Origin: Kutzneria chonburiensis
GTDB lineage: Bacteria > Actinomycetota > Actinomycetes > Mycobacteriales > Pseudonocardiaceae
Reading direction: 5' to 3'
Assembly (NCBI RefSeq): GCF_028622115.1
Contig: NZ_CP097263.1
Location: 7,626,001 to 7,690,000, forward strand
Length of the DNA stretch: 64,000 nucleotides
Below the pieces are notes generated by a model. It saw only the letters and a list, made by a program, of their open reading frames with translations. It had not been told where the DNA came from and made no database searches. The stretch's first letter is position 1, and every line of letters starts with the position of its first letter. Below, in pieces: positions 1 through 64,000 of the stretch. Position numbers and translations under genes: made by a program.

Positions 1-417
1 GATGAATCCACCTTTGATCTCGAGTCCGATGCCTGCTACGCCTTCCTGGGTCGCATGACACTGCTCCAGATCACCAGGGGCTGCTTCCAACTCGTGGATG
101 AGTCGAACCCCGAGGCGGTATCCGATCTCGTTACGCTGAACAGCGTTGAGGCCCTGCTGCGAGAAATGGGTTCGTGGCATGAGGCGGCCTGTGTCGGCGA
201 GGCCGAATACTGTTACTGCATCGTCCGTGACGACGACTGCCTGTGGAGCGTCTTCTACAGGGAACGCGGATGTCGGGATCGGCTACGTGAGTTCACCGAC
301 GAGCAGTCCGCCTGCCTTGAGTTCATGGGACGGATCGCCGGCAAGGCCAAGGTTGTCGAGTGGCTGGCCGGACACGGCCGAACCGACCTCATACCCGCTG
401 ATGATCCCTTGGTCTGA
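1..417 (+). CDS. C-terminal 138 residues of an unrecognised acidic protein; 5' end outside window
   Basis: The frame is open from base 1 to TGA at 415-417, so the true start lies upstream; the ATG at 55 is internal. I do not recognise the family. The visible part seems to hold two related segments: residues near the window edge (FDLESDACYAFLGRM) resemble a later stretch (LREFTDEQSACLEFMGRI), suggesting an internal duplication. It is rich in Asp, Glu and Cys. It lies directly upstream of a candidate toxin/immunity pair, so it could be another small immunity-type protein, but that is only context. Confidence 0.6.
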   Translation, partial: DESTFDLESDACYAFLGRMTLLQITRGCFQLVDESNPEAVSDLVTLNSVEALLREMGSWHEAACVGEAEYCYCIVRDDDCLWSVFYRERGCRDRLREFTDEQSACLEFMGRIAGKAKVVEWLAGHGRTDLIPADDPLV

Positions 418-518
418 TCATCGGTAACTCGACAGAGGTACTTCCTGCCATCCGGTTCTCACCGCTGCCGTACCCTGCCGGTTGGGTTGAGAAGCTCTGA
501 CCGTCACCTGGGGGCGAC

Positions 519-1715
519 GTGAGCAAGGCCAATATCCATCCGCAGCACCTCCGCAAGTCCGGCGGCAAGGTCAAGCAGTTCGGCGGCACCGTCAAGCAGA
601 CCGGTTCGAAGCTCGAGGAGACCGGCCAGAACCTCGTCTCCCACGCCTCCGGCGACCGTTCCGGTGTCGGTTCCGTCGTAGCGAAGTTCACCGGCAAGGC
701 CACCGAGATCGCCGGCAAGGTCCTCAACGAGGGCGGCCGGGTCGCCGAGGAGGCCGGCACCCGCCTCGGCAAGACCGCCGACCTCTACGAAGAGGCCGAC
801 ACCATCGCCGCCAAGAACCTCCGCAAACACCACCCCAACTCCAAGCGCAAGGTCGACCCACCCGGCGGCTCCAAACGCGCCGGCTCGCCCGTCGGCAAGG
901 GCGGCGGCTCCGCCAAGAAACCCAAGCGCGTGCCGGGCGGTGGTACCCGCCCGGCTGAGAAGGTCGGCTCCGGCCGCGGTGGTAAGGACACGAAGGCGCC
1001 AACGGTTCCCGGCGGCAACGGCGAGCCCACACGCATCAATGGACGGCTGCCTGGGCCGGACTCCGCCGAACGTCGGCTGCCTGATCTTCTTGATCGACAT
1101 GGGATGTCGGGGCAGGAGTTCAATTCAATCCGGCACCGTGTCAATCAGCCTGGTGGCACTGCGAATATTAGCCGCGAGGAAGCCTTGAAGCTGCGCGGAC
1201 TTCGTGAGGATATCAAGCTGGAGGCGGGAACTCCGGTTCAGAAGGTGCTCAGCCCGTGGGCTGCGCAGCACTATCTGGACAACTCGACGGCCGACGGGTT
1301 CAAGCCGAAATTGTCCGGCGGTTGCTTTGCGCGCGTGGTCGACTCGGAGCAGATAAACAGTCCGTCCGGATATTACGAAGGGCTGCGTCTGGACTACGGC
1401 GGCACACCGTTCTCGCCGAAGGATCCTTCGGTTCATGTCCTTCGGACGAGTGTTAGCGACGTGAATCAGTACTCAATTCCGTTTGGTGGTCCGACCGAAG
1501 CTGGGCGGGCGAAGATTGGCGGTACCGTCGACTGGGGCGACCCCTTCACGGGAAGTGGATTCACTGGATCCGACAGGCATCTTGTGCCCGAGTGGGATCG
1601 TCAGCCAACTCCCCTGCGGAACGGCGACGAGATACATGAGGTATTTGCCGACGGTACCTCGAGGAGAGTTGCTCGATACATCACCCGCCTTGGTTGGGTT
1701 AAAGAGGAGCGATGA
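519..1715 (+). CDS. Candidate secreted polymorphic toxin (WXG100/ESX-like N-terminus, variable C-terminal domain)
   Basis: 398 aa from a GTG start preceded by GGGGG. Residues 1-110 are a Lys/Gly/Ala-rich helical segment resembling ESX (type VII) secreted proteins. Residues 110-185 are a Pro/Gly/Lys linker with PGGG repeats. Residues 186-398 form a different, aromatic- and Asp-rich globular domain that I do not recognise. The 3' part of the gene (from about base 1090) is clearly more AT-rich than the 5' part, as expected when C-terminal toxin tips are swapped. The stop overlaps the next ATG by 4 bp, so the two are co-translated. The architecture is that of a toxin with its immunity gene. Inferred from layout; no catalytic motif was identified. 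Confidence 0.55.
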   Translation: MSKANIHPQHLRKSGGKVKQFGGTVKQTGSKLEETGQNLVSHASGDRSGVGSVVAKFTGKATEIAGKVLNEGGRVAEEAGTRLGKTADLYEEADTIAAKNLRKHHPNSKRKVDPPGGSKRAGSPVGKGGGSAKKPKRVPGGGTRPAEKVGSGRGGKDTKAPTVPGGNGEPTRINGRLPGPDSAERRLPDLLDRHGMSGQEFNSIRHRVNQPGGTANISREEALKLRGLREDIKLEAGTPVQKVLSPWAAQHYLDNSTADGFKPKLSGGCFARVVDSEQINSPSGYYEGLRLDYGGTPFSPKDPSVHVLRTSVSDVNQYSIPFGGPTEAGRAKIGGTVDWGDPFTGSGFTGSDRHLVPEWDRQPTPLRNGDEIHEVFADGTSRRVARYITRLGWVKEER

Positions 1716-2134
1716 CCGACAGTTACGAGCAGTACTGCTATTCCATGGTTGACGGTCGGAAGTTTGAGACGGCGTTGACGGTGGATCCGGACGTTATTGA
1801 CATATATTGGTTCGATGACGATCCACCCATGGTTGGATTTGAGAAGTATGCACCTGATCTTTATATTAGACACACGCCAATCGCGGAGTCAACCGGCGTC
1901 TTTCGGGTTGAATGGCGATGTGAATATCGCGGCGAGCCGTTTATGGTCACCGGCAGTGAGGGTGATAGCTTGTGGGTTTACTACCTTGGTGGAAGTGAGC
2001 CCAAGGCTCGCGAGCTCGGCCTAACTATTGAGGAGCGCTTCGTTGCTACCGGCAAATTTCCCAAGTCTGAGGTGGAAAATCTTCGCGAAGTCACCACTCA
2101 GGTCTGGCCCTATGAGGCCGAACAGGGGAAGTGA
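1712..2134 (+). CDS. Probable immunity protein for the upstream toxin
   Basis: 140 aa, acidic (many Asp/Glu), no signal peptide or membrane segment, so cytoplasmic. It starts in an ATGA overlap with the toxin stop codon and shares that gene's lower GC content, which suggests the two moved in together. No family recognised. The immunity role is inferred only from the position, size and acidity usual for polymorphic-toxin immunity proteins. Confidence 0.5.
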   Translation: MTDSYEQYCYSMVDGRKFETALTVDPDVIDIYWFDDDPPMVGFEKYAPDLYIRHTPIAESTGVFRVEWRCEYRGEPFMVTGSEGDSLWVYYLGGSEPKARELGLTIEERFVATGKFPKSEVENLREVTTQVWPYEAEQGK

Positions 2135-2171
2135 GCGGACAACGGCAGAGCGTGGCCGGCAGCCTGAGTGA

Positions 2172-2399
2172 TTAGAGCCGGTGGGTGGCCAGTTGGTGGC
2201 GGGCGGTGGGGACGGAGCGCTGGCCGGCTTCGTAGGCGAGGCGGATGCGGAGGTCGGTGACGGTGAGGGCGGCGCCGCGGTGGGCGCCGGCGTGCTGGGG
2301 CTTGGGGCCGAAGAGGTGGGGGCGGAGGAAGAGGGCGGCCAAGGTGAGGACGACGAGCCCGAGGAGAGCGAGCCCGAACGGGAGGGCTAGCGCGAACAT
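2172..2399 (-). CDS. Small single-pass membrane protein, unknown function
   Basis: 75 aa. Start ATG at 2399 lies inside the end of the upstream primase-like gene (13-bp overlap), so the two are translationally coupled. Residues 1-25 form one hydrophobic helix ending in a basic LRP stretch. The remainder is a soluble Arg/His-rich tail with TVTDLRIRLAYEAG. Function unknown. Such short membrane proteins beside a primase-like gene and a Scr1-type regulator recur in actinomycetes. Confidence 0.55.
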   Translation of the reverse strand: MFALALPFGLALLGLVVLTLAALFLRPHLFGPKPQHAGAHRGAALTVTDLRIRLAYEAGQRSVPTARHQLATHRL

Positions 2400-2953
2400 G
2401 GCTGGAGGAGGTCGGCGGCTTCGCGCAGGGCGGCCTGTACGGAGAGGGAGTCGCCGGGCTGCCAGTCGGTGGTGACGGGGGAAACCCACCAGGTGAGTGC
2501 GCCGCCGGGAACGGGGGTGGGTGGCAGGGGAACGCACTCGCCATGGGTGCAGAGCTCGGCGAGAGGGAGGTCGGGGGCGAGAGGAATGCCGGGTAGTACG
2601 AGGAAGCGGATGCGGTCGGGGGACAGGGCGGCGGGGGCGATGCGGCGGCGGAAGGGGCCGGTGCGAGTGGCGGCGACGCCGAGCGCCAGGGGGACGGAGA
2701 TGACGTCGAAAGCGGTGCCGGTGGGGGCGAGCACGGAGTAGGGCGCGATCTTCCACAGGGAGTGGACGCGCCGGACGTCGCGGGTGGGGCGGGGGAATAC
2801 GGGCTCGAACTCGCCGGCGGGGCGGTCGGTGTGGCCGCGGACGTACCGCGTGCCGGTCCAGACCGAGCCGGGGACGATCGGCCACTCGGCCAGGTGGGCG
2901 TAGTCGCAGGCCGCCTGTTGGAGGCGGGTGCGGAGGGTGGGGGTTGTGGGCAT
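2387..2953 (-). CDS. Bifunctional primase/polymerase N-terminal-like protein
   Basis: 188 aa from ATG 2953 (MPTTPTLRTRL). A much longer minus-strand frame runs back to 3949, but that is antisense to the regulator gene and not real. The DYAHLAEWPIVPG segment near residue 18 resembles the start of prim-pol domain proteins that commonly sit opposite Scr1-type regulators in actinomycetes. I see no full set of catalytic acidic residues, so enzymatic activity is doubtful. Divergent from the regulator at 3083, with a shared operator between them. Confidence 0.5.
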   Translation of the reverse strand: MPTTPTLRTRLQQAACDYAHLAEWPIVPGSVWTGTRYVRGHTDRPAGEFEPVFPRPTRDVRRVHSLWKIAPYSVLAPTGTAFDVISVPLALGVAATRTGPFRRRIAPAALSPDRIRFLVLPGIPLAPDLPLAELCTHGECVPLPPTPVPGGALTWWVSPVTTDWQPGDSLSVQAALREAADLLQPCSR

Positions 2954-2979
2954 GTGGGTCAATTTAGTGGGGTTTGTAG

Positions 2980-2994
2980 TTGGTAAGCTACCAA
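2980..2994. promoter_or_regulatory. Operator-like dyad between divergent genes
   Basis: TTGGTA-AGC-TACCAA is a perfect 6-bp dyad with a 3-bp centre, 27 bp before the minus-strand start at 2953 and about 90 bp before the plus-strand regulator start at 3083. It lies in a short AT-rich patch of otherwise GC-rich sequence. The position suits binding of the HTH protein encoded next door. Binding itself is inferred. Confidence 0.5.
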
Positions 2995-3082
2995 TTATTG
3001 TCCCTCGATCGGGTGGGGTTGGGTGTGGGGGTCGTGGCGGCGGGCAGGATGGGTGGCCCGCGGATGAGTGAGAGGTGTGCCG

Positions 3083-3919
3083 ATGGGGTCTGCCGCCGTG
3101 GCGGCGTACCGCGAGCTGCTGGGAGCGGTGCTGCGCAGCTGCCGTGAGAAGGCCGGCATGTCGCCGACGCAGGCGACCAAGCAGCTGAACTGGTACAGCA
3201 GCGTCAAGATCGCCCGGCTCGAGGCCGGCGCGATCAAGGTCCCGGAGAGCGAGCTGGAGCGCATGCTCGAGCTGTACGAGGTGCCGGGCGGCGAGGCGGA
3301 GAAGATCCGGTTCTTCGGCATGAAGGCCCGTGAGCGACCGTCCCGGGTGCTGGCCAACGAGAGCACGCTCCGCGCATACGTGGCCGAGGCGTCGGAGATC
3401 AAGACCTATACGGACCAGCTGCTGCCCGACCTGACTCAGACTGTGGACTACGCGAACGCGCTGCTGTCGACGTCGTTGCGCACGGCCCCGTCGGACGTGG
3501 GCCGGGAGGCCCGCGAGAGGGTCGCGGCGCAGCAGCCGCTGACCGATGCGAGCCCGCCGGACCTGCACATCGTCACGGGCGAGCCGGCGCTGCTGCGGCC
3601 GGTCGGCGGCCGGCGGGTGCTGCGCACGCAGCTGGAGCACCTGCGCGACCTGATCGAACGGCCGAACGTGACGTTCCAGGTGATCCCGATCGACCACGGC
3701 GAGCACGCGGGCCTCGGTATGGCGTTCACGCTGCTCACGCTGGCGGTGCCGGCGTTCACGACGGTCTACACGGAGAGCCTGACGGCGATCTCGTACGCGG
3801 ACTCGCGGGACGAGGTGGACGCCTACCAGCTGGCGTTTCGGCGGCTGACCGAGGCGGCGCTGCCGACGGAGGACTCGGCGAAGCTGCTCGACCGCCGCAT
3901 CGACGAGCTCGTCCTGTGA
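3083..3919 (+). CDS. XRE-family regulator with Scr1/DUF5753 C-terminal domain
   Basis: 278 aa. Start chosen at ATG 3083 because AGAGG lies 7 bp upstream; GTG 3068 is in frame but poorly placed. The N-terminal helix-turn-helix covers about residues 15-65 (LRSCREKAGMSPTQATKQL and following). The C-terminal ligand-type region from about 90 to 270 carries the usual LLPDLTQTVDYANALL and NVTFQVIPIDHGEHAGLG stretches. These proteins are abundant in Streptomyces and Pseudonocardiaceae, often beside a DUF397 partner; here no DUF397 gene is adjacent and the divergent partner is primase-like. Probably autoregulates through the dyad at 2980. Confidence 0.85.
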   Translation: MGSAAVAAYRELLGAVLRSCREKAGMSPTQATKQLNWYSSVKIARLEAGAIKVPESELERMLELYEVPGGEAEKIRFFGMKARERPSRVLANESTLRAYVAEASEIKTYTDQLLPDLTQTVDYANALLSTSLRTAPSDVGREARERVAAQQPLTDASPPDLHIVTGEPALLRPVGGRRVLRTQLEHLRDLIERPNVTFQVIPIDHGEHAGLGMAFTLLTLAVPAFTTVYTESLTAISYADSRDEVDAYQLAFRRLTEAALPTEDSAKLLDRRIDELVL

Positions 3920-3997
3920 CAGCCAGGTCTCGATCTTGCGTACGGTCACCCGGCGGATCTAGCCGTGCGCGGCGACGTCGACCATAAGGTTGGTGGC

Positions 3998-4765
3998 GTG
4001 ATCGAGCTGAAGACAGCAGCCGAGATAACGGCCATGCGCGCGGCCGGCTCGGTGGTGGCCGCGGGGCTCGCGGCCGTGCGGGAGCGCGCGGCGGTCGGGG
4101 TCGGTTTAAAGGAGCTGGACGCGGTGGCGGCGGAGGTGCTGGCCAGCCGGGGCGCCCGCTCCTCGTTCCTGAACTACCACCCGCGCTTCGCGCCGACGCC
4201 TTATCCGGCGGTTCTCTGCACGAGCATCAATGATGCTGTCGTGCACGGTGTCCCGAACGACTACAAGCTGCTCGACGGCGACGTGGTCAGCATCGACTTC
4301 GGCGCCGAACTGGACGGCTGGCACGGCGACGCGGCCATCACCTTCCTGGTCGGTGAGCCGGACCCGGAGGACGTCGCCCTGGTCGAGGCGACGGAGCTGG
4401 CGCTCCGCAAGGCGATCGAGGTCTGCCGCCCGGGCAACACGCTCGGCGACATCGGGCACGCGATCGGCCCCATCGCCCGCAACGCCGGCTACGGCATCCT
4501 CGCCGACCACGGCGGCCACGGCGTCGGCCACGCCATGCACGAGCTGCCCCACGTGCCCAACGAGGGCGAGCCGGGCAAGGGCATGACGCTGCACCCGGGC
4601 CTGGTGATCGCGATCGAGCCGATGTTCATGCTCGGCGGCCAGGACACCTACTGGACCGGCCACGACGGCTGGACACTGCTCACCGAGGACGGCAGCCGGG
4701 CGGCGCACTTCGAGCACACGATCGCCATCACCGAGGGCGACCCGATTGTGCTGACGGCCCCGTGA
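3998..4765 (+). CDS. map: Methionine aminopeptidase, type I
   Basis: 255 aa from GTG 3998 (AAGG 8 bp upstream); an in-frame start at 3965 would add an unlikely tail. Removes the initiator Met from nascent proteins in the cytoplasm. All five metal ligands of the pita-bread fold are visible: the two Asp of SIDFGAELDGWHGDAA (about 98 and 109), His in GHGVGHAMHE (about 175), Glu in AIEPMF (about 206) and Glu in FEHTIAI (about 238). It has no N-terminal zinc-finger extension. The stop overlaps the aldolase start (GTGATG), indicating an operon. Confidence 0.93.
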   Translation: MIELKTAAEITAMRAAGSVVAAGLAAVRERAAVGVGLKELDAVAAEVLASRGARSSFLNYHPRFAPTPYPAVLCTSINDAVVHGVPNDYKLLDGDVVSIDFGAELDGWHGDAAITFLVGEPDPEDVALVEATELALRKAIEVCRPGNTLGDIGHAIGPIARNAGYGILADHGGHGVGHAMHELPHVPNEGEPGKGMTLHPGLVIAIEPMFMLGGQDTYWTGHDGWTLLTEDGSRAAHFEHTIAITEGDPIVLTAP

Positions 4766-5463
4766 TGCTGCTCGCGGACGCCAGGCGGGAAGTCGTCGAG
4801 ACGTGCCGACGCGCGGTCGAGGACCGGCTGGTCATCGGCACGGCCGGCAACGTCAGCGTCCGCATGGGTGACCTCGTCGCTGTCACGCCGAGTGGCCTGG
4901 ACTACGGCGACCTGACGCCGGAGCTGGTCGGCGTGCACAACCTGGACGGCACGGCCGTCGAAGCGCCGTTGAAGCCGACGAGTGAGCTGGCGATGCACCT
5001 CGCGGTGTACGCCGCGACCGGCGCCAAGGCCGTCGTGCATACGCATTCCGTCGCGGCCGCCGCGTTGTCGGTGGTCGTCGACGAGGTGCCGCCCGTGCAC
5101 TACTACCTCGCGCTGTTGGGCGGCCGCGTGCTCGTGGCGCCGTATCGACCGTTCGGCTCGGACGAGCTGGCCACGGTCCTGATCGACGCCCTCGGCGACC
5201 GGCACGCCTGCCTGCTCGGCAACCACGGCGCCGTGACCACGGGCGATGACCTGGCCCAGGCCTACCAGCGGGCCGGGTTCCTGGAGTGGGTCTGCGAGGT
5301 GGCGCTGAAGGTGATCGGCAGCGGGCAGCCGCCCAAGCTGCTCAGCGATCGGCAGATGGCCGAGGCCACCGAGAACTTCATCGGCTACGGCCAGTCAGCC
5401 GGCGATGGGCTCCAGGTCGGGGTCGTCGTCGACATCGACGGCCCGACGCCGCTGGGCCCGTAG
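4762..5463 (+). CDS. Class II aldolase/adducin family protein (fuculose-phosphate aldolase-like)
   Basis: 233 aa; start GTG 4762 or ATG 4765, both overlapping the map stop. Zn-dependent aldolases of this family cleave L-fuculose-1-phosphate or related sugar phosphates. Visible signatures: GTAGNVSVR near residue 30, the KPTSELAMH segment with the catalytic Glu, zinc-site HTH (VVHTHS) and a third His in LLGNHGAV. The length fits the family. The substrate cannot be told from sequence. Its last 69 bp overlap the oppositely transcribed DedA gene. Confidence 0.85.
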   Translation: MMLLADARREVVETCRRAVEDRLVIGTAGNVSVRMGDLVAVTPSGLDYGDLTPELVGVHNLDGTAVEAPLKPTSELAMHLAVYAATGAKAVVHTHSVAAAALSVVVDEVPPVHYYLALLGGRVLVAPYRPFGSDELATVLIDALGDRHACLLGNHGAVTTGDDLAQAYQRAGFLEWVCEVALKVIGSGQPPKLLSDRQMAEATENFIGYGQSAGDGLQVGVVVDIDGPTPLGP

Positions 5464-6015
5464 GAACATGCTGGCCGGCAGGCTCAGCAAGGCGGCGATA
5501 CCCAGCGACACGGCCAGGGCCAGCGGGATGTCGTCGCTGGCCAGCGAGCCGCCGAGGTAGCCGAGCAGCGTCGCGTACAGGCACCAGAGCGTGCAGCCGA
5601 TCATCGAGGCCAGCGCGAACCGGCGGACCGGGAAGCGCAGCGAGCCGCAGAGCACGGCCCCGATGGTGCCGCCGCCGGGCAGCCAGCGACCGGCGATCAG
5701 GATCGGCTCGGCGTTGCGGGCCAGCCGCTCCTTGATCCAGTCCAGCACGGCCGCGGGCGTGCGGCGATGGGCGAACCTCCCGATCGCCGGCTCGCCGATC
5801 CGCCGACCGATGCCATAGTTGACCAGGTCGGCCAGCACACACGAGGCGATGGCCGTCAGGATCACCCATTGCAGCGGGAGCTTGCCGGACGCGGCCAGCA
5901 CACCGCAGGAGATGAGCACCGGCTCCGTGGGCAGCAGCGGCACGAAGCCGACGAGGAACACCAGTCCCAACGCCGCTGTGACACCGTCCGGAACGCTCAT
6001 GTCCATAGTCAACAT
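5395..6015 (-). CDS. DedA-family membrane protein
   Basis: 206 aa, about five hydrophobic segments. Carries the VTT/DedA hallmarks: PTEPVLISCG near residue 30, VNYGIGRRIGEP, and the GRWLPGGGTIGAVLCG loop that matches the family's re-entrant G-R-[FW]-[IL]-P motif. The family scrambles or translocates undecaprenyl phosphate and other lipids in the inner membrane. It ends convergently inside the aldolase gene (69-bp overlap). It is divergent from a second DedA gene at 6138; the 122-bp gap must hold both promoters. Confidence 0.85.
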   Translation of the reverse strand: MLTMDMSVPDGVTAALGLVFLVGFVPLLPTEPVLISCGVLAASGKLPLQWVILTAIASCVLADLVNYGIGRRIGEPAIGRFAHRRTPAAVLDWIKERLARNAEPILIAGRWLPGGGTIGAVLCGSLRFPVRRFALASMIGCTLWCLYATLLGYLGGSLASDDIPLALAVSLGIAALLSLPASMFLRAQRRRAVDVDDDPDLEPIAG

Positions 6016-6137
6016 CCTGACCGCCCGCGTGATGCCGGATCACATGGACTCCTCAGGAAGTCGACAGCGGCCCGACAGTTCCCGTTTCTTCGGGCACACT
6101 GGACACAACGTACGGACAGGGGAAGGACCGAACGGCC

Positions 6138-6785
6138 TTGCACATCGACCAGTGGATCGCGGCCATCCCACCGCTCGCGGTGTACGTCACGATCGGCCTG
6201 ATCGTGATGATCGAGAGCCTCGGCATCCCGATTCCGGGCGAGATCGCCCTGGTCAGCGCCACTTTGCTGACCATCCATCCCAGCTCGGCCGTCGAGTGGG
6301 AGTACATCGCCATCGCGGCGTCGGCCGGTGCCATCATCGGCGACTCGATCGGCTACTCGATCGGCCGCAAGGGCGGCAAACCCCTGTTCGAGTGGCTCGG
6401 ACGCAAGTTCCCGAAGCACTTCGGGCCCAGTCACGTGGCCACCGCGGAGCGGGCGTTCCAGAAGTGGGGCATGTGGACCGTCTTCTTCGGCCGCTTCATC
6501 GCCCTGCTGCGCATCTTCGCCGGCCCGCTGGCCGGCGCGCTGCACATGCGCTACTACAAGTTCCTGATCGCCAACGCGCTCGGCGGCATCGTCTGGGCGG
6601 CCGGCACGACGGCGCTGATCCACTATGTCGGCGAGGTCGCGGAGAAGTGGCTGAGCGGCTTCGCCTGGGTCGGCCTCGGCGTCGCGATACTGGCCGGCAT
6701 CGGCATCTCGCTGTACATCAAGCACCGCGCCGGCAAGGCCATGGCCGCCCCGGCCGAGACCGAGGAGCCGGCCGAGCTCCGCTGA
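6138..6785 (+). CDS. DedA-family membrane protein (second copy)
   Basis: 215 aa, starting at TTG 6138, preceded by GGGGAAGGA. Typical DedA features: ESLGIPIPGE near residue 25, GDSIGYSIGRKGGK, and FFGRFIALLRIFAGPLAGALHM, the conserved arginine-bearing loop. Four to five membrane segments with a hydrophilic Ala/Glu-rich tail. Sequence differs substantially from the divergent DedA at 5395, so it is not a recent duplicate. Ends at a strong shared terminator. Confidence 0.87.
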   Translation: MHIDQWIAAIPPLAVYVTIGLIVMIESLGIPIPGEIALVSATLLTIHPSSAVEWEYIAIAASAGAIIGDSIGYSIGRKGGKPLFEWLGRKFPKHFGPSHVATAERAFQKWGMWTVFFGRFIALLRIFAGPLAGALHMRYYKFLIANALGGIVWAAGTTALIHYVGEVAEKWLSGFAWVGLGVAILAGIGISLYIKHRAGKAMAAPAETEEPAELR

Positions 6786-6798
6786 CGCTTGGAGTTGG

Positions 6799-6841
6799 GA
6801 ACGGACCATTCCAAAACTCGGAGTTTTGGAATGGTCCGTTC
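6799..6841. terminator. Bidirectional terminator hairpin
   Basis: A perfect 20-bp inverted repeat (arms 6799-6818 and 6822-6841, loop CGG) lies between the convergent ends of the DedA gene and leuA. The arms begin GAACGGACC. No long T tract, as usual in actinomycetes. Confidence 0.9.
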
Positions 6842-6847
6842 ACTGCA

Positions 6848-8695
<1,848 letters not shown>

Positions 8696-8740
8696 TCAGA
8701 CCCCGTCACGGCAGCGAAGCAGGAGGGCGTGGAAACGCAC
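8696..8740 (-). CDS. leuA leader peptide (attenuation peptide)
   Basis: A 14-codon frame, VRFHALLLRCRDGV, runs from GTG 8740 to TGA 8696, 78 bp before leuA. It holds three consecutive Leu codons (CTC CTG CTT), the signature of ribosome-mediated attenuation. A hairpin (GACGGGG 8677-8683 with CCCCGTC 8701-8707) overlaps its stop codon. A TTTCAC-17-TACGCT promoter ends 6 bp before the GTG, so the peptide is probably translated from a leaderless transcript. Confidence 0.72.
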   Translation of the reverse strand: MRFHALLLRCRDGV

Positions 8741-8746
8741 GGGCGG

Positions 8747-8775
8747 AGCGTAACCGCTATCGCCGGATCGTGAAA
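8747..8775 (-). promoter_or_regulatory. leuA promoter giving a leaderless leader-peptide mRNA
   Basis: On the minus strand, TTTCAC (8775-8770) and TACGCT (8752-8747) are separated by 17 bp; the -10 box ends 6 bp from GTG 8740. This spacing places the transcription start at the GTG itself. No Shine-Dalgarno precedes that GTG, in agreement. Confidence 0.6.
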
Positions 8776-8833
8776 CCCGGCACCCACATGCTGGGCACCA
8801 TCGGGTGCGTCCGGGCTGTGGTTAGGTGGACCT

Positions 8834-9118
8834 ATGGCGTCAGGGGGCAAGAAGTCGGGCGTGCTGTCGACGGTGATCAACCTGTTCGGCGTGCTCACGG
8901 CCCTGATCATGATCATTCGTATGCTGCTCGTGCTGACCGGATCGAACGGCGACAACCCGCTGTTCTCCGTGGTCAAGATCTGGTCCGACCTGCTGGTGCT
9001 GTGGTGGGGCAACATCGTCCAGCCGCCCGGCGCGCCGGCCAGCGTGATCATCACCTACGCCCTGGCCGCCGTGTTCTGGCTGCTCTTGACCCGTATCGTC
9101 GCCCGGGTGCTGCGGTGA
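8834..9118 (+). CDS. Small two-helix membrane protein, YggT-like (first of three)
   Basis: 94 aa. Two hydrophobic helices (about residues 13-37 and 70-92) with NGDNPLFSVVKIWSDLLVLW between. The following two genes encode proteins of the same design with a conserved core (G-x-NP-x-NPL...W...LAL). The pattern resembles YggT-family membrane proteins, function unknown. Starts at ATG 8834. Confidence 0.65.
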   Translation: MASGGKKSGVLSTVINLFGVLTALIMIIRMLLVLTGSNGDNPLFSVVKIWSDLLVLWWGNIVQPPGAPASVIITYALAAVFWLLLTRIVARVLR

Positions 9119-9205
9119 TCGTGTAGCGATCACCGCGTGTGGGTATTCACCTCGCAACGCCACCCGATCGGGTGGCGACCTGTATCGAGCGAGGTGAGAT
9201 CGGTC

Positions 9206-9502
9206 ATGGCTACCTACGTTCGTGGCGGTCGTGCGACGGCCGGGACGGTGGTCCGCGTCATCGGCACGATCATCGCGGTCATCCTGGTCGCACACATCCT
9301 GTTCGCGCTGCTGGGCGCCAACCCGGGCAACCCGCTCGTGGTCTGGGTCGCGCAGTGGGCCGGTGTGCTGGCGCTGTGGTTCGCCAACCTGTTCGCCACC
9401 GGCAGCGAGGCGCTCAACGTGATCTTGAACTACGGCCTCGCCGCCGTGTTCTGGCTGGTCGTCACGGGTCTTATCGCCCGTGTGCTCTACCGCGCCGGCT
9501 GA
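9206..9502 (+). CDS. Small two-helix membrane protein, YggT-like (second of three)
   Basis: 98 aa. ATG 9206 was chosen over an upstream frame because GAGGTGAG sits just ahead. Shares GTIIAVILVAHILFALLGAN and ANYGL/NYGLAAVFWL-type segments with its neighbours, so the three are tandem paralogues. Two membrane helices, charged ends. Function unknown. Confidence 0.68.
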   Translation: MATYVRGGRATAGTVVRVIGTIIAVILVAHILFALLGANPGNPLVVWVAQWAGVLALWFANLFATGSEALNVILNYGLAAVFWLVVTGLIARVLYRAG

Positions 9503-9538
9503 TCGACGCCGGTCGCCGGGCGTGGCAGACTGCCCCGT

Positions 9539-9850
9539 ATGGCCGAGCAGACGGAGACGCACGCGCGCGGCAGGGTGATCGGCATCGTCGCCGCCGTCCT
9601 GCGGTGGATCGGCACGATCATCGCCGTCATCCTCGTCGCGCACGTGCTGCTCACCGTCTTCGGCGCCAACCCGGACAACCCCATCACCACGTTCGTCCGG
9701 TCCTGGGCCGACCCGCTGGCGCTGGCCTTCCGCGACCTGTTCACGCCGGCCGACGGCAAGCTCCGCGTGCTGGCCAACTACGGCCTGGCCGCGATCTTCT
9801 GGCTCATCGTCACCAGCATCGTCGTGCGTCTGGTGCGCCGCCTCGGCTAG
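9539..9850 (+). CDS. Small two-helix membrane protein, YggT-like (third of three)
   Basis: 103 aa. Contains IGTIIAVILVAHVLLTVFGA, nearly the same as the previous gene, then NPDNPITTFVRSWADPLAL and NYGLAAIFWLIVTSIV. The second and third copies are closest to each other. Ends in a 4-bp convergent overlap with the nitroreductase gene. Confidence 0.68.
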   Translation: MAEQTETHARGRVIGIVAAVLRWIGTIIAVILVAHVLLTVFGANPDNPITTFVRSWADPLALAFRDLFTPADGKLRVLANYGLAAIFWLIVTSIVVRLVRRLG

Positions 9851-10407
9851 AAGGCGGCGGTGCCCCAGGTTTCCGTGAAGACGAGCTCCGACAAGGGCTT
9901 GCGGACGCGAGGGGCGACCTCGCGGGCGGCCAAGTCCTCGGGCAGCAGGGACGGGGAGCCCAGAACGCCGACGGCGATGACGACGACGGCGCGCGCCACC
10001 GGCGGCAAGCCGAAAGAGGTGGCGATGGCCTCGGGGGAGAAGCCGCCCATCTGGTGGGCGACGAGGCCCTCGGCGACGGCCTGGAGCACGAGGTTCTGCC
10101 CGGCGAGCCCGAGGACGTAGTCGGGCTTGGGCATGGGGCGGCCGGTCGAATCCTCGGTGAGGACGCAGCCGACGATCAAGGCCGAGGCGGCGCCGGCCCA
10201 CGACTGGTTGCCGGGCCGCAAGGCGGCGAAGATCTGCTGGAAGGCCTGATCGCCACGACGGCCGACGAGCCAGCGGGCGGGCTGGGTGTTGCCGGAGGAA
10301 GCGGCCCAGCGGGCGGCCTCGAACAAGGACTCGAGCTGCGCGTCGGTGATCTTGGCGGCGGGGTCGAGGGCCCGTGGGCTCCAACGCTCGCTGATGAGGG
10401 GATGCAC
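9847..10407 (-). CDS. Nitroreductase-family FMN protein
   Basis: 186 aa. Starts ISERWSPRALDPAAKIT, the usual opening of the family, then LFEAARWAASSGNTQPARW (FMN-phosphate contact region), LGLAGQNLVLQAVAEGLVAHQMGGF and a C-terminal RKPLSELVF. Members reduce nitro compounds or quinones with NAD(P)H in the cytosol; the substrate is unknown. It follows the glycosyltransferase gene by 1 bp, so the two are co-transcribed. Confidence 0.88.
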   Translation of the reverse strand: MHPLISERWSPRALDPAAKITDAQLESLFEAARWAASSGNTQPARWLVGRRGDQAFQQIFAALRPGNQSWAGAASALIVGCVLTEDSTGRPMPKPDYVLGLAGQNLVLQAVAEGLVAHQMGGFSPEAIATSFGLPPVARAVVVIAVGVLGSPSLLPEDLAAREVAPRVRKPLSELVFTETWGTAAF

Positions 10408-10408
10408 C

Positions 10409-11578
10409 TCAAATAGCGTAGGGCCACGCGGTGATGGAGTAGGCGCCGAACCAGGCGCTCATGACGGCGACGCCGGCCAAGGTGAGCCACTGGGTGCTGC
10501 CGAGCCGCCGGACGAGAGCCATGCCGAGCGGGATGAGCAGCACGAACGCAGGCAGCATGAGCCGGGCCTTGGAGTTCATCAACCCGTTGGAACCGAGGTC
10601 CATGACCAGTACCGCGATGCCGTACGCGATCAACGGCCACGGCACGCGCCGCCGGATGCACAACACGACCAGCGCGAGCGCGCCGACGCAGAGACCGACA
10701 GTGAGGACCTCCAGTACGGAGCGGCCGGAGGCCAAGGCGTCGAGGGCGAACTTGAACGTGGCGATACCGCCGTCGAACTGGGAGCCCCACCCCCGCTGCT
10801 GCACCTCGAACCAGCCGTCCCAACGGCCGGTGCGAACCCCGACCCAGGCCAGATAGCCGACGAGCCCGACCGGCGACACCAAGGCGCCGACCCAAGGCCG
10901 CCAACCGTCCTCACGGCGCACGATGGCGATCACGGCGGCGATGCCGACGGCCACGATCACGGCGGCGGCAGTGGGTCGGACCAGGCCGGACAGGGCACAA
11001 AGCACACCGGCCCAGACCCACCGGCGTTCCAGCAGGAACGCCAACGACCAGATGGCCAAGGCACAGAACAGGGCCTCGGAGTAGGTCATCGACAGCACGA
11101 CGGCCATCGGCGAGGCGGCGAACAGCGCGGCCAGGATGAGCCCGAGCCGCCGGGAGCCGCCGGGCAGCAACGAGCCGAGCCGGACCAGCCCGTACGAGCA
11201 GGCCAGGCCGGCCATCACGGTCACCGCGAAACCGGCGTCGACCAGCGTCACCCCGGGCAGATGGGAGACCAGGCTGGTCAGCGCCGGATAGCCGGGGAAG
11301 AAGGCCAGCAGGTTGCTCTGGTCGTGCTGGAAGTGGGCGTCAACGAGGTCCCCGCCGGCGGCGCCGTAGCCGCCCTGGGCGAGCCCGAGGAACCAGTGTC
11401 CGTCCCACGAAGTGAGAGCAGTGGTGATGGATCGGCCGTTGCGCGCAGCCATCCAGGCGAGCACGACCAGGCCGACCGCACGCACGCCCAGGAACACCAG
11501 AGCGGGCGCGCAGAGGTACGCGACCTGCCGCGACGTGGCGGAACTGGCCTCGGGCCGGGCCGTCGTGATGGCTGACAC
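10409..11578 (-). CDS. Polytopic GT-C glycosyltransferase (PIG-V/mannosyltransferase-like)
   Basis: 389 aa with about nine to ten membrane helices. [16 protein letters not shown] near residue 58 is the extracytoplasmic W-D-[GS]-x-[WH]-[YF] motif of PIG-V-like mannosyltransferases; FFPGYPAL follows. Such enzymes use polyprenyl-phosphate mannose to extend cell-envelope glycans. Donor and acceptor are not known here. Divergent from lysC. Confidence 0.75.
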
Positions 11579-11668
11579 CCCGATCCCTTCGTCTGGCCAC
11601 CGGGTCCGAAGGCGAGGGTACGCTGCGTCCGGACACGCTCTGGCCCGGTCTGCGAGGAGGTTCGATCA

Positions 11669-12934
11669 GTGGCACTGGTCGTGCAGAAGTACGGCGGCTC
11701 CTCACTGGAAAGTGCCGAGCGGATCAAACGCGTCGCCGAGCGCATCGCCGCCACCAAGCGCGCCGGCAACGACGTGGTCGTGGCCGTCTCGGCGATGGGC
11801 GACTCCACCGACGAGCTGCTGGACCTGGCCTCCCAGGTGGCCCCGGTGCCGCCGGCCCGCGAACTGGACATGCTGCTCACCGCGGGTGAGCGGATCTCCA
11901 TGTCGCTGGTGGCGATGGCCATCCACTCCTTGGGATTCGAGGCGCGCTCGTACACCGGCTCGCAGGCCGGCGTGATCACCACCGCGGTGCACGGCAACGC
12001 CCGCATCATCGACGTCACGCCGGGCCGGATCCAGGACGCGCTGGCCGACGGCGCGATCTGCATCGTGGCCGGCTTCCAGGGCGTCAGCCAGGACAGCAAG
12101 GAGATCACCACGATCGGTCGCGGCGGCACGGACACCACGGCCGTCGCGCTGGCCGCGGCGCTCAAGGCCGACGTCTGCGAGATCTACACCGACGTGGACG
12201 GCGTGTTCAGCGCCGACCCGCGCATCGTCCGCGACGCCAAGCACCTGCCCCAGATCACCTACGAGGAGATGCTGGAGATGGCCGCGGCCGGGGCCAAGGT
12301 GCTGCACCTGCGCTCGGTCGAGTACGCCCGCCGGTACAACGTGCCGCTGCGGGTCCGTTCGTCGTTCAACAACAAGACCGGCACGCTGGTGACCGGGTCG
12401 ATGGAGGACCTTCCCGTGGAGCAGGCGATCATCACCGGCGTCGCGCACGACCGGTCGGAGGCCAAGGTCACCGTGACGGCGGTGCCGGACCACCCGGGCA
12501 TCGCGGCCCGCATCTTCCGCGTCGTCGCCGACGCCGAGGTCGACATCGACATGGTCGTGCAGAACGTCTCCCAGGTCGCCACCGGCCGCACCGACATCAC
12601 CTTCACGCTGCCCAAGTCCGACGGCCCGCGGGCGGTGGCCGCGCTGGAGAAGGCCAAGCCGGAGATCGGCCACAGCGGCGTGCTCTACGACGACCACGTT
12701 GGCAAGGTGTCGCTGATCGGCGCGGGCATGCGCTCGCACCCCGGCGTCACGGCGACCTTCTGCGAGGCGCTGTCCACGGCCGGCGTCAACATCGAGATCA
12801 TCTCCACCTCGGAGATCCGGATCTCGGTCATCTGCCGGGATACCCAGTTGGATGACGCGGTCCGTGCCCTGCACGATGCGTTCGAACTCGGCGGCGACGA
12901 AGAGGCCGTCGTCTACGCGGGGAGCGGTCGATGA
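11669..12934 (+). CDS. lysC: Aspartokinase (alpha, with internal beta-subunit start)
   Basis: 421 aa from GTG 11669 behind GAGGAGG. Phosphorylates aspartate at the entry to Lys/Thr/Met synthesis (and diaminopimelate for the wall). Kinase motif KYGGSS at residues 7-12, GRGGTDTTA near 152, then two C-terminal ACT domains (about 265-420) for feedback control. As in Corynebacterium, an in-frame ATG at 12401 ([14 protein letters not shown]) could start the separate regulatory beta subunit of 177 aa. The stop overlaps asd by 4 bp. No lysine riboswitch was seen in the 90 bp upstream. Confidence 0.96.
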
Positions 12935-14019
12935 GCACCACCACCAGGAGTTCTGGCAGTCCTGTTCTTGCCCTGGTCGGAGCGACCGGCGCCGTGGGCA
13001 GCGTGATGATCGAGATCATCAACGCCCGTGAGACGGTGCCGTGGGGCGAGATCCGGCTGATCGCGTCGGCCCGCTCGGCCGGCCGCAAGCTGACCGTGCG
13101 CGGCGAGGAGATCACCGTTCAGGCGCTCGCGCCCGAGGTGTTCGACGGCGTCGACATCGCCATGTTCGACGTGCCGGACGAGATCTCGGCCGAGTGGGCC
13201 CCGATCGCCGCCGAGCGCGGCGCGATCGCGGTGGACAACTCCGGCGCGTTCCGTATGGACGACGAGGTGCCGCTGGTGGTGCCGGAGGTCAACGCGCACA
13301 AGGCGACCGAGCGTCCGCGCGGCATCATCGCCAACCCCAACTGCACGACGCTGTCGATGATGGCGGCGCTGGGCGCGCTGCACCGCGAGTTCGGCCTCAA
13401 GGAGCTCGTGGTCGCCTCCTACCAGGCGGTTTCCGGCGCCGGCGCGCCCGGCATCGACCGCCTGTACGAGGAGCTGTCGGTCGTGGCCGGCAAGCAGCTC
13501 GGCGTCAAGGCCGGCGATGTCCGCGAGGCGCTGCTGGCCGCCGGCCTGGACTTCGAGAGCTCGCCGTTCCCGGCCCCGCTGGCGCTGAACGTGGTGCCGT
13601 GGGCCGGTTCCTACAAGGGCGACGGCTGGACCTCGGAGGAGCTCAAGGTCCGCAACGAGTCCCGCAAGATCCTCGGCATCCCCGACCTCAAGGTCTCCGC
13701 GACCTGCGTGCGGGTCCCGGTCATCACCACGCACTCGCTGGCCGTGCACGCCACGTTCGAGCGCGAGGTGACGGTGGAGCAGGCGCACAAGGTGTTCGCC
13801 GCGCAGCCGACGATCGTGCTGGTGGACGAGCCGGAGCAGAAGAGGTTCCCGACGCCGGCGGACGTGGTCGGCGAGGACCCGACCTACGTCGGCCGGGTGC
13901 GCCAGGCGCTGGACTTCCCGAACACGCTGGACTTCTTCGTGTGCGGCGACAACCTGCGCAAGGGCGCCGCGCTCAACACCTACGAGATCGCCGAGACGCT
14001 CGCGCCCGAGTTCAGCTGA
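12931..14019 (+). CDS. asd: Aspartate-semialdehyde dehydrogenase
   Basis: 362 aa, ATGA overlap with lysC. Reduces aspartyl phosphate to the semialdehyde with NADPH, the next step after LysC. NADP-binding [10 protein letters not shown] near residue 17, catalytic Cys in ANPNCTT (about 138), [11 protein letters not shown], and the substrate-binding His in TTHSLAVH. About 20 residues longer than E. coli-type enzymes because of a Thr/Ser-rich N-terminus. Confidence 0.95.
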
Positions 14020-14026
14020 GGCAGCG

Positions 14027-15478
14027 ATGACCGGGGTCGTGTTGGGTGTCGACCTCGGCACCACGGCGACGAAGGTGGTCGCCACCCGGCTGGACGGCCG
14101 GGTGGTGGCCACCGCCGAGCAGGGCTATGCCCTGGAGACGGGTGAGCACGGCGAAGCCGTGCAGGATCCGCAGGCCGTGCTGGCCGCGGCCACCAAGGCC
14201 CTGACCGAGTGCGTCGAGCGGGTCGACGGCGAGATAGAAGCCCTGTCGTTCAGCTCGGCCATGCACACGCTGCTGGCGCTCGACGGCAACTGTGAGCCGC
14301 TCACCCCGGCCCTGAGCTGGGCCGATCACCGCGCCGCCGACATCGCCAAACGTTTGCGGGCCGATGAGCAACTGGCCCTCGACCTGCACGCGGCGACCGG
14401 CGCCCCGGTGCATCCGTCGTTCCCGCTGACCAAGCTGGCCTGGTTCGCCGAGCATGAGCCGGAACTGTGCACCCGGGCGGTGAAGTGGGCCGGCCTCAAG
14501 GACTACGTGCTGGCCAAGTTCACCGGTCGGCTGGTCACCGAGCACTCCAACGCCTCCGGCACCGGCATGCTCGATATGCGCCGGCTGGCCTGGCACGAGC
14601 CGGCGCTGGCCATCGCCGGCGTGCACCCGGACCAACTGCCGCACCTGGTCGAGCCGACCAAGGCGCTGGCCATGGCCAACGGCATCGGCGGTCTGCCGAG
14701 CGGCTTGCCGGTGATCGCCGGCGGTGGTGACGGTCCGCTGGCCAACCTGGGTGTCGGCGCTGTGCGGCCGGGCATGGCGGCGCTGTCGCTGGGCACCAGC
14801 GGTGCGCTCAGGGTCGTCCGCGACCGGCCCGGCGTCGACGAGCGCGGCCGAGTCTTCTGCTACGCCCTGGCCGACGGGCTCTGGGTGCTCGGCGGTTCGG
14901 TGAGCAACGGCGGCGTGGTGGCGCAGTGGGCGTCCGAAGTCTTCGGCGTGCCAATGCCAGAGTTGTTGGCGGAGGCCGAATCGGAGCCGCCGGGCGCGGC
15001 CGGGCTGTTGGCGTTGCCGTACCTGCTGGGCGAGCGGGCGCCGTGGTGGGATCCGGACCCGCGGGCCGTGCTGGTCGGCCTGCGCCGCGAGCACGGTCGG
15101 GCCGTGATCACCCGGGCCATGATCGAGGGCGTCGGCCAGCAGCTGGCCTTGGTCCTCGATGCCGTACGGGATGCCGGCGCAGCCGTGCACGAGATTCGGG
15201 CCACCGGCGGCGCTTTCCGCGGTCCACTGTGGAGCTCGGTGGTCGCGGCTGCGTTCGGCCAGGAGCTGTCCTTTGTGGACGGCAACGAGGGATCCGGTGT
15301 GGGAGCGGCACTTCTGGGCTGGCGGGCGCTGGGCGAGCTGCCGTCCCTCGACGCGGCCGCGGACCTGGTGACGCCGGTCGGCACGGTCGCGCCCGAGGAG
15401 ATCGCCAGCCGCCGGATGGCCCGCAACCGCCCCGCGCTGGAACGGATCTACGAGGCGCTCAGGGAACTCGACAGCTGA
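14027..15478 (+). CDS. FGGY-family carbohydrate kinase, gluconokinase-like
   Basis: 483 aa, 7 bp after asd. ATP-dependent sugar kinase with the two actin-like domains: GVDLGTTATKVVA near residue 7, SSAMHTLLALD (substrate loop), GTGMLDMRRLAW, GGGDGPLANLGVG and SLGTSGALR, then GGAFRGPLWSSVVA. The SSAMH and GGGDGP motifs fit gluconokinase better than xylulokinase or glycerol kinase. The substrate is inferred. Overlaps the convergent MFS gene by 31 bp. Confidence 0.82.
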   Translation: MTGVVLGVDLGTTATKVVATRLDGRVVATAEQGYALETGEHGEAVQDPQAVLAAATKALTECVERVDGEIEALSFSSAMHTLLALDGNCEPLTPALSWADHRAADIAKRLRADEQLALDLHAATGAPVHPSFPLTKLAWFAEHEPELCTRAVKWAGLKDYVLAKFTGRLVTEHSNASGTGMLDMRRLAWHEPALAIAGVHPDQLPHLVEPTKALAMANGIGGLPSGLPVIAGGGDGPLANLGVGAVRPGMAALSLGTSGALRVVRDRPGVDERGRVFCYALADGLWVLGGSVSNGGVVAQWASEVFGVPMPELLAEAESEPPGAAGLLALPYLLGERAPWWDPDPRAVLVGLRREHGRAVITRAMIEGVGQQLALVLDAVRDAGAAVHEIRATGGAFRGPLWSSVVAAAFGQELSFVDGNEGSGVGAALLGWRALGELPSLDAAADLVTPVGTVAPEEIASRRMARNRPALERIYEALRELDS

Positions 15479-16647
15479 CGCTGGCTGAGCTTGTGCCCGC
15501 CAAGGGCGACGGCTGTCGCCACACCCAGCAGCCCCACCCCGCCGGCCGCGACGAAGCCCCACAGCGGCATCGAGTTGTCCATCACGAAGCCGATCAGTGG
15601 CGCGCCGATGGCCGCCCCGACGGTGTACGCCGAGCTGTAGACGCCCATCACCGTGCCGCGCACCGACTCCGGCGCCAGCCGTGTCACCGCGTCCGAGGTG
15701 GACGAGAACGTGGGCGCGCACAGCAAGCCGTTGGGCACCAGGGCCAGCGCCAGCAGCCACCACTGCCCGGCCAGCAGACCGACCGGCACCATCGTCACGC
15801 CGACCAGCGCCATCAGCACCACCAGCGGCAGCGGCCGTCGCATCGCGCCGTGCACGATGCCGCCGACCACCGAGGCCAGGCACCACACCGCGATCACCAG
15901 CCCGGACCAGCCCACCTGCCCGGAGACCCGCAGCGCCGCCACGATCGCCACCTCGGCCCCGGCCATGATCAGCACCATCGCGCCGGCCAGCACCAGCACC
16001 GCGATCATCGGCCCGCGCAGCCAGGACAGCAGCGGCACGTGGCCGTGCTGCGCGGCCTCCTCGGATTTCACCGGCGGATCCAGCACGTACAGCCACACGC
16101 CGGACAGCACGGTGCCCGTGCCGACGCACAACATCGCCGTGGTCGAGGAGAAGGCCGTGGTCAGGAACACGCCGGCGGAGGGGCCGACCATGTACGAGAT
16201 CTCGGTCAGCACCGAGTCCAGCGAGAAGGCCGGCCGGCGATAGCTGTCGTCCTCAGGCAGCAGCGCGACCATCGCCTGCCGGCCGATGGACATCACCGGC
16301 AGGGCCAGCAGGCCGCCGACGAACGACAGCACCATCAGGCCCCAGTACGGCAGCCAGGGCGCGGCGGCCCAGAACACGCCGGCGGCGATCGTGGCCAGCA
16401 GCAGCACCCGGCGCAATCCGCGCCGGTCGAGCAGCCGGCCCATCAGGGGTCCGCCCAGCGCCATGCCGAGCGTCGTGGCCGCCGCCACCGCGCCGGCCTC
16501 GCCGTAGCCCATGCCCAGGCCGAGCACGACGTGCAGGGTGATGGTCACGCCCGCGGCCGCCACCGGGATACGGGCCAGCCCGGTGACCACGAACAACATG
16601 CGCACACCGGGGAGCGCCGTCACCCGGCCGTAGGACGTCAGGACCAC
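15448..16647 (-). CDS. MFS transporter
   Basis: 399 aa, 12 predicted helices. The loop 2-3 signature is present as GGPLMGRLLDRRGLRR (about residues 68-83). The second half has RGTVMGVYSSAYTVGAAIGAPLIG. Start GTG 16647. Resembles sugar/drug exporters of the MFS_1 group. The substrate is not deducible. A related transporter lies at 59264 in this window. Confidence 0.85.
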   Translation of the reverse strand: MVLTSYGRVTALPGVRMLFVVTGLARIPVAAAGVTITLHVVLGLGMGYGEAGAVAAATTLGMALGGPLMGRLLDRRGLRRVLLLATIAAGVFWAAAPWLPYWGLMVLSFVGGLLALPVMSIGRQAMVALLPEDDSYRRPAFSLDSVLTEISYMVGPSAGVFLTTAFSSTTAMLCVGTGTVLSGVWLYVLDPPVKSEEAAQHGHVPLLSWLRGPMIAVLVLAGAMVLIMAGAEVAIVAALRVSGQVGWSGLVIAVWCLASVVGGIVHGAMRRPLPLVVLMALVGVTMVPVGLLAGQWWLLALALVPNGLLCAPTFSSTSDAVTRLAPESVRGTVMGVYSSAYTVGAAIGAPLIGFVMDNSMPLWGFVAAGGVGLLGVATAVALGGHKLSQRQLSSSLSAS

Positions 16648-16688
16648 CCACCGATGTCACTAGGTACCGGGCCGTCGGCGCAACCGAT

Positions 16689-16707
16689 TTCTTGTCTGAC
16701 TCAAGAA
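16689..16707. promoter_or_regulatory. Dyad upstream of the Fur-family gene
   Basis: TTCTTG-N7-CAAGAA lies 23 bp before the ATG of the Fur-family regulator, in an AT-rich island. Position and symmetry suit autoregulation by the encoded metalloregulator. The sequence is not a canonical iron box. Confidence 0.5.
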
Positions 16708-16729
16708 AACGTGCTGAGCTGGTCTAGAC

Positions 16730-17188
16730 ATGGCTACCGACCAAGCAAACGTGGAGACCCTGCGGCGCCAACTGCGCACCGCCGGGCTGCGGGTGACCGC
16801 GCCGCGGCTGGCCGTCCTGGAGTGGCTTTCCGGTCACCCTCACACCACCGCTGACCAGGTCGCGGGCGGAGTTCGCGGCCAGATCGGCTCGGTGTCGACG
16901 CAGGCCGTGTACGACGTGCTCAACGCCTGCGTGCGGGCCGACCTGGTCCGCCGGATCGAGCCCGCCGGCTCGCCGGCCCGGTTCGAGACGCGCACCGGTG
17001 ACAACCATCACCACCTGGTCTGCCGTGGCTGCGGCCGGACCGAGGACGTGGACTGCGTGGTCGGCCCGGCGCCGTGCCTTGAGCCGTCCGACTCGATGGG
17101 CTTCACCGTGGCCGAAGCCGAGGTCGTGTTCTGGGGCTACTGCCCGGCCTGCCAGGCGGCTCAGGCCAGCCAGCTGCCGACCGGGTAG
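16730..17188 (+). CDS. Fur-family metalloregulator (FurA/CatR-like)
   Basis: 152 aa. Winged helix in residues 10-85 ([41 protein letters not shown]). Metal ligands in [18 protein letters not shown]; structural CPAC near the C-terminus. Close in pattern to FurA regulators that repress katG in mycobacteria and Streptomyces, but no catalase gene follows. A 28-bp overlap with the convergent hydrolase ends it. ohr and dps lie 1.8-2.2 kb further on, so an oxidative-stress role is plausible. Confidence 0.88.
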
Positions 17189-18294
17189 CCGTTGAGCTCG
17201 TCGGCGTTGACCGCCTTGCGGCGCGGCCGGCCGTTGCGGCCGATGGCCAGCCCCGTACGCAGGGCGCTGGCCGCCTCCAGGGTGGCTTCCTTGAACGAGC
17301 GTCCGATGCCGGTCATGCTCGCGAAGCCGTGGAACAGGCCCTCGTGCCGACGCAGGACGACCGGCACACCGGCCTCGGCGACCCGGCGGGCGAACAGCTC
17401 GCCTTCGTCACGCAGCGGGTCGAAGCCGGCCGTGGCGATGTACGTCGGCGGCAGCGTGCTGAGGTCCTCGGCCAGCAGCGGCGACACCCGTGGGTCCGTG
17501 CGGGTCGCCGGGTCCGGCACGTAGCGCTCCATGAACCAGTCCATGCCGGTGTCGGTCAGGAAGTAGCCATTGCCGAAGAGCTCCCGCGACCGCCGGCGAA
17601 CGGTCGCGTCCACGGTCGGGTAGAGCAGCAGCAGGAACACCGGGCGCGGGTTGCTCGACCCGGCCTGCAACGCCGTGACGACGGCGAGGTTGCCGCCCGC
17701 GCTGTCGCCGCCGATGGCGATGAGCTTCGGGTCAGCGCCCAGTGACGTCGCCTCGGCCGCGGCCCACTTGAACGCCGCCAGGCAGTCGTCGACCGCGGCC
17801 GGGAACGGGTCCTCCGGGGCGAGCCGGTAGCCGACCGACAACACCCGGACGCCGGCGTTGCGGGCGAGGAACCGGCACAGGTGGTCGTGGCTGTCGACGT
17901 CGCCGATGACAAAACCGCCGCCGTGGAAGAAAAGCAGCAGCGGCGAGCCCTCCGGCAGGTCGCCCGGCCGGTAGAGGCGGGCCGGGAGGTCGCCCGGCAG
18001 CTGGAGATCCTTGGTCGTGACGGGTTCGATCGCCTCGCCGCCGACCAGCTCGCGGCCGGCGGCGATCGAGGCCCGGGCCTGGCGGACGTCGGTGCCGTGC
18101 AGCTCGGTACCGGACAGCTGCTGCATCTTCAGCAGCAGCTGCGCGTCCAGGTCGAGGGTCTGCCCGTCCAGCCGGATCGGCTTGCCGGCCAGCAACCGTC
18201 GCACCGGCGTGGGCAGGGCGAAGACCGCCCGCAGTGCCCGGGCCTGCCACCTGAGCGGAACGGACTGCGCGAGGCTCGCCATGGCCCAGGACAC
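17161..18294 (-). CDS. Alpha/beta hydrolase, HSL-type esterase/lipase
   Basis: 377 aa. Oxyanion motif [11 protein letters not shown] (about residue 122), nucleophile elbow [11 protein letters not shown] (about 197), acid in FDPLRDEGE (about 292) and His in HEGLFHGF (about 322) give a full catalytic triad of the hormone-sensitive lipase family. An N-terminal cap of about 100 residues precedes the core. Start could be ATG 18294 or 18282. Ester substrate unknown; cytoplasmic, no signal peptide. Confidence 0.9.
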
Positions 18295-18325
18295 TACCGG
18301 TCGGTAGGTACCCAGGCGAGGGATC

Positions 18326-18356
18326 TTGACCTCAAGCCCGCTGTAACTCGTACGGT
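18326..18356 (+). promoter_or_regulatory. Promoter of the FMN-reductase gene, probably leaderless
   Basis: TTGACC (18326-18331) and TACGGT (18351-18356) are separated by 19 bp. The -10 box ends 6 bp before ATG 18363 and no Shine-Dalgarno is visible, so transcription probably starts at the A of the start codon. Confidence 0.5.
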
Positions 18357-18362
18357 GGACGT

Positions 18363-18938
18363 ATGACGGTGACGGTGGTGGGGATCGGTGGCTCCTTGCG
18401 GGCCGACTCGCAGTCCGAGCGGGCGCTGCACGTTGCGCTGTCGGGTGCGGAAGAGGCGGGCGCGAAGACGATCGCCGTCACCGGCACGGACCTGGTGCTG
18501 CCGTTCTACGACCCCGCCGTGCCCGAGCGCCCCGAGTCGGCGCGGCGGCTGATCGAACTGCTGCGCGAGGCCGACGGCGTGGTCCTCGTCTCTCCCGGCT
18601 ACCACGGTTCGCTGTCCGGGCTGGTCAAGAACGCCCTCGACTACGTCCAGGACCTCAGCGGAGATCCGCACCCGTTCCTGGACGGCCGGGCGGTCGGCTG
18701 CGTGACCAGCGCGATGGGCTGGCAGGCGGCCGTCAGCACGCTGACCGCGCTGCGCTCCATCGTGCATGCCCTGCGCGGCTGGCCGACGCCGCTGGGTGTC
18801 CCGCTGAACACCGCCGAGGTCCGCTTCGAGGCCGACGGCACGTGTTCCGATCAGCGCGCCTACGACTCACTGCGCCTGGTGGGACGTCAGGTTGCCGAGT
18901 TCGCCCTCGGTGAGGTCGGTCACCACCGGCTACATTGA
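18363..18938 (+). CDS. NADPH-dependent FMN reductase family protein
   Basis: 191 aa flavodoxin-like protein. VGIGGSLRADSQSERAL near residue 5 binds the FMN phosphate; SPGYHGSLSGLVKNALDYV (about 78) is the family signature around the isoalloxazine ring. Supplies reduced flavin or reduces quinones/azo compounds in the cytosol. The first of three redox-stress genes in a row (then ohr and dps), each with its own ribosome site and gaps of 50-60 bp. Confidence 0.9.
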   Translation: MTVTVVGIGGSLRADSQSERALHVALSGAEEAGAKTIAVTGTDLVLPFYDPAVPERPESARRLIELLREADGVVLVSPGYHGSLSGLVKNALDYVQDLSGDPHPFLDGRAVGCVTSAMGWQAAVSTLTALRSIVHALRGWPTPLGVPLNTAEVRFEADGTCSDQRAYDSLRLVGRQVAEFALGEVGHHRLH

Positions 18939-18991
18939 GCCGGGTCGATGCGTTGTACCCGTCAGTAACTTCGTAGGCGAAGGAGAAGACG

Positions 18992-19414
18992 ATGGCAGCG
19001 CTGTACACCGCCGAGGCGATCGCGATCGGTGAGGGCCGCAACGGAGAGGTCCGTTCCTCGGACGGCGTGATCGACGAGATCCTGGCCGTGCCGAAGGAGA
19101 TGGGCGGCCCCGGCGGTGACAAGACCAACCCCGAGCAGCTGTTCGCCGCCGGCTACGCGGCCTGTTTCCACAGCGCCATGCAGGCGGTCGCCCGCCGGCA
19201 GAAGATCAAGCTGCCGGAGACCTCCGTCACCGCCCAGGTGAGCGTGTTCACCCTGGACAACGGCGGTTTCACCCTGGGCGTCGAGCTCGCCGCGCACGTG
19301 CCCGGCTTCGAGCAGGGCGCTGCCGACCAGCTGGTTGCCGCCGCGCACCAGGTGTGCCCCTACTCCAACGCCACCCGCGGCAACATCGAGGTCTCGGTCA
19401 CCGCGACCGTCTGA
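18992..19414 (+). CDS. ohr: Organic hydroperoxide resistance protein
   Basis: 140 aa, AAGGAG ahead of ATG 18992. Thiol peroxidase that reduces fatty-acid hydroperoxides with lipoyl-dependent recycling. Both active-site cysteines are present in AACFHSA (about 53) and QVCPYSNATRGN (about 118). KTNPEQLFAAGYAACF and the C-terminal NIEVSVT are typical. No OhrR regulator lies next to it. Confidence 0.95.
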   Translation: MAALYTAEAIAIGEGRNGEVRSSDGVIDEILAVPKEMGGPGGDKTNPEQLFAAGYAACFHSAMQAVARRQKIKLPETSVTAQVSVFTLDNGGFTLGVELAAHVPGFEQGAADQLVAAAHQVCPYSNATRGNIEVSVTATV

Positions 19415-19472
19415 CTTTTAGCCGCTGTCTCCTCGGGTACTCGACGGTCACGCGAGCCCCGAGGAGGCAGAC

Positions 19473-19949
19473 ATGGGCAAGGCCCCGATCACCAGTCCGC
19501 TCGACCAGAAGGCGCGGGACGAGACCGGTCGGGTGCTCCAGGAGGCGCTGGTCGACCTGATCGACCTGTCGCTGGTGGCCAAGCAGGCCCACTGGAACGT
19601 GGTCGGCCGCAACTTCCGCAGCGTGCACCTGCAGCTCGACGAGCTGGTCGCCGCCGCCCGCGAGTACACCGACCAGGTCGCGGAGCGCGCGTCGGCCATC
19701 GGCGTTTCGCCGGACGGCCGGGCCGTCACCGTGGCCAAGAACTCCGGCGTGCCGGAGTTCGAGGTCGGCTGGCGGGACGACGAGGCCGTGGCCAAGGCCA
19801 TCACGGCCACGCTGGGCGAGGTCGTGCAGCGGATGCGGGCCCGGATCAAGACCACGGACGACACCGACCTGGTCACCCAGGACCTGATCATCGAGCTCAC
19901 CGCCAAGCTGGAGGAAGCCCACTGGATGTGGCAGGCCCAGCTGGCGTAG
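19473..19949 (+). CDS. dps: Dps-family ferritin-like DNA-protection protein
   Basis: 158 aa, GAGGAGG before ATG 19473. Oxidises and stores iron as a dodecamer and protects DNA. Ferroxidase ligands are visible: His in KQAHWNVVG (about 32), His and Asp/Glu in SVHLQLDELV (about 45-50). The N-terminus is short and has few lysines, so DNA binding is less certain. Followed by a strong terminator. Confidence 0.93.
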   Translation: MGKAPITSPLDQKARDETGRVLQEALVDLIDLSLVAKQAHWNVVGRNFRSVHLQLDELVAAAREYTDQVAERASAIGVSPDGRAVTVAKNSGVPEFEVGWRDDEAVAKAITATLGEVVQRMRARIKTTDDTDLVTQDLIIELTAKLEEAHWMWQAQLA

Positions 19950-19958
19950 CAGCGGTTG

Positions 19959-19986
19959 AAGGGTGGGGCCTTCCGGCCCCACCCTT
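19959..19986. terminator. Bidirectional terminator between dps and the S9 peptidase
   Basis: AAGGGTGGGGCC / GGCCCCACCCTT, a perfect 12-bp stem with loop TTCC, between convergent gene ends. Confidence 0.9.
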
Positions 19987-19990
19987 CGCG

Positions 19991-21799
19991 CTACAGGCCC
20001 AGGGCCCGTCGGGTGAAGTCCACCTCGATGGCCGTCTGCTTGATCGTCTCGGCCACCACCAGCGAGCCGTGGCCGGCCTCGTACCGGTACACCTCGTACG
20101 GCGCGTTGCGCTCGGCCAGCCGGTCCAGGTAGTTGTCGATCTGCCGGATCGGGCAGCGCGGGTCGTTCTCGCCGGCCAGCACGATCACCGGCGCCGTGAC
20201 GTCGTCCACGTAGGTCAGCGGCGAGCACTCCCGGTACAGCTCGGGCAGCTCTTCCGGCGACCCGCCGAACAGCGCCCGGTCAAAGGCCCGCAGCGGCTCC
20301 ATCTCGTCTTCGTACGCCGCGACGTAATCCGCCACCGGCACGCCCGCAACACCCGCGGCCCACCGTTTCGGCTGCACCCCCAGCGCCAGCAGCGTCAGAT
20401 ACCCGCCCCAGGACGCCCCGTTGATCACGCACTTCGACGGATCCGCCAGCCCCGACTCCACCGCCCAGTCGTGCACCGCCGCAATGTCTTCCAGCTCAGT
20501 AAGCCCCGGACGCCCTTCAATCGCATCCCGCCAGGCCGACCCATACCCCGTGGACCCACGGTAATTCACCTGCACCACAACAAAACCAGCATCCAGCCAC
20601 ACCGCCCGATAGGCCGAGAACCGGTCCTCGTCATTGGCATGCGGCCCACCGTGAATCGCAAAAACCGTTGGCAGCGGCCCACTTCCCGCATGCGCCGGCT
20701 TCGACACCAGCGCATGCACATCCCCGACGAACACATCCTCCATCGGCTGCGACGACGGCGCCCGCTCCCCCGGCGGCTGCAACAGCACCCGATCGCCGTC
20801 ACTCGACAGCACCCTCACCGCCGACGGATGCTCCGCCGACGACCACGAGTACTCCACCGACCCGTCCGGCCGCGCCCCCGCACCCCCGATTGTCCCCTTC
20901 GGGGTATCCAAAGTGGACAGTTCACCGGTCGCAATGTCATACCGGTGCAACGTCGTCCGCGACCGATAGCTGTGCACCACCAGCAGCGCTCGGCCGTCCC
21001 GGTACCAGTCGGCCGCCAGCTCACCCGGCAGGTCGATGCTGATCTCCGTCTCGGTGTCCGCCTCGACGTCCCAGATCAGCAGCTCTTCCTTACCCCGCCG
21101 CTCGTGCAGCACCAGCAGTCGCGAGTCCCCCGCCACCGGGCTGAACGAGATCCCTTCCAGCCCTTTACCTTTCCCGTCCCACTTCTCCGCCACCACCACG
21201 CCATCGTCAGCCGTCAGCACCCGCAACGCCGGATGCCGGCTGTCCCCGTGTTCCGAGTGCGAGATCGCCAGCAGCCGCTCATCCCGCGACAGACTGGCCA
21301 CCCCGCCGTCGTTCTCATTGACGTAGATCACCTCGGGCCGACCGTCCCGAGTCACCCAGATCGTCGTCCCGTCATCGGTCGACGCCCCCACCGCGATCCT
21401 CGAACTCCCCACCTCAAGCCCGGCCGGGTACCCGTCATGCACCCCTTCAAGAGCCGCCTTCTTCTCCCCACCCCCGTACGGCTCCACCACCCAGCTACCG
21501 AACTCGTCCCCATCCGTGTCGTTGAACCACCAGATCTGCTCCCCATCCGGGCTCAACGTCGAATGCATGGTCCCGTTCGGCCGATCAGTCACCTGCCGGT
21601 GCTCATCGGTCTCCCGGTTCCACGCGTACACCTCCCACACCCCACTCGCATTGGACACGTACAGCGAGCGCCCCGGCGCATCCACCGCCCAGTCCGGCAA
21701 CGACACCCGCCGCGCCTCAAACCGATCCCTCCAGCGCTTCTCCGCCTCAGGATCTTCGAACAGCCGCTCCGGCACCCGCGCAACAGGATGATTCGTCAC
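19991..21799 (-). CDS. S9-family prolyl oligopeptidase-like serine peptidase
   Basis: 602 aa. The N-terminal 350 residues form a beta-propeller (repeated blade motifs such as TLSPDGEQIWWF and SLSRDERLLAIS). The C-terminal alpha/beta-hydrolase domain has IHGGPHANDEDRFS, nucleophile GASWGGY (about 461), Asp in GENDPRCP (about 543) and His in EAGHGS (about 575). Acylaminoacyl-peptidase or dipeptidyl-peptidase type. No signal peptide, so intracellular. It is the last chromosomal gene before the tRNA site. Confidence 0.92.
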   Translation of the reverse strand: MTNHPVARVPERLFEDPEAEKRWRDRFEARRVSLPDWAVDAPGRSLYVSNASGVWEVYAWNRETDEHRQVTDRPNGTMHSTLSPDGEQIWWFNDTDGDEFGSWVVEPYGGGEKKAALEGVHDGYPAGLEVGSSRIAVGASTDDGTTIWVTRDGRPEVIYVNENDGGVASLSRDERLLAISHSEHGDSRHPALRVLTADDGVVVAEKWDGKGKGLEGISFSPVAGDSRLLVLHERRGKEELLIWDVEADTETEISIDLPGELAADWYRDGRALLVVHSYRSRTTLHRYDIATGELSTLDTPKGTIGGAGARPDGSVEYSWSSAEHPSAVRVLSSDGDRVLLQPPGERAPSSQPMEDVFVGDVHALVSKPAHAGSGPLPTVFAIHGGPHANDEDRFSAYRAVWLDAGFVVVQVNYRGSTGYGSAWRDAIEGRPGLTELEDIAAVHDWAVESGLADPSKCVINGASWGGYLTLLALGVQPKRWAAGVAGVPVADYVAAYEDEMEPLRAFDRALFGGSPEELPELYRECSPLTYVDDVTAPVIVLAGENDPRCPIRQIDNYLDRLAERNAPYEVYRYEAGHGSLVVAETIKQTAIEVDFTRRALGL

Positions 21800-22069
21800 C
21801 CCCCGATCCTGTCACGAACAGCCCAGAAGAGAGAGGAAGAGCGGCAGCGGCAAAGCCGCCCAGGACAGACGGGCCCGGAAGACACGAAGCCAGTCAGCAG
21901 ACGAGCGAAGCGAGGAGGTAGGAGCGCGAGGGTGCCCGGGACCCGCCTAGCAGCAAGAGCAAGAGACGTGAAGGCGACGCAAAGAAATGCCCACACGAAT
22001 TGGGGGGTGCAGGGGGCGAAGCCCGCCCTGCCTCGGGGTCTGGGGCGGGAGCCCCAGTGTAGAAAAGAC
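21800..22069. other. Gene-free stretch with GC-rich hairpins upstream of the att site
   Basis: No credible gene. It holds GC-rich hairpins at 22009-22031 (GCAGGGGGCG...CGCCCTGC type) and 22040-22057 (CTGGGGC-GGGA-GCCCCAG). Such structures are common downstream of tRNA genes in this group. It originally lay beyond the tRNA-Pro terminator. Confidence 0.5.
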
Positions 22070-22105
22070 GAGAGCCTTGTGCGTCGAATGACGCACAAGG
22101 CTCTC
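22070..22105. terminator. Original tRNA-Pro terminator, now separated from its tRNA
   Basis: A perfect 16-bp stem (GAGAGCCTTGTGCGTC at 22070-22085 with its complement at 22090-22105, loop GAAT) sits 8 bp outside the left att core. Before integration it would have directly followed the minus-strand tRNA-Pro gene. The element has moved it 20.6 kb away. Confidence 0.8.
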
Positions 22106-22113
22106 CCGATCTC

Positions 22114-22156
<43 letters not shown>

Positions 22157-22180
22157 GCAAAGGTCCAGCCACCGTGAGCG

Positions 22181-22208
22181 GCATGTCCGTGCAGGTCAGA
22201 GGACATGC
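22181..22208. repeat. 8-bp inverted repeat just inside attL
   Basis: GCATGTCC (22181-22188) and GGACATGC (22201-22208) form a dyad 25 bp inside the att core. It could be an Xis/integrase accessory site or a small terminator for the minus-strand gene at 22268. No direct evidence. Confidence 0.35.
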
Positions 22209-22254
22209 GGCGTCCGTAGGCGTCCATCGACGTGCGCACCCGTTCGCCTCGATT

Positions 22255-22274
22255 GTCACGCAGTTGGTCACTCA
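22255..22274 (+). repeat. Candidate integrase arm site (left)
   Basis: GTCACGCAGTTGGTCACTCA matches 42663-42682 near attR at 19 of 20 bases in the same orientation. Each copy contains two GTCAC units 11 bp apart. One copy lies 98 bp inside attL, the other 48 bp inside attR, as arm-type binding sites of a tyrosine integrase would. Confidence 0.6.
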
Positions 22275-22576
22275 CCCATCGGCCGAGAACCAGCAGGTAG
22301 ACGCTCAAGTGCGTCTGCTACTGCGTCGAACGACACCGCCTGCATGTGTTGCACGGCAAGCCGGAACCGTCCGAGGTCAGCCTCGGAGAGCCTGGCACCG
22401 TATGCCCTCCCAAGACCGATGCTGGCTGCGGTCAGGCGGCTGATCAGGTGATGAACGCCACGTAGGAACTCCGCAGCTTCCTGCGGGGAGGGCAACGGCA
22501 CGTTAGGGCTGGTCGCCGCGTCGGTCACTGTGGCGTTGGCCGTGAGCCGTGTCGCCAACATCCGCCAATCGCTCAA
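22268..22576 (-). CDS. Small helical protein of unknown function at the AICE left end
   Basis: 102 aa, start TTG 22576 preceded by AAAGGGG at the right spacing; ATG 22561 is an alternative. Mostly helical (EAAEFLRGVHHLISRLTAASIG; LGRFRLAVQHMQAVSFDAVADAL). No family recognised. The stop lies inside the left arm-site repeat. A small antisense or regulatory protein is possible. Moderate confidence that it is real, from codon pattern and ribosome site. Confidence 0.5.
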   Translation of the reverse strand: MSDWRMLATRLTANATVTDAATSPNVPLPSPQEAAEFLRGVHHLISRLTAASIGLGRAYGARLSEADLGRFRLAVQHMQAVSFDAVADALERLPAGSRPMGE

Positions 22577-22984
22577 AGCGGCCCCTTTCGTCTCAGATGC
22601 CTGGCCGAGGCTACGGCTTTGACGGCATGCGACGCAGGAGGAACTGCGGCAAGCGGGACAGCGCCGTTCGGTACCAGGTCCGGTCAACGCTGGCCAGCCG
22701 CTCGACGGACGATCTTCTTGCCCGTGACGGCACCTGCGCCCGATGTCGATGGAGGTGCTCTGGACTTCGGCTAGGCCCCGCCGCAACGACGCTGCGGCAA
22801 TGAGGGCTCCCGCGCCCGCGTTCCGCCTGGACTCTCCGATCGCCCGAGCGCCGGCGTACTGCGTCAGTGCACCTGGAGTTGCACGCGACCGGTGTGAACG
22901 CATCTGACGGACACCGACCTTATGGGGCAGCCAACGTGTCCTCGCACGGCTACCATCGCGTCGTCACCCCCTGGAGGAGGCAAG
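22577..22984. other. 408-bp non-coding gap before the HipA-like gene
   Basis: No convincing gene on either strand. Frames running through it have poor composition and no ribosome sites. It must contain the divergent promoters for the TTG 22576 gene and the ATG 22985 gene. Confidence 0.45.
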
Positions 22985-23761
22985 ATGGTCGGCGGGGCAG
23001 GCCAGCCGCCTGTAAGCGGCATGGGCTACTTCGCGCTGGACGGGTTCGGTGCGACCGTTGGCGGATCCGGCGGCGTTAGTTCTGTCAGGTTGAGTGCCTA
23101 CTCTCGACAGAACACCAAGGACCGGCCGCACGGCGTGTTGAACGACTACATTTCAAGCGCCCTAGGCTTGTCTATTGGCCTTTCCGTGCCGCCGGGAGCT
23201 TTGGTTGAGCTAGACGGCGGAATTTATGGCTATACTTGCATGGCCTTCGGATTGAAGGGTGACCGACTTCCTCCAGCAATCCTTGGGAAGCTTGTTTTGG
23301 AGCGCCCATGGGAAGCTTGGGGAATTGTTGCTTTTGATCAGTGGGTTGCAAATACCGATCGGCACGATGGTAACGTTGCGTATCACCCAAAGGTTGGTGT
23401 CGCGGCTTTCGATCATGACCTGGCATTGCTCGGCCGTTGCTCGAAAGATTTGAGTTCGATGCTCCGATCCGAGCGGGACCGAGAGGTGCGATCGCACGAG
23501 TTTGCGCCCTATTTTCAGTCGGCCGAGTACTTGGATTCTTGGTGTACACGAATAGCTGGCGTTCAAAAGGAAGAGATTCGCAGGCTTGTTAATAACTGCC
23601 TGGCGGTCGACTTGGTCAACAAAGAGGTAGCGGAAGAGCTAATACGGTATATCGACCACCGTAAGAGTAGGGTGCGGGAATTTATTAGCCGCACCTCGGG
23701 AGAATATTCGAAGGTTACCGAGTGGCCATTTGAGCTGGGCGAGGTGGGCGATGTTCGCTGA
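22985..23761 (+). CDS. HipA-like kinase (single-domain)
   Basis: 258 aa from ATG 22985, preceded by GGAGGAGG. The catalytic loop WVANTDRHDGNV (about residue 118) and the metal-binding FDHDLAL (about 140) match the N-x-D-R-H-x-x-N ... D-H-D pattern of HipA/PI-kinase-like proteins. The N-terminal HipA domain and HipB partner are missing, so this is not a classical HipBA pair. GC content is well below that of the neighbours, with codons such as TTT, ATT and AAT frequent. It overlaps the DUF3037 gene by 11 bp, implying one functional unit, likely defence or toxin-like cargo. Confidence 0.75.
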   Translation: MVGGAGQPPVSGMGYFALDGFGATVGGSGGVSSVRLSAYSRQNTKDRPHGVLNDYISSALGLSIGLSVPPGALVELDGGIYGYTCMAFGLKGDRLPPAILGKLVLERPWEAWGIVAFDQWVANTDRHDGNVAYHPKVGVAAFDHDLALLGRCSKDLSSMLRSERDREVRSHEFAPYFQSAEYLDSWCTRIAGVQKEEIRRLVNNCLAVDLVNKEVAEELIRYIDHRKSRVREFISRTSGEYSKVTEWPFELGEVGDVR

Positions 23762-24575
23762 CTGGTATCTCGTCAAGTATAGAACTGACGTGTTCAGGAA
23801 TGAGCCAAAGAATATTGGTGTCGTGGTTGTTGGTGAAGACGGCGGTGTTGCTCGCTTCATAGGCGAGAAGGACGACGGCCGATTCGATCGACGTTCCGTG
23901 CAGAATGTCGTGGCCAGCTCCGATGCCTTCTGTGCCTGGATTGAATACCTCCGGTATCACCTCGATGAGGGCATGTTCGACAAGGCGCTGTCCTCCCTAA
24001 AGAGGCGGACCTTGGATAACTATGAACTTGAGTATCGCGGACAACTGCTCGATCTGGCATTTCCGCAGTATGACATGAGGGCGGCGGTTGACTCGCTGTT
24101 CAACGATCTGGTGAGTACGTCGAAGGGTGCACAAGTGGCACACCTTGAAGACGTGGTCAACGACCTGCTGTTCAAGCGGTTTTCCCCTCCGCTTGGTACG
24201 CGGATCGAAAAAGATGTTGTCTACAACGTCGATCTACGGGGACAGCGACGGTCGATAAAGTTCGACTTCCGATACTTGAATTCGATTCAGGCTGGCGCGA
24301 GTGTGAGATTGCTTGAGAAGGTTAGTCTTCTTGGGCAGGATCTGGCCGTTGAGCGTCGCGTGAATGACCTGCTATTTAGAATTGAGCAGGTGGAACACTC
24401 GGTCGACGCAAATGTGCGCGACTTTATAACGCTCTACGATTCACGGGCGATTCAGAACAAAAAAATGGATCTTCATCTCAAAACCATCGAGAAGTTTTCT
24501 CGGACCATCGATGTAAGTTCCGCGCGCGCATTGGAGGATGTAACTGAAGGGCTAGGTGTTGCAACTCTAGGATAG
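23751..24575 (+). CDS. DUF3037 domain protein
   Basis: 274 aa from ATG 23751 (GAGGTGGGCG ahead), overlapping the kinase stop. FADWYLVKYRTDVFRNEPKNIGVVVV at the start, with R/E-P-x-N-I-G-V, is the DUF3037 hallmark; the C-terminal two-thirds are helical. Biochemical role unknown. Low GC like the upstream kinase. Ends before a good terminator, so the two genes form a closed bicistron. Confidence 0.72.
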   Translation: MFADWYLVKYRTDVFRNEPKNIGVVVVGEDGGVARFIGEKDDGRFDRRSVQNVVASSDAFCAWIEYLRYHLDEGMFDKALSSLKRRTLDNYELEYRGQLLDLAFPQYDMRAAVDSLFNDLVSTSKGAQVAHLEDVVNDLLFKRFSPPLGTRIEKDVVYNVDLRGQRRSIKFDFRYLNSIQAGASVRLLEKVSLLGQDLAVERRVNDLLFRIEQVEHSVDANVRDFITLYDSRAIQNKKMDLHLKTIEKFSRTIDVSSARALEDVTEGLGVATLG

Positions 24576-24658
24576 TCGACACTCTCCGAGGTGTAGACCG
24601 GCCTGGCAGCTGCTGTTCTAGCTGTTCGTTGGGCGCTCTTGTCTGTAGCGGCTGAGGT

Positions 24659-24686
24659 GATGCCCCCGTTGCGAAACGGGGGCATC
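24659..24686. terminator. Terminator of the HipA-like/DUF3037 operon
   Basis: GATGCCCCCGTT / AACGGGGGCATC, perfect 12-bp stem with loop GCGA. It also serves the convergent CYTH gene. Confidence 0.85.
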
Positions 24687-24704
24687 ATCCGTTCATAACG
24701 CGGC

Positions 24705-25283
24705 TCAACCGTCTGGTCGGTTACGCCGTCGAGCCGTCACCGCCCCCGTGTAGGTCTCCGTTGTCAGCTCATCATCGGTGACGCCTAGTTCGTTCAGCAC
24801 TCGCCGAATCACGCTCAAACCGGCGTTCACGTCTTCCCTGGCGGTCAGGGTCTCCACCTCGATGTACGTCTCGCCGCCGAGCTCAGGCACCTCGACCAGC
24901 GTGGCCAGCAGGTGTCGGCGATGGGCGGTGAACCGGTAGTTGGTGCAGCGCTTCTCGAACGCGATCACCTCGACCAGCCCCAGCGCGCCCAGTAGAGGGA
25001 CGACCGCATTAGAGTCGCCTACGGACGTCTCGTGCTCGGGTTTAGAGTCGCTCGCAGTATCAACCGCCGGTTCCTTGAACGTCAGCAGCGACCGCACCTC
25101 TCCTGCGTTTCCGGTTATCGTCCGCAGCCGCACCTCGTAGCCAGTCGCGCCGAGCCGGTGGTCCGGGAAGTCGAAGTAGCGGTCGGCATAGACGGAGTGT
25201 TCGGCGGGCGCTCGCTCAGCGAGGCGCTGCAGCACATGCTCAGGGTTGTGGAGTCGTGCCTTGAGTTCAGCCTCAACCGCCAT
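24705..25283 (-). CDS. CYTH-domain protein (class IV adenylate cyclase/thiamine-triphosphatase superfamily)
   Basis: 192 aa from ATG 25283 with GGGAGG upstream; longer frames to 25421 lack support. The N-terminal VEAELKAR is the E-x-E-x-K signature of the triphosphate tunnel fold. YADRYFDFPDHRL, YEVRLRTI, LTFKEP, EKRCTNYR and YIEVETL follow in CyaB order. Members bind Mg and a triphosphate and either cyclise ATP or hydrolyse inorganic or thiamine triphosphate. Which one is not decidable. Second gene of an operon with the XRE regulator 13 bp upstream. Confidence 0.82.
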   Translation of the reverse strand: MAVEAELKARLHNPEHVLQRLAERAPAEHSVYADRYFDFPDHRLGATGYEVRLRTITGNAGEVRSLLTFKEPAVDTASDSKPEHETSVGDSNAVVPLLGALGLVEVIAFEKRCTNYRFTAHRRHLLATLVEVPELGGETYIEVETLTAREDVNAGLSVIRRVLNELGVTDDELTTETYTGAVTARRRNRPDG

Positions 25284-25296
25284 GGTCGCCTCCCGG

Positions 25297-26130
25297 TCAG
25301 ACCACGCGCCGCGCGGTGCGGCGCAACTCCTCGCTGAACCTACGGAAGCCGCGGTGCAGTGCGCCATGCGGCGATCCGGCGATCCGGTACATCGGCGACG
25401 TGTGCCCCTCGTGAGTCTCACCGAACGCGGACACGAACAACGTGCTGTCCAGGCCGATGACGCGCCAGGTGGGCAGCAACGCGTAGGTGTGCGCCTCGAC
25501 CTGAACGCCGTCGGCAGCGAGCTCGCGGAGGCGCTCGATCGACATGCGGATGCCGCCGCTGAACGTCGCGTGCGACTCGCCGATCTCGGCCGCCCTGCGG
25601 TGGGCTGCTTCGCTGTCGGGATCGAGCAGCAGGACCCGGACGGCCGGCGACGACTTCCGCACGCTGGGGCGGAGCAGCGAGTCGTTCATGCCGAGGATGC
25701 CGAGCCCGCGCACGGCCAGCACATCCACCACCGCCGCCTTGCCGGCGAGATCGCGGATCTCGGGAAGAGCAGCCGACTGGGACGGGTAGACGGCGATGAG
25801 CTCGGCCCGTCCGGAGGCGCTTAGGTGGTCAAGGCCGGCAGGGTCTTGGGGAGCAAGTCCGAGCAGCATCCGGGCATCGTCGGGCATCTGGACGCCGTCA
25901 GCGATGCGCTCGAACAGGTCCAGGGTGGTGACCTTGCGGGTGCCGTTGACGATCTCGCTGACGCGTCCTTGGAGCAGGCCGGTGGCGCGGGCGATGCGCG
26001 TTTGGCTGGCACCGCTGTACTGCTGGACGGCCTTGAAGAAGGCGGCCATGTCTCGGGCCCGGAGCGCATCGCGGACTTCGTGGCGCTGCCATGCCCAGTC
26101 AGGCAGCGCCACGCCCTTGGGATCGGTCAC
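25297..26130 (-). CDS. XRE-family regulator with DUF5919 C-terminal domain
   Basis: 277 aa. Helix-turn-helix in residues 35-80 (YSGASQTRIARATGLLQGRVSEIVNGTRKVT). C-terminal 150 residues (VRVLLLDPDSEAAHRRAAEIGES; HTYALLPTWRVIGLDSTLFVSAFGE) match DUF5919, a phospholipase-D-like fold thought to be a sensor or partner module. The upstream gap contains repeated ATCTC/GAGAT half-sites, likely its own operator. Confidence 0.8.
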   Translation of the reverse strand: MTDPKGVALPDWAWQRHEVRDALRARDMAAFFKAVQQYSGASQTRIARATGLLQGRVSEIVNGTRKVTTLDLFERIADGVQMPDDARMLLGLAPQDPAGLDHLSASGRAELIAVYPSQSAALPEIRDLAGKAAVVDVLAVRGLGILGMNDSLLRPSVRKSSPAVRVLLLDPDSEAAHRRAAEIGESHATFSGGIRMSIERLRELAADGVQVEAHTYALLPTWRVIGLDSTLFVSAFGETHEGHTSPMYRIAGSPHGALHRGFRRFSEELRRTARRVV

Positions 26131-26143
26131 CCAAGCAGGCTAC

Positions 26144-26167
26144 ATCTCGCGGTGAGATACCCATCTC
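26144..26167. promoter_or_regulatory. ATCTC/GAGAT operator cluster
   Basis: ATCTC (26144-26148), GAGAT (26154-26158) and ATCTC (26163-26167) lie in the 77-bp gap between the divergent XRE gene (start 26130) and the small gene at 26208. The first two form a dyad. A natural target for the XRE protein. Confidence 0.5.
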
Positions 26168-26207
26168 GGTATAGAGCAGATCGCGCTCCGTGGTCGAGGG
26201 TCTTGAT

Positions 26208-26411
26208 ATGGCCGGGCAGACCGAACAGCAGCAGCGCGCGAACCGGGTGCTGACGCACTTCCACTTCTGCCTTGGGTTCCTGAGCGTTGGCGACGTGTCC
26301 GGCGCGAATGACTACCTCGCGGATGTCGAGGCCCGCGACGGCCGGGAGATGTACCAGGCCGTGTGCGACATGATCGCGGTGCATACCCGCATCCCTCGAC
26401 TGGAGCCGTGA
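26208..26411 (+). CDS. Small hypothetical protein
   Basis: 67 aa from ATG 26208 (GAGGG 7 bp upstream). Sequence reads as a short helical protein (RVLTHFHFCLGFLSVGDV; YLADVEARDGREMYQAV). No family known to me. Divergent from the XRE-DUF5919 gene through the ATCTC operator region. Confidence 0.55.
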   Translation: MAGQTEQQQRANRVLTHFHFCLGFLSVGDVSGANDYLADVEARDGREMYQAVCDMIAVHTRIPRLEP

Positions 26412-26421
26412 AGGTCCCGCC

Positions 26422-27363
26422 TCAACGGACGACGGCATTCGGCGGAACGTCTCCCTGTACAAGTGCAGCGACCTGCCGGGCGGCGACTTCGTAGCAGAGC
26501 TTGCTCGTGCCCGGCACGGTTCGAGCCGAATGTGGGCTGACGATCAGGCCGTCGCAGTTCCACAGTGGATGGTCGGCCGGCAAGGGCTCGGGATCGGTGA
26601 CGTCGAGAGCGGCACGAAGGCGCTGTGCGGCCAACTCCGACACCAACGCGTCGGTGTCGACGATGCGGCCCCGGCCGGCGTTGACCAGCAACGCGGCGTC
26701 CGGCATCGCGGCGAGGATCTTCGCGTTGATCAGGCCCTCGGTGTCCGGTGTGAGCGGGCAGATGACGACCAAGATGTCGTGCTCGGTCACCAGGTCGGGG
26801 AGTTCGTCGACGCCGTGCACGTCGGCGCGAGCGGTCCGACCGACAAGGGTGGCCGTCGCGCCGAACGGGGGGAGCAGCCGGGCAACCGCGGTTCCGATCG
26901 CGCCGGCACCGAGCACGAGCGCGCGCTTGCCGCGCAGCGTCTCGAAGTCGGTGCCGGGGAGCCGATGCGCCCACGTGTGCTGGTCCTGGTAGCGAATCAG
27001 CGCAGGCCAACGGCGGTACGTGGTCAGGATCGCGGAGAGGATCCACTCGCTTACCGGGCCGGCATGGGCGCCACGGGCGTTCGCCAGCATGACGCCGGAC
27101 GGCACGTGCGGACTCCACTCGTCGACCCCGGCGCTCAGCAGCTGCACGAGCCGCAGCTTGGGCAGCTGCTGAACGAGTGCGAATGGGCGTTCGCTCCCCC
27201 GGTAGGGCGGCAAGAAGACTTCGGCGGTGCGCTGCTGGTCAGTCAGACTGGTGGCGGTCGGGTCGTACGTGATGACCTCGACTCCGGCCACCTGGCCAAG
27301 CAGGCTGACGCCGACCTGGTCCTCCGCCTCGTTGCTGACCAGCGCGCGCAACACGGTGCTCAT
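26422..27363 (-). CDS. D-2-hydroxyacid dehydrogenase family protein
   Basis: 313 aa. NAD-binding GAGAIGTAVARLL (about residue 150), catalytic Arg in NAGRGRIVD (about 229), Glu in TDPEPLPADHPLW (about 257) and His in SPHSARTVPG (about 276) give the full triad of this family. Reduces a 2-keto acid or oxidises the D-hydroxyacid. It overlaps the upstream GntR-kinase gene by 4 bp, so the two are coupled. A metabolic enzyme as AICE cargo is unusual. Confidence 0.85.
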   Translation of the reverse strand: MSTVLRALVSNEAEDQVGVSLLGQVAGVEVITYDPTATSLTDQQRTAEVFLPPYRGSERPFALVQQLPKLRLVQLLSAGVDEWSPHVPSGVMLANARGAHAGPVSEWILSAILTTYRRWPALIRYQDQHTWAHRLPGTDFETLRGKRALVLGAGAIGTAVARLLPPFGATATLVGRTARADVHGVDELPDLVTEHDILVVICPLTPDTEGLINAKILAAMPDAALLVNAGRGRIVDTDALVSELAAQRLRAALDVTDPEPLPADHPLWNCDGLIVSPHSARTVPGTSKLCYEVAARQVAALVQGDVPPNAVVR

Positions 27364-28199
27364 GCCGTCACGGTAGCCAGCAGCTGCTCGGCCTGTTCCT
27401 GCAACGGTCGAGCATCAGCGGAGTTGTGGATCACGATGTGCTCAATCGCCGGCTCGAACGCCAGGTTGAGACCCTCCACCCAGGCGTCCCAGTCAGCGAG
27501 CTTGGCAGCGTCGCGCGCCGCGCCACGGTGACGGATGTACCGCCGCATCGAGTCCGCGTCGGTCCGAACCCAGATGACGTGCAGGTCAGCGCCCAACCGT
27601 GCGAGGTTCGCGGCCGTCCGGTCGCACCACGTCTTGTCGGCCAGTTCGAGCGCAAACGGCGCGGTGACGATGGCGCTCGTGCCGCACTCGACGTTCTCCA
27701 TCAGGCCGGCAATGAGCGCTTCGTACTCGGCGGGCCGGATCGAGGTCCGGTACAGGTCTGACTCGCGGTCGTGGGGTGAGTGGCCGAGCAACTCCAACGC
27801 CTGCTCCACCACCGCCCGGGTGGTCGTGTCCTTGTCGAGCATCGGCCAGTGCGTCAGCCGCGCAAGGATCCGGCCCAACTCGGTCTTGCCGCTTCCCGCG
27901 TAACCGCCGATGAGCAGCACCTTCGGCCGACTCGGAGCGCTTCGCTCTACGGGCGGCGGGTAGTTGACGATGCGACCCGCGCGGGGCTTCCCAATGATCA
28001 GTCCCTCAGCCGCGAGGATGTCCATCGCCCGGCTGACGGTCGCCGGCGACGTGTCGTACTGGTCCGCGAGCTGCTTGGACGTCGGCAGGGGCGCGCGATG
28101 CGCGAGCCGACCAGCTTCGATCTCCGTCCGCAGGTGGTGCGCCAGGGCCTGCGACGTGGCCTTGCCCGAACTTGGGACGTTCCCGAGGTCCGAGTCCAT
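27360..28199 (-). CDS. GntR-type regulator fused to a P-loop kinase domain
   Basis: 279 aa from ATG 28199; TTG 28208 and a farther in-frame GTG at 28229 are alternatives. Residues 12-85 are a GntR winged helix (LRTEIEAGRLAHRAPLPTSKQLADQY; TVSRAMDILAAEGLI). Residues 90-279 are an AAA_33/zeta-toxin-like kinase: Walker A GGYAGSGKTELG, and HVIWVRTDADSMRRYIRHRG near the lid. GntR regulators control transfer in other AICEs (KorSA of pSAM2), but not with a kinase attached. TGACTC half-sites overlap its start and the rightward promoter. Confidence 0.8.
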   Translation of the reverse strand: MDSDLGNVPSSGKATSQALAHHLRTEIEAGRLAHRAPLPTSKQLADQYDTSPATVSRAMDILAAEGLIIGKPRAGRIVNYPPPVERSAPSRPKVLLIGGYAGSGKTELGRILARLTHWPMLDKDTTTRAVVEQALELLGHSPHDRESDLYRTSIRPAEYEALIAGLMENVECGTSAIVTAPFALELADKTWCDRTAANLARLGADLHVIWVRTDADSMRRYIRHRGAARDAAKLADWDAWVEGLNLAFEPAIEHIVIHNSADARPLQEQAEQLLATVTA

Positions 28200-28200
28200 C

Positions 28201-28238
28201 TGAGTCAACGCCTCCCTCTCGTGAGTCAACGTGACTCA
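28201..28238. promoter_or_regulatory. Cluster of TGAGTCA/TGACTCA sites at the GntR gene start
   Basis: TGAGTCA at 28201-28207 and 28222-28228 (both within the 10-mer TGAGTCAACG) and TGACTCA at 28232-28238 cover the ribosome-binding region of the GntR-kinase gene. The same TGACTC core recurs at 28330 and 28360 in the opposite promoter. Probable binding sites for the encoded regulator. Confidence 0.6.
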
Positions 28239-28328
28239 GACGGTACCAGTGGCTCGCCTAGTCCTACTACCTCAAACCCGGAACATGGCCGTTTACCTGG
28301 GCGGACGCGACGAGTTTCACAACACCTG

Positions 28329-28371
28329 TTGACTCGCGTTGGCTCGTCTTGCTACGTTCTGACTCGCGTTG
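28329..28371 (+). promoter_or_regulatory. Promoter of the AICE transfer operon with operator repeats
   Basis: TTGACT (28329-28334) and TACGTT (28353-28358) are 18 bp apart, a strong SigA-type promoter. GACTCGCGTTG occurs at 28331-28341 and again at 28361-28371, bracketing the -10 box, so a bound regulator would block initiation. Transcription would run right toward 29068. Confidence 0.65.
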
Positions 28372-29067
28372 AACCGGAGTGAACCGGATCACCTCTCCGG
28401 AGGAGATCCACCGCCCCGGCCGTTCTTTGAAAACTGCAAACGTTCCTGGATTCAGCGACTGGGTATAGGGGCTGACAACGGGGATGGACCGCATGGCGAC
28501 CACGACCGACGTGGCAGCTAGGTCCGTCTAAACCGGAGGGATGACCCGACACGTCGGGCCGGTCCCGCAAGGTGCTTAAGCCTTTCCGCACAGGGCTTTC
28601 TGTGCGTCGACATGCGTTTGCCCAACTCGCTGTGTGTGCATGGTCCCGACGGGAAACCGTTGCGACACCTCAACCCGTGCACCTGTCCACAGTGGACGTT
28701 TTGCAGCTGTTCTTTCTGAACTCCATAGCGTTCAAGCGGCCTGCCCGTCAGTCCCGCCAGCCACCCCCGCCACGGGGGTAACCGGGCCCCACAGCGGGGT
28801 TTGGCTGTTCAGCCTCCACCGTGTTCGTAGGGGCTGGCGGGCCGCCGCTTCAGCCGCGATTGCGGCTGGCTCTCCGGTCAGCTGAACCGGCAGCACATAT
28901 CGCCGGAGAGCACCCCAAACACCAACAGCACCCGTTGGGTGCCGTTCCTCCGCACCACACCCGCTCGTGCGGGTCGCCCGCCGCTTCTCGGCCGGGACTG
29001 TGGAGGTTCGGGAACCAACGGCATCGCCCTTGTTCCTGTCCATTCCCGACGCAAGGAGCACCACACG
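28365..29067 (+). other. 690-bp structured leader of the transfer operon
   Basis: No substantial gene. From the left: a boxA-like element (28422-28436); tiny frames with good ribosome sites (28484-28531, 15 codons; 28541-28579, 12 codons after CCGGAGGG); a GTCCAC-A-GTGGAC dyad at 28685-28697; GC-rich hairpins including ACCCCCG-CCA-CGGGGGT at 28763-28779 and a CCCC/GGGG structure at 28787-28799 followed by TTT. This looks like a regulated untranslated leader containing intrinsic pauses or terminators. Confidence 0.5.
28422..28436 (+). promoter_or_regulatory. rRNA-type boxA-like antitermination element
   Basis: GTTCTTTGAAAACTG lies about 57 nt downstream of the predicted start of transcription. 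It closely resembles the boxA of rRNA leaders (GTTCTTTGAGAACT in actinomycetes, TTCTTTGAAAACT in Firmicutes) bound by NusB/S10. Assigned by similarity to the known consensus only. Confidence 0.5.
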
Positions 29068-29391
29068 ATGCACGCCAACGACTTCCCCGGCTTCGACGAC
29101 ATCACGGAGCCGACCGCCGCCGAGCTCGCCGCGATCGACGCGTCCGGCACCCTGACCGCGCTGGATGCGGAGTTTCACCACCTGATCAGCCACCCGTCGC
29201 TGTCCGCCGAGTTCGCCAAGATGCGGGAGCAGGGCCCGGCGGCCTCCGCCTCGCTGCTGGACGGCTCCGCCCGCGCCCGCCGTGACCGCCGCATCGCCCA
29301 GCGCGCTCTGGGTAGCACCGTGCGGGTGCTGCGGGTCCAGTTCGACGCCGCCGTCACCGCGCCCGTGTCGACCGGAGAGGCGGCCGCCTGA
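29068..29391 (+). CDS. AICE operon protein 1, hypothetical
   Basis: 107 aa from ATG 29068 (AAGGAG 9 bp upstream). Acidic N-terminus (FPGFDDITEPTAAELAAID), helical basic C-terminus (ARARRDRRIAQRALGSTVRVLR). Unknown function. First gene of a run in which nearly every stop overlaps or abuts the next start. Confidence 0.65.
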   Translation: MHANDFPGFDDITEPTAAELAAIDASGTLTALDAEFHHLISHPSLSAEFAKMREQGPAASASLLDGSARARRDRRIAQRALGSTVRVLRVQFDAAVTAPVSTGEAAA

Positions 29392-29855
29392 TGAACATCC
29401 CGGCCGCGCTCACCTTCGCCGTCGTGTTGGTCGCGTTGCTGGTCACGCACAACGTGGCCGACCACTGGTTGCAGACCCACCACCAGGCGTGCACGAAAGG
29501 CGCGGACGGCTGGGTTGGCCGTTGGGCCTGCGCCCGCCACGTCGGCACCTACACCGCCGCCACGGCCGGCATGGTTGCCGTGCTGGCCGCCCTGCACCTG
29601 GTCGACATCGCGCCGCTCGGCTTCGTGCTCGGTCAGCTCGTGTCGGCGGTGACGCACTACTGGGCCGACCGGCGCAAGCCGCTGCTGGTGTTGGCCGTGC
29701 TGGTCGGCAAGCGCGACTACTACCACTTCGGCGCTCCCCGCCCGGGCCACGACGACAACCCCGGCGTCGGCACCGGCGCGTACACCCTGGACCAGGCGTG
29801 GCACTGGCTGTGGCTGCTGGTCGCAGCGCTGCTTACGGCGCTGGTCGGTGTGTGA
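29391..29855 (+). CDS. DUF3307-like membrane protein
   Basis: 154 aa, starting in a TGATG overlap. Three to four hydrophobic segments. HNVADHWLQTHHQACTKG and ARHVGTYTAATA carry the His pattern of DUF3307-type proteins frequent in actinomycete mobile elements; HYWADRRKPLL follows. Role in transfer unknown, likely in the membrane with the translocase. Confidence 0.7.
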   Translation: MNIPAALTFAVVLVALLVTHNVADHWLQTHHQACTKGADGWVGRWACARHVGTYTAATAGMVAVLAALHLVDIAPLGFVLGQLVSAVTHYWADRRKPLLVLAVLVGKRDYYHFGAPRPGHDDNPGVGTGAYTLDQAWHWLWLLVAALLTALVGV

Positions 29856-30298
29856 TGGGCAGCAAGGTCCGAGCCGTCGTCAAGCTGCACGTGGCGTGGT
29901 CGGATAGCTGGGAGTTCACCCATGGCCTGCACGACGGCCTGCCGCTGCTGCCGACCAAGTGGGCACCCCGGCACCTGTTGGCCACCAAGAACCAGCTCAA
30001 GGCGCTGGGTAAGCGGCCCGGTGGTCACGACCCCGTTGCGCTGCTCTACGGCTACAGCAAGAGGGGCAACTGCCAGTGGTTCGCCCCGCTGTACCTGATC
30101 AGCAAGGCCAAGCCCAAGTTGGTGATGACGCCGCGCAAGTGGCACTCGCTCAACCTGGCCAACCTCGCTCGCCGCGAGTGCAAGCGGTGCCACCGCGCCC
30201 GCGACTACGTCATCCCGCCGACGTTCGGCATGTGCTTCCCCTGCGTGGAAGCCGGCGAGAACACCGACACCACAACACTTTCAGGAGTTGCAGCGTGA
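29855..30298 (+). CDS. RRQRL-motif-type zinc-binding protein
   Basis: 147 aa from ATG 29855 (1-bp overlap). ATKNQLKALGKRPGGHDPVALL corresponds to the ATRRQLRA...RPGGQ-P family signature. The C-terminal ECKRCHRARDYVIPPTFGMCFPCVEAG supplies four Cys for zinc. These proteins are standard AICE components of unknown function. The motif Arg pair is replaced by Lys-Asn here. Confidence 0.75.
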   Translation: MGSKVRAVVKLHVAWSDSWEFTHGLHDGLPLLPTKWAPRHLLATKNQLKALGKRPGGHDPVALLYGYSKRGNCQWFAPLYLISKAKPKLVMTPRKWHSLNLANLARRECKRCHRARDYVIPPTFGMCFPCVEAGENTDTTTLSGVAA

Positions 30299-30675
30299 GC
30301 ACCTACCAGAAGATGACCGGCTTCGTCGTCAACCCGCGACTGGGCATCATCGGCGGCATCAACGTCCGGCTGGAGATCGGCAACGCCGTGTGGGACGTGG
30401 CCCGGCCGATGATCGAGGTCGCGGACAACGTCGTGATCTCGCCCGAGGCGGAGGCCGTGGACGGCGACGTCGTGTTCCGCCTGAACCGGTGGCAGATCCT
30501 CCAGCTGGACCCGTTGGTGCAGCTGCCGATCGTCGGCCACACCCAGGCAGCCGCCGTGACGATCGCCAACGACTTCCGCGCCGACCGCACCATCTCGTTC
30601 GCCAGCGGCCCGGAGGCGCTCAACGCTTGGGTCGCCGACTACCTCGCCGCCCGCCAGCCGAGCAACCAGCGCTGA
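30295..30675 (+). CDS. AICE operon protein, hypothetical
   Basis: 126 aa from GTG 30295, overlapping the preceding stop; CAGGAG lies 8 bp upstream. Probably a beta-rich cytoplasmic protein (VVNPRLGIIGGINVRLEIGN; NVVISPEAEAVDGDVVF). No recognised domain. Confidence 0.65.
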   Translation: MSTYQKMTGFVVNPRLGIIGGINVRLEIGNAVWDVARPMIEVADNVVISPEAEAVDGDVVFRLNRWQILQLDPLVQLPIVGHTQAAAVTIANDFRADRTISFASGPEALNAWVADYLAARQPSNQR

Positions 30676-30702
30676 CCACGCCATCCCATCGGAGGAAACG
30701 TC

Positions 30703-30870
30703 ATGTCTGCCAAGTGCTTCTGCGGTGCCAAGGCCACCCACGCCTACTCGGGCCTTCAGGTCTGCGCGAACTGCTACCAGGGCCACGCCGCCAACGACGA
30801 GAGCCCCAACCACATCCCGCGTGACTACGACTGGTCCAGCGAGATGGACGCCCGGCGACTGACCGACTGA
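30703..30870 (+). CDS. 55-aa zinc-ribbon protein
   Basis: Starts at ATG 30703 after GGAGG (30691-30695). Reads MSAKCFCGAKATHAYSGL, then VCANCYQG: a C-x-C ... C-x2-C zinc ribbon, followed by an acidic tail. Probably a small DNA- or protein-binding factor. One of several single-knuckle proteins in this operon. Confidence 0.65.
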   Translation: MSAKCFCGAKATHAYSGLQVCANCYQGHAANDESPNHIPRDYDWSSEMDARRLTD

Positions 30871-30959
30871 TGCCCGGTCCGGCAGCCCTCCCGCCAAGAA
30901 GACCTGCCGGACCGGGTCCAACAACCCCTATCCGATCACTGATCAGAAGGGACACCACA

Positions 30960-31223
30960 GTGTCTCGCACCGTCGTTCGCCGCAGGAACACCGCCCGGTC
31001 CGCCGTGCTGCTGTGGGGCACCTGCCCCACCTGCCGGGAGATCCACTACACGCTGACCACCGAGGGCGCCCTTCCGGAGCACCCCGTGCCCGGCTACGGC
31101 CCGGGCCGCCCGACCTGCCTGGGGTCCGGTGCGCTGCCGGTGCCCGGCACGGTTGAGCCGGCCCAGACGTGCTTCAACGCCAGCGGCAACTACGGCGTCG
31201 TGCAGATGGGAGCGGCCGCGTGA
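30960..31223 (+). CDS. Small Cys-containing hypothetical protein
   Basis: 87 aa from GTG 30960 (AAGGGA 8 bp upstream). Basic N-terminus (RTVVRRRNTARS), then WGTCPTCREIHYTL and single Cys in PTCLGSG and QTCFNASG, a possible zinc site. Unknown function. The stop overlaps the next GTG. Confidence 0.6.
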   Translation: MSRTVVRRRNTARSAVLLWGTCPTCREIHYTLTTEGALPEHPVPGYGPGRPTCLGSGALPVPGTVEPAQTCFNASGNYGVVQMGAAA

Positions 31224-31525
31224 GCGCCCCGGACGCCTCGCCGCTGCTGTTCCCGGCGGAGCTGGAGACGCTGGCCGCGCAGGCCCGCGCCGATCTGGAC
31301 GCCGCCGGCATCGCCGACCCGGCCGACTTCCCCGCCTGGTGCCGCCGTATCGCGGCCGCCCGGCGCGCGCTGGCCGAGGTCTACGGCATCGCCCGCCGCC
31401 ACACCGAGACGGGGTCGTTGGCGTGGTGGGCGCTGCACGACGCGATGCGGCACAGCGACGCGCACGCCGTGCGCCTGATCGCCCAAGCCAACGAAGCCGA
31501 GCTGGAAGGCGGTAGCGGCCGATGA
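31220..31525 (+). CDS. AICE operon protein, helical, hypothetical
   Basis: 101 aa from GTG 31220. Almost entirely alpha-helical (ELETLAAQARADLDAAG; CRRIAAARRALAEVYGIARRH). Unknown. Overlaps both neighbours by 4 bp. Confidence 0.65.
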   Translation: MSAPDASPLLFPAELETLAAQARADLDAAGIADPADFPAWCRRIAAARRALAEVYGIARRHTETGSLAWWALHDAMRHSDAHAVRLIAQANEAELEGGSGR

Positions 31526-31779
31526 ACACCCGCGCTCAGTTCGCGAACCTGACCAGCGCCGCGCTGCTGGTCTACGGGCTGCTGACGATCCTGACGTTGA
31601 TCGTGCGGGTGCTGACCACCAGCACCGCGCTGGTCTTGGAGATCGGGGAGCGGTTCGTCGAGGCCGGCGACGCCGCCTGTGCCGCTGCCCGCGCCTCCGG
31701 CACCCAGTCGGCCCGGTCCGGGCCGACCGTCTTCGGCACCACCACCCGCGCCTACAACGCCACCAGGAGTGCCCCGTGA
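31522..31779 (+). CDS. Small membrane protein
   Basis: 85 aa. One strong hydrophobic segment at residues 10-38 (SAALLVYGLLTILTLIVRVL), then an amphipathic helix and a Thr/Ser-rich tail. Comparable small membrane proteins (Spd type) accompany TraB in Streptomyces plasmids. Assignment as Spd-like is by context only. Confidence 0.6.
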   Translation: MNTRAQFANLTSAALLVYGLLTILTLIVRVLTTSTALVLEIGERFVEAGDAACAAARASGTQSARSGPTVFGTTTRAYNATRSAP

Positions 31780-32117
31780 ACATGACGAATGGTCACTTTC
31801 TGTTCGTGCTCCCGGTCAGCCTGATCATCGGGGCCGCTGTGGTGGTGTGGCTGGTGGCCCGGCTGGTCTGGCGTCGGGCCCGCGCCGCGACCATGCGGTC
31901 GCTGGTCAGCGGTCCGGCCGCCCGGTCGCCGTGGCGCGCGGTGCTGCTGGCCGCGCTGGTGGCCGGTGCGCAGTGGGCCGTGGTCGCGCACAACCCGGAG
32001 CCGCGGTTGCTGCTGGCCGTGCTGGTGGTGCCCGCGCTGTTCGCCGGGGCGTCGCTGGCCCGCCTGATCCCCGCCACGGCGACCGTCCGCAGTGGACGCA
32101 AGGGGGCGCGGCGATGA
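31776..32117 (+). CDS. Small membrane protein, Spd-like by context
   Basis: 113 aa from GTG 31776, overlapping its neighbours on both sides. Three hydrophobic segments (about 8-30, 53-70, 75-95) separated by Arg-rich loops (VWRRARAATMRS). Unknown function; probably works at the membrane with the translocase. Confidence 0.6.
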   Translation: MNMTNGHFLFVLPVSLIIGAAVVVWLVARLVWRRARAATMRSLVSGPAARSPWRAVLLAALVAGAQWAVVAHNPEPRLLLAVLVVPALFAGASLARLIPATATVRSGRKGARR

Positions 32118-32278
32118 GCTTCACCAACATCCCCAACCCGGACGGCACCCGGAAGACCTGCCGCGACTGCGGCGAAATGACCGTACTGATCACGACCGGC
32201 ACGGGCACCGAACGCGTCCACTGCGGCACCTACACCGCCCGCTGCCACACCACGACCGCGAGGAGGCGGACCCGATGA
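32114..32278 (+). CDS. 54-aa zinc-ribbon protein
   Basis: ATG 32114 to TGA 32278. TCRDCGEMTVLI and VHCGTY...RCHTT give four Cys. Basic C-terminal tail (TTTARRRTR). Overlaps the flanking genes by 4 bp at each end. Confidence 0.6.
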   Translation: MSFTNIPNPDGTRKTCRDCGEMTVLITTGTGTERVHCGTYTARCHTTTARRRTR

Positions 32279-33158
32279 GCAGCGCATTCCCACGCCCCGT
32301 TGACGACTTGGTCCCGGCGGTCCGCAAGTGGGCGGCCGAGCTGGGCTCGATCCCGTCACGCAACAAGATCAAGCAGCGGTTCCGGGTCGGCGCGGACAAG
32401 GCCAACGCCGTGCTCGCGATCCTCTCCGAGACCGGGTTCGACCCCGCCGACCCCGGCGGGGAGACCAGTCCGGCTGCAACCGGAGGGGCGGCGCTGCACC
32501 TGGTCCCGCCGCAGACCGAGCTTGAGCCGACCACCGACACCGACGCGGGGGACGTGACCACGCTCGTGCCGGACCCCCTCCGGTTGCAGCCGATCCCGAG
32601 CCCACGGCCCCGGCTGATGCCGACCTGGTCACCGATGCCCAGGCCGTTGCGGAGCAGACCGAGCAGGTCAGCCACGCCGCCGACCCGGGCACCACCACCA
32701 GCCCCGCGACGGCCAAGCCGGTCGGTCGGTGGTGGCGCTGGGTGCTCGCGCCGATGGCGGTGTCCGCGTTCGTCGCGATCTGGTCCGGCTGGGTCGGGCT
32801 GGGTGGCATGACCGGGTTCGGCATCGTGCACCCGCTCCCCGGGATCGCCGATGGCTTCCAGCTCAACACCGCCATCACCCTGCCGCTAGGAGTCGAGGCG
32901 TACGCCGCCTACGCCCTGCGCGTCTGGCTGGCCCGCATCGGCACCAGCCGGGCCCAGCGGTTCGCCAAGTGGTCCGCACTCGGGTCGCTGCTGCTCGGCT
33001 CGGCCGGGCAGGTGGCCTACCACCTCATGTCCGCCATGGGCATCACCACCGCCCCGTGGCCGATCACCACCTGCGTTGCCTGCCTGCCCGTGGTCGTGCT
33101 CGGCCTCGGTGCCGCGCTGGCCCACCTGCAACACGACACCGAGACCACCCAGCAGTAA
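32275..33158 (+). CDS. AICE membrane protein, apparent -1 frameshift at 32574-32578
   Basis: ATG 32275 opens a frame with a DNA-binding-like N-terminus (KWAAELGSIPSRNKIKQRF). Around 32570 coding character moves to the other frame, which continues through PVAADPEPTAPADADL and four membrane helices (SAFVAIWSGWVGLGGMTGFG; GSLLLGSAGQVAYHL) to TAA 33158. A single extra C in the CCCCC run at 32574-32578 would join both parts into about 294 aa. The N-terminal winged-helix-like part followed by membrane segments is common just upstream of FtsK genes in AICEs. Broken gene, recoding or sequencing error remain open. Confidence 0.6.
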
Positions 33159-33170
33159 GGAACCCTCGCC

Positions 33171-35420
33171 ATGAGCACCACCACCGTGACCGGGTTCTCG
33201 ACCCCGGACGACGACGACATGCCCGACAACGTCCACGTCCTGCGGCCGCACGTCAGCGACACCGTAGGCCCGGGCACGGAGATCGAACCGGCCGGCGACA
33301 TCGTCGACGCGGAGCTAGTCACCCCGGCACAGGAAGCCGAGCTGGCCCAGCGCCGCGCCGCGATCGCGCTGCGCCAGGCCGGCAACGTGGCCCGGGTGGT
33401 CCGGGGCGGGGCCACCCACCCCCACACCAAGGCCGTCGCCCGGGCCAGCGCGTCGCTGCTCGTGACCACGGCCCAGGGCCACGCGAGCTGGGCCCGGCGC
33501 GCGGTCGACGCCCTGACCCATGCTCACGTCCGCGAGCAGATCGCGTCCGCCCGCGCGGGCAACGACCGTGAGGCGCTGGCCGAGTGGACCGACCGGTTGG
33601 TGGACCTGAAAAAGGCCCGGGCCGAGCGGCTCCGGGCGCTGCCGGCCACCATCCGGGCCGCGCTGGTGTCGCTGCTGGTCGCGGTGGTCGTGCTGGCCGG
33701 CATCCTGCTCGTGGCGGGGATCGCGTTCCAGCTCACCCCGGGCGGGCTGGACTGGGATTCCTGGTGGGAGCTGTTGGGGGAGATCGCCGGTGTGCTCGGC
33801 ATGATCGCCACCGTGGCCGTGCACGTCGCCGTGTGGGGCGCGGTCCCAGCGTGGCTCGCGTTCGCGTGGCGAGAGGGCAAGCGTCGGGTGATGGCCCCGG
33901 CGTGGATGGGTGCCAGCGACGACGCCCCGACCGAGCGCGACGTGGTGCCGGATGAGGGCGCGATCCTTAACGCGCTGCGCAACCTGAACCTCCCGGCGCT
34001 GAACAAGAAGTTCAAGGAGGGCTGGAAGCCCCGGTGGGTGTCCGGATCGGCCTACGACGGCCGGGGGTGGCGCACGCAGCTGCTGCTGCCCGAGGGCGTC
34101 ACGGTCGAGATGATCGTGGACCGCAAGGACGTGCTCGCGCACAACCTGCTCCGGCTGCCGGTCGAGGTGTGGCCGACCGAGCCCAAGAACCAGCCCGGCG
34201 TGCTGGACCTGTGGGTCGCCGACCAGGGCTCGCTGACCAAGCCGGTCGACCCGTTCCCGCTGCTCACGGAGGGCACCACGGACTACTTCCGGGGCGTGCC
34301 GGTCGGCATCAACCCCCAGGGCAAGATCGTGCTCGGCCGGCTGTTCCAAGCCAACTGGGGCGTCGCCGGCATGATGGGCTCGGGCAAGTCGACGCTGATC
34401 ATCTCCGCCCTGTTGGGCGCGATGCTCGACCCGCTGGTGGAGATCGACGTGTACTGCATGGCGTTCAACGCCGACTACGACCCGCTGGCCCCGCGCCTGC
34501 GGACGCTGTTCAAGTCCGACGAACCGGATCAGATCCCGGTTGTGTTGGAGGCGCTCAAGAAGCTGATGAGCGAGCTGTCCGAGCGCGGGCGGATCCTCTC
34601 GGAGATGGGGGAGCCGAAGCTGACCCGCAAGCTCGCGGCCGCCGACCCCCGGATGCGGCCGCGTGTCGTGGTGATCGACGAGTGTCAGGAGCTGTTCGTC
34701 TCCGACATCGGCGAGGAAGCCGCGGAGCTGGTGGAGAAGATCGTGGCCAAGGCCCGCAAGTACGGCGTCACGATGCTGTTCGCGACGCCGGTCCCGTCTG
34801 CGGACTCGTTGCCGCGCAAGGTGGCCAAGGTGCTGTCCAACAAGGCGTGCTTCGCGATCGGCGACCACCAGGGCAACGACGCCATCCTGGGCACTGGCAA
34901 GCACAAGGCCGGCATCACCGCGACCACGTTGCGGCCGATGACCGAGGACTCCGACGGCACCGTCGACACCGGCGACATCGGCACCGCCATGACGGTCGGG
35001 TTCATGCCGATCGACGGCCTGATGCGCTGCTTCTACGTGCGGCGCGGCGAAGGCGTCGACGAGGTCACGCCGGTCGTGAAGCGGGCGTTGGCGTTGCGGG
35101 AAGGCACCGTGCCGCAGGCCCCCGCCATCCCGGCCGGCGACACCGACGTTGACCACCTGGCCGACGTCGCGGCGGTGTTGGCCGGGCGGACGGTGGTCAA
35201 GCAGCAGGAGGTGTTGGGGTTGCTGGCCCTGCACAACCCGGCCGTCTACACCGAGTGGTCGGCGGCCGAGCTGCGCGCCGCGCTGCCCGAGGCGGCCCGG
35301 CCGTACAAGACGATGGGCGCGATGCACCTCAACGCCGACCGGGTGGCCGCCGCTCTCGCCGCCCGCGACGCCGACACCGAAACCGACACGGACAGTGACG
35401 GACCGGAGGATGAGGCGTAG
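33171..35420 (+). CDS. FtsK/SpoIIIE-type DNA translocase (TraB-like conjugation protein)
   Basis: 749 aa from ATG 33171 (AAGGAA upstream). Pumps double-stranded DNA between mycelia during AICE transfer, without a relaxase. Cytoplasmic N-terminus, membrane helices at about residues 160-187 and 201-233, then the RecA-type motor with Walker A GMMGSGKST (about 400-408) and Walker B RVVVIDECQE (about 498-507). The C-terminal 80 residues form a small winged-helix-like region that in TraB proteins recognises 8-bp DNA repeats. No relaxase is encoded in the element, in agreement with this mode. Confidence 0.9.
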   Translation: MSTTTVTGFSTPDDDDMPDNVHVLRPHVSDTVGPGTEIEPAGDIVDAELVTPAQEAELAQRRAAIALRQAGNVARVVRGGATHPHTKAVARASASLLVTTAQGHASWARRAVDALTHAHVREQIASARAGNDREALAEWTDRLVDLKKARAERLRALPATIRAALVSLLVAVVVLAGILLVAGIAFQLTPGGLDWDSWWELLGEIAGVLGMIATVAVHVAVWGAVPAWLAFAWREGKRRVMAPAWMGASDDAPTERDVVPDEGAILNALRNLNLPALNKKFKEGWKPRWVSGSAYDGRGWRTQLLLPEGVTVEMIVDRKDVLAHNLLRLPVEVWPTEPKNQPGVLDLWVADQGSLTKPVDPFPLLTEGTTDYFRGVPVGINPQGKIVLGRLFQANWGVAGMMGSGKSTLIISALLGAMLDPLVEIDVYCMAFNADYDPLAPRLRTLFKSDEPDQIPVVLEALKKLMSELSERGRILSEMGEPKLTRKLAAADPRMRPRVVVIDECQELFVSDIGEEAAELVEKIVAKARKYGVTMLFATPVPSADSLPRKVAKVLSNKACFAIGDHQGNDAILGTGKHKAGITATTLRPMTEDSDGTVDTGDIGTAMTVGFMPIDGLMRCFYVRRGEGVDEVTPVVKRALALREGTVPQAPAIPAGDTDVDHLADVAAVLAGRTVVKQQEVLGLLALHNPAVYTEWSAAELRAALPEAARPYKTMGAMHLNADRVAAALAARDADTETDTDSDGPEDEA

Positions 35421-35690
35421 AGGGAATCGGGCAGGGACCGGTGAGGGAGGAAGGGAGTTCTCCCTCACCGCGTCCCTACCCCGCCTCCCTTACCGTGAGC
35501 TGCGACAACGAGCCGTAGGGAGGCAGGGAGCCGCACCGCGCCGGACCTGCGAAAACCACGGAAAACGGGGTCTATGCCGCGTCGCCCGTCGGCTCCCTCC
35601 CGCTCGCACCACCCCTTCACGTGACTACCCATCGTGACCATGGGCGCCGCTCGTTCCTGCGGGTCCAGCAGCCGTGGTCAAACCAGGAAT
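35421..35690. other. Candidate cis-acting transfer locus (clt) rich in GGGAG repeats
   Basis: No gene. GTGAGGGA and TCCCTCAC (around 35441-35467) form an 8-bp inverted repeat. GGGAG or its complement CTCCC/TCCCT recurs about eight times within 180 bp on both strands (for example AGGGAGGCAGGGAG, CCTCCCT, GGCTCCCTCCC). TraB-type translocases load at clustered short repeats next to their own gene. The role is inferred from position and repetition. Confidence 0.4.
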
Positions 35691-35716
35691 CCCTTGCCTG
35701 GCAAGGGGGACGTGAC
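35691..35716 (+). promoter_or_regulatory. Hairpin plus GGGGACGTGAC box before the 35739 gene
   Basis: CCCTTGCC-T-GGCAAGGG (35691-35707) runs straight into GGGGACGTGAC (35706-35716), which ends 22 bp before ATG 35739. The same 11-mer, or its last 10 bases, precedes two further AICE genes at a similar distance. Confidence 0.5.
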
Positions 35717-35738
35717 AACTCCACAGAGGAGCCACGCA

Positions 35739-36788
35739 ATGTGCCGAACAGGAGGCCGCCGCTGCTCCGGCAGCAGCGGCACGGCCAAGAACACGCTGCG
35801 CCAACAGATCCACCGCGCCCGCCGCGCCGTCGACGCTGCCCGCGCAGCCGGCGACACCGCTGCTGTCGCCGCTGGTGAGGCCCGGATCGAGGCGGCCACC
35901 ACCGCGTTGAACGCGCTCAAGCAGCAGGACCAGCGGGCGCGGGAATCCGCTGCGCAGCAAGGGGACGTGACACCACCGCCCACCGTGGTCCGCGCGGACA
36001 CCGAGCGCGACACGACCGCCGTCGACAACGGCCTGGTCGTGGACATGCGCGTCACGGACAACCACGGCGTCGTCATCGGCCGGTCGGTTGGCCCGGTCCG
36101 TACTGGCCATGGCGTGCAGATCATCGGCGGCAGCTGGGACGACGTCGACCGCGAGCCGGACGCCGCGCACCGCGCCGCCCGGCAGGCAGCACGGGCCGAG
36201 CGGCAGGAAGCACGCGAGCAGCGTCACCAGGCCCGGCAGGAACGACGCAGGGCCCGCGAGGCGCGCTGGGCTGCTCAGGCGGGGGACGTGACCACCACCG
36301 GCCACATCTGGGGAGGCGTCCACATGGGAACGACCAGCCGCGACGACAACGTCAGGTTCGGCGACGTCACCAACAACACCGGCGTCGTGATGGGCAGCAA
36401 CACCGGCGGCATCTACGTCAGCAACTCGACCAGCAAGAGCCACGCCCGCCCGGGCGACGACGCCGAGCACGACGCCGAGAAGGCCGCGCGGAAGGCGGCC
36501 AAGAAGGCGAAGAAGAAGGCCAAGAAGGAGCGGACCGGCGGCGACGCCGGCGACGTCATCATCGGCCGCCAGGTCGGCGGGGTCGTGCAGGGCGACGGCT
36601 ACACCATCGTCGGCGGCAACGTCTACCGACACCCGGGCCGCCCGGTGTCCGTGCGCGGCACCGCAGTCACCGACGCCATCACCGGCCAGCCGCTCACGCC
36701 CACGCACACCGTCGCCAACCCCGCCGCCGGCAACTCCGTGGTGCACCGGGGCGGGGTCCTCTACGTCAACGGCGAACGGATCGACTAA
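35739..36788 (+). CDS. MCRTGGRRC-type protein with three RHIM-like repeats and basic coiled segments
   Basis: 349 aa from ATG 35739 (GAGGAG upstream). The N-terminus MCRTGGRRCSGSSGT is a known opening of proteins in actinomycete mobile elements. Then Ala/Arg-rich coiled helices (20-75, 138-190 and 235-268) alternate with three short beta-type segments: 108-131 (GVVIGRSVGPVRTGHGVQII), 212-229 (NNTGVVMGSNTGGIYVSN) and 271-296 (VIIGRQVGGVVQGDGYTIVG). These resemble RHIM/BASS amyloid-signalling motifs by eye. An in-frame ATG at 36324 has GGGGAGG 7 bp upstream, so a 154-aa shorter form is possible. Function unknown. Confidence 0.7.
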   Translation: MCRTGGRRCSGSSGTAKNTLRQQIHRARRAVDAARAAGDTAAVAAGEARIEAATTALNALKQQDQRARESAAQQGDVTPPPTVVRADTERDTTAVDNGLVVDMRVTDNHGVVIGRSVGPVRTGHGVQIIGGSWDDVDREPDAAHRAARQAARAERQEAREQRHQARQERRRAREARWAAQAGDVTTTGHIWGGVHMGTTSRDDNVRFGDVTNNTGVVMGSNTGGIYVSNSTSKSHARPGDDAEHDAEKAARKAAKKAKKKAKKERTGGDAGDVIIGRQVGGVVQGDGYTIVGGNVYRHPGRPVSVRGTAVTDAITGQPLTPTHTVANPAAGNSVVHRGGVLYVNGERID

Positions 36789-36818
36789 CCCGCCCACTAC
36801 CCCATCCGTCACCAGCAC

Positions 36819-36851
36819 GCGAGGCACTGTCCACACCGGACGGTGCCTCGC
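36819..36851 (+). terminator. Terminator after the RHIM-like gene
   Basis: GCGAGGCAC and GTGCCTCGC enclose GTCC-ACACC-GGAC; CGTTTCTCCTT follows. The inner GTCC...GGAC part is shared with the terminator at 38727. Confidence 0.8.
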
Positions 36852-36872
36852 CGCGTTTCTCCTTGTCAGCTC

Positions 36873-36883
36873 AGGGACGTGAC
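36873..36883 (+). promoter_or_regulatory. AGGGACGTGAC box before the 36905 gene
   Basis: Ten of eleven bases of the GGGGACGTGAC motif, 22 bp after a terminator and 32 bp (start to start) before GTG 36905. Likely part of a promoter or operator. Confidence 0.45.
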
Positions 36884-36904
36884 ACATCGCGAAGGGACCA
36901 CACG

Positions 36905-37846
36905 GTGATCAGCCCCGACAACTTCCCCACCCCCGCTCTCGCGCTGCGCTCGACCGACCCGGTCGAGGTCGACCGCGTGACCTACTTCGCCCGGCACCAG
37001 GCCAACGCCGCCGAAGACCTGCGCCGGCAGCTGCTGGCCACCGACTGGCCCGGACTGCCGCTCAAGCGCCGGATCGTCATGCTCCGGGCCAGCTTCACCA
37101 CGCTCGTGCAGTGGCGCTACGGGCTGGCCCGGCAGGCACCCGGCCGCATCGGCGTCGGCATCCCCTTGGACGCCGACCGGTTCCGCCTGTCCATGCGCGA
37201 GGCGGGCCCCAACTTCGACCGGCTCGGCTACACCGGCCGACTGCGCGCCGGTGCGCAGTGGGATGCGGTCAGCAGGACCTACGTCGGTGGGCAGGACACC
37301 CCGGCCAGCCGGATCATCCTCGCCTACGGCAACGCCGCGCTCGACCGGTTCGCCGCCGAAGCGCCCGACGGGGAGGTGTTGCAGAACGTCGTGGCGCTGC
37401 CCGACGGGACGCGCGTGAACGGCAACCGGCTGGTACGCCGCGCGGCCGCCGACCAGATCGGCGTCAACCTGCTGCGCCGGATCGCCACGCGCGGGCACGA
37501 CGCCAGCCGTATCGAAGTCGGCGGCGGCCCGATCTACGCCGTCACCGCCGCCGCCGATGACGCCGATGTCCTGTACGCCGAAGCCCTACGGCTGCTCGCG
37601 CAAGCGTGCGAGCTGCGGCGCGAACAGCGGATCAGGGCCTGGCAGACGGCTCGTTACCTGCTCTACCAGGGCCCGCGCACCAAGAAGGGCAGCGACGCCG
37701 TCATCCGCGCGTTCTTGGTCGCTGTCGGCTCGGTCCTGCTCTACCAGGTCCCGACGATCGAGCACGACGCCGACCTGCGGTGCATGGTCCTGGGCCAGCC
37801 CGCGGCAACCACCATGCCCGCCGACGCGGCCCTCTACCCCCGCTAG
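36905..37846 (+). CDS. AICE protein of unknown function, paired with PP2C
   Basis: 313 aa from GTG 36905 (GAAGGGA upstream). Mainly helical, with RIVMLRASFTTLVQWRYGLAR and AWQTARYLLYQGPRTKKGSDAVIRAF. I recognise no domain. It ends TMPADAALYPR; the next gene's product ends LMPADAALYSD, so the two share a C-terminal 8-mer although the rest is unrelated. Likely acts with the phosphatase, perhaps as its substrate or partner (inference). Confidence 0.65.
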   Translation: MISPDNFPTPALALRSTDPVEVDRVTYFARHQANAAEDLRRQLLATDWPGLPLKRRIVMLRASFTTLVQWRYGLARQAPGRIGVGIPLDADRFRLSMREAGPNFDRLGYTGRLRAGAQWDAVSRTYVGGQDTPASRIILAYGNAALDRFAAEAPDGEVLQNVVALPDGTRVNGNRLVRRAAADQIGVNLLRRIATRGHDASRIEVGGGPIYAVTAAADDADVLYAEALRLLAQACELRREQRIRAWQTARYLLYQGPRTKKGSDAVIRAFLVAVGSVLLYQVPTIEHDADLRCMVLGQPAATTMPADAALYPR

Positions 37847-37879
37847 CCCATGAAACCCGTTGAAAGGACACCGTTTCTC

Positions 37880-38608
37880 GTGACCGACACACTCACCTTC
37901 CCTGCCGTTCCGCAGGTGGCCATGGCGACCCGGCGCGGCGTGCGTGACCACAACATGGACGCCGCCGCGTCCTTCGCCGCCTCGACCGGACTGGTCGCCG
38001 TCGCCGTGGTCGACGGCATCGGCAACGACCAGGCCGGGGCCCAGACCATGACCGAGCTGGCCCGCATCGCCGTGAGGATCGGCGTCACCAAGGGCCCACT
38101 GGCCGGGATCCTCACTGCCGCCGCCTACATCGACGACCCCGGCACCGAGACCTACAAGCCCAACGCCGTCGCCGTGCTCGCGATCGCCGAGCCCGGAGAG
38201 CCGACGCTACTGGGCTGGGTCGGCGACTCCCACGCCTACGGCTGGGACGGCACGACCCTGCACCGCCGCACCAATCCCCACACCATGGGCGCGTTCCTGC
38301 GCTGGAACGGCGACAACGAGTTGGCCCCAGAGCACGACAACTGGGTCCGCCTCAGCCTGGTCAAGGCCACCCCGACCACAGTGGCGCTCTCGGAGATCCC
38401 CGCCGATGAGTTGGTGCTGCTGGTCTCCGACGGGATCGACAGCGTCGGCGACGACGAGTTGCGGGCGCTGGTTATGCGCCATCAGCACGATCCGCAGGCA
38501 CTGGCCGACGCCATCGTGGCCGCCGCCCGCGAGGATGAGGACGGCTACCGCGACGACGCCACCGCTGTGGTCCTCATGCCGGCCGACGCGGCGCTCTACT
38601 CGGACTAA
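37880..38608 (+). CDS. PP2C-family Ser/Thr phosphatase
   Basis: 242 aa from GTG 37880, with GAAAGGA upstream; ATG 37850 has no ribosome site. PP2C motifs in order: RDHNMDAAASF, AVVDGIGND (Mg-binding Asp), GWVGDSHAYGW, LVSDGIDSVGDDEL and YRDDATAVVL. Removes phosphate from Ser/Thr. No Ser/Thr kinase of the Hanks type lies in the element, but a HipA-like kinase does. The C-terminus shares MPADAALY with the upstream protein. The stop lies 3 bp before the 106-bp inverted repeat. Confidence 0.82.
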   Translation: MTDTLTFPAVPQVAMATRRGVRDHNMDAAASFAASTGLVAVAVVDGIGNDQAGAQTMTELARIAVRIGVTKGPLAGILTAAAYIDDPGTETYKPNAVAVLAIAEPGEPTLLGWVGDSHAYGWDGTTLHRRTNPHTMGAFLRWNGDNELAPEHDNWVRLSLVKATPTTVALSEIPADELVLLVSDGIDSVGDDELRALVMRHQHDPQALADAIVAAAREDEDGYRDDATAVVLMPADAALYSD

Positions 38609-38611
38609 CCG

Positions 38612-38717
38612 CCCAGGGGTGTCTTCCCAGTAGCGGTAACAACGGTAACAGCGGTAACACCGCAGGTCAGCGTGTTACCGCTGGCGTCACCGTTACCGCT
38701 ACGACGGCCAACACCCC
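38612..38717 (+). repeat. 106-bp inverted repeat, left copy, with GGTAAC iterons (candidate origin)
   Basis: Reverse complement of 41110-41215 with 5 mismatches in 106. It contains three direct GGTAAC units 9 bp apart (38635-38658), then two GTTACC units in opposite orientation. AGCGGTAACAC and GTGTTACCGCT form an 11-bp dyad inside it. Repeated hexamers with dyads flanking replication genes are typical of Rep-binding origins. Confidence 0.75.
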
Positions 38718-38726
38718 GGCACGTCC

Positions 38727-38761
38727 GGCGGGGCGTGGTCCACATCGGACTGCGCCCCGCC
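38727..38761 (+). terminator. Terminator between PP2C and prim-pol genes
   Basis: GGCGGGGCG / CGCCCCGCC stem enclosing GTCC-ACATC-GGAC, followed by TTCTGTTTG. Same inner element as the terminator at 36819. Confidence 0.8.
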
Positions 38762-38783
38762 TTCTGTTTGCCCACACCACCCT

Positions 38784-38794
38784 GGGGACGTGAC
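38784..38794 (+). promoter_or_regulatory. GGGGACGTGAC box before the prim-pol gene
   Basis: Exact copy of the 11-mer, 23 bp after the terminator and 40 bp before GTG 38824. Confidence 0.45.
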
Positions 38795-38823
38795 GCGTCC
38801 CGCGTACGAAAGGGCCTCCACCC

Positions 38824-39836
38824 GTGACCAGCACCCGAGACATGCTCGCGGCCGCGCTGGCTGCCGCCGCGCTGGGCTTGTACGTGTTCCCCATCCGGCA
38901 GGGCCGCAAGAAGCCCCCGCCTTCCACGGCGTCAAGTCCTGCCCCCGCAAGGGCATCTGCCGCAACGGCCACCAGGGCTGGGAGCAGCGCGCCATGGTCG
39001 ACCCCGACCTGATCCGCTGGTACTGGACCAGCCGCGAAGGCGCGGGCTGCAACGTCGGCATCGCCTGCGGGCCCTCGGGCATCGTGCTGGTCGACCTGGA
39101 CACGCCCAAGTCGCCGGAGGATGTGCCCTCGGACGGCTGGAACCGGAGGGGCATTCGGGATGGGCACGACGTGTTCACCGCCGTCTGCGAGCAGGCCGGC
39201 CAGCCCGTTCCCTGGGAGACCCGAGCGGTAGCCACGCCGCGCGGCGGGACGCACCTGTACTTCCGGGAACCGCCCGGCGTGCAGCTGCGCAGCACCGAAG
39301 GGGAGCAGGGCAACGGGTTGGGGTGGAAGGTCGACACCCGCGCCCACGGCGGCTACGTCGTCGCCCCCGGGTCGGTCACCGATGACGGCCGCTACACGAT
39401 CACCGAGGACTGCGCCCCGGCGGAGTTGCCGGCATGGTTGGCTTCGCGTCTTGCTTCCAGGCCACCAGCGGCCACCACAGCGGCTCCTGTGCGCGGCTCT
39501 GAGCGACTGCCCGCCTACGTCGCGGCGGCGGTGCGGGGTGAGTGCGATCGGGTTGCAGCGGCGCAACCAGGTCGGCACACCCGGACCTTGTTCAGCGCGG
39601 CCGGCAACCTTGGCCAGTTCGTCGGCGGCAACCTGCTCCCCCCGGTTGAAGCCGAAGCCGCTCTCTACGCGGCCGCACGCCACATGATCACCGGCGACTG
39701 CGACTGCACCGAGCGCGAGCTGCGCCGCACCATCACCAACGGCCTGCGCGCTGGGGCGTTCCGTCCCCGCGTGCCCCCGACCGACCCGCCCGCCACCACA
39801 CAGGGCGGGCTGTTCGGACAGCGGGGCGCGGCATGA
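38824..39836 (+). CDS. Bifunctional primase/polymerase (prim-pol), apparent -1 frameshift at 38914-38918
   Basis: Start GTG 38824 (AAAGGG upstream). The N-terminus MLAAALAAAALGLYVFPIRQGRKKP is the standard opening of the family, but its frame is lost after KKPP; the rest (AFHGVKSCPRKGICRNGHQGWEQRA, then IVLVDLDTPKSPEDV with the catalytic acidic pair, GGTHLYFREP and a helical C-terminus) lies in another frame. One extra C in CCCCC at 38914-38918 would restore about 337 aa. Initiates replication of the excised AICE with the DUF3631 ATPase. Whether the shift is real decides if the element is replicative. Confidence 0.75.
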
Positions 39837-39864
39837 CCGTCCACAGCGAACAGGAGAACAGCCC

Positions 39865-41094
39865 ATGACCGCCGCACTGCGGATCGTGCCGCCCGGCGCA
39901 CCCCAGCCCGGCCACGAGATCCTCGACGACGTCCGCGACTTCGTGGCGCGGTTCTCCGCGTTCCCCTCGCCGCACTGCGCCCCGACCCTGGCGTTGTGGT
40001 GGGCGCACACGTGGGCGGCCGAGCACTTCTACATCACGCCCCGGCTGGTGTTGTCCTCCGCAGAACCGGAGTCCGGCAAAACCCGCGTGCTGGAAGTCGG
40101 CAAGCACTTCGCCCGCGCGCCGGAACTGACCACCGCCGGGTCGGCCGCCGCGATGGTGCGGATGATCGCCGCCGGTCCGATCACGCTGCTGTTCGACGAA
40201 GTGGATGCCGTGTTCACCGCAGGCGGATCGGGCAACGAGGAAGTCCGCAACATGCTCAACAGCGGATACAAGCGGGGCGCGACGATCCCGAAATGCAAAG
40301 GTGACGCCGCGTCCGGCATCGTCGTGGAACGCCTGCCGGTGTTCGCCCCGGTCGCCATGGCCGGGCTGTACGGCTGCATTCCTGCAACGGTCACCACGCG
40401 GGCGATCACGATGAACCTGCGGAAGCGTCGCCACGACCAGCCCGTGGACGCCTACAACGAGAAACGCGCCGAGAAAGCCGCCGAACCCGTCCGGGACGCA
40501 TTGGCCGGGTGGATCACCGGAATCGGCGAAGCCCTAGGCGACGCCGAGCCAGTCATGCCGGACGGGGTCGCCGACCGGGCGGCCGAAATCTGGGAACCGC
40601 TGCTCGCTGTCGCCGACGCTGCCGGCGGGCATTGGCCCGACACCGCTCGCGCGGCGTGCGTCGATTTCGTCCAGACCAGCAAGCAAACCCCGGCATCGTT
40701 GGGTGTCCAGTTGCTCGCGGACATGCGCAAGGTATTCGCGACGCTGGACACGGACCGCGTTCCCACGCCGGTGCTGTTGGCGGCGCTGCTGGATATGGAA
40801 GACGCGCCGTGGACGGAAATGGAGAACGGTCGGCCCCTCACGGATCGGCGGCTGGCGAAGGAAATGCGCAAGTACTTCGTCGCGCCCGTCGCATTCCGTG
40901 CCGGTGGCCGGGTCGTGAAGGGCTACACCACGGGGCCCACGTTCGACACCAGCGGAGAGCAGGCGCAGGTGGGCCTGGCGGACGCGTGGTCGCGGTACGT
41001 GCTGACCAGCAGCAACGCTGCAGGTCAAGCCCTCACGGCCGGGGCGGCGGAGACGACGGCGGGCGCCCAGTCCGCGCTGGAAGGGATGCCATGA
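39865..41094 (+). CDS. DUF3631 P-loop ATPase (replication helicase partner)
   Basis: 409 aa from ATG 39865 (CAGGAGAACAGCCC ahead). Walker A SAEPESGKTRVLE (about 67-77) and Walker B TLLFDEVDAVF (about 105-115), then the DUF3631 region with a C-terminal winged helix (RLAKEMRKYFVAPVAFR). In many AICEs this ATPase is fused or adjacent to prim-pol and provides the helicase function. Ends 15 bp before the right inverted repeat. Confidence 0.85.
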   Translation: MTAALRIVPPGAPQPGHEILDDVRDFVARFSAFPSPHCAPTLALWWAHTWAAEHFYITPRLVLSSAEPESGKTRVLEVGKHFARAPELTTAGSAAAMVRMIAAGPITLLFDEVDAVFTAGGSGNEEVRNMLNSGYKRGATIPKCKGDAASGIVVERLPVFAPVAMAGLYGCIPATVTTRAITMNLRKRRHDQPVDAYNEKRAEKAAEPVRDALAGWITGIGEALGDAEPVMPDGVADRAAEIWEPLLAVADAAGGHWPDTARAACVDFVQTSKQTPASLGVQLLADMRKVFATLDTDRVPTPVLLAALLDMEDAPWTEMENGRPLTDRRLAKEMRKYFVAPVAFRAGGRVVKGYTTGPTFDTSGEQAQVGLADAWSRYVLTSSNAAGQALTAGAAETTAGAQSALEGMP

Positions 41095-41109
41095 CCGGCC
41101 GCACCCGAA

Positions 41110-41215
41110 GGGGTGTTGGCGATCGTAGCGGTAACGGTGACGCTAGCGGTAACACGCTGACCTGCGGTGTTACCGCTGTTACCGATGTTACCGCTACTGG
41201 GAAGGCACCCCTGGG
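41110..41215 (-). repeat. 106-bp inverted repeat, right copy, with GGTAAC iterons (candidate origin)
   Basis: Mirror of 38612-38717 (101 of 106 bases identical). Together they bracket the prim-pol and DUF3631 genes in a 2.6-kb unit. It lies directly upstream of xis, so binding there could also control excision genes. Confidence 0.75.
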
Positions 41216-41279
41216 GGCCCCGGCCGCTGCCGGGGCTCTCCCGCTACATGGTCCTGTGTCGAACGGTCAGGGGGACGCT

Positions 41280-41513
41280 ATGCCGGAGATTGCTCGCGTG
41301 CCGGTGGCGGTGCCAGTGCGGCACCTGTATCGAATTCCGGAAGCCATGGTGTTGTTGTCCATGGGCCGATCTGCGATCTATGAGCAGATCCGGGCCGGTC
41401 GCCTCAAGACGGTCAAGCAGGGGACGAGCCGCCTTGTTCCGGCGGCGGCCATCAACGCGTACGTGGAATTGCTCATGAGGGAATCGGGGGTGGAGTTTGA
41501 CCAAGCGTCGTAG
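41280..41513 (+). CDS. xis: Excisionase-type helix-turn-helix protein
   Basis: 77 aa from ATG 41280 (AGGGGG upstream). LYRIPEAMVLLSMGRSAIYEQIRAGRLKTVKQG is the MerR-like winged helix of AICE Xis proteins; basic Arg/Lys in recognition helix and wing. Directs the integrase toward excision. It overlaps the integrase start by 17 bp. Confidence 0.85.
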   Translation: MPEIARVPVAVPVRHLYRIPEAMVLLSMGRSAIYEQIRAGRLKTVKQGTSRLVPAAAINAYVELLMRESGVEFDQAS

Positions 41514-42663
41514 CCGTGGCGATGGTGGTCTGCATTGGGATGAGAACCGTAAGCGCTGGATCGCTACGGTCACCGTCGGATTCGACGGACGTGGTAAGCG
41601 GATCACCAAACGTGCCAGTGGGCGGACGAAGACCGAGGCGAAAAACAAGCTTGACGCCATCATGCGTGACGTCAAGGATGGCCTTGCGATCGAACCGCAC
41701 AACTACACCGTCGCTGACGCGGTGAACAACTGGTTGCAATACGGGCTGAACGGCCGTGACAAGCAGACCGTTGCAACATGTCGGATCCTCGCCGAAACGC
41801 ACGTCGTGCCCGCCTTGGGTGCTCTTAAGCTCCACAAGCTGTCGGCGGACGACGTTGACGAGTGGCTTGCGGATAAGGCGAAGACGCTCAGTACGCGGAC
41901 GCTGCGCGACCTGCGGTCAGTTCTCCTCCGTGCCGTCAAACGGGCGCAGGCGCGCGACAAGGTGAAGCGCAACGTCGTGCTGCTCTGCGAGTGCCCGGAA
42001 GGGCAGGCTGGCCGGCCGTCCAAGTCGCTGACGTTCGACCAGGCGGAGGCTGTTCTGCGCCGGGCAGAGGCCGACGACTCGACGATCGGTGCGTACATCG
42101 TGGTGTCCCTCGTTGGCGGCCCACGGACGGAGGAGGTGCGGCCGCTCACGTGGTCGCATGTGGACCTGAGGGGCAACCCGGACGCCAACCCGCCGGTACC
42201 GCCGCACATCGCTGTGTGGCGGTCGGTGCGGACCGGTGGCGACACGAAGACTCGGAAGTCTCGCCGCACGCTTGCCTTGCCACAGAGGGCAATCAGCGCG
42301 CTCAAGGCGCAGCAGGCGCGTCAGGAGGTGCACAGGAAGCGCCCCGGCAAGCAGTGGCGGGAACACGGCCTGGTGTTCGCGTCGGAGGTCGGCACCGAGC
42401 TGGACGCCGCCAACGTGCGCCGCCAGTTCCGGCGCGTGCTCAAGGCGGCCGGGCTGAACGCGGCCGAGTGGACGCCCCGTGAGCTGCGCCACAGCTTCGT
42501 TTCGCTGCTCTCCGACAGCGGCATGAGCTTGGAGCAGATCTCACGGCTGGTGGGCCACAGTGGCACGTCGGTCACGGAGGAGGTTTACCGCCACCAGATC
42601 CGTCCGGTGATCCAAGACGGGGCGACTGCCATGGACCGGATTTTCCCGGACTCAGCAGCGTAG
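41497..42663 (+). CDS. int: Tyrosine site-specific integrase
   Basis: 388 aa from TTG 41497. N-terminal arm-binding domain (GGLHWDENRKRWIATVTVGFDGRGKR), a SAM-like core-binding domain (DAVNNWLQYGLNGRDKQTV), then the catalytic domain with Arg in GGPRTEEVRPL (about 208), RELRHSF (about 328-334), GHSG (353) and the nucleophile Tyr in EEVYRHQ (363). The first His of the usual H-x-x-R box is Arg, which is common in this integrase group. It sits 67 bp from the attR core, as expected. Confidence 0.95.
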   Translation: MTKRRSRGDGGLHWDENRKRWIATVTVGFDGRGKRITKRASGRTKTEAKNKLDAIMRDVKDGLAIEPHNYTVADAVNNWLQYGLNGRDKQTVATCRILAETHVVPALGALKLHKLSADDVDEWLADKAKTLSTRTLRDLRSVLLRAVKRAQARDKVKRNVVLLCECPEGQAGRPSKSLTFDQAEAVLRRAEADDSTIGAYIVVSLVGGPRTEEVRPLTWSHVDLRGNPDANPPVPPHIAVWRSVRTGGDTKTRKSRRTLALPQRAISALKAQQARQEVHRKRPGKQWREHGLVFASEVGTELDAANVRRQFRRVLKAAGLNAAEWTPRELRHSFVSLLSDSGMSLEQISRLVGHSGTSVTEEVYRHQIRPVIQDGATAMDRIFPDSAA

Positions 42664-42682
42664 TCACGCAGTTAGTCACTCA
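42663..42682 (+). repeat. Candidate integrase arm site (right)
   Basis: GTCACGCAGTTAGTCACTCA, 19 of 20 bases as at 22255-22274, immediately after the integrase stop codon and 48 bp from the attR core. Confidence 0.6.
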
Positions 42683-42690
42683 GACGCAAA

Positions 42691-42726
42691 TCAGGGGCTG
42701 TCCGCTCTACAGTGGACAGCCCCTGA
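42691..42726. terminator. Element-borne terminator, now serving int and tRNA-Pro
   Basis: TCAGGGGCTGTCC / GGACAGCCCCTGA, perfect 13-bp stem with a 10-nt loop. It lies between the integrase stop and the tRNA 3' end, replacing the chromosomal terminator left at 22070. Confidence 0.85.
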
Positions 42727-42727
42727 C

Positions 42728-42805
<78 letters not shown>

Positions 42806-42826
42806 GTTGATCGAACGAGGTGAAGT

Positions 42827-43789
42827 CTAGCTGATGTCGGCTCCAGCTCCGAATCGGGTCCTGCTTTGGCGGCTGGACCCCTCTTGACCTGCGCCGTTGC
42901 TGCGGGGGACGAGCGTGAGCAGGCTGGCTTCCGGCGGGCAGGCGAAGCGGACGGGCGCATATGGGCTGGTCCCGAGGCCGGCGGACACGTGGAGCCACGT
43001 GTGGGCGCCCCAGCGGGAGACGCCACGGGCGCGGGTGCGATCCAGCTCACAGTTTGTGACGAGGGCGCCGTAGCCGGGGAGGCGGAGTTGTCCGCCGTGG
43101 GTGTGGCCGGCCATGACGAGGTCGTAGCCGTCGGCGGCGAACTGGTCGAGTACGCGGGGTTCGGGGGAGTGGGTGACGCCGAGGCTCAGCGCGGCCGAGG
43201 GGTCGGGGCGGCCGGCGATGTCTTCGTAGCGGTCGCGCTTGAGGTGGGGGTCGTCGAGTCCGGCGGTGACGATGGCCTGGCCAGCGACGGTGATGGTCTG
43301 CCGGCTGTGGGTGAGGTCGTGCCAGCCGTGTTCGACGAACGCCGCGCGCAGGTCGCGCCAGGGCAGGGGGATGCCGTGGATGCGCTTCTTGCGGGCCTTG
43401 GGCAGCAGGTAGCGCACCGGGTTCTTGGGCTTGGGCGCGTAGTAGTCGTTGCTGCCGAAGACGAACACGCCGGGCAGGTCGAGCAGCGGCCCCAGGGCGC
43501 GGACGACGCCGGGCACGGCGTGCCGGTGGGCGAGGTTGTCGCCGGTGTTGACGACGAGGTCGGGCGCGAGCTGGGCGAGTTCGGCGACCCAGCGCTGCTT
43601 GGACCGTTGGCCGGGCATCATGTGCAGGTCGGAGATGTGCAGCACGCGCAGCGGCGTGGCGCCTTCGGCCAGCACCGGCACGGTGGCTTCGCGCAGCGTC
43701 CACCTGGTCCGCTCGATGGCGGCGGCGTAGCCGACCGTGGCGGCTCCGAGGGCGGCCGTGCCCAGGACTATCCGACCGAACGTCTTCAC
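42827..43789 (-). CDS. Metallophosphoesterase (calcineurin-like), membrane-anchored
   Basis: 320 aa. N-terminal hydrophobic anchor (RIVLGTAALGAATVGYAAA). Dimetal phosphoesterase motifs in order: HISDLHMMPG (about 51), VVNTGDNLAH (about 81), FGSNDYY, GVTHSPEP and MAGHTHGGQLRLPG. YaeI/YkuE-like; the substrate may be a lipid A-type or nucleotide phosphodiester, not known in actinomycetes. Gene precedes tRNA-Pro on the same strand. Confidence 0.88.
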   Translation of the reverse strand: MKTFGRIVLGTAALGAATVGYAAAIERTRWTLREATVPVLAEGATPLRVLHISDLHMMPGQRSKQRWVAELAQLAPDLVVNTGDNLAHRHAVPGVVRALGPLLDLPGVFVFGSNDYYAPKPKNPVRYLLPKARKKRIHGIPLPWRDLRAAFVEHGWHDLTHSRQTITVAGQAIVTAGLDDPHLKRDRYEDIAGRPDPSAALSLGVTHSPEPRVLDQFAADGYDLVMAGHTHGGQLRLPGYGALVTNCELDRTRARGVSRWGAHTWLHVSAGLGTSPYAPVRFACPPEASLLTLVPRSNGAGQEGSSRQSRTRFGAGADIS

Positions 43790-43854
43790 GCCTCCAGGGT
43801 ACGGCGGTTTACTCGATCGGGTCCGGGGTGCCCGCCGGAGTAGCGTTTGCCCTC

Positions 43855-44325
43855 ATGGCGGAGTTGAAGGAGAAGCTGCGGACGGATCTGACCGCGGCGA
43901 TGAAGGGCCGGCAGGCCACTGTGGTCGCGACCTTGCGGATGGCGTTGGCCGCGGTGACCACCGAGGAGGTGGCCGGCAAGACCGCGCGGGAGCTGTCCGA
44001 CGACGAGGTGCTCAAGGTCCTCTCGCGTGAGGTGAAGAAGCGCAACGAGGCCGCCGAGGCGTTCGCCGGCGCCGGCCGCAAGGAGCAGGCCGACGCCGAG
44101 CTGGCCGAGGCCGCGGTGCTCAAGACGTACCTGCCGGCGCAGTTGTCCGATGACGAGCTGGCCGACATCGTGACGCAGGCGATCGCCGACGTCGCCGCCC
44201 AGGTGGGCGAGCAGCCGGGGCAGAAGCAGATGGGCCAGGTCATGAAGGCCGCGAACGCGAAGGTCGCGGGCCGGGCCGAGGGCGGCCGGGTCGCCGCCGT
44301 GGTGAAGGCCAAGCTGCTGGGCTGA
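43855..44325 (+). CDS. GatB/YqeY domain protein
   Basis: 156 aa from ATG 43855; the AELKEKLRTDLTAAMKG opening is the family's usual start, so an upstream GTG was not used. KKRNEAAEAFAGAGRKEQADAELAEAAVLKTYLPAQLSDDEL and the C-terminal GQVMKAANAKVAGRAEGGRV are YqeY features. Related to the tRNA-binding tail domain of GatB; role unclear. Confidence 0.92.
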   Translation: MAELKEKLRTDLTAAMKGRQATVVATLRMALAAVTTEEVAGKTARELSDDEVLKVLSREVKKRNEAAEAFAGAGRKEQADAELAEAAVLKTYLPAQLSDDELADIVTQAIADVAAQVGEQPGQKQMGQVMKAANAKVAGRAEGGRVAAVVKAKLLG

Positions 44326-44326
44326 C

Positions 44327-44737
44327 GTGGTGGCCGAGCCGGCGGTGTTCCGCTGTTCCCTGCGCAACGGGCGCGTCGCCTTGATGGCGTCCGTGACGGG
44401 ACTGCTCGCCGCCGGCTGGCTGGCCGTGGGCCTGTTCGCCGGCATCCCTGGTGGGCAGGTCCTGCCATGGCTGGGCGTCGGGTTCCTCATCGTCGGCTCG
44501 ACCGGCGCCTACCTGTCTCGAACCAAGATCGTTATCGACGCCGAGCAGGTCCGGGTGCACTCCTTGATCGGCTCGGCCGCCGCTCGGCGGACGGCGGTCA
44601 CCCGGATCAGTTCGCCCCGTTCGGGTCTCGGCTTCTTCACCGACGCCGACGGCAAGGTCCTGGCTTCGTTCCAGGACGCCTACACCCCGGCGCAGCTGTC
44701 CCGGATCGCCGGCTTGCTCGGAGTCGACTGTGCGTGA
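44327..44737 (+). CDS. Membrane protein with PH-like domain
   Basis: 136 aa from GTG 44327, directly after the YqeY gene. Two hydrophobic helices (about 18-40 and 46-62), then a short beta-rich region (TKIVIDAEQVRVHSLIG; GLGFFTDADGKVLASF) like bacterial PH domains. Function unknown. Confidence 0.6.
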   Translation: MVAEPAVFRCSLRNGRVALMASVTGLLAAGWLAVGLFAGIPGGQVLPWLGVGFLIVGSTGAYLSRTKIVIDAEQVRVHSLIGSAAARRTAVTRISSPRSGLGFFTDADGKVLASFQDAYTPAQLSRIAGLLGVDCA

Positions 44738-44990
44738 CGATCGGTACGGCAAGCGCACCTGGGACCTGATCTACCTCATGAAGAAATGGCAGTTCTACGC
44801 GGCCGTGTTCGCCATTGCGGCGGCGGTGTTCGGCCTCGTCGTCCGACCGACGATCCACGACCTGTGGGCGATCTTCGTGTTCGGTGCGCTGTTCATCGGC
44901 ATGTTCAGCTGTCTGGCCCGAGTCGCCGTCCTGGGCGTCGCCATGGTGCGGTCGGCCAAGCAGGACAAGGCCGATCGGGAAGCGGCATGA
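44730..44990 (+). CDS. Small two-helix membrane protein
   Basis: 86 aa from GTG 44730, overlapping the previous gene by 8 bp. Two hydrophobic helices (about 22-40 and 45-72). KRTWDLIYLMKKWQF at the start, charged Lys/Asp tail. Unknown. Confidence 0.6.
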   Translation: MRDDRYGKRTWDLIYLMKKWQFYAAVFAIAAAVFGLVVRPTIHDLWAIFVFGALFIGMFSCLARVAVLGVAMVRSAKQDKADREAA

Positions 44991-45339
44991 CCGACTACGG
45001 CCGCGAGCGGGAACGCCGTCGGCGGCAGCGTTCCTTGCTGTGGCTGGGATATCTCCTCTGTGCGGTGGTGGTCCTGGCGTTGCGCGTCGGGCCGCTGCCA
45101 GCCCTGACCGGCATGGTCGGCATCGTGGTGCTGGGCGGCTCGAATACGGGAGTCGCTGGGCGCGCATCCGTTCGCCGACACCATGAAATCGCTGCCCGAC
45201 GCCTTTCCGCCGGGCTCGGTGACCGTGCTCGACAGGTCAGCTGTGCATCAAGTACTCCGACCTGGGCGACCACGTCGACATGGCCGACACGGACTGCCCG
45301 GCCGGGTCGGCCACCCCGACGGTGACACTGGGCCGGTGA
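44987..45339 (+). pseudogene. Small membrane protein gene, apparently decayed by frameshifts
   Basis: ATG 44987 overlaps the previous stop. The first 50 codons look real (RSLLWLGYLLCAVVVLALRV, two helices). Beyond about 45130 the coding signal moves between frames: ESLGAHPFADTMKSLPDAFP and GSVTVLDRS in one, CIKYSDLGDHVDMADTDCP to TGA 45339 in another. The annotated first frame ends in low-complexity Arg/Pro/Thr at 45325. Two indels would rebuild one protein of about 115 aa. Confidence 0.5.
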
Positions 45340-45344
45340 CGCGG

Positions 45345-45376
45345 AAGGGGCCGGGAGCGAATGCTCCCGGCCCCTT
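45345..45376. terminator. Bidirectional terminator before ponA2
   Basis: AAGGGGCCGGGAGC / GCTCCCGGCCCCTT, perfect 14-bp stem, loop GAAT. Confidence 0.92.
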
Positions 45377-45391
45377 CTTATGCACAACAGG

Positions 45392-47785
45392 TCAGCCGCC
45401 CGGTGTGCCGCCGGTTGTCGGTGCCGGTGATGTGGCGCCTGGCGCCTGGGGCACGAAGCCGGTGCTCACGTAGAGCGTGATGCTCTGGCTGTGCGGGGCG
45501 GAGCCGATGGGGGTCTGGCCGACGACGGTGCCCTTGGGGGCGATGGAGTTGAAGTCGGCGGTCTGCACGATGTTGTAGCCGGCGCCCTTCAACGCGTTGG
45601 TGGCGTCGCCGACGTTCTTGCCGACCACGTAAGGGATGGCCGGCCCGTGGTCCTTCTTGTCCATGTACGCCGGGTCGGCGTTGGGCAGGGGCAGCACGGG
45701 TGAGTTGCCGACGATCTGGGTGAAGGCGTTGAACCAGGTCGGCGCGGCGACGGTGCCACCGAAGGCGCCGTTGGCCCCGGCGCAGTTGGGACTGCTGTGC
45801 ACGGGCAGCGTGCCGCAGATGGGCTCGGGGGTGGAGCCGTCGGCAAACACCATGGACGAGGCGGACCAGTTGGGCAGGATGCCGAGGAAGCCGACCGAGC
45901 GGCTGGTCTCGGTGGTGCCGGTCTTGCCGGCCATCGGCCGGGTCCAGTGCGCGTTGCGGGCGGCGGCGACCGAGGTGCCGCTGATGGTGTCGTCCTTGAG
46001 GCCGTTCACGATCGTGTCGGCCACGGCCTTGTTGACGACCTGCTCGCACGGCGGCGTGTTGAGCGGCACGGCCTTGCCGGTGTGGTCGGTGACGGCGGCG
46101 ATCGGGTTGGGTTCGCACCACACGCCGCCGCTGGCCAGGGTGGCGCCGACGTTGGCCAGCTCCAGCGGGCTGAGCGGGGTCACGCCGAGGGTGAACGACA
46201 GGTTGTTCTGCATCGACTGGCTCTGCGGCTGGGTGGTCAGCTCGTTCGCGCCGTTCGGGTCGGGCTTCCCACCGGCCTGGTTGGTCTTCATGGTGTTGCG
46301 CATGCCCAGCCGGGACGCCATGTCCAGCACCGACGGCATGGTGGCGCCGATCTCGACGTTGGTGAACGAGGTGTTGGGCGAGATGGCCAGCGCCTCGTGC
46401 AGGGTGATCGGGTCCGGGTTGGTCGCGTCGTCGTTGGCCACCGTGTGGCACTTGGTTTCCGGGTACCGGATCGGCGGGAAGAAGCAGAACGTCTTCGGGT
46501 TGGGGATGCCGGTGTTGAGGCCGACCTGGCCCTTCTCCATGGCCGCGGCGGTGGTGAAGATCTTGTAGATCGAGCCGGCGCCGAAGTTGTCGCTGACGTC
46601 GGCGGGCAGGTTGGTCAGGGTCTGGCCCTGCGCGGAGTCCACGCCCAGGTCGCGGTTGGCCACCAGCGCCGCGATGTCGTGGCTCTGGCTGCCCGGTTTG
46701 ATGATCACGAACGTGTTGGCGATGCCGTTGGCCGTCTTGGGCACGTTCTTCTCGGCGGCCGCCTTGGCGATCTTGGAGATGTCCGGGTCCAGGTTGGTCT
46801 TGATCACGTAGCCGCCGGTCTGCAGCTGGTCGGAGTTGAAGCCGGCCTCCTGCAGGTAGCCGAGCACGTAGTCGCAGTAGAAGCCGACCTCGGGGGCGGT
46901 GCCGACGCAGCCGGAGCCGGGCAGCTGGGGCTCGGGGCCGACGCCGAGGTCGGCCTTCTTAGCGGCCTCGGCGTTGTCGGTGGTGATCTTGCCGGTGGTC
47001 ACCATGGCGTCGATCACGGTGTCGCGGCGCTTCTTGGCCGCCGCCGGGTGCTGCCACGGGTCGAAGCTGACCGGGTTGTTGACCACGCCGGCCAGCAGCG
47101 CGGCCTGGGACAGGGTGAGGTTCTTGGGGGTGGTGTTGAAGAACACCTGGGACGCGGTGCCGATGCCGTCCACCCGGCCGAGGAAGGTGACCAGGTTGAG
47201 GTACCGGGTCAGGATCTCGTCCTTGGACAGCTTCTTCTCCAGCTGGAGCGCGACCCGGGCCTCCTTGAGCTTGCGGGCCACGGTCTGCGCCTGGGCCTGC
47301 TCCTGGGCCGACTTGTCGTCCCGGCCGGCCACCAGCACCTGGTAGTTCTTCACGTACTGCTGGGTGATGGTGGACGCGCCCTGGGACACGCTGCCGTTGA
47401 CCTGGTTGCTCAGCAGCGCCCGGAAGGTGCCCTGCCAGTCGACGCCGTCGTGCTGGTAGAACCGCCGGTCCTCGATTGCGACGATGGCCGCCTTCATCAC
47501 GTCCGAGATCTGGTCGGACGGCGTGTTGACGCGGTACTGCTGGTACAGGTACGCGATCGGCTTGCCGTTCTTGTCCTCGACGACGGACATCAACGGTGGG
47601 TCGGTGGTCACCAGGTCCGCCGATGTGGCGTCCACGGTGTCACTGGCGCGGTTGGAGACCACACCTAGCGCCCCCACGGTGGGGAACAGCATGCCCGCCA
47701 CCAGAACACCGGCCAAAAGGCACAGACCGACCAACTTCACAAGACCGTTGCCGACACGCACGACAGTCACAGTACGCGTCATCAC
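45392..47785 (-). CDS. ponA2: Class A penicillin-binding protein with PASTA domain (PonA2-type)
   Basis: 797 aa. N-terminal membrane anchor (residues 14-42). Glycosyltransferase GT51 domain with EDRRFYQHDGVDWQGT (about 104) and GASTITQQYVKN. Transpeptidase domain with GSIYKIF (Ser-x-x-Lys, about 404), SPNTS (about 470) and GKTGTTE (about 620). One PASTA domain (about 690-780) and a Pro/Gly/Thr tail. Polymerises and cross-links peptidoglycan outside the membrane. Same position next to a WhiB gene as Rv3682 in M. tuberculosis, where it is needed for acid and heat tolerance. Confidence 0.94.
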   Translation of the reverse strand: MMTRTVTVVRVGNGLVKLVGLCLLAGVLVAGMLFPTVGALGVVSNRASDTVDATSADLVTTDPPLMSVVEDKNGKPIAYLYQQYRVNTPSDQISDVMKAAIVAIEDRRFYQHDGVDWQGTFRALLSNQVNGSVSQGASTITQQYVKNYQVLVAGRDDKSAQEQAQAQTVARKLKEARVALQLEKKLSKDEILTRYLNLVTFLGRVDGIGTASQVFFNTTPKNLTLSQAALLAGVVNNPVSFDPWQHPAAAKKRRDTVIDAMVTTGKITTDNAEAAKKADLGVGPEPQLPGSGCVGTAPEVGFYCDYVLGYLQEAGFNSDQLQTGGYVIKTNLDPDISKIAKAAAEKNVPKTANGIANTFVIIKPGSQSHDIAALVANRDLGVDSAQGQTLTNLPADVSDNFGAGSIYKIFTTAAAMEKGQVGLNTGIPNPKTFCFFPPIRYPETKCHTVANDDATNPDPITLHEALAISPNTSFTNVEIGATMPSVLDMASRLGMRNTMKTNQAGGKPDPNGANELTTQPQSQSMQNNLSFTLGVTPLSPLELANVGATLASGGVWCEPNPIAAVTDHTGKAVPLNTPPCEQVVNKAVADTIVNGLKDDTISGTSVAAARNAHWTRPMAGKTGTTETSRSVGFLGILPNWSASSMVFADGSTPEPICGTLPVHSSPNCAGANGAFGGTVAAPTWFNAFTQIVGNSPVLPLPNADPAYMDKKDHGPAIPYVVGKNVGDATNALKGAGYNIVQTADFNSIAPKGTVVGQTPIGSAPHSQSITLYVSTGFVPQAPGATSPAPTTGGTPGG

Positions 47786-48005
47786 GTGGTGCTTCGATGT
47801 GAGCGCTCACCGCGACGTTCATTCACCACTTCGGGTGGGTGAAGCTCACATTCGGGTAACCCGGTGTTGGCATGGGAACCAGATGGCTCTACAGTCCGTC
47901 AACGTCTCATGACAACGCCGGAGGACAGTCCGCACCCGCGGTCAGCCTACGGCAGCCGGTACCGGGGGTATCGGTTTTTGGACGAGACGTAGGGGAGCGG
48001 GGGTC
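47786..48005. promoter_or_regulatory. Divergent promoter region ponA2/whiB
   Basis: 220 bp without a gene. Contains the 12-bp palindrome GTGAGCGCTCAC (47799-47810) and a nearby GTGAAGCTCAC. Both promoters must lie here; I could not assign -10 boxes with confidence. Confidence 0.4.
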
Positions 48006-48308
48006 ATGCAGTTCGTTCAGGGGGATTGGCGTGTCGACGCCTCATGTCGAGATGAAGATCCGGAGCAGCTGTTCGTCAGGGGTGCTGAGCAGCGCAAAGC
48101 CAAGACCATCTGCCTGAGTTGCCCGGTGCGGACGGAGTGTCTGTCCGAGGCGCTGGACAATCGCATCGAGTTCGGTGTGTGGGGCGGAATGACCGAGCGT
48201 GAGCGCAGGGCTCTGCTGCGTCGCCGACCGGATGTGGACTCCTGGTTCGAGTTGCTGGAGTCGGCGCGGCGCGAGCATGCCGATCTTGGTGAGTACAAGG
48301 TCAGTTGA
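48006..48308 (+). CDS. WhiB-family iron-sulfur regulator (WhiB4/WblA-type)
   Basis: 100 aa from ATG 48006 (GGGGAGCGGGG ahead). Four cluster cysteines at about residues 14, 36, 39 and 45 (C-x21-C-x2-C-x5-C), then EFGVWGGMTERERRALLRRR, the turn and basic DNA-contact segment. Responds to redox or NO through a [4Fe-4S] cluster. The location between ponA2 and two ArsA-like ATPases is that of whiB4 (Rv3681c), orthologous to wblA of Streptomyces. Confidence 0.92.
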   Translation: MQFVQGDWRVDASCRDEDPEQLFVRGAEQRKAKTICLSCPVRTECLSEALDNRIEFGVWGGMTERERRALLRRRPDVDSWFELLESARREHADLGEYKVS

Positions 48309-48359
48309 TCGACGACAATTTGTTGAGCGGTCAAAAAAATAACCGATGATCAACGCGAA

Positions 48360-48395
48360 TTTCGCCGACGGCGGCAATCGCCGCCCTCGGCGAAA
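48360..48395. terminator. Terminator between whiB and arsA-like genes
   Basis: TTTCGCCGA and TCGGCGAAA flank GGCGGC-AATC-GCCGCC; single-base bulges on both sides. Convergent gene ends. Confidence 0.85.
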
Positions 48396-48409
48396 CAAGC
48401 ATGCCCGTT

Positions 48410-49534
48410 TCAGTCTCCGGCCAGGCGTCGCCCGATTTCGCGCAGCCCGGCCAGGTCGTGCACGTCCTCGGCCAGCGCCGGCACCCCGGTGACGGCCACC
48501 GCCGGATGAGCCTTGGTGAACCGGGCCAGCAGCCGCTGCTCCCTGGTCGCCACGGCCACCCGGTCGGCGTGCACCCGCAGCACGGCCGCGGCCAGCGGCG
48601 CCTCGCCGTTGCGGTCCAGCTCGTCGGCGGCCGCCACCGCCTTGCCGGCCGGCAGTTTGGCCAGTACGGGATGGGTCCGGTTGAGCACCAGCCCGGCCAG
48701 CGGCATCGACTCCGCGGCCAGCCGCTCCACGAAGTAGGACGCCTCCCGCAGCGCGTCCGGCTCCGGCGCGGCGACCACCAGGAACGCGGTGCCGGGCGAA
48801 CGCAGCAGCTGGTAGGTCTTCTGCGCCCGCTCCCGGAAGCCGCCGAACATGCTGTCGAAGGCCTGCACGAACGCGGACGCGTCGGCCAGCAGCTGACCGC
48901 CGATGATCGTCGAGATGGCCTTGGTGAACAGCCCGAACCCGGCGCCGACGATCTTCAGCAGGCCCCGCCCGCCGGCCCGCGCCGGGGCCGACAGCAGCCG
49001 GATGATCCGCCCGTCCAGCACGGTGGACAGCCGCTGCGGGGCGTCCAGGAAGTCCAGCGCCGACCGGCTGGGCGGGGTGTCGACCACGATCAGGTCCCAC
49101 GAGCCGTCGGCCGCCAGCTGCCCCAGCTTCTCCATGGCCATGTACTCCTGCGTGCCGGAGAACGAGGAGGAAATGGTCTGGTAGAAGGGGTTGGCCAGGA
49201 TCTGCTCGGCCCGGTCCGGTCCCGCGTGCGCCAGCACCATGTCGTCGAACGTGCGGCGCATGTCCAGCATCATCGCGTGCAGGCGGTCCTCGGTGTCGAA
49301 GCCCTCGACCGACACCTTGCGCGGGGTGTTGTCCAGTTCCCGCAGGCCCAGCGACTGGGCCAGCCGCCGGGCCGGGTCGATGGTCAGCACGACGGTGTGC
49401 CGCCCGCGCTCGGCCGCCCGTGCGGCCAGCGCCGCCGCGGTGGTGGTCTTGCCGACGCCGCCGGACCCGCAGCAGACGATCACCTTGGTCGCCGGGTCGT
49501 CCAGCAACTTGTCGACATGAAGCTTTGCCGCCAT
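48410..49534 (-). CDS. ArsA/GET3-family ATPase (Rv3680-like)
   Basis: 374 aa. Deviant Walker [15 protein letters not shown] (about 23-36), [13 protein letters not shown], switch [13 protein letters not shown] and A-loop region LVLNRTHPV. Eukaryotic relatives insert tail-anchored proteins; the mycobacterial pair Rv3679/Rv3680 assembles as a heterodimer and helps detoxify metabolites. Start ATG overlaps the stop of the upstream ATPase by 1 bp (TGATG), so equimolar synthesis is likely. Confidence 0.9.
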
Positions 49535-50541
49535 CAGCGGACCCCCTGGTCGACCAGCGTCTCGGCCAGCTCGTACAGCGCGCCGACATCGACGCCGTCG
49601 ACCAGCTCGGGCAGCTCGAGCGCCGGCAGGTCGGCCTCGGCCAGCAGCTCACGGGCCCGCTGCTCGGCCTGCACACGTACGGCGTGCTCGACGGTCTCCT
49701 CGACCAGGCCGGCCAGCTCGTCCTTGGGCAGCTCCAGGCCGACGGCGGCCAGCCCGGTCCGTACGCGCGCGGCGTCCACTCGACCGCTGGCGGCCGCCGG
49801 CAGCGAGCGGTCGGCCAGCCGCGCCGGACGGACCCGGTTCACGAACACCGCGCCCGGCCGCAGGTCGGCGCCGTCCAGCTCGGCCACCGCGTCCAGGGTC
49901 TCCCGGACCGGCATCTCCTCCAGCAGCGTGACCAGGTGCACGGCGGTGTCGCCGGAGTGCATCAGCCGGACGACGCCCTCGCTCTGGCCCTTGATCGGCC
50001 CGACCTTGGCCACGTCCTGCACGGCCCGGGTGACGTCGAGGAACTTCACCACCCGGCCGGTCGGCGGCGCGTCCAGCACCACGTGGTCGTACATGTGCCG
50101 GCCGGCGGCGTCGGTGCGGCCGACGCACTCCTTGACCTTGCCGGTCTGGAGGACGTCGCGCAGGCCCGGAGCCAGCGTCGTGACGAACTCGATCGCGCCC
50201 ATCCGCCGCAGCGTCCGGCCGGCGAAGCCCAGGTTGTAGAACATGGCCAGGTACTCCATGAACGCCGCGTCGGCGTCCACGGCCAGCGCCCGGATCTCGC
50301 CGCCGTCGGGCGCGGAGGCGATGCGCTCCTCGGCGTACGGCAGCGGCGCGCGGTCGAACAGCTGGGCGATGCCCTGCCGCTCCTCCACCTCGACCAGCAG
50401 CACGCGACGGCCACCGGTGGCCAGCGCGATGGCCAGCGCCGCGGCCACAGTGGTCTTGCCGGTGCCACCCTTGCCGGTGACCACGTGCAACCGGGCCCGG
50501 GTGAGTTCCTCGGTCCAGCCGCCGACGAAGGGTGTGGTCAC
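49534..50541 (-). CDS. ArsA/GET3-family ATPase (Rv3679-like)
   Basis: 335 aa. Walker [18 protein letters not shown] (about 20-36) with the signature Lys; [29 protein letters not shown] switch. Partner of the ATPase downstream. Both lack arsenic-binding Cys clusters, so an arsenite role is unlikely. Confidence 0.9.
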
Positions 50542-50590
50542 GAAGCCAAGCCTAGGCGTCCGATCTGAGCGTCGCTTCCGGTTGTGACGG

Positions 50591-50842
50591 TTACCCGATG
50601 TGATGCATGAGGACCAGGATCATGTACTGCGCGGCGACCACGCCCCAGACCACGGTGCTCGGCAGCACGGTGGCGATCAGCCCGCACAGCACCGCGAAGA
50701 CCAGCGTCGACCACAGGGCCGCGCGGGTCACGTCACCGGGATTGCGGTTCCGGTCGTCGCGCACCTTGCCGGTGATCAGCAGGGTCATGATGATGCCGCC
50801 GAACGCCATCAGGCAGGTCGCGATGATCCGCCACGTCTCCAC
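50591..50842 (-). CDS. Small membrane protein
   Basis: 83 aa. Two hydrophobic segments (about 5-24 and 43-80) around a charged loop KVRDDRNRNPGDVTRAA. Gene just upstream of the ATPase pair, possibly co-transcribed. Unknown. Confidence 0.65.
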   Translation of the reverse strand: METWRIIATCLMAFGGIIMTLLITGKVRDDRNRNPGDVTRAALWSTLVFAVLCGLIATVLPSTVVWGVVAAQYMILVLMHHIG

Positions 50843-50877
50843 GTGATCGAAAATAGCGCGCCGGTTAGGCTGCCGGC

Positions 50878-51033
50878 ATGACTAAGTGGGAGTACGCCAC
50901 GGTCCCGCTCCTGATCCACGCGACCAAGCAGATCCTGGACCAGTGGGGCCAGGACGGCTGGGAGCTGGTGACCGTGTTGCCCAACCCGAGCGGCGAGCAG
51001 CATGTCGCCTACCTGAAGCGGGAGAAGGCATGA
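50878..51033 (+). CDS. 51-aa DUF4177-like protein (Rv3678A-like)
   Basis: ATG 50878 to TGA 51033. KWEYATVPLL and LDQWGQDGWELVTVLP are the DUF4177 signature (W-E-Y ... G-W-E-L-V). The stop overlaps the RidA start (GCATGA). The same small gene precedes the RidA gene in mycobacteria. Confidence 0.8.
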   Translation: MTKWEYATVPLLIHATKQILDQWGQDGWELVTVLPNPSGEQHVAYLKREKA

Positions 51034-51485
51034 CCTGGTCGGGCCGGCTCAAGGAGCTGGGCATCGAGCTGCCCGGGGTGGCCGCGCCGGTCGCCGCCTA
51101 CGTGCCGGCGGTGCGCACCGGCTCGCTCGTCTACACCTCGGGCCAGCTGCCGTTCGTCGCCGGCTCGCTGCCCGCGACGGGCAAGGTCGGCGGGGAGATC
51201 GGGCCGGACGAGGCCAAGGCCTACGCCCGCACCTGTGCGCTGAACGCGCTGGCCGCGGTCGACGCGCTGGTCGGGCTGGACTCGATCACCCGCATCGTCA
51301 AGGTCGTCGGCTTCGTCGCGTCGGCCGAGGGCTTCACCGGCCAGCCGGCCGTGGTCAACGGCTCGTCCGAACTGCTGGGTGAGATCTTCGGCGAGGCCGG
51401 CGTGCACGCCCGGTCAGCCGTCGGAGTGGCGGAATTGCCACTCGGCGCACCCGTCGAGGTCGAGTTGATCGTCGAAATCGGCTAA
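51030..51485 (+). CDS. RidA-family protein
   Basis: 151 aa from ATG 51030. YTSGQLPFV near residue 30 and the C-terminal ARSAVGVAELPLGAPVEVELIVEI carry the RidA core, including the conserved Arg. RidA hydrolyses reactive enamine/imine by-products; this longer sub-family (Rv3678c type) lacks a proven activity. Confidence 0.9.
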   Translation: MTWSGRLKELGIELPGVAAPVAAYVPAVRTGSLVYTSGQLPFVAGSLPATGKVGGEIGPDEAKAYARTCALNALAAVDALVGLDSITRIVKVVGFVASAEGFTGQPAVVNGSSELLGEIFGEAGVHARSAVGVAELPLGAPVEVELIVEIG

Positions 51486-51568
51486 TTCAGTAACCCGTTC
51501 GGGTGGCGCTAAGGTGGCGTCTCCTGGTCTGCTAGACCGCGAGAGTCACCTTCGCCACTGGAAGGGCG

Positions 51569-52171
51569 GTGGGCGTGCGGGACAACGCCGAGCTGAATGC
51601 GCATGAGCTGCTGCTGAGGCTGGCCGGACGACTGTCCGACACCCAGCTGTGGCGGTTCCGGGACTGGCTGGCGAGCGGGGCGCTGCCCGTGCTCGGCCGG
51701 GCCCTGCCGCGTGCGCTGCTGCACGACCGGATCGGCCTGACCGCCGACGAGCACTCGCTGCTGCGCGGCATCGGCGCCGACCCGGCGCTGACCAGCTCCG
51801 TGCTGGGCATCGGCGCGGTCCCCGAGCCGGCGTTCACCTTCGTGGCCGAGGCCGCCGACCAGGCCGCCACCGGTGACCCGATCGGTGTCGTGCTCGGTGC
51901 GACGCTGCGCGGCCGCGAGGGCCTCGGCGAGGTGCGCTGCGCCTGGCGGCACGCCGCCGACGGCCGCGTGCACCGCGTGGTGCTGGTGACGGCCGTCGCC
52001 GACCACCACCGTCTGACCGGCGAGCTCCAGCGCATGCTGCGGGCGCTGGGCGAGCACGAGCCGTGTGTCGAGGTGCTGGCGCCGGACTTCGACCTGTCGC
52101 CGTACCACAGGGCCGCGCTCGACGTGTCCGAACTGCTGTGCTTCGGCGCTGCCGATCTCGCCACCGCCTGA
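51569..52171 (+). CDS. Conserved actinobacterial protein, paralogue of the next gene
   Basis: 200 aa from GTG 51569 (an in-frame GTG at 51575 is possible). Segments LTADEHSLLRGIGADPAL, EVRCAWRHAADGRVHRVVLV and CVEVLAPDFDLSPYHRAAL each have a counterpart in the downstream gene. The S-x-Y-H-R motif is common to both. No known domain. Confidence 0.65.
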   Translation: MGVRDNAELNAHELLLRLAGRLSDTQLWRFRDWLASGALPVLGRALPRALLHDRIGLTADEHSLLRGIGADPALTSSVLGIGAVPEPAFTFVAEAADQAATGDPIGVVLGATLRGREGLGEVRCAWRHAADGRVHRVVLVTAVADHHRLTGELQRMLRALGEHEPCVEVLAPDFDLSPYHRAALDVSELLCFGAADLATA

Positions 52172-52184
52172 AAGGAGACCCGTC

Positions 52185-53099
52185 GTGTCGGACGTCGCGA
52201 CTGGGGACGGACTGCCCGATCGGCTGCACGACATTCTGCTGCGGATGGCCGGGCGGGTCGACGACGACGCGCTCACCTCGGCCCGCGAGCTGGTCGCCAT
52301 CGCCGAGTCGGACCGCGCCGTCGAGCTGCTCGTCGGCTGCCTGATCGCCGGCGGCGTGCCGGTGACGCCGGCCGAGAACGGCCAGCTGCGGTCGCTGCTG
52401 GACCAGTCCCGCTCGGACCCCTCGCTGGCCGACCGGCTCAAGGTCCGCGACACCTGGTACGCCCCGCCGCACCGGTTCAGCTACGAGCCGGACGCCGGTG
52501 AGGGCATCGGCGCGGCCTTGGCTCCGGTGGTCGACTTCCTCATCGGCGTGCAGTCGGTGCACGCGGTATGGCGGGTGACGCCGGCCGGTGCGACGCCGGG
52601 CGCGGTGCCGCAGCGCGTGGTGCTGGTCGAGATTGGTTCCGACGGCTTCGCGCCGGCGACGGCGTACCGGATCGGGCAGGCGCTGGAGGCCGCCGGCATC
52701 CGGGCCGTGGTCGAGGTGCTGAAGACCGGCGCGGACCGCAGCGACTACCACCGGCTGGCCGCCTCGGACGCCAAGCCGATCAACTTATCGGGCCAGCACG
52801 CGGCCGCCCCGGCCACGAGCGGCGGTCGCCGCTCGAAGAACGGCGGCTCCGTCGTGCCGATCAAGCCGGTGGCCCACGCCCAGGCCAAGCCGGCCGCGGT
52901 GGCCAAGGCCGAGCCGGTCGAACCGGTGCAGCCGGTGGCCGCCGACAAGGCCGCGCAGCCGCCGGTGCTGGAGCCGTCGGCCGACCCGTCGGCGCTCGGG
53001 CTGGTGGACTACAAGCCGATCGCCGAGGACAAGCTCAGCGACGTGGAGCGCGACCTGCTCCGCCAGCTGCACGAGGAACTCGCTCAGCGCGAGCAGTAA
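52185..53099 (+). CDS. Conserved actinobacterial protein with Ala/Pro/Lys-rich linker
   Basis: 304 aa from GTG 52185 (AAAGGAGACCC upstream). The N-terminal 200 residues are paralogous to the previous protein (VTPAENGQLRSLLDQ; VHAVWRVTPAG; VVEVLKTGADRSDYHRLA). Residues 205-270 are a low-complexity AKPAAVAKAEPVEPVQPV linker, and a helical tail follows (KLSDVERDLLRQLHEELAQREQ). Unknown role. Confidence 0.65.
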   Translation: MSDVATGDGLPDRLHDILLRMAGRVDDDALTSARELVAIAESDRAVELLVGCLIAGGVPVTPAENGQLRSLLDQSRSDPSLADRLKVRDTWYAPPHRFSYEPDAGEGIGAALAPVVDFLIGVQSVHAVWRVTPAGATPGAVPQRVVLVEIGSDGFAPATAYRIGQALEAAGIRAVVEVLKTGADRSDYHRLAASDAKPINLSGQHAAAPATSGGRRSKNGGSVVPIKPVAHAQAKPAAVAKAEPVEPVQPVAADKAAQPPVLEPSADPSALGLVDYKPIAEDKLSDVERDLLRQLHEELAQREQ

Positions 53100-53108
53100 G
53101 CCAGTGAC

Positions 53109-53138
53109 AAGGGGCGCTCACCACGGTGAGCGCCCCTT
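53109..53138. terminator. Bidirectional terminator
   Basis: AAGGGGCGCTCACC / GGTGAGCGCCCCTT, perfect 14-bp stem, loop AC, between convergent genes; T run follows on the plus strand. Confidence 0.92.
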
Positions 53139-53140
53139 TG

Positions 53141-54028
53141 TCATGCCAGCTTGCGTAGCGCCTGGTCGAGGATGTGCTGGAGGTGCAGGCCGCGCTGGGC
53201 GTCGCACGCGTGGGTGTGCTGGCCGCTGCGCACCATTTCGACGAAGGTGTCGAGCATCGCGGCGTATGCCTGCTGCGAGGACGTCTTCCGTCCGCCGAGG
53301 GTGTTGTGGCCGTGTTCGCCGTACACCGCCAGGTCGACGATGGTCGGCCGCATCGGCAGGTGCATCGACATCGTCACAGTGCTGGTGACGCCGTTGGCGT
53401 GGCCCAGGATCAGGTGCCAGAGGTCGTTGTCGGTCTTGTGCGCGGCGAGCACGTCCTCGATCGGGCCGAGGGCCGCGTCCAGCAGGTCGAAGGCGTGCGG
53501 GCCGACGTCGAACAGCGCGCCCTGGTCGTGCCGCCACTGCGAGCCCGAGTACGCGCCGCCGAGCAGCGCTCCGGACAGCCACTGCGCGCTGCCGCCGGTC
53601 CAGCCGCCCATGCAGCCGACTTCGGCCAGCCAGTCGATCACCTCGGGGGAGAACCGCAGGGTCAGCATGACCAGCGACGCCAGGTCGTTGTCGGTGATCG
53701 TGCCGGCCAGGCGACGCGCGTCGTCGACCGTGCCGGCCAGCGGCTTCTCCAGCAGCACGTGCTTGCCGGCCTGGGCGGCGCGCAGCGCGATGTCGGCCTG
53801 TACGGACGGCGGCACCGCCACCGCGACCACGTCGACCTGGTCGATCAGGCGGTCCGGGTCGTCGGCCACCTCGGCCCCGTAGCGGCCGGCCAGCTCCTCG
53901 GCGGCGTCCCGGCGCCGGGCCCACACCGTGGTCAGGCGGGTGCCGGGGTGTTCGGCGATGCCGGGTGCATGCACCGAGCTGGCCCACGGCCCGGCACCGA
54001 TCAGTCCCACGCGCAGTTGTTCCTCCAC
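53141..54028 (-). CDS. Gfo/Idh/MocA-family oxidoreductase
   Basis: 295 aa from GTG 54028 (GGAG 9 bp ahead). Rossmann motif RVGLIGAGPWASSVHAPG at residues 5-22, VVAVAVPPSVQADIAL, catalytic Lys in LLEKPLAG (about 95) and DVGPHAFDLLDAALG with the active-site His. NAD(P)-dependent sugar or inositol dehydrogenase type. Substrate unknown. Confidence 0.9.
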   Translation of the reverse strand: MEEQLRVGLIGAGPWASSVHAPGIAEHPGTRLTTVWARRRDAAEELAGRYGAEVADDPDRLIDQVDVVAVAVPPSVQADIALRAAQAGKHVLLEKPLAGTVDDARRLAGTITDNDLASLVMLTLRFSPEVIDWLAEVGCMGGWTGGSAQWLSGALLGGAYSGSQWRHDQGALFDVGPHAFDLLDAALGPIEDVLAAHKTDNDLWHLILGHANGVTSTVTMSMHLPMRPTIVDLAVYGEHGHNTLGGRKTSSQQAYAAMLDTFVEMVRSGQHTHACDAQRGLHLQHILDQALRKLA

Positions 54029-54079
54029 GTGACGATTCTCCACGGGGCTTCCGGCCGATTGGCCTTTAGGCTCGGGGAC

Positions 54080-54955
54080 GTGCCACAGCTGCCCGAGGAA
54101 CTGACGCTGCCCGAGTCGATGGTGCCGGACATCGCGCCGAACCCGCCCGTGACGCCGAAGGACGCGGCCACCGTCGCCCTCGTGCGCGAAGGCGACGCCG
54201 GTATGGAGGTGTTCCTGATGCGCCGGGTCACCGGCATGGCGTTCGCCGGCGGCATGACCGTCTTCCCCGGCGGCGGCGTCGACCGGCGCGACGCAGACAC
54301 GTCCGTCGCCTGGGTCGGGCCTGAGCCGGCCTGGTGGGGGCGCAAGTTCAGCTGCGACCCGAGCATGGCCCGTGCCCTGGTGTGCGCCGCCGTGCGGGAG
54401 ACGTTCGAGGAGTCCGGCGTGCTCCTCGCCGGCAAGGACGACGTCTCGGTGGTGGCCGACGCCTCGCAGTACGCCGACGTGCGGCATGCGCTGGTCAACC
54501 GCGAGGTGTCGCTGGCCCAGTTCCTGGCCGACGCCGGCCTCGTGCTGCGGGCCGACCTGCTGCGGCCGTGGGCCAACTGGGTCACGCCGGCCGAGGAGCC
54601 GCGGCGCTATGACACCCGGTTCTTCCTGGCCGTGCTGCCCGAGGGCCAGCACGCCGACGGCGCCACCAGCGAGGCCGACCAGGCCGGCTGGCAGCGGCCG
54701 CAGGACGCCATCGACGACTGGAAGGCCGGCAACGTCGGGCTGTTGCCGCCGACCTGGATGACCCTGGCCGAGCTGCGCGACGCCGGCACCGTGGCCGCGG
54801 CGATGGAGCTGGACCGGCAGACCACCGAGAAGATCATCCCGAAGGTGATCCGGCGTGGGAACAAGCTGCACGCCGTGTTGCCCGGCGACCCCGAGTACGA
54901 CCGCGCGCCGCTGCACCTCGACCCCGGTCCCGAGGACGAGGTGGCCGGCCGATGA
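54080..54955 (+). CDS. NUDIX-superfamily hydrolase (NUDT7/19-like)
   Basis: 291 aa from GTG 54080. The Nudix box is interrupted by a long insertion: GMTVFPGGGVDRRDAD (about 62-77) and RALVCAAVRETFEESGVLL (about 102-120), as in the NUDT19/acyl-CoA branch. A TAGGCT -10 box at 54067-54072 ends 7 bp before GTG, so it may be leaderless. ATGA overlap with the next gene. Confidence 0.85.
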   Translation: MPQLPEELTLPESMVPDIAPNPPVTPKDAATVALVREGDAGMEVFLMRRVTGMAFAGGMTVFPGGGVDRRDADTSVAWVGPEPAWWGRKFSCDPSMARALVCAAVRETFEESGVLLAGKDDVSVVADASQYADVRHALVNREVSLAQFLADAGLVLRADLLRPWANWVTPAEEPRRYDTRFFLAVLPEGQHADGATSEADQAGWQRPQDAIDDWKAGNVGLLPPTWMTLAELRDAGTVAAAMELDRQTTEKIIPKVIRRGNKLHAVLPGDPEYDRAPLHLDPGPEDEVAGR

Positions 54956-55758
54956 GCTCCCGCCCGGCCGTCGGCGAGCGGGCGCAGCATCCCGCCTACG
55001 GCGTGTTGCGCCCCGTCACGCCCACGGCCGCCGTGCTGCTGGCCGACAACCCGTCCGAGATGACGCTCGACGGCACCAACACTTGGGTGCTGCGCGCCCC
55101 CGGCTCTTCGACGTGCGTCGTCGTTGACCCGGGACCGGACGACGAGCGGCACCTCAGCCTCGTCGCCGCCCACGGTCCGGTCAGCACCGTGCTGCTCACC
55201 CACGGCCACCCCGACCACTCCGCCGGCGCCCGCCGCTTCGCCGAGCTCGTCGACGCCCCCGTGTACGCCCTCGATCCCGCCATGCGCCTTGGCTCCGAGG
55301 GCCTGTCCGACGGTGACGTCATCGCCCAGGCCGGGTTGGAGATCCGGGTGCTCGTGACCCCCGGGCACACCGACGACTCGCTCTGCTTCTGGCTCGAGCA
55401 CGACGCCCCGCCCGCCGTCCTCACCGGCGACACCGTGCTCGGCCGTGGCACCACCGTCACCGATGACCTCGGGCCGTACCTCGACTCCCTCCGTCGACTC
55501 GCCGAGCTGCCGCCCGGCACCTTCGTGCTCCCCGGCCACGGCCCCGACCTCCCCGACGCCGGCACCGCCGCCCGCGCCTACCTCGCCCACCGCGAGCAGC
55601 GCCTCAACCAGGTTCGCGCCGCCCTGGCCCAGCTCGGCCCCGACGCCACCGCCCGCCAGGTCGTCGAGGTCGTCTACGCCGACGTCGACCGCTCCCTCTG
55701 GTACGCCGCCGAGTGGTCGGTGCGCACCCAGCTGAAGTATCTCCGCACCTTGCGATAG
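54952..55758 (+). CDS. Metallo-beta-lactamase-fold hydrolase (Rv3677c/LACTB2-like)
   Basis: 268 aa. Metal ligands in LLTHGHPDHSAGA (H-x-H-x-D-H, about 81), TPGHTDDSLCF, LTGDTVLG and VLPGHGPDL. The C-terminal helical extension (ARQVVEVVYADVDRSLWYAAEWSV) is the LACTB2 tail seen in RNA-cleaving relatives. Same position relative to RidA and crp as Rv3677c. Confidence 0.9.
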   Translation: MSSRPAVGERAQHPAYGVLRPVTPTAAVLLADNPSEMTLDGTNTWVLRAPGSSTCVVVDPGPDDERHLSLVAAHGPVSTVLLTHGHPDHSAGARRFAELVDAPVYALDPAMRLGSEGLSDGDVIAQAGLEIRVLVTPGHTDDSLCFWLEHDAPPAVLTGDTVLGRGTTVTDDLGPYLDSLRRLAELPPGTFVLPGHGPDLPDAGTAARAYLAHREQRLNQVRAALAQLGPDATARQVVEVVYADVDRSLWYAAEWSVRTQLKYLRTLR

Positions 55759-55833
55759 TTCGCCGAATCCGATCCGCCGAGCGTCGCCACTCGGTTACTC
55801 TCCGGGACTTCATCGTCATGTGGAGAGGTGACC

Positions 55834-56505
55834 ATGACCGCGCCCGGCGCCCAGCCGCCGCCCGAAGACCATTCCCTTCAGGTCGCGAAGATCGACCGCA
55901 GCAAGGCGCTCTGGGTGGCTGTGATCACAGGCATCTTTGCCGTCGTCGCAGCCGGCACCACGGGCTACTTTGCCGGTAGGAAGGACGGGAGTACCGCCGC
56001 GCCGGCTGTGTCGACTGTGGTCAGTGTTTCCACGAAGACCATCGCAGTGTCGGCCAGTGCACCCGGCGGGGGAGGATCATCAGCGCCCGCGACCAATGTG
56101 GCCAATGGCAATGCGGTGTCCGTACTCGACCTGCCTGATGTCGGCGACGCGTACACCAAGTTCACGAAGGGCTTTCCCTACGTGGACGGCAAGCGGCAGG
56201 ACAATGCGATGTTCGCCCGCCCGTGCAGCGCGGGCGCAGCCTACGACCTCGATGGCAAACATGCCACGTTCCGAGCGACAGTCGCTGTCGCCGACTCCAC
56301 CCGCGACAACGTCAAGGCGGAGCTGACCGTCAGCCTGGATGGCGCAGTGCAGCAGTCTCCTTTTACCGTCTACAAAGGACACAAAGCGGACATTGCGATC
56401 GACTTGAGCGGCGGCAAGCGAATGGTGCTCGCGGTGTCGTCGAACTCCATTTGCTACGGCGACGACGATCAGTTGGTCCTGATCAACCCCCTGCTGGGCA
56501 GTTGA
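55834..56505 (+). CDS. Membrane-anchored protein with NPCBM-like domain
   Basis: 223 aa from ATG 55834 (GGAGAGG 5 bp ahead). Cytoplasmic 25 residues, one membrane helix (about 26-48), a Ser/Thr/Ala-rich stalk (50-90), then an extracellular beta domain: YDLDGKHATFRATVAVADST and IDLSGGKRMVLAVSSN match the NPCBM carbohydrate-binding pattern. GC is lower than in neighbours; it interrupts the conserved block, so probably a recent arrival. Confidence 0.7.
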   Translation: MTAPGAQPPPEDHSLQVAKIDRSKALWVAVITGIFAVVAAGTTGYFAGRKDGSTAAPAVSTVVSVSTKTIAVSASAPGGGGSSAPATNVANGNAVSVLDLPDVGDAYTKFTKGFPYVDGKRQDNAMFARPCSAGAAYDLDGKHATFRATVAVADSTRDNVKAELTVSLDGAVQQSPFTVYKGHKADIAIDLSGGKRMVLAVSSNSICYGDDDQLVLINPLLGS

Positions 56506-56509
56506 GACA

Positions 56510-57595
56510 TCACCCCACCGTCCGGATCGGCACGACGAGGTACTGGAGCCGGCCGTCGGAGGTGAACATGGTGCCGCGGCGGCCGGGCTGGATGGACAGC
56601 GTGACCTGTTGGCCGGCAAAGGCTTTGAGGGCGTCGGAGAGATAGCGCAGCTGGTAGGCGGGGGTGGGGCGGCCGCCGGTGATCTCGGCCTTGACGTGCT
56701 CCTCGGCCTCGCCGACCTGCTGACCGCCGCCGTGGACACGGACCTCGCCGTCGCCGAGGGCGAGCTGCACGACCTGAGGACCCTCGCTGAAGAGGCCGAC
56801 TCGGCGGACGGCGCCGGCGAGCGCGTCGGCGTCCACGGTGACTGTGGCATCGACGGTGGTGGGCAGGATCTTGCGCTCGTCGGGCAGTGTGGAAGCGAGC
56901 AGCGAGGTGACGATCGCGGCGTCGCCCCAGACGAGGCCGGCACGGTCCTGGTCGACGTGGAGGGCGACGTGCTCGGTGGACGACGCCTGCTTGGCCGCCT
57001 CGACGAGCAGGGCCGCGGGAACCATGGCGTCCACAGAGGACTCGCCGGACCACGGCAGGGTGGCGATGGCCAGCCGATATCGATCGGTCGCGATCATGGA
57101 CAGCGGCCCGCCGGGCTCGCCGCGTAGGCGGACGCCGGTGAGCATGGGCAGGGCGTCGTCGCGAGCGGCGACGGAGGCGACGACCGACAGCAGGGCGGCG
57201 AATTCCGGACCGTCGAGCGAGCCGACCCGTGCGGGCGGCTCGGCGACGCCGGGGTGCAGATCGGCTTCCAACAGCGGCAGTGCGAACCGAGCGCCGGGGA
57301 CGCGGACGGCCAGCCGCGAACCCTCGACGACCAACCGGACCTGCGGGGCATCCAACGCGCGCAAAGTCTCGGCCAATGGCTTGGCCGGCACCAGAACCTG
57401 GCCGTCTGCGTGCACGGTGGCGGCGCAACGCAGCCGCACGCCGCGCTCCCGATCGGTGCCGCGGACCAGCACCCCGTCCCGGTCCGCGGTGATCAGCACG
57501 CCGGCCAGCACGGGGTCGTACATCCGGGACGGCAGCAGCCGCACCAGATCGGCGAGCGTGCCGGCGAGCTGCGCGGTGGTAGCGGTGAGGTCCAT
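56510..57595 (-). CDS. DnaN-like sliding clamp paralogue
   Basis: 361 aa from ATG 57595 (MDLTATTAQLAG); ATG 57631 would add 12 residues. Three-domain beta-clamp architecture with VPAKPLAETLRALDAPQVRL, MIATDRYRLAIATLPW (the strongly conserved T-D-R-[YF]-R-L), FSEGPQVVQLALGDG and a C-terminal YLVVPIRTVG in place of the canonical M-P-[MV]-R-L. It is not beside dnaA or recF, so this is a second clamp. It may serve specialised polymerases or be a non-replicative homologue. Confidence 0.82.
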   Translation of the reverse strand: MDLTATTAQLAGTLADLVRLLPSRMYDPVLAGVLITADRDGVLVRGTDRERGVRLRCAATVHADGQVLVPAKPLAETLRALDAPQVRLVVEGSRLAVRVPGARFALPLLEADLHPGVAEPPARVGSLDGPEFAALLSVVASVAARDDALPMLTGVRLRGEPGGPLSMIATDRYRLAIATLPWSGESSVDAMVPAALLVEAAKQASSTEHVALHVDQDRAGLVWGDAAIVTSLLASTLPDERKILPTTVDATVTVDADALAGAVRRVGLFSEGPQVVQLALGDGEVRVHGGGQQVGEAEEHVKAEITGGRPTPAYQLRYLSDALKAFAGQQVTLSIQPGRRGTMFTSDGRLQYLVVPIRTVG

Positions 57596-57663
57596 GCCGG
57601 CGACGCTACGACGCACCCCTGACAGTTTCATGCGCCGCGTTCCGCGGCGGGCTCGGTCCCTCC

Positions 57664-57768
57664 GGGGCCGGTGCCTTCCTTAGCCGGATTTAGCCCGCCG
57701 CATCGGCTCTGGTGGTGGGGCGTGTCGGGTGGCGGCGGGCGAAATCCGGCGACAGTCCAGGCACCGGC
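57664..57768. repeat. Large nested inverted repeat
   Basis: The inner arms 57683-57700 and 57733-57750 match at 17 of 18 positions (GCCGGATTT...). The outer arms GCCGGTGCC (57667-57675) and GGCACCGGC (57760-57768) extend the same structure. It lies in the 254-bp gap between the clamp paralogue and the PHP gene. May be a regulatory RNA or a mobile repeat. Confidence 0.55.
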
Positions 57769-57849
57769 GGGGCCTCGCGGTTTGGACGGTCAACACAGTT
57801 CATCTGACGGTGGTGTTCGAGTCACGTTCCGACGCATAGCGTCCAGTGC

Positions 57850-59289
57850 ATGAGCATCAACCGGAGGGCACTGCTCATCGCGGGTGGCGCGTTGGCGGCC
57901 GGCCAGATGTTGCCGGGCATCGCGTTCGCCGACGGCACGGACGGCAGCGAGCAGACGATCACCGTCACCGGCCGCTTCGAGCCCGGCGCACCCGACTGGT
58001 ACTACCTGCCGGTCGACGTGCCACGCGGCGTCGCGGAGCTGACCGTCGTCTACAGCTACGACCGTCCGCAAGTGCCGCCCGGGCAGGTGGGCAATGCCCT
58101 GGACTTCGGGGTGTTCGGCCCGGCCGGCCACGAGCTGGGCAACCACCACGGCTTCCGGGGCTGGTCCGGCGGTGCCCGCGACCGGTTCACGATCAGCGCC
58201 TCCGACGCGACGCCCGGCTACCTGCCCGGGCCGATCGACCGCGGCACCTGGCACGTGATCCTCGGCCCGTACACGGTCGCCCAGCAGGGGTTGAACTACC
58301 GCGTGGACATCACGCTGCGATTCGGGCCGCCGGGCAAGCCGTTCGAGGTGAAGCCGGCCCCGTCGTTCGCGCCGGCCCGCCGTCGCGGCCGTGACTGGTA
58401 CCGCGGCGACGGCCACCTGCACACCGTCTACTCCGACGGCAAGCGCACGCCGGACGAGCTCGTGGCCGCGGCTCGCGCCGCCGGCTTGGACTTCATCGTC
58501 TCCACCGAGCACAACACGCCCAGCGCCTCGCTTCAGTGGGGCCGGCACGCCACCGAGGACCTGCTGATCCTCAACGGCGAGGAGGTCACCACCCGAGCCG
58601 GGCACTGGCCGGCCTGGAACCTGCCGGTGGGCCGCTGGATCGACTGGCGCTACCGGGACACCGAGCCCGACGATTTCCGGCGCTTCGTCGGCGAGGTGCA
58701 CTCGGTCGGCGGGCTGGTTGTCGCGGCGCACCCGTATGCACCGTGCATCGGCTGCTCGTTCGAGTTCCGCTACGACCTGGTCGACGCCATCGAGGTCTGG
58801 AACGGGCCGTGGACCGATGACGACGAGAAGACGCTCCAGGCCTGGGACGCGATGCTGCGGGAGGGCCGCTGGATCCCGGCCGTCGGCGACAGCGACGCGC
58901 ACGCCGAGCCGCAGGTCGTCGGCTTACCCCACAACGTCGTGCTCGCGGAGGACCTGTTCGGGCCGTTCCTGTTCGCCGGGCTGAAGGCCGGCCACAACTG
59001 GATCGCCGAATCGGCCCAGGTCCAGCTGTCGCTGAAGGTGACGGACGGCCGGCGCAGCGCCGGTATCGGGGAGACGCTGCGCACGGGCCGTCCGGTGACC
59101 GTCCACGTCGAGGTGGACGGCGCGCCCGGCACGCAGACCCGGGTCATCGACCAGACCGGGATCCGACACGCCGGCGAGGGGTCGGTCCAGCACACCACCA
59201 GCCCCGCCGCCTCCGACTGGATCCGGGTGGAGGTGCGGCGGGGCGAGCAGATGGTCGCGCTGACTAACCCAGTTTTTCTTCGACGCTGA
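57850..59289 (+). CDS. Secreted PHP-domain metallohydrolase (CehA/McbA family)
   Basis: 479 aa from ATG 57850. An N-terminal RRALLIAGGALAAGQML signal, possibly Tat-type with the RR pair. Residues 30-160 are a beta-sandwich. The PHP core has DGHLHTVYSDGKRTPDEL (about 194), STEHNTPSAS, NGEEVTT, AAHPYAP and GDSDAHAEPQ, all metal ligands. A C-terminal beta domain follows. Acts outside the membrane on a phosphoester or carbamate; the substrate is unknown. Confidence 0.87.
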   Translation: MSINRRALLIAGGALAAGQMLPGIAFADGTDGSEQTITVTGRFEPGAPDWYYLPVDVPRGVAELTVVYSYDRPQVPPGQVGNALDFGVFGPAGHELGNHHGFRGWSGGARDRFTISASDATPGYLPGPIDRGTWHVILGPYTVAQQGLNYRVDITLRFGPPGKPFEVKPAPSFAPARRRGRDWYRGDGHLHTVYSDGKRTPDELVAAARAAGLDFIVSTEHNTPSASLQWGRHATEDLLILNGEEVTTRAGHWPAWNLPVGRWIDWRYRDTEPDDFRRFVGEVHSVGGLVVAAHPYAPCIGCSFEFRYDLVDAIEVWNGPWTDDDEKTLQAWDAMLREGRWIPAVGDSDAHAEPQVVGLPHNVVLAEDLFGPFLFAGLKAGHNWIAESAQVQLSLKVTDGRRSAGIGETLRTGRPVTVHVEVDGAPGTQTRVIDQTGIRHAGEGSVQHTTSPAASDWIRVEVRRGEQMVALTNPVFLRR

Positions 59290-60514
59290 CCAGGGCCGCG
59301 GTGGTCAGGGTGGACTGCTTGACCGTGCCGCGGAACGCCCAGACCAGCGCGGCGATGACAAGGCCGGCGACCGCCGCGGCCAGGAACGACCAGGTCGTGC
59401 CGTAGTTCTGCACCAGCTGGCCGCTGGTCGACTGGCCGATGGCCAGGCCGAGCGTCACCGAGGTGATCACCCAGCCGAACGCCTCCGTGGTCGTGCCGGC
59501 CGGGGCGACCAGCTCGATCGCCGCCGAGTGCGCGGTCGACTGCGGCGTGATCAGGATGCCCACCGCCAGCAGCGCCAGGGCCAGGCCGAACATCGTGGAC
59601 GGCAGCACCAGCAGCAGCAACAGCAGGGCGAAGCCGGCCAGCAGCACCGGCAGCCGCAGGTGCATGGCCCGCGGCCAGGGCCGCACGCCGTAGAGCACGC
59701 CGAAGACCACCGAGCTCACCGACCACAGGCTCAGCAGCAGACCGCCGGCCGACGGCGCGCCCGCCTCGGTGGCGAACGCCGGCACCGCGACCTCGACGAA
59801 GCCGATGGTCACGCCGAAGCCCAGCGCCGCCAGGGCCACCGTGCGCATGCCGGGGCTGGCCAGCGCGCCGAGCAGGCTTTGCGGGCGCAGTTCGTCGCGG
59901 TTGGGCCGCCACGAGCGGACCGTCGGCGTCAATGCGAAGGCCAGACCGCCGACGACCATGGCCAGCGTGCCGGCGACCAGGCCGGTGCCGGCCCACGGCA
60001 GCGTGGTCATCACGCCGGCCAGGCCCGGGCCCAGGATGAAGAAGACCTCCATGCTGATGGCCTCGTAGGCGTACGCCGCCTGACGCACCGGGCCGGGCGG
60101 CACCAGGCGCACCCACAGCGAACGGGAGGCCGAGCCGACGGACATCTCGGTCAGGCCGATGCCGAAGGCCAGCAGGACCATCAGCCACTCGGCCTGGTGG
60201 GTCTCCACCGCCCAGACCTCGCCGCCGACGAAGGCCAGCGTGAGGCCGGCGATGACGCACATCGGCCGGGTCGGGCCGACCCGGTCCATGATCCGGCCCT
60301 GCACCACCGAGCCCACCGAGACACCGATCAGCGCCGCCGCCGAGGTCAGGCCGGCGATGGCGAACGAGTCGGTGGCGCGCTGCACGTACAGCAGCAGGGC
60401 CAGGCCGATCATCGCGACCGGCAGCCGGGCCAGTGCGGAGGCGAGCACCGGCAGCTTGGCGCCGGGCGTGGTCAGTGCGGTGCGGTAGTCGGAAAGGGAC
60501 GCGGACTGGGACAT
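59264..60514 (-). CDS. MFS transporter
   Basis: 416 aa, 12 helices. GRIMDRVGPTRPM (about 73-85) is the loop 2-3 signature; SASRSLWVRLVPPGPVRQAAYAYEAIS follows. Same general type as the transporter at 15448. Overlaps the PHP gene by 26 bp at the 3' end. The promoter carries three GTACCAG half-sites, so it is probably under a dedicated repressor encoded elsewhere. Confidence 0.85.
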   Translation of the reverse strand: MSQSASLSDYRTALTTPGAKLPVLASALARLPVAMIGLALLLYVQRATDSFAIAGLTSAAALIGVSVGSVVQGRIMDRVGPTRPMCVIAGLTLAFVGGEVWAVETHQAEWLMVLLAFGIGLTEMSVGSASRSLWVRLVPPGPVRQAAYAYEAISMEVFFILGPGLAGVMTTLPWAGTGLVAGTLAMVVGGLAFALTPTVRSWRPNRDELRPQSLLGALASPGMRTVALAALGFGVTIGFVEVAVPAFATEAGAPSAGGLLLSLWSVSSVVFGVLYGVRPWPRAMHLRLPVLLAGFALLLLLLVLPSTMFGLALALLAVGILITPQSTAHSAAIELVAPAGTTTEAFGWVITSVTLGLAIGQSTSGQLVQNYGTTWSFLAAAVAGLVIAALVWAFRGTVKQSTLTTAALVSVEEKLG

Positions 60515-60516
60515 GC

Positions 60517-60552
60517 GTACCAGTATGCCAGAGTCTGGTACCGCCGTACCAG
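60517..60552. promoter_or_regulatory. Three GTACCAG half-sites at the MFS promoter
   Basis: GTACCAG (60517-60523), CTGGTAC (60535-60541) and GTACCAG (60546-60552); the last two form a 7-bp dyad with a CGCC centre. They begin 3 bp upstream of the ATG on the minus strand and cover its promoter. Confidence 0.6.
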
Positions 60553-60774
60553 AGTGGAGTCCTAAGTCACGATGTAGTCACGGCGTTGCGATGAGTGGGT
60601 GAACGCACGCAACGTAAAGACCCAATTTGGAGTCCTTGAGGGTGAATCCGGTTGTCCGTGGCAGGCAGTTCCATGTCACAGTGACCAGGCACAACCTCCT
60701 CAGGTGTCGGGTTCGGGGCCTGACATCAGAGGGGACGGGGTGCGCGGCCCGTCGGGGGATGGCCCGCGCAACAC
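60553..60774 (+). other. Gene-free stretch, possible small RNA
   Basis: About 220 bp with no credible frame. It contains AT-richer islands (AACGTAAAGACCCAATTTGG) and a GTCACAGTGAC dyad, and ends at a strong terminator pointing right. A small RNA transcribed to that terminator is possible; I cannot identify it. Confidence 0.3.
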
Positions 60775-60816
60775 GAAAGGCCGGCTAGTGGCGTCGGGGG
60801 CCACCGCCGGCCTTTC
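60775..60816 (+). terminator. Terminator with no assigned upstream gene
   Basis: GAAAGGCCGGC / GCCGGCCTTTC with an inner GTGGC/GCCAC hairpin, followed by GTCGTTC. Confidence 0.75.
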
Positions 60817-60895
60817 GTCGTTCTCGGGGTTCGTCGCCGATCGGCGATCCTGAAATGTGGCCGTTGGGTACGGAAAGACTGCCTGGTCGGACGGC

Positions 60896-60934
60896 CGAAA
60901 GGCCCCCGTCCGAAGATCGGACAGGGGCCTTTCG
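60896..60934 (-). terminator. Terminator of crp
   Basis: CGAAAGGCCCC / GGGGCCTTTCG enclosing GTCCGA-AGA-TCGGAC; starts 14 bp after the crp stop codon. Confidence 0.88.
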
Positions 60935-60947
60935 GGCGTTTGAATCC

Positions 60948-61622
60948 CTAGCGGGCGCGTCGAGCCAGGCGCTCCGGGTCGAGGATCAAGACGCTCTTGC
61001 CTTCGAGCCGCAGCCAGCCGCGGTGCGCGAAGTCGGCCAGGGCCTTGTTCACGGTCTCGCGGGAGGCGCCGACGTACTGGGCGATCTCCTCCTGCGTCAG
61101 GTCGTGAGTGACCCTCAGCAGGCCGGCCTCCTGGCTGCCGAACTGGCGCGCGAACTGGAGTAGCGCCTTGGCCACCCGGCCGGGCACGTCGGTGAAGATC
61201 AGGTCGGCCAGCATGTTGTTCGTCCGGCGCAGCCTACGGGCCAGCACCCGCAGCAGCTGCTCGGCGATCTCGGGCCGCTTGCTGATCCATTCCCGCAGCT
61301 CAGGCCGACCCATCGAGAGCGCGCGAACCTCGGTCACGGTGGTCGCGGTCGACGTGCGCGGGCCCGGGTCGAAGATCGACAACTCGCCGAACATGTCGGA
61401 CGGGCCCATGATGTTGAGCAGGTTCTCGCGGCCGTCCGGCGACTTGCGGCCGATCTTCACCTTGCCGCTGTGGATGATGTAGAGCCGGTCGCCGGGCTCG
61501 CCCTCCGCGAAGATCACGTGTCCCCGCGGGAAGTCGATCGGTTCCAGCGTGACGAGCAGAGCCTCTGCCGCCGACGGTTCCACACCCTGGAAGATGCCCG
61601 CGCGGGCCAGGGTCTCGTCCAC
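60948..61622 (-). CDS. crp: CRP/FNR-family global regulator (Rv3676/GlxR-like)
   Basis: 224 aa from GTG 61622. cAMP-binding domain with [19 protein letters not shown] and [18 protein letters not shown] (phosphate-binding cassette with Glu and Arg-Thr-Ser). The C-terminal winged helix [22 protein letters not shown] carries the R-E-T-V-N recognition helix that reads TGTGA half-sites. 224 aa equals the mycobacterial Crp. Global control of carbon and respiration genes. Confidence 0.95.
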
Positions 61623-61677
61623 CTCGTCCCTCCTTCGAGACGCGGCGGCCGGTGCCGCCGATCACTAGCGTGTCAGT

Positions 61678-61938
61678 CTAGGACCCGTTGCCCCTGGTCC
61701 GCCGGGGACGCAGCCTCGCGGCGCGTCCGCCCAGCCTACGCAGACGGAACAGCTCCAGCGCCCGGCCGATGCCGTGCCCGTACAGCGCCCTGACCTCGTC
61801 CGGCCGGGCCTGCTCCAGGAATTCCTCGACCTCGTTCTCCTGCACGGCAACATGGCGCAGGCGAGCTTCCACGCGCTCCATGAAGAGCGCGAAGAACATG
61901 ATCAGAAGTGGTACGACGAGCACCAACCAGGCAGTCAT
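61678..61938 (-). CDS. Small membrane protein (Rv3675-like)
   Basis: 86 aa from ATG 61938 (GATGAAGG ahead). One N-terminal helix (TAWLVLVVPLLIMFFALFM), then a cytoplasmic helical tail (ARLRHVAVQENEVEEFLEQ; ELFRLRRLGGRAARLRPRR). It occupies the position of Rv3675 between crp and nth. Confidence 0.72.
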   Translation of the reverse strand: MTAWLVLVVPLLIMFFALFMERVEARLRHVAVQENEVEEFLEQARPDEVRALYGHGIGRALELFRLRRLGGRAARLRPRRTRGNGS

Positions 61939-62033
61939 GATGCCTTCATCCTCTCTCATGGCCGTTCGGTCGCGCGCATCGGGGGTCACCCCGGCGTGTC
62001 GGACCTGTCGGTCGGGGTCCGTACGCTGGGTAG

Positions 62034-62804
62034 GTGCCAGCGACCGCCGCCGCGAACAACCTCAGCCTCGTCCGCCGGGTGCGGCGGATGACCCGCGCGT
62101 TGGCGCAGGGGTACCCCGACGCGCACTGCGAACTCGACTTCGGCACGGCATTGGACCTCACGGTCGCCGTGATCCTGTCGGCCCAGTGCACCGACAAGCG
62201 GGTCAACGAGGTCACGCCTGCCCTGTTCCACAAATACCCGACCGCGGCCGACTACGCCGGGGCGAACCGGGTCGAGCTGGAGGAGATGATCAGGCCGACC
62301 GGTTTCTTCCGGAACAAGGCCACCTCGATCATGGGCCTCGGCGCCGCGCTGGTGGACAAGCACGGCGGCGAGGTGCCCGGCACCCTTGAGGAGCTGGTCC
62401 GGCTGCCGGGCATCGGCCGCAAGACGGCCAACGTGGTGCTCGGCGAGGCCTTCGACGTGCCCGGCATCACCGTCGACACCCACTTCGGCCGGCTGGTCCG
62501 GCGCTGGGGCTGGACCGAGGAGACCGACCCGGTCAAGGTCGAGCACGCCATCGGGGAGCTCGTCCCGCGCAAGGACTGGACGATGCTCTCGCACTGGACG
62601 ATCTTCCACGGCCGCCGCGTCTGCCACGCCCGCAAGCCGGCCTGCGGGGCCTGCTTCCTGGCCCCGGACTGCCCGTCCTTCGGCGACGGCCCGACCGACC
62701 CGGCGGTGGCCGGGAAGCTGGTCAAGGGGGACGAGGCGCCGCACCTGGTGGCCTTCGCCGAGCAGGTCAGGGCCGGCAAGAAGAAGGCCGGCGCCGCGAA
62801 ATGA
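62034..62804 (+). CDS. nth: Endonuclease III
   Basis: 256 aa from GTG 62034; a TACGCT box at 62022-62027 ends 6 bp before it, so probably leaderless. DNA glycosylase/AP-lyase for oxidised pyrimidines. HhH motif [16 protein letters not shown] with the catalytic Lys, [11 protein letters not shown] with the catalytic Asp, and the C-x6-C-x2-C-x5-C [4Fe-4S] loop ([17 protein letters not shown]). ATGA overlap with the TlpA gene. Confidence 0.96.
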
Positions 62805-63412
62805 GCGTTCGGTGGCGCTGGGTGCTGGTGGCGGTGGTGCTCGCGGTGGCCACCGCGGTCGCCGTGTGGCCGCGTGGCCAGGCGCCCACCCACGCCGTCG
62901 TCCCCACGCCCGACCTGGGCGCATTGCGGAAGACCGCCGCCCTGCCCGGCTGTCCGCAGTCACATGAACCGCGGCAATCCGGTAAGGGCCCCTTGGCCGG
63001 TTTGAAGGTCACCTGTATGTCCGACGGCTCGGAGATCACCCTCGGCGGCGGGCCGATGCTGGTCAACTTCTGGGAGCCGTGGTGCGAGCCGTGCAAGACC
63101 GAGCTGCCCGTGCTCCAGGAATATGCGGCTCGACCTGGGGCGATCCCGGTCCTGCTCGTCGAGATCCCGGCCAACAGCGACCAGGCCGGCGGCCTGGATC
63201 TGCTCGGCTCGCTCAAGGTCAAGCTGCCCTCGGTGTGGGATCCGAACGCGGTGGTGGCCAACGCACTGGGTCGGCCGAACGTCTTCCCTGTCAACCACGT
63301 AGTTGCAGCGGACGGCACCGCGAAGAGGATCACCGCGGTGCCCTTCTTCGAGTCGGCGGACCAGGTGGAACAGGTGGTACGGCAGTATGCGGACGGGAGA
63401 GTCACCGGATGA
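62801..63412 (+). CDS. TlpA/ResA-type thioredoxin-like protein, membrane-anchored
   Basis: 203 aa. N-terminal helix ([17 protein letters not shown]), then the thioredoxin fold outside the membrane: [18 protein letters not shown] with the W-C-E-P-C active site (about 92-96) and the cis-Pro in FPVNHVV. Two more Cys (PGCPQS, VTCMS) lie before it. Reduces cytochrome c or envelope disulfides. Same place as Rv3673c. Confidence 0.9.
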
Positions 63413-64000
63413 GTCCTGGCCCCCTGGTGGACCCGGCGGACGTGCCCGACTGGCTGGCCGGCCTGGTCGCCGCCACCGCCGACCTGGACGCGTCCGCGCT
63501 GACCAGGGTGCGCCCGCCGAACGGCCTGCCGACCCGGCCGGCCTCGGTGCTGATGCTGCTCGGTGACGGTGACGACGGTCCCGACGTGCTGCTGACCCGC
63601 CGCGCCGACACGCTCAACTCCCATCCCGGCCAGGTCGCCTTCCCCGGCGGCAGCGCCGACGACACCGACCGCGGCCCGGTCGACACCGCGCTGCGCGAGG
63701 CCGAGGAAGAGGCCGGTGTGCTGGCCGACGGCGTCCGTCCGGTCGCGCTGCTGCCCGACCTGTTCGTGCCGGTCTCCGGCTTCATGGTCACGCCCGTGCT
63801 GGCCCTCTGGGAGCGGCCGTCACCGGTCCGTGTGATCGACCCGGCCGAGACGGCCGCGGTGGCGCGGGTGCCGATCGCGCACCTGACCGACCCGGCCAAC
63901 CGGTTCCGGGTGCGGCATCCCTCCGGATTCAGCGGACCGGCCTTCGCCGCACCGGGCATGCTGGTGTGGGGCTTCACCGCCGGCCTGCTCGACGGGCTGC
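63409..64000 (+). CDS. NUDIX hydrolase, CoA-pyrophosphatase-like (3' end outside window)
   Basis: ATG 63409 overlaps the TlpA stop. 197 codons are visible and open to the window edge. RRADTLNSHPGQVAFPGG and the Nudix box GG-SADDTDRGPVDTALREAEEEAGV (about 78-103) match the NudL/CoA-diphosphatase branch, including the preceding H-x-G-Q-V-[AS]-F-P-G-G motif. Rv3672c position; a MarP-type serine protease would be expected next. Confidence 0.9.
   Translation, partial: MSPGPLVDPADVPDWLAGLVAATADLDASALTRVRPPNGLPTRPASVLMLLGDGDDGPDVLLTRRADTLNSHPGQVAFPGGSADDTDRGPVDTALREAEEEAGVLADGVRPVALLPDLFVPVSGFMVTPVLALWERPSPVRVIDPAETAAVARVPIAHLTDPANRFRVRHPSGFSGPAFAAPGMLVWGFTAGLLDGL

Follow-up and report, generated by a model that had tools for sequence, protein, structure and literature searches.

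Why should an integrated element carry its replication genes between two long and nearly identical inverted arms? The question is raised by a 20.7-kb AICE of Kutzneria chonburiensis (positions 22114-42773 of the window, by which we mean the whole 64,000-nucleotide stretch analysed). Integrated in tRNA-Pro, where one of its att repeats lies, it encodes the integrase, excisionase, FtsK-type Tra and DUF3631 protein expected of such elements (Table 1). How elements with the DUF3631 initiator, RepAM, replicate is unsettled, and a rolling-circle prediction is in print (available text of PMC3218068). The initial annotation saw in the arms either a two-part origin, with both parts possibly bridged by Rep, or a switch that inverts the replication module. 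Our results favor the former: we think it probable, at roughly two chances in three, that each arm is one half of an iteron-type replication origin associated with RepAM, and that this origin has been split here.

Table 1. Features of the element, with positions in the window
Feature	Position	Strand	Remarks
att repeat, opposite element end	22114..22156	.	43 bp, perfect
FtsK/SpoIIIE-type transfer gene (tra)	33171..35420	+	
AGGGA-type repeat stretch (clt-like)	35420..35540	.	just past tra stop, read by eye; unlike GGTAAC
Arm A	38612..38717	+	GGTAAC at 38635, 38644 and 38653; core GCAGGTCAG from 38662; opposing GTTACC at 38674 and 38692
Terminator-like hairpin	38727..38761	+	between arm A and prim-pol start; 15-pair stem; spacer matches L035
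Prim-Pol gene	38824..39836	+	reading frame shifts at about 38916; interrupted as sequenced
DUF3631 (RepAM-type replication initiator)	39865..41094	+	PF12307, E 2.4e-54
Decayed left-arm vestige	41007..41039	+	in DUF3631 3' end; core GCAGGTCA retained at 41020, units decayed
Arm B	41110..41215	-	GTTACC at 41187, 41178 and 41169; GGTAAC at 41148 and 41130; core TGACCTGC on + from 41158
Excisionase-type HTH gene	41280..41513	+	
Tyrosine integrase	41497..42663	+	
att repeat inside tRNA-Pro	42731..42773	.	43 bp, perfect

A long inverted repeat encloses the replication genes

Arm A and the reverse complement of arm B are identical at 101 of 106 bases, a figure that recomputation upheld, and they form the longest inverted repeat within 36500-43500. 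The three units at 9-bp steps and the two opposing units of each arm are as first described. Dyads are also present: a perfect 11-bp dyad is listed in arm B, and an imperfect one of 31 nt, its halves separated by 11 nt, lies inside arm A. Prim-pol and DUF3631 are enclosed by the arms, as annotated, and we recognised no further gene between them. Two frames cover prim-pol (38824-39012 and 38790-39836), and the break at about 38916 is either a sequencing slip or real. This break, the hairpin and the vestige are additions to the initial annotation. A SpoIIE/PP2C-type phosphatase gene (37850-38605) lies immediately upstream of arm A, and farther away the element encodes a GntR-type regulator fused to an AAA/zeta-toxin-like kinase domain (27360-28229).

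Within the genome, full-length arms are confined to this locus. They hold 10 of the 17 copies of GGTAAC/GTTACC in the window, with 7 outside, and a search of the whole genome (10,411,187 bases) with an arm returned two full-length matches (E 1.8e-49 and 1.5e-42) and two partial ones located on the arms themselves. Both arms score 30/30 against a template of the design, for which the best score in 243 kb of base-shuffled sequence (one strand) is 25, and scores of 25-26 also arise by chance in real coding DNA. The octamer GCAGGTCA, the core of the vestige, occurs 7 times in the 20.7-kb element against 2 times in the remaining 43.3 kb of the window; three of the 7 copies are in the arms and the vestige, and one is at 22191, beside the left att repeat. 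Compared with shuffled sequences, the arms fold as ssDNA with z-scores of -6.2 and -6.7 (the two strands of A) and -7.6 (B), and the left arm of the closest relative (L035, also Kutzneria) with -5.6. Such a hairpin is not universal, because in some relatives (L087 and L176, for example) no opposing unit lies beside the core.

Arms of the same design adjoin DUF3631 in many relatives

The initial annotation had proposed looking for paired GGTAAC arrays in AICEs with DUF3631 genes, and we made this comparison. Of 297 genomes of the family, 103 encode DUF3631 homologues (E 1e-20 or better). We scanned 163 loci, composed of the window, 60 fetched and 80 named loci (the best 80 of 473 relatives), two plasmid records and 20 further regions, of which 119 were left after removal of duplicates. 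A strict arm, for which we required three similar units spaced by 9 bp together with a GG(T/C)CA core, lies directly 3' of DUF3631 in 79 of these 119 non-redundant loci. Both arms are present in 52 of them, only the left in 21, and only the right in 6, including the window; a looser core requirement gave 53, 20 and 6, one of the 53 being an off-core reading. Base-shuffled controls had 0-1 matches per 1.2 Mb in ten replicates. In the 52 two-armed loci the cores are 74-188 bp apart (median 119). The named hosts of the arrays include Mycobacterium, Mycolicibacterium, Nocardia, Streptomyces, Amycolatopsis, Glycomyces and Dactylosporangium, and the nearest named relative, among the best 80 of 473, is Kutzneria sp. 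CA-103260. A strict right arm and additional units are also present on the two circular plasmid records with DUF3631; as both encode an integrase, these may represent excised AICEs.

These arms share a design in which three direct units 9 bp apart are followed by the core GCAGGTCA or CTGGTCAG, often with opposing units. The core varies little and is most commonly GCAGGTCA on the left and CTGGTCAG on the right, while the left type is found in both window arms and in the right arm of L104. Among 67 distinct left arms, the core columns GCA are conserved at 81, 94 and 88% and T at 82%; since the scan itself required GG, C and A, only the remaining core letters are independent evidence. The units, in contrast, vary by element (GGTAAC, CGTAAC, CGCTAC, CGCGAC, GGTTAC, CGTGAC, CGCAAC and others) and mostly fit [CG]GnnAC, with G at position 2 in 91-94%, while positions 5 and 6 are for the most part A and C. 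They change in concert: all ten units are GGTAAC in the window, against CGTAAC in 9 of the 10 units of L035.

Some loci have no such array. No strict arm lies 3' of DUF3631 in 40 of the 119 loci, in 10 of which a hexamer recurs at least six times there, unit-like in six (L070, L082, L161, L166, L170 and L175); nothing was found in the remainder. In a tree of 63 DUF3631 proteins, with array labels assigned by hand from the scans, the window and L035 fall in a clade of 26 rows, the other 24 of which have no DUF3631-adjacent array. The layout around DUF3631 differs as well. An integrase/excisionase match was found in the stretch covered in 45 of 118 relatives, 38 times downstream of DUF3631 on the same strand, once upstream on the same strand, and six times upstream on the opposite strand (L156, L157, L167, L170, L181 and L203). 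Module order thus varies among distant elements; arrays on both sides of DUF3631 accompany this only in L203, which has an extra one upstream.

The protein likely to read the units is the DUF3631 product itself. According to the available text of PMC3218068, DUF3631 is RepAM, the initiator named for pMEA300, whose autonomous replication is ascribed to it. Residues S70 G71 K72 and D111 E112 are invariant across 43 aligned DUF3631 proteins, which fits a P-loop ATPase. A sequence search against solved structures was uninformative, its matches being designed armadillo repeats and two AAA ATPases (E 0.64 and 0.71). The C-terminal half of the protein diverges more when the units differ (mean residual +0.029 in 295 same-unit pairs against -0.008 in 1008 different-unit pairs; 0 of 2000 permutations). 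Kinship is uncontrolled in this comparison and there are counter-examples such as L075/L082, so that the co-variation of units with the protein is suggestive only.

A decayed left arm and an inverted near-copy

If two adjacent arms are the common arrangement, how did the window come to have them on either side of its replication genes? DUF3631 lies between two arms in none of the 119 loci but the window. Arms away from the place downstream of DUF3631 were found in three of the 119, namely the window (-1201), L036 (-1830) and L203 (-2630), more than 3 kb of upstream DNA being covered in 74 of the 79 armed loci. L035 has adjacent arms, with cores about 150 bp apart, and its left arm falls within the 3'-terminal part of DUF3631. 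The vestige in the window aligns with this left arm with a 21-nt gap, and its core is 134 bp from that of arm B; it fits the old left-arm place, this distance being within the range of relatives. Both window arms align better with the right arm of L035 than with the left, with scores of 132 against 82 for arm B and 106 against 87 for arm A. From about 38702 inward, the window matches the L035 spacer upstream of the L035 small gene (score 113, against 41 for the best of 200 shuffles), and so arm A seems placed at that ancestral spacer.

It looks, from these alignments, as if the original left arm decayed and the right arm was copied, in inverted orientation, to the site upstream of prim-pol, giving arm A. 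Arms do get copied, since the right arm of L151 (Amycolatopsis orientalis) lies in a 151-bp tandem duplication (6060-6520). Taken as a whole, the inner flank of arm B matches the flank of the right arm in L035 (score 52). Twelve bases within it (CGCCAACACCCC), however, agree with the upstream spacer and not with that flank, and these twelve bases hint that exchange may have gone in both directions. The initial annotation had taken the conservation of a long arm as a sign of function or of recent duplication. The design of units and core is conserved across relatives, whereas the identity of the long arms in the window looks like recent copying. The array seems not to be tied to prim-pol, because L035 keeps its arms with no prim-pol match in its 13.2-kb stretch; the query was the window Prim-Pol, and diverged genes could be missed.

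Two probable halves of an origin

The design of the arms, their position, their conservation, the vestige and the inverted near-copy can be read directly from the DNA. From them we infer protein binding, origin activity and the role of the core. The initiator, a P-loop ATPase by its motifs, would read the units, load at each arm and open the DNA; the core, oppositely oriented in the two arms, would mark the start of synthesis on each strand. Decay of the left arm, with the inverted copy of the right arm taking over upstream of prim-pol, would then have split the origin around its own genes. Regular direct repeats adjoining the initiator gene are present, as in iteron origins, with arm B beside DUF3631 and arm A 2.4 kb off, where the rep operon begins. 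The arms in 79 of 119 loci, the arrangement in L035 and the two circular plasmid records give the two-part origin good comparative support. Iteron-type origins typically also include an AT-rich unwinding region. In the 43 loci compared, the DNA between the arms shows no AT enrichment (32.8% against a background of 31.7%), for which reason we lowered our confidence in the origin reading from 0.70 to 0.66. The armless loci, the 24 armless rows in the clade of the window and the printed rolling-circle prediction also count against it.

The arms might instead be control sites bound by the initiator (for copy number, incompatibility, autoregulation or partition), with the real start of replication elsewhere. 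Control of iteron replicons by handcuffing is known, and both the many array-less DUF3631 loci and the lack of an AT-rich stretch between the arms would agree with such sites. Yet arm A precedes the terminator-like hairpin, and so is probably outside the prim-pol promoter, and strict arms elsewhere in the stretches covered were not found except in the window, L036 and L203. We regard control sites as unlikely. A role for arm A as an operator of prim-pol was also considered, and is thought unlikely because the hairpin lies between them; terminator-like sites number 2 in the region, against 1.4 in shuffles.

A role in transfer is less probable still. The arms would be transfer sites (clt), recognised by the FtsK-type Tra through its C-terminal winged helix, and clt loci are likewise repeat arrays beside tra in the available part of PMC3583192. 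A 9-bp triple with the core GCAGGTCAA lies upstream of DUF3631 in L036 and L203, and in the L036 genome this array comes directly after the stop codon of a gene upstream that we read as tra. However, the arms follow DUF3631 and not tra, from which they are more than 3 kb away in the window, while clt repeats lie directly beside tra. Moreover, tra has adjacent repeats of its own, of AGGGA-type in the window and AGGGACC in L035. We also asked if the core had moved to the tra side in array-less loci, and discarded this idea: CTGACC/GGTCAG lies within 300 bp after tra in 7 of 22 array-less and 10 of 29 array-bearing loci (p = 1; tra was located in 51 of 63 loci, and for L036, at least, the computed stop is wrong). 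The upstream arrays of L036 and L203 are made of other units (CTCATTC; GAAA-type) and yet have the core GCAGGTCAA, and the one in L203 is additional to both usual arms 3' of DUF3631.

The pC194-like nick motif is TCTTGATA, and its single exact copy in the element lies at 26201, a long way from rep. When one mismatch is allowed, the window has 10 copies against 6.5, which is near chance (12 of 100 shuffles reach 10). A rolling-circle origin with such a nick is thus very unlikely here, although the available text of PMC3218068, citing te Poele et al., reports this very prediction for RepAM, with pC194-like nick sites; the invariant S-G-K and D-E of the 43 proteins, as in P-loop ATPases, also argue against it. 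Finally, the inversion switch found no positive support and is extremely improbable: inverted 106-bp arms that are 95% identical, and the variable module order with an upstream integrase on the opposite strand in 6 of 45 relatives, would suit recombination that flips prim-pol and DUF3631, but no other locus has DUF3631 between arms, the likeness of the arms fits a recent copy, and the assembly shows one orientation.

The conserved array, with its steady core and variable units, offers footprinting and origin-mapping studies a defined site in actinobacterial mobile elements, including mycobacterial ones. It may also help to decide which elements are able to coexist, and the split copy amounts to a natural experiment on whether the two arms need to be near each other.

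Comparison with other replicons

The matches listed in our literature search contain no description of the array, its variable units or its core, but RepAM papers lie outside those matches and part of the array may already be in print there. The RepAM replicons (pMEA300 and the DUF3631 AICEs) have the same initiator family as the window element; the available text of PMC3218068 does not describe array, variable units or core for them, and the split around the rep genes is found, among the 119 loci, only in the window. Like the window, the Streptomyces plasmids pWTY27 (by its description) and pFP11 combine Rep and prim-pol genes with a nearby iteron stretch that contains inverted repeats. In the available part of PMC3583192, RepA of pWTY27 protects a 105-bp inverted repeat in the iteron stretch beside the prim-pol gene, and RepA of pFP11 is said to bind the pFP11 iterons. 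The core GCAGGTCAG lies beside the iterons of pFP11, as in arm A, whereas the pFP11 Rep has no DUF3631 match in Pfam.

Two more distant systems offer parallels, both from the available text of PMC4234260. The oriV of RSF1010 combines iterons, two start sites (ssiA and ssiB) and a dedicated primase. In the window, by contrast, units and core are combined within each arm, the priming role is putative, and prim-pol is interrupted (with no match in L035). The crenarchaeal prim-pol plasmid pRN1 has its origin just 3' of the replication gene, and this origin still supported replication when displaced elsewhere; it differs from the arms in being a stem-loop without iterons, and its Rep has another architecture.

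The core extends beyond RepAM elements. Eight prim-pol plasmids were compared, pFP11 and seven picked among 60 listed of 378 records, and GCAGGTCA occurs in the hand-chosen non-coding stretch after rep in six of them; it is absent from L206 and from L209, whose stretch ends at the record end. Shared ancestry may explain its presence in these plasmids. Its enrichment in nine plasmid stretches is modest, with 65 copies against 14.3 expected and rank 30 of the 3452 8-mers with 20 or more copies. We raise, tentatively and with much more doubt than belief, the idea that GCAGGTCA could be a strand-start or loading site common to two classes of actinobacterial replicon, those with DUF3631 (RepAM) and prim-pol plasmids with another Rep. 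The origin would then be a facing pair of such sites, each addressed by element-specific iterons, and the 2.4-kb separation in Kutzneria would suggest that two half-origins act independently, in place of a single compact origin. In six of the eight records with a listed FtsK gene (L103 and L104 being without it), the octamer is also present on the opposite strand, 142-156 bp past the end of tra, which shared ancestry may likewise explain; these six, L207-L212, are all Streptomyces prim-pol plasmids.
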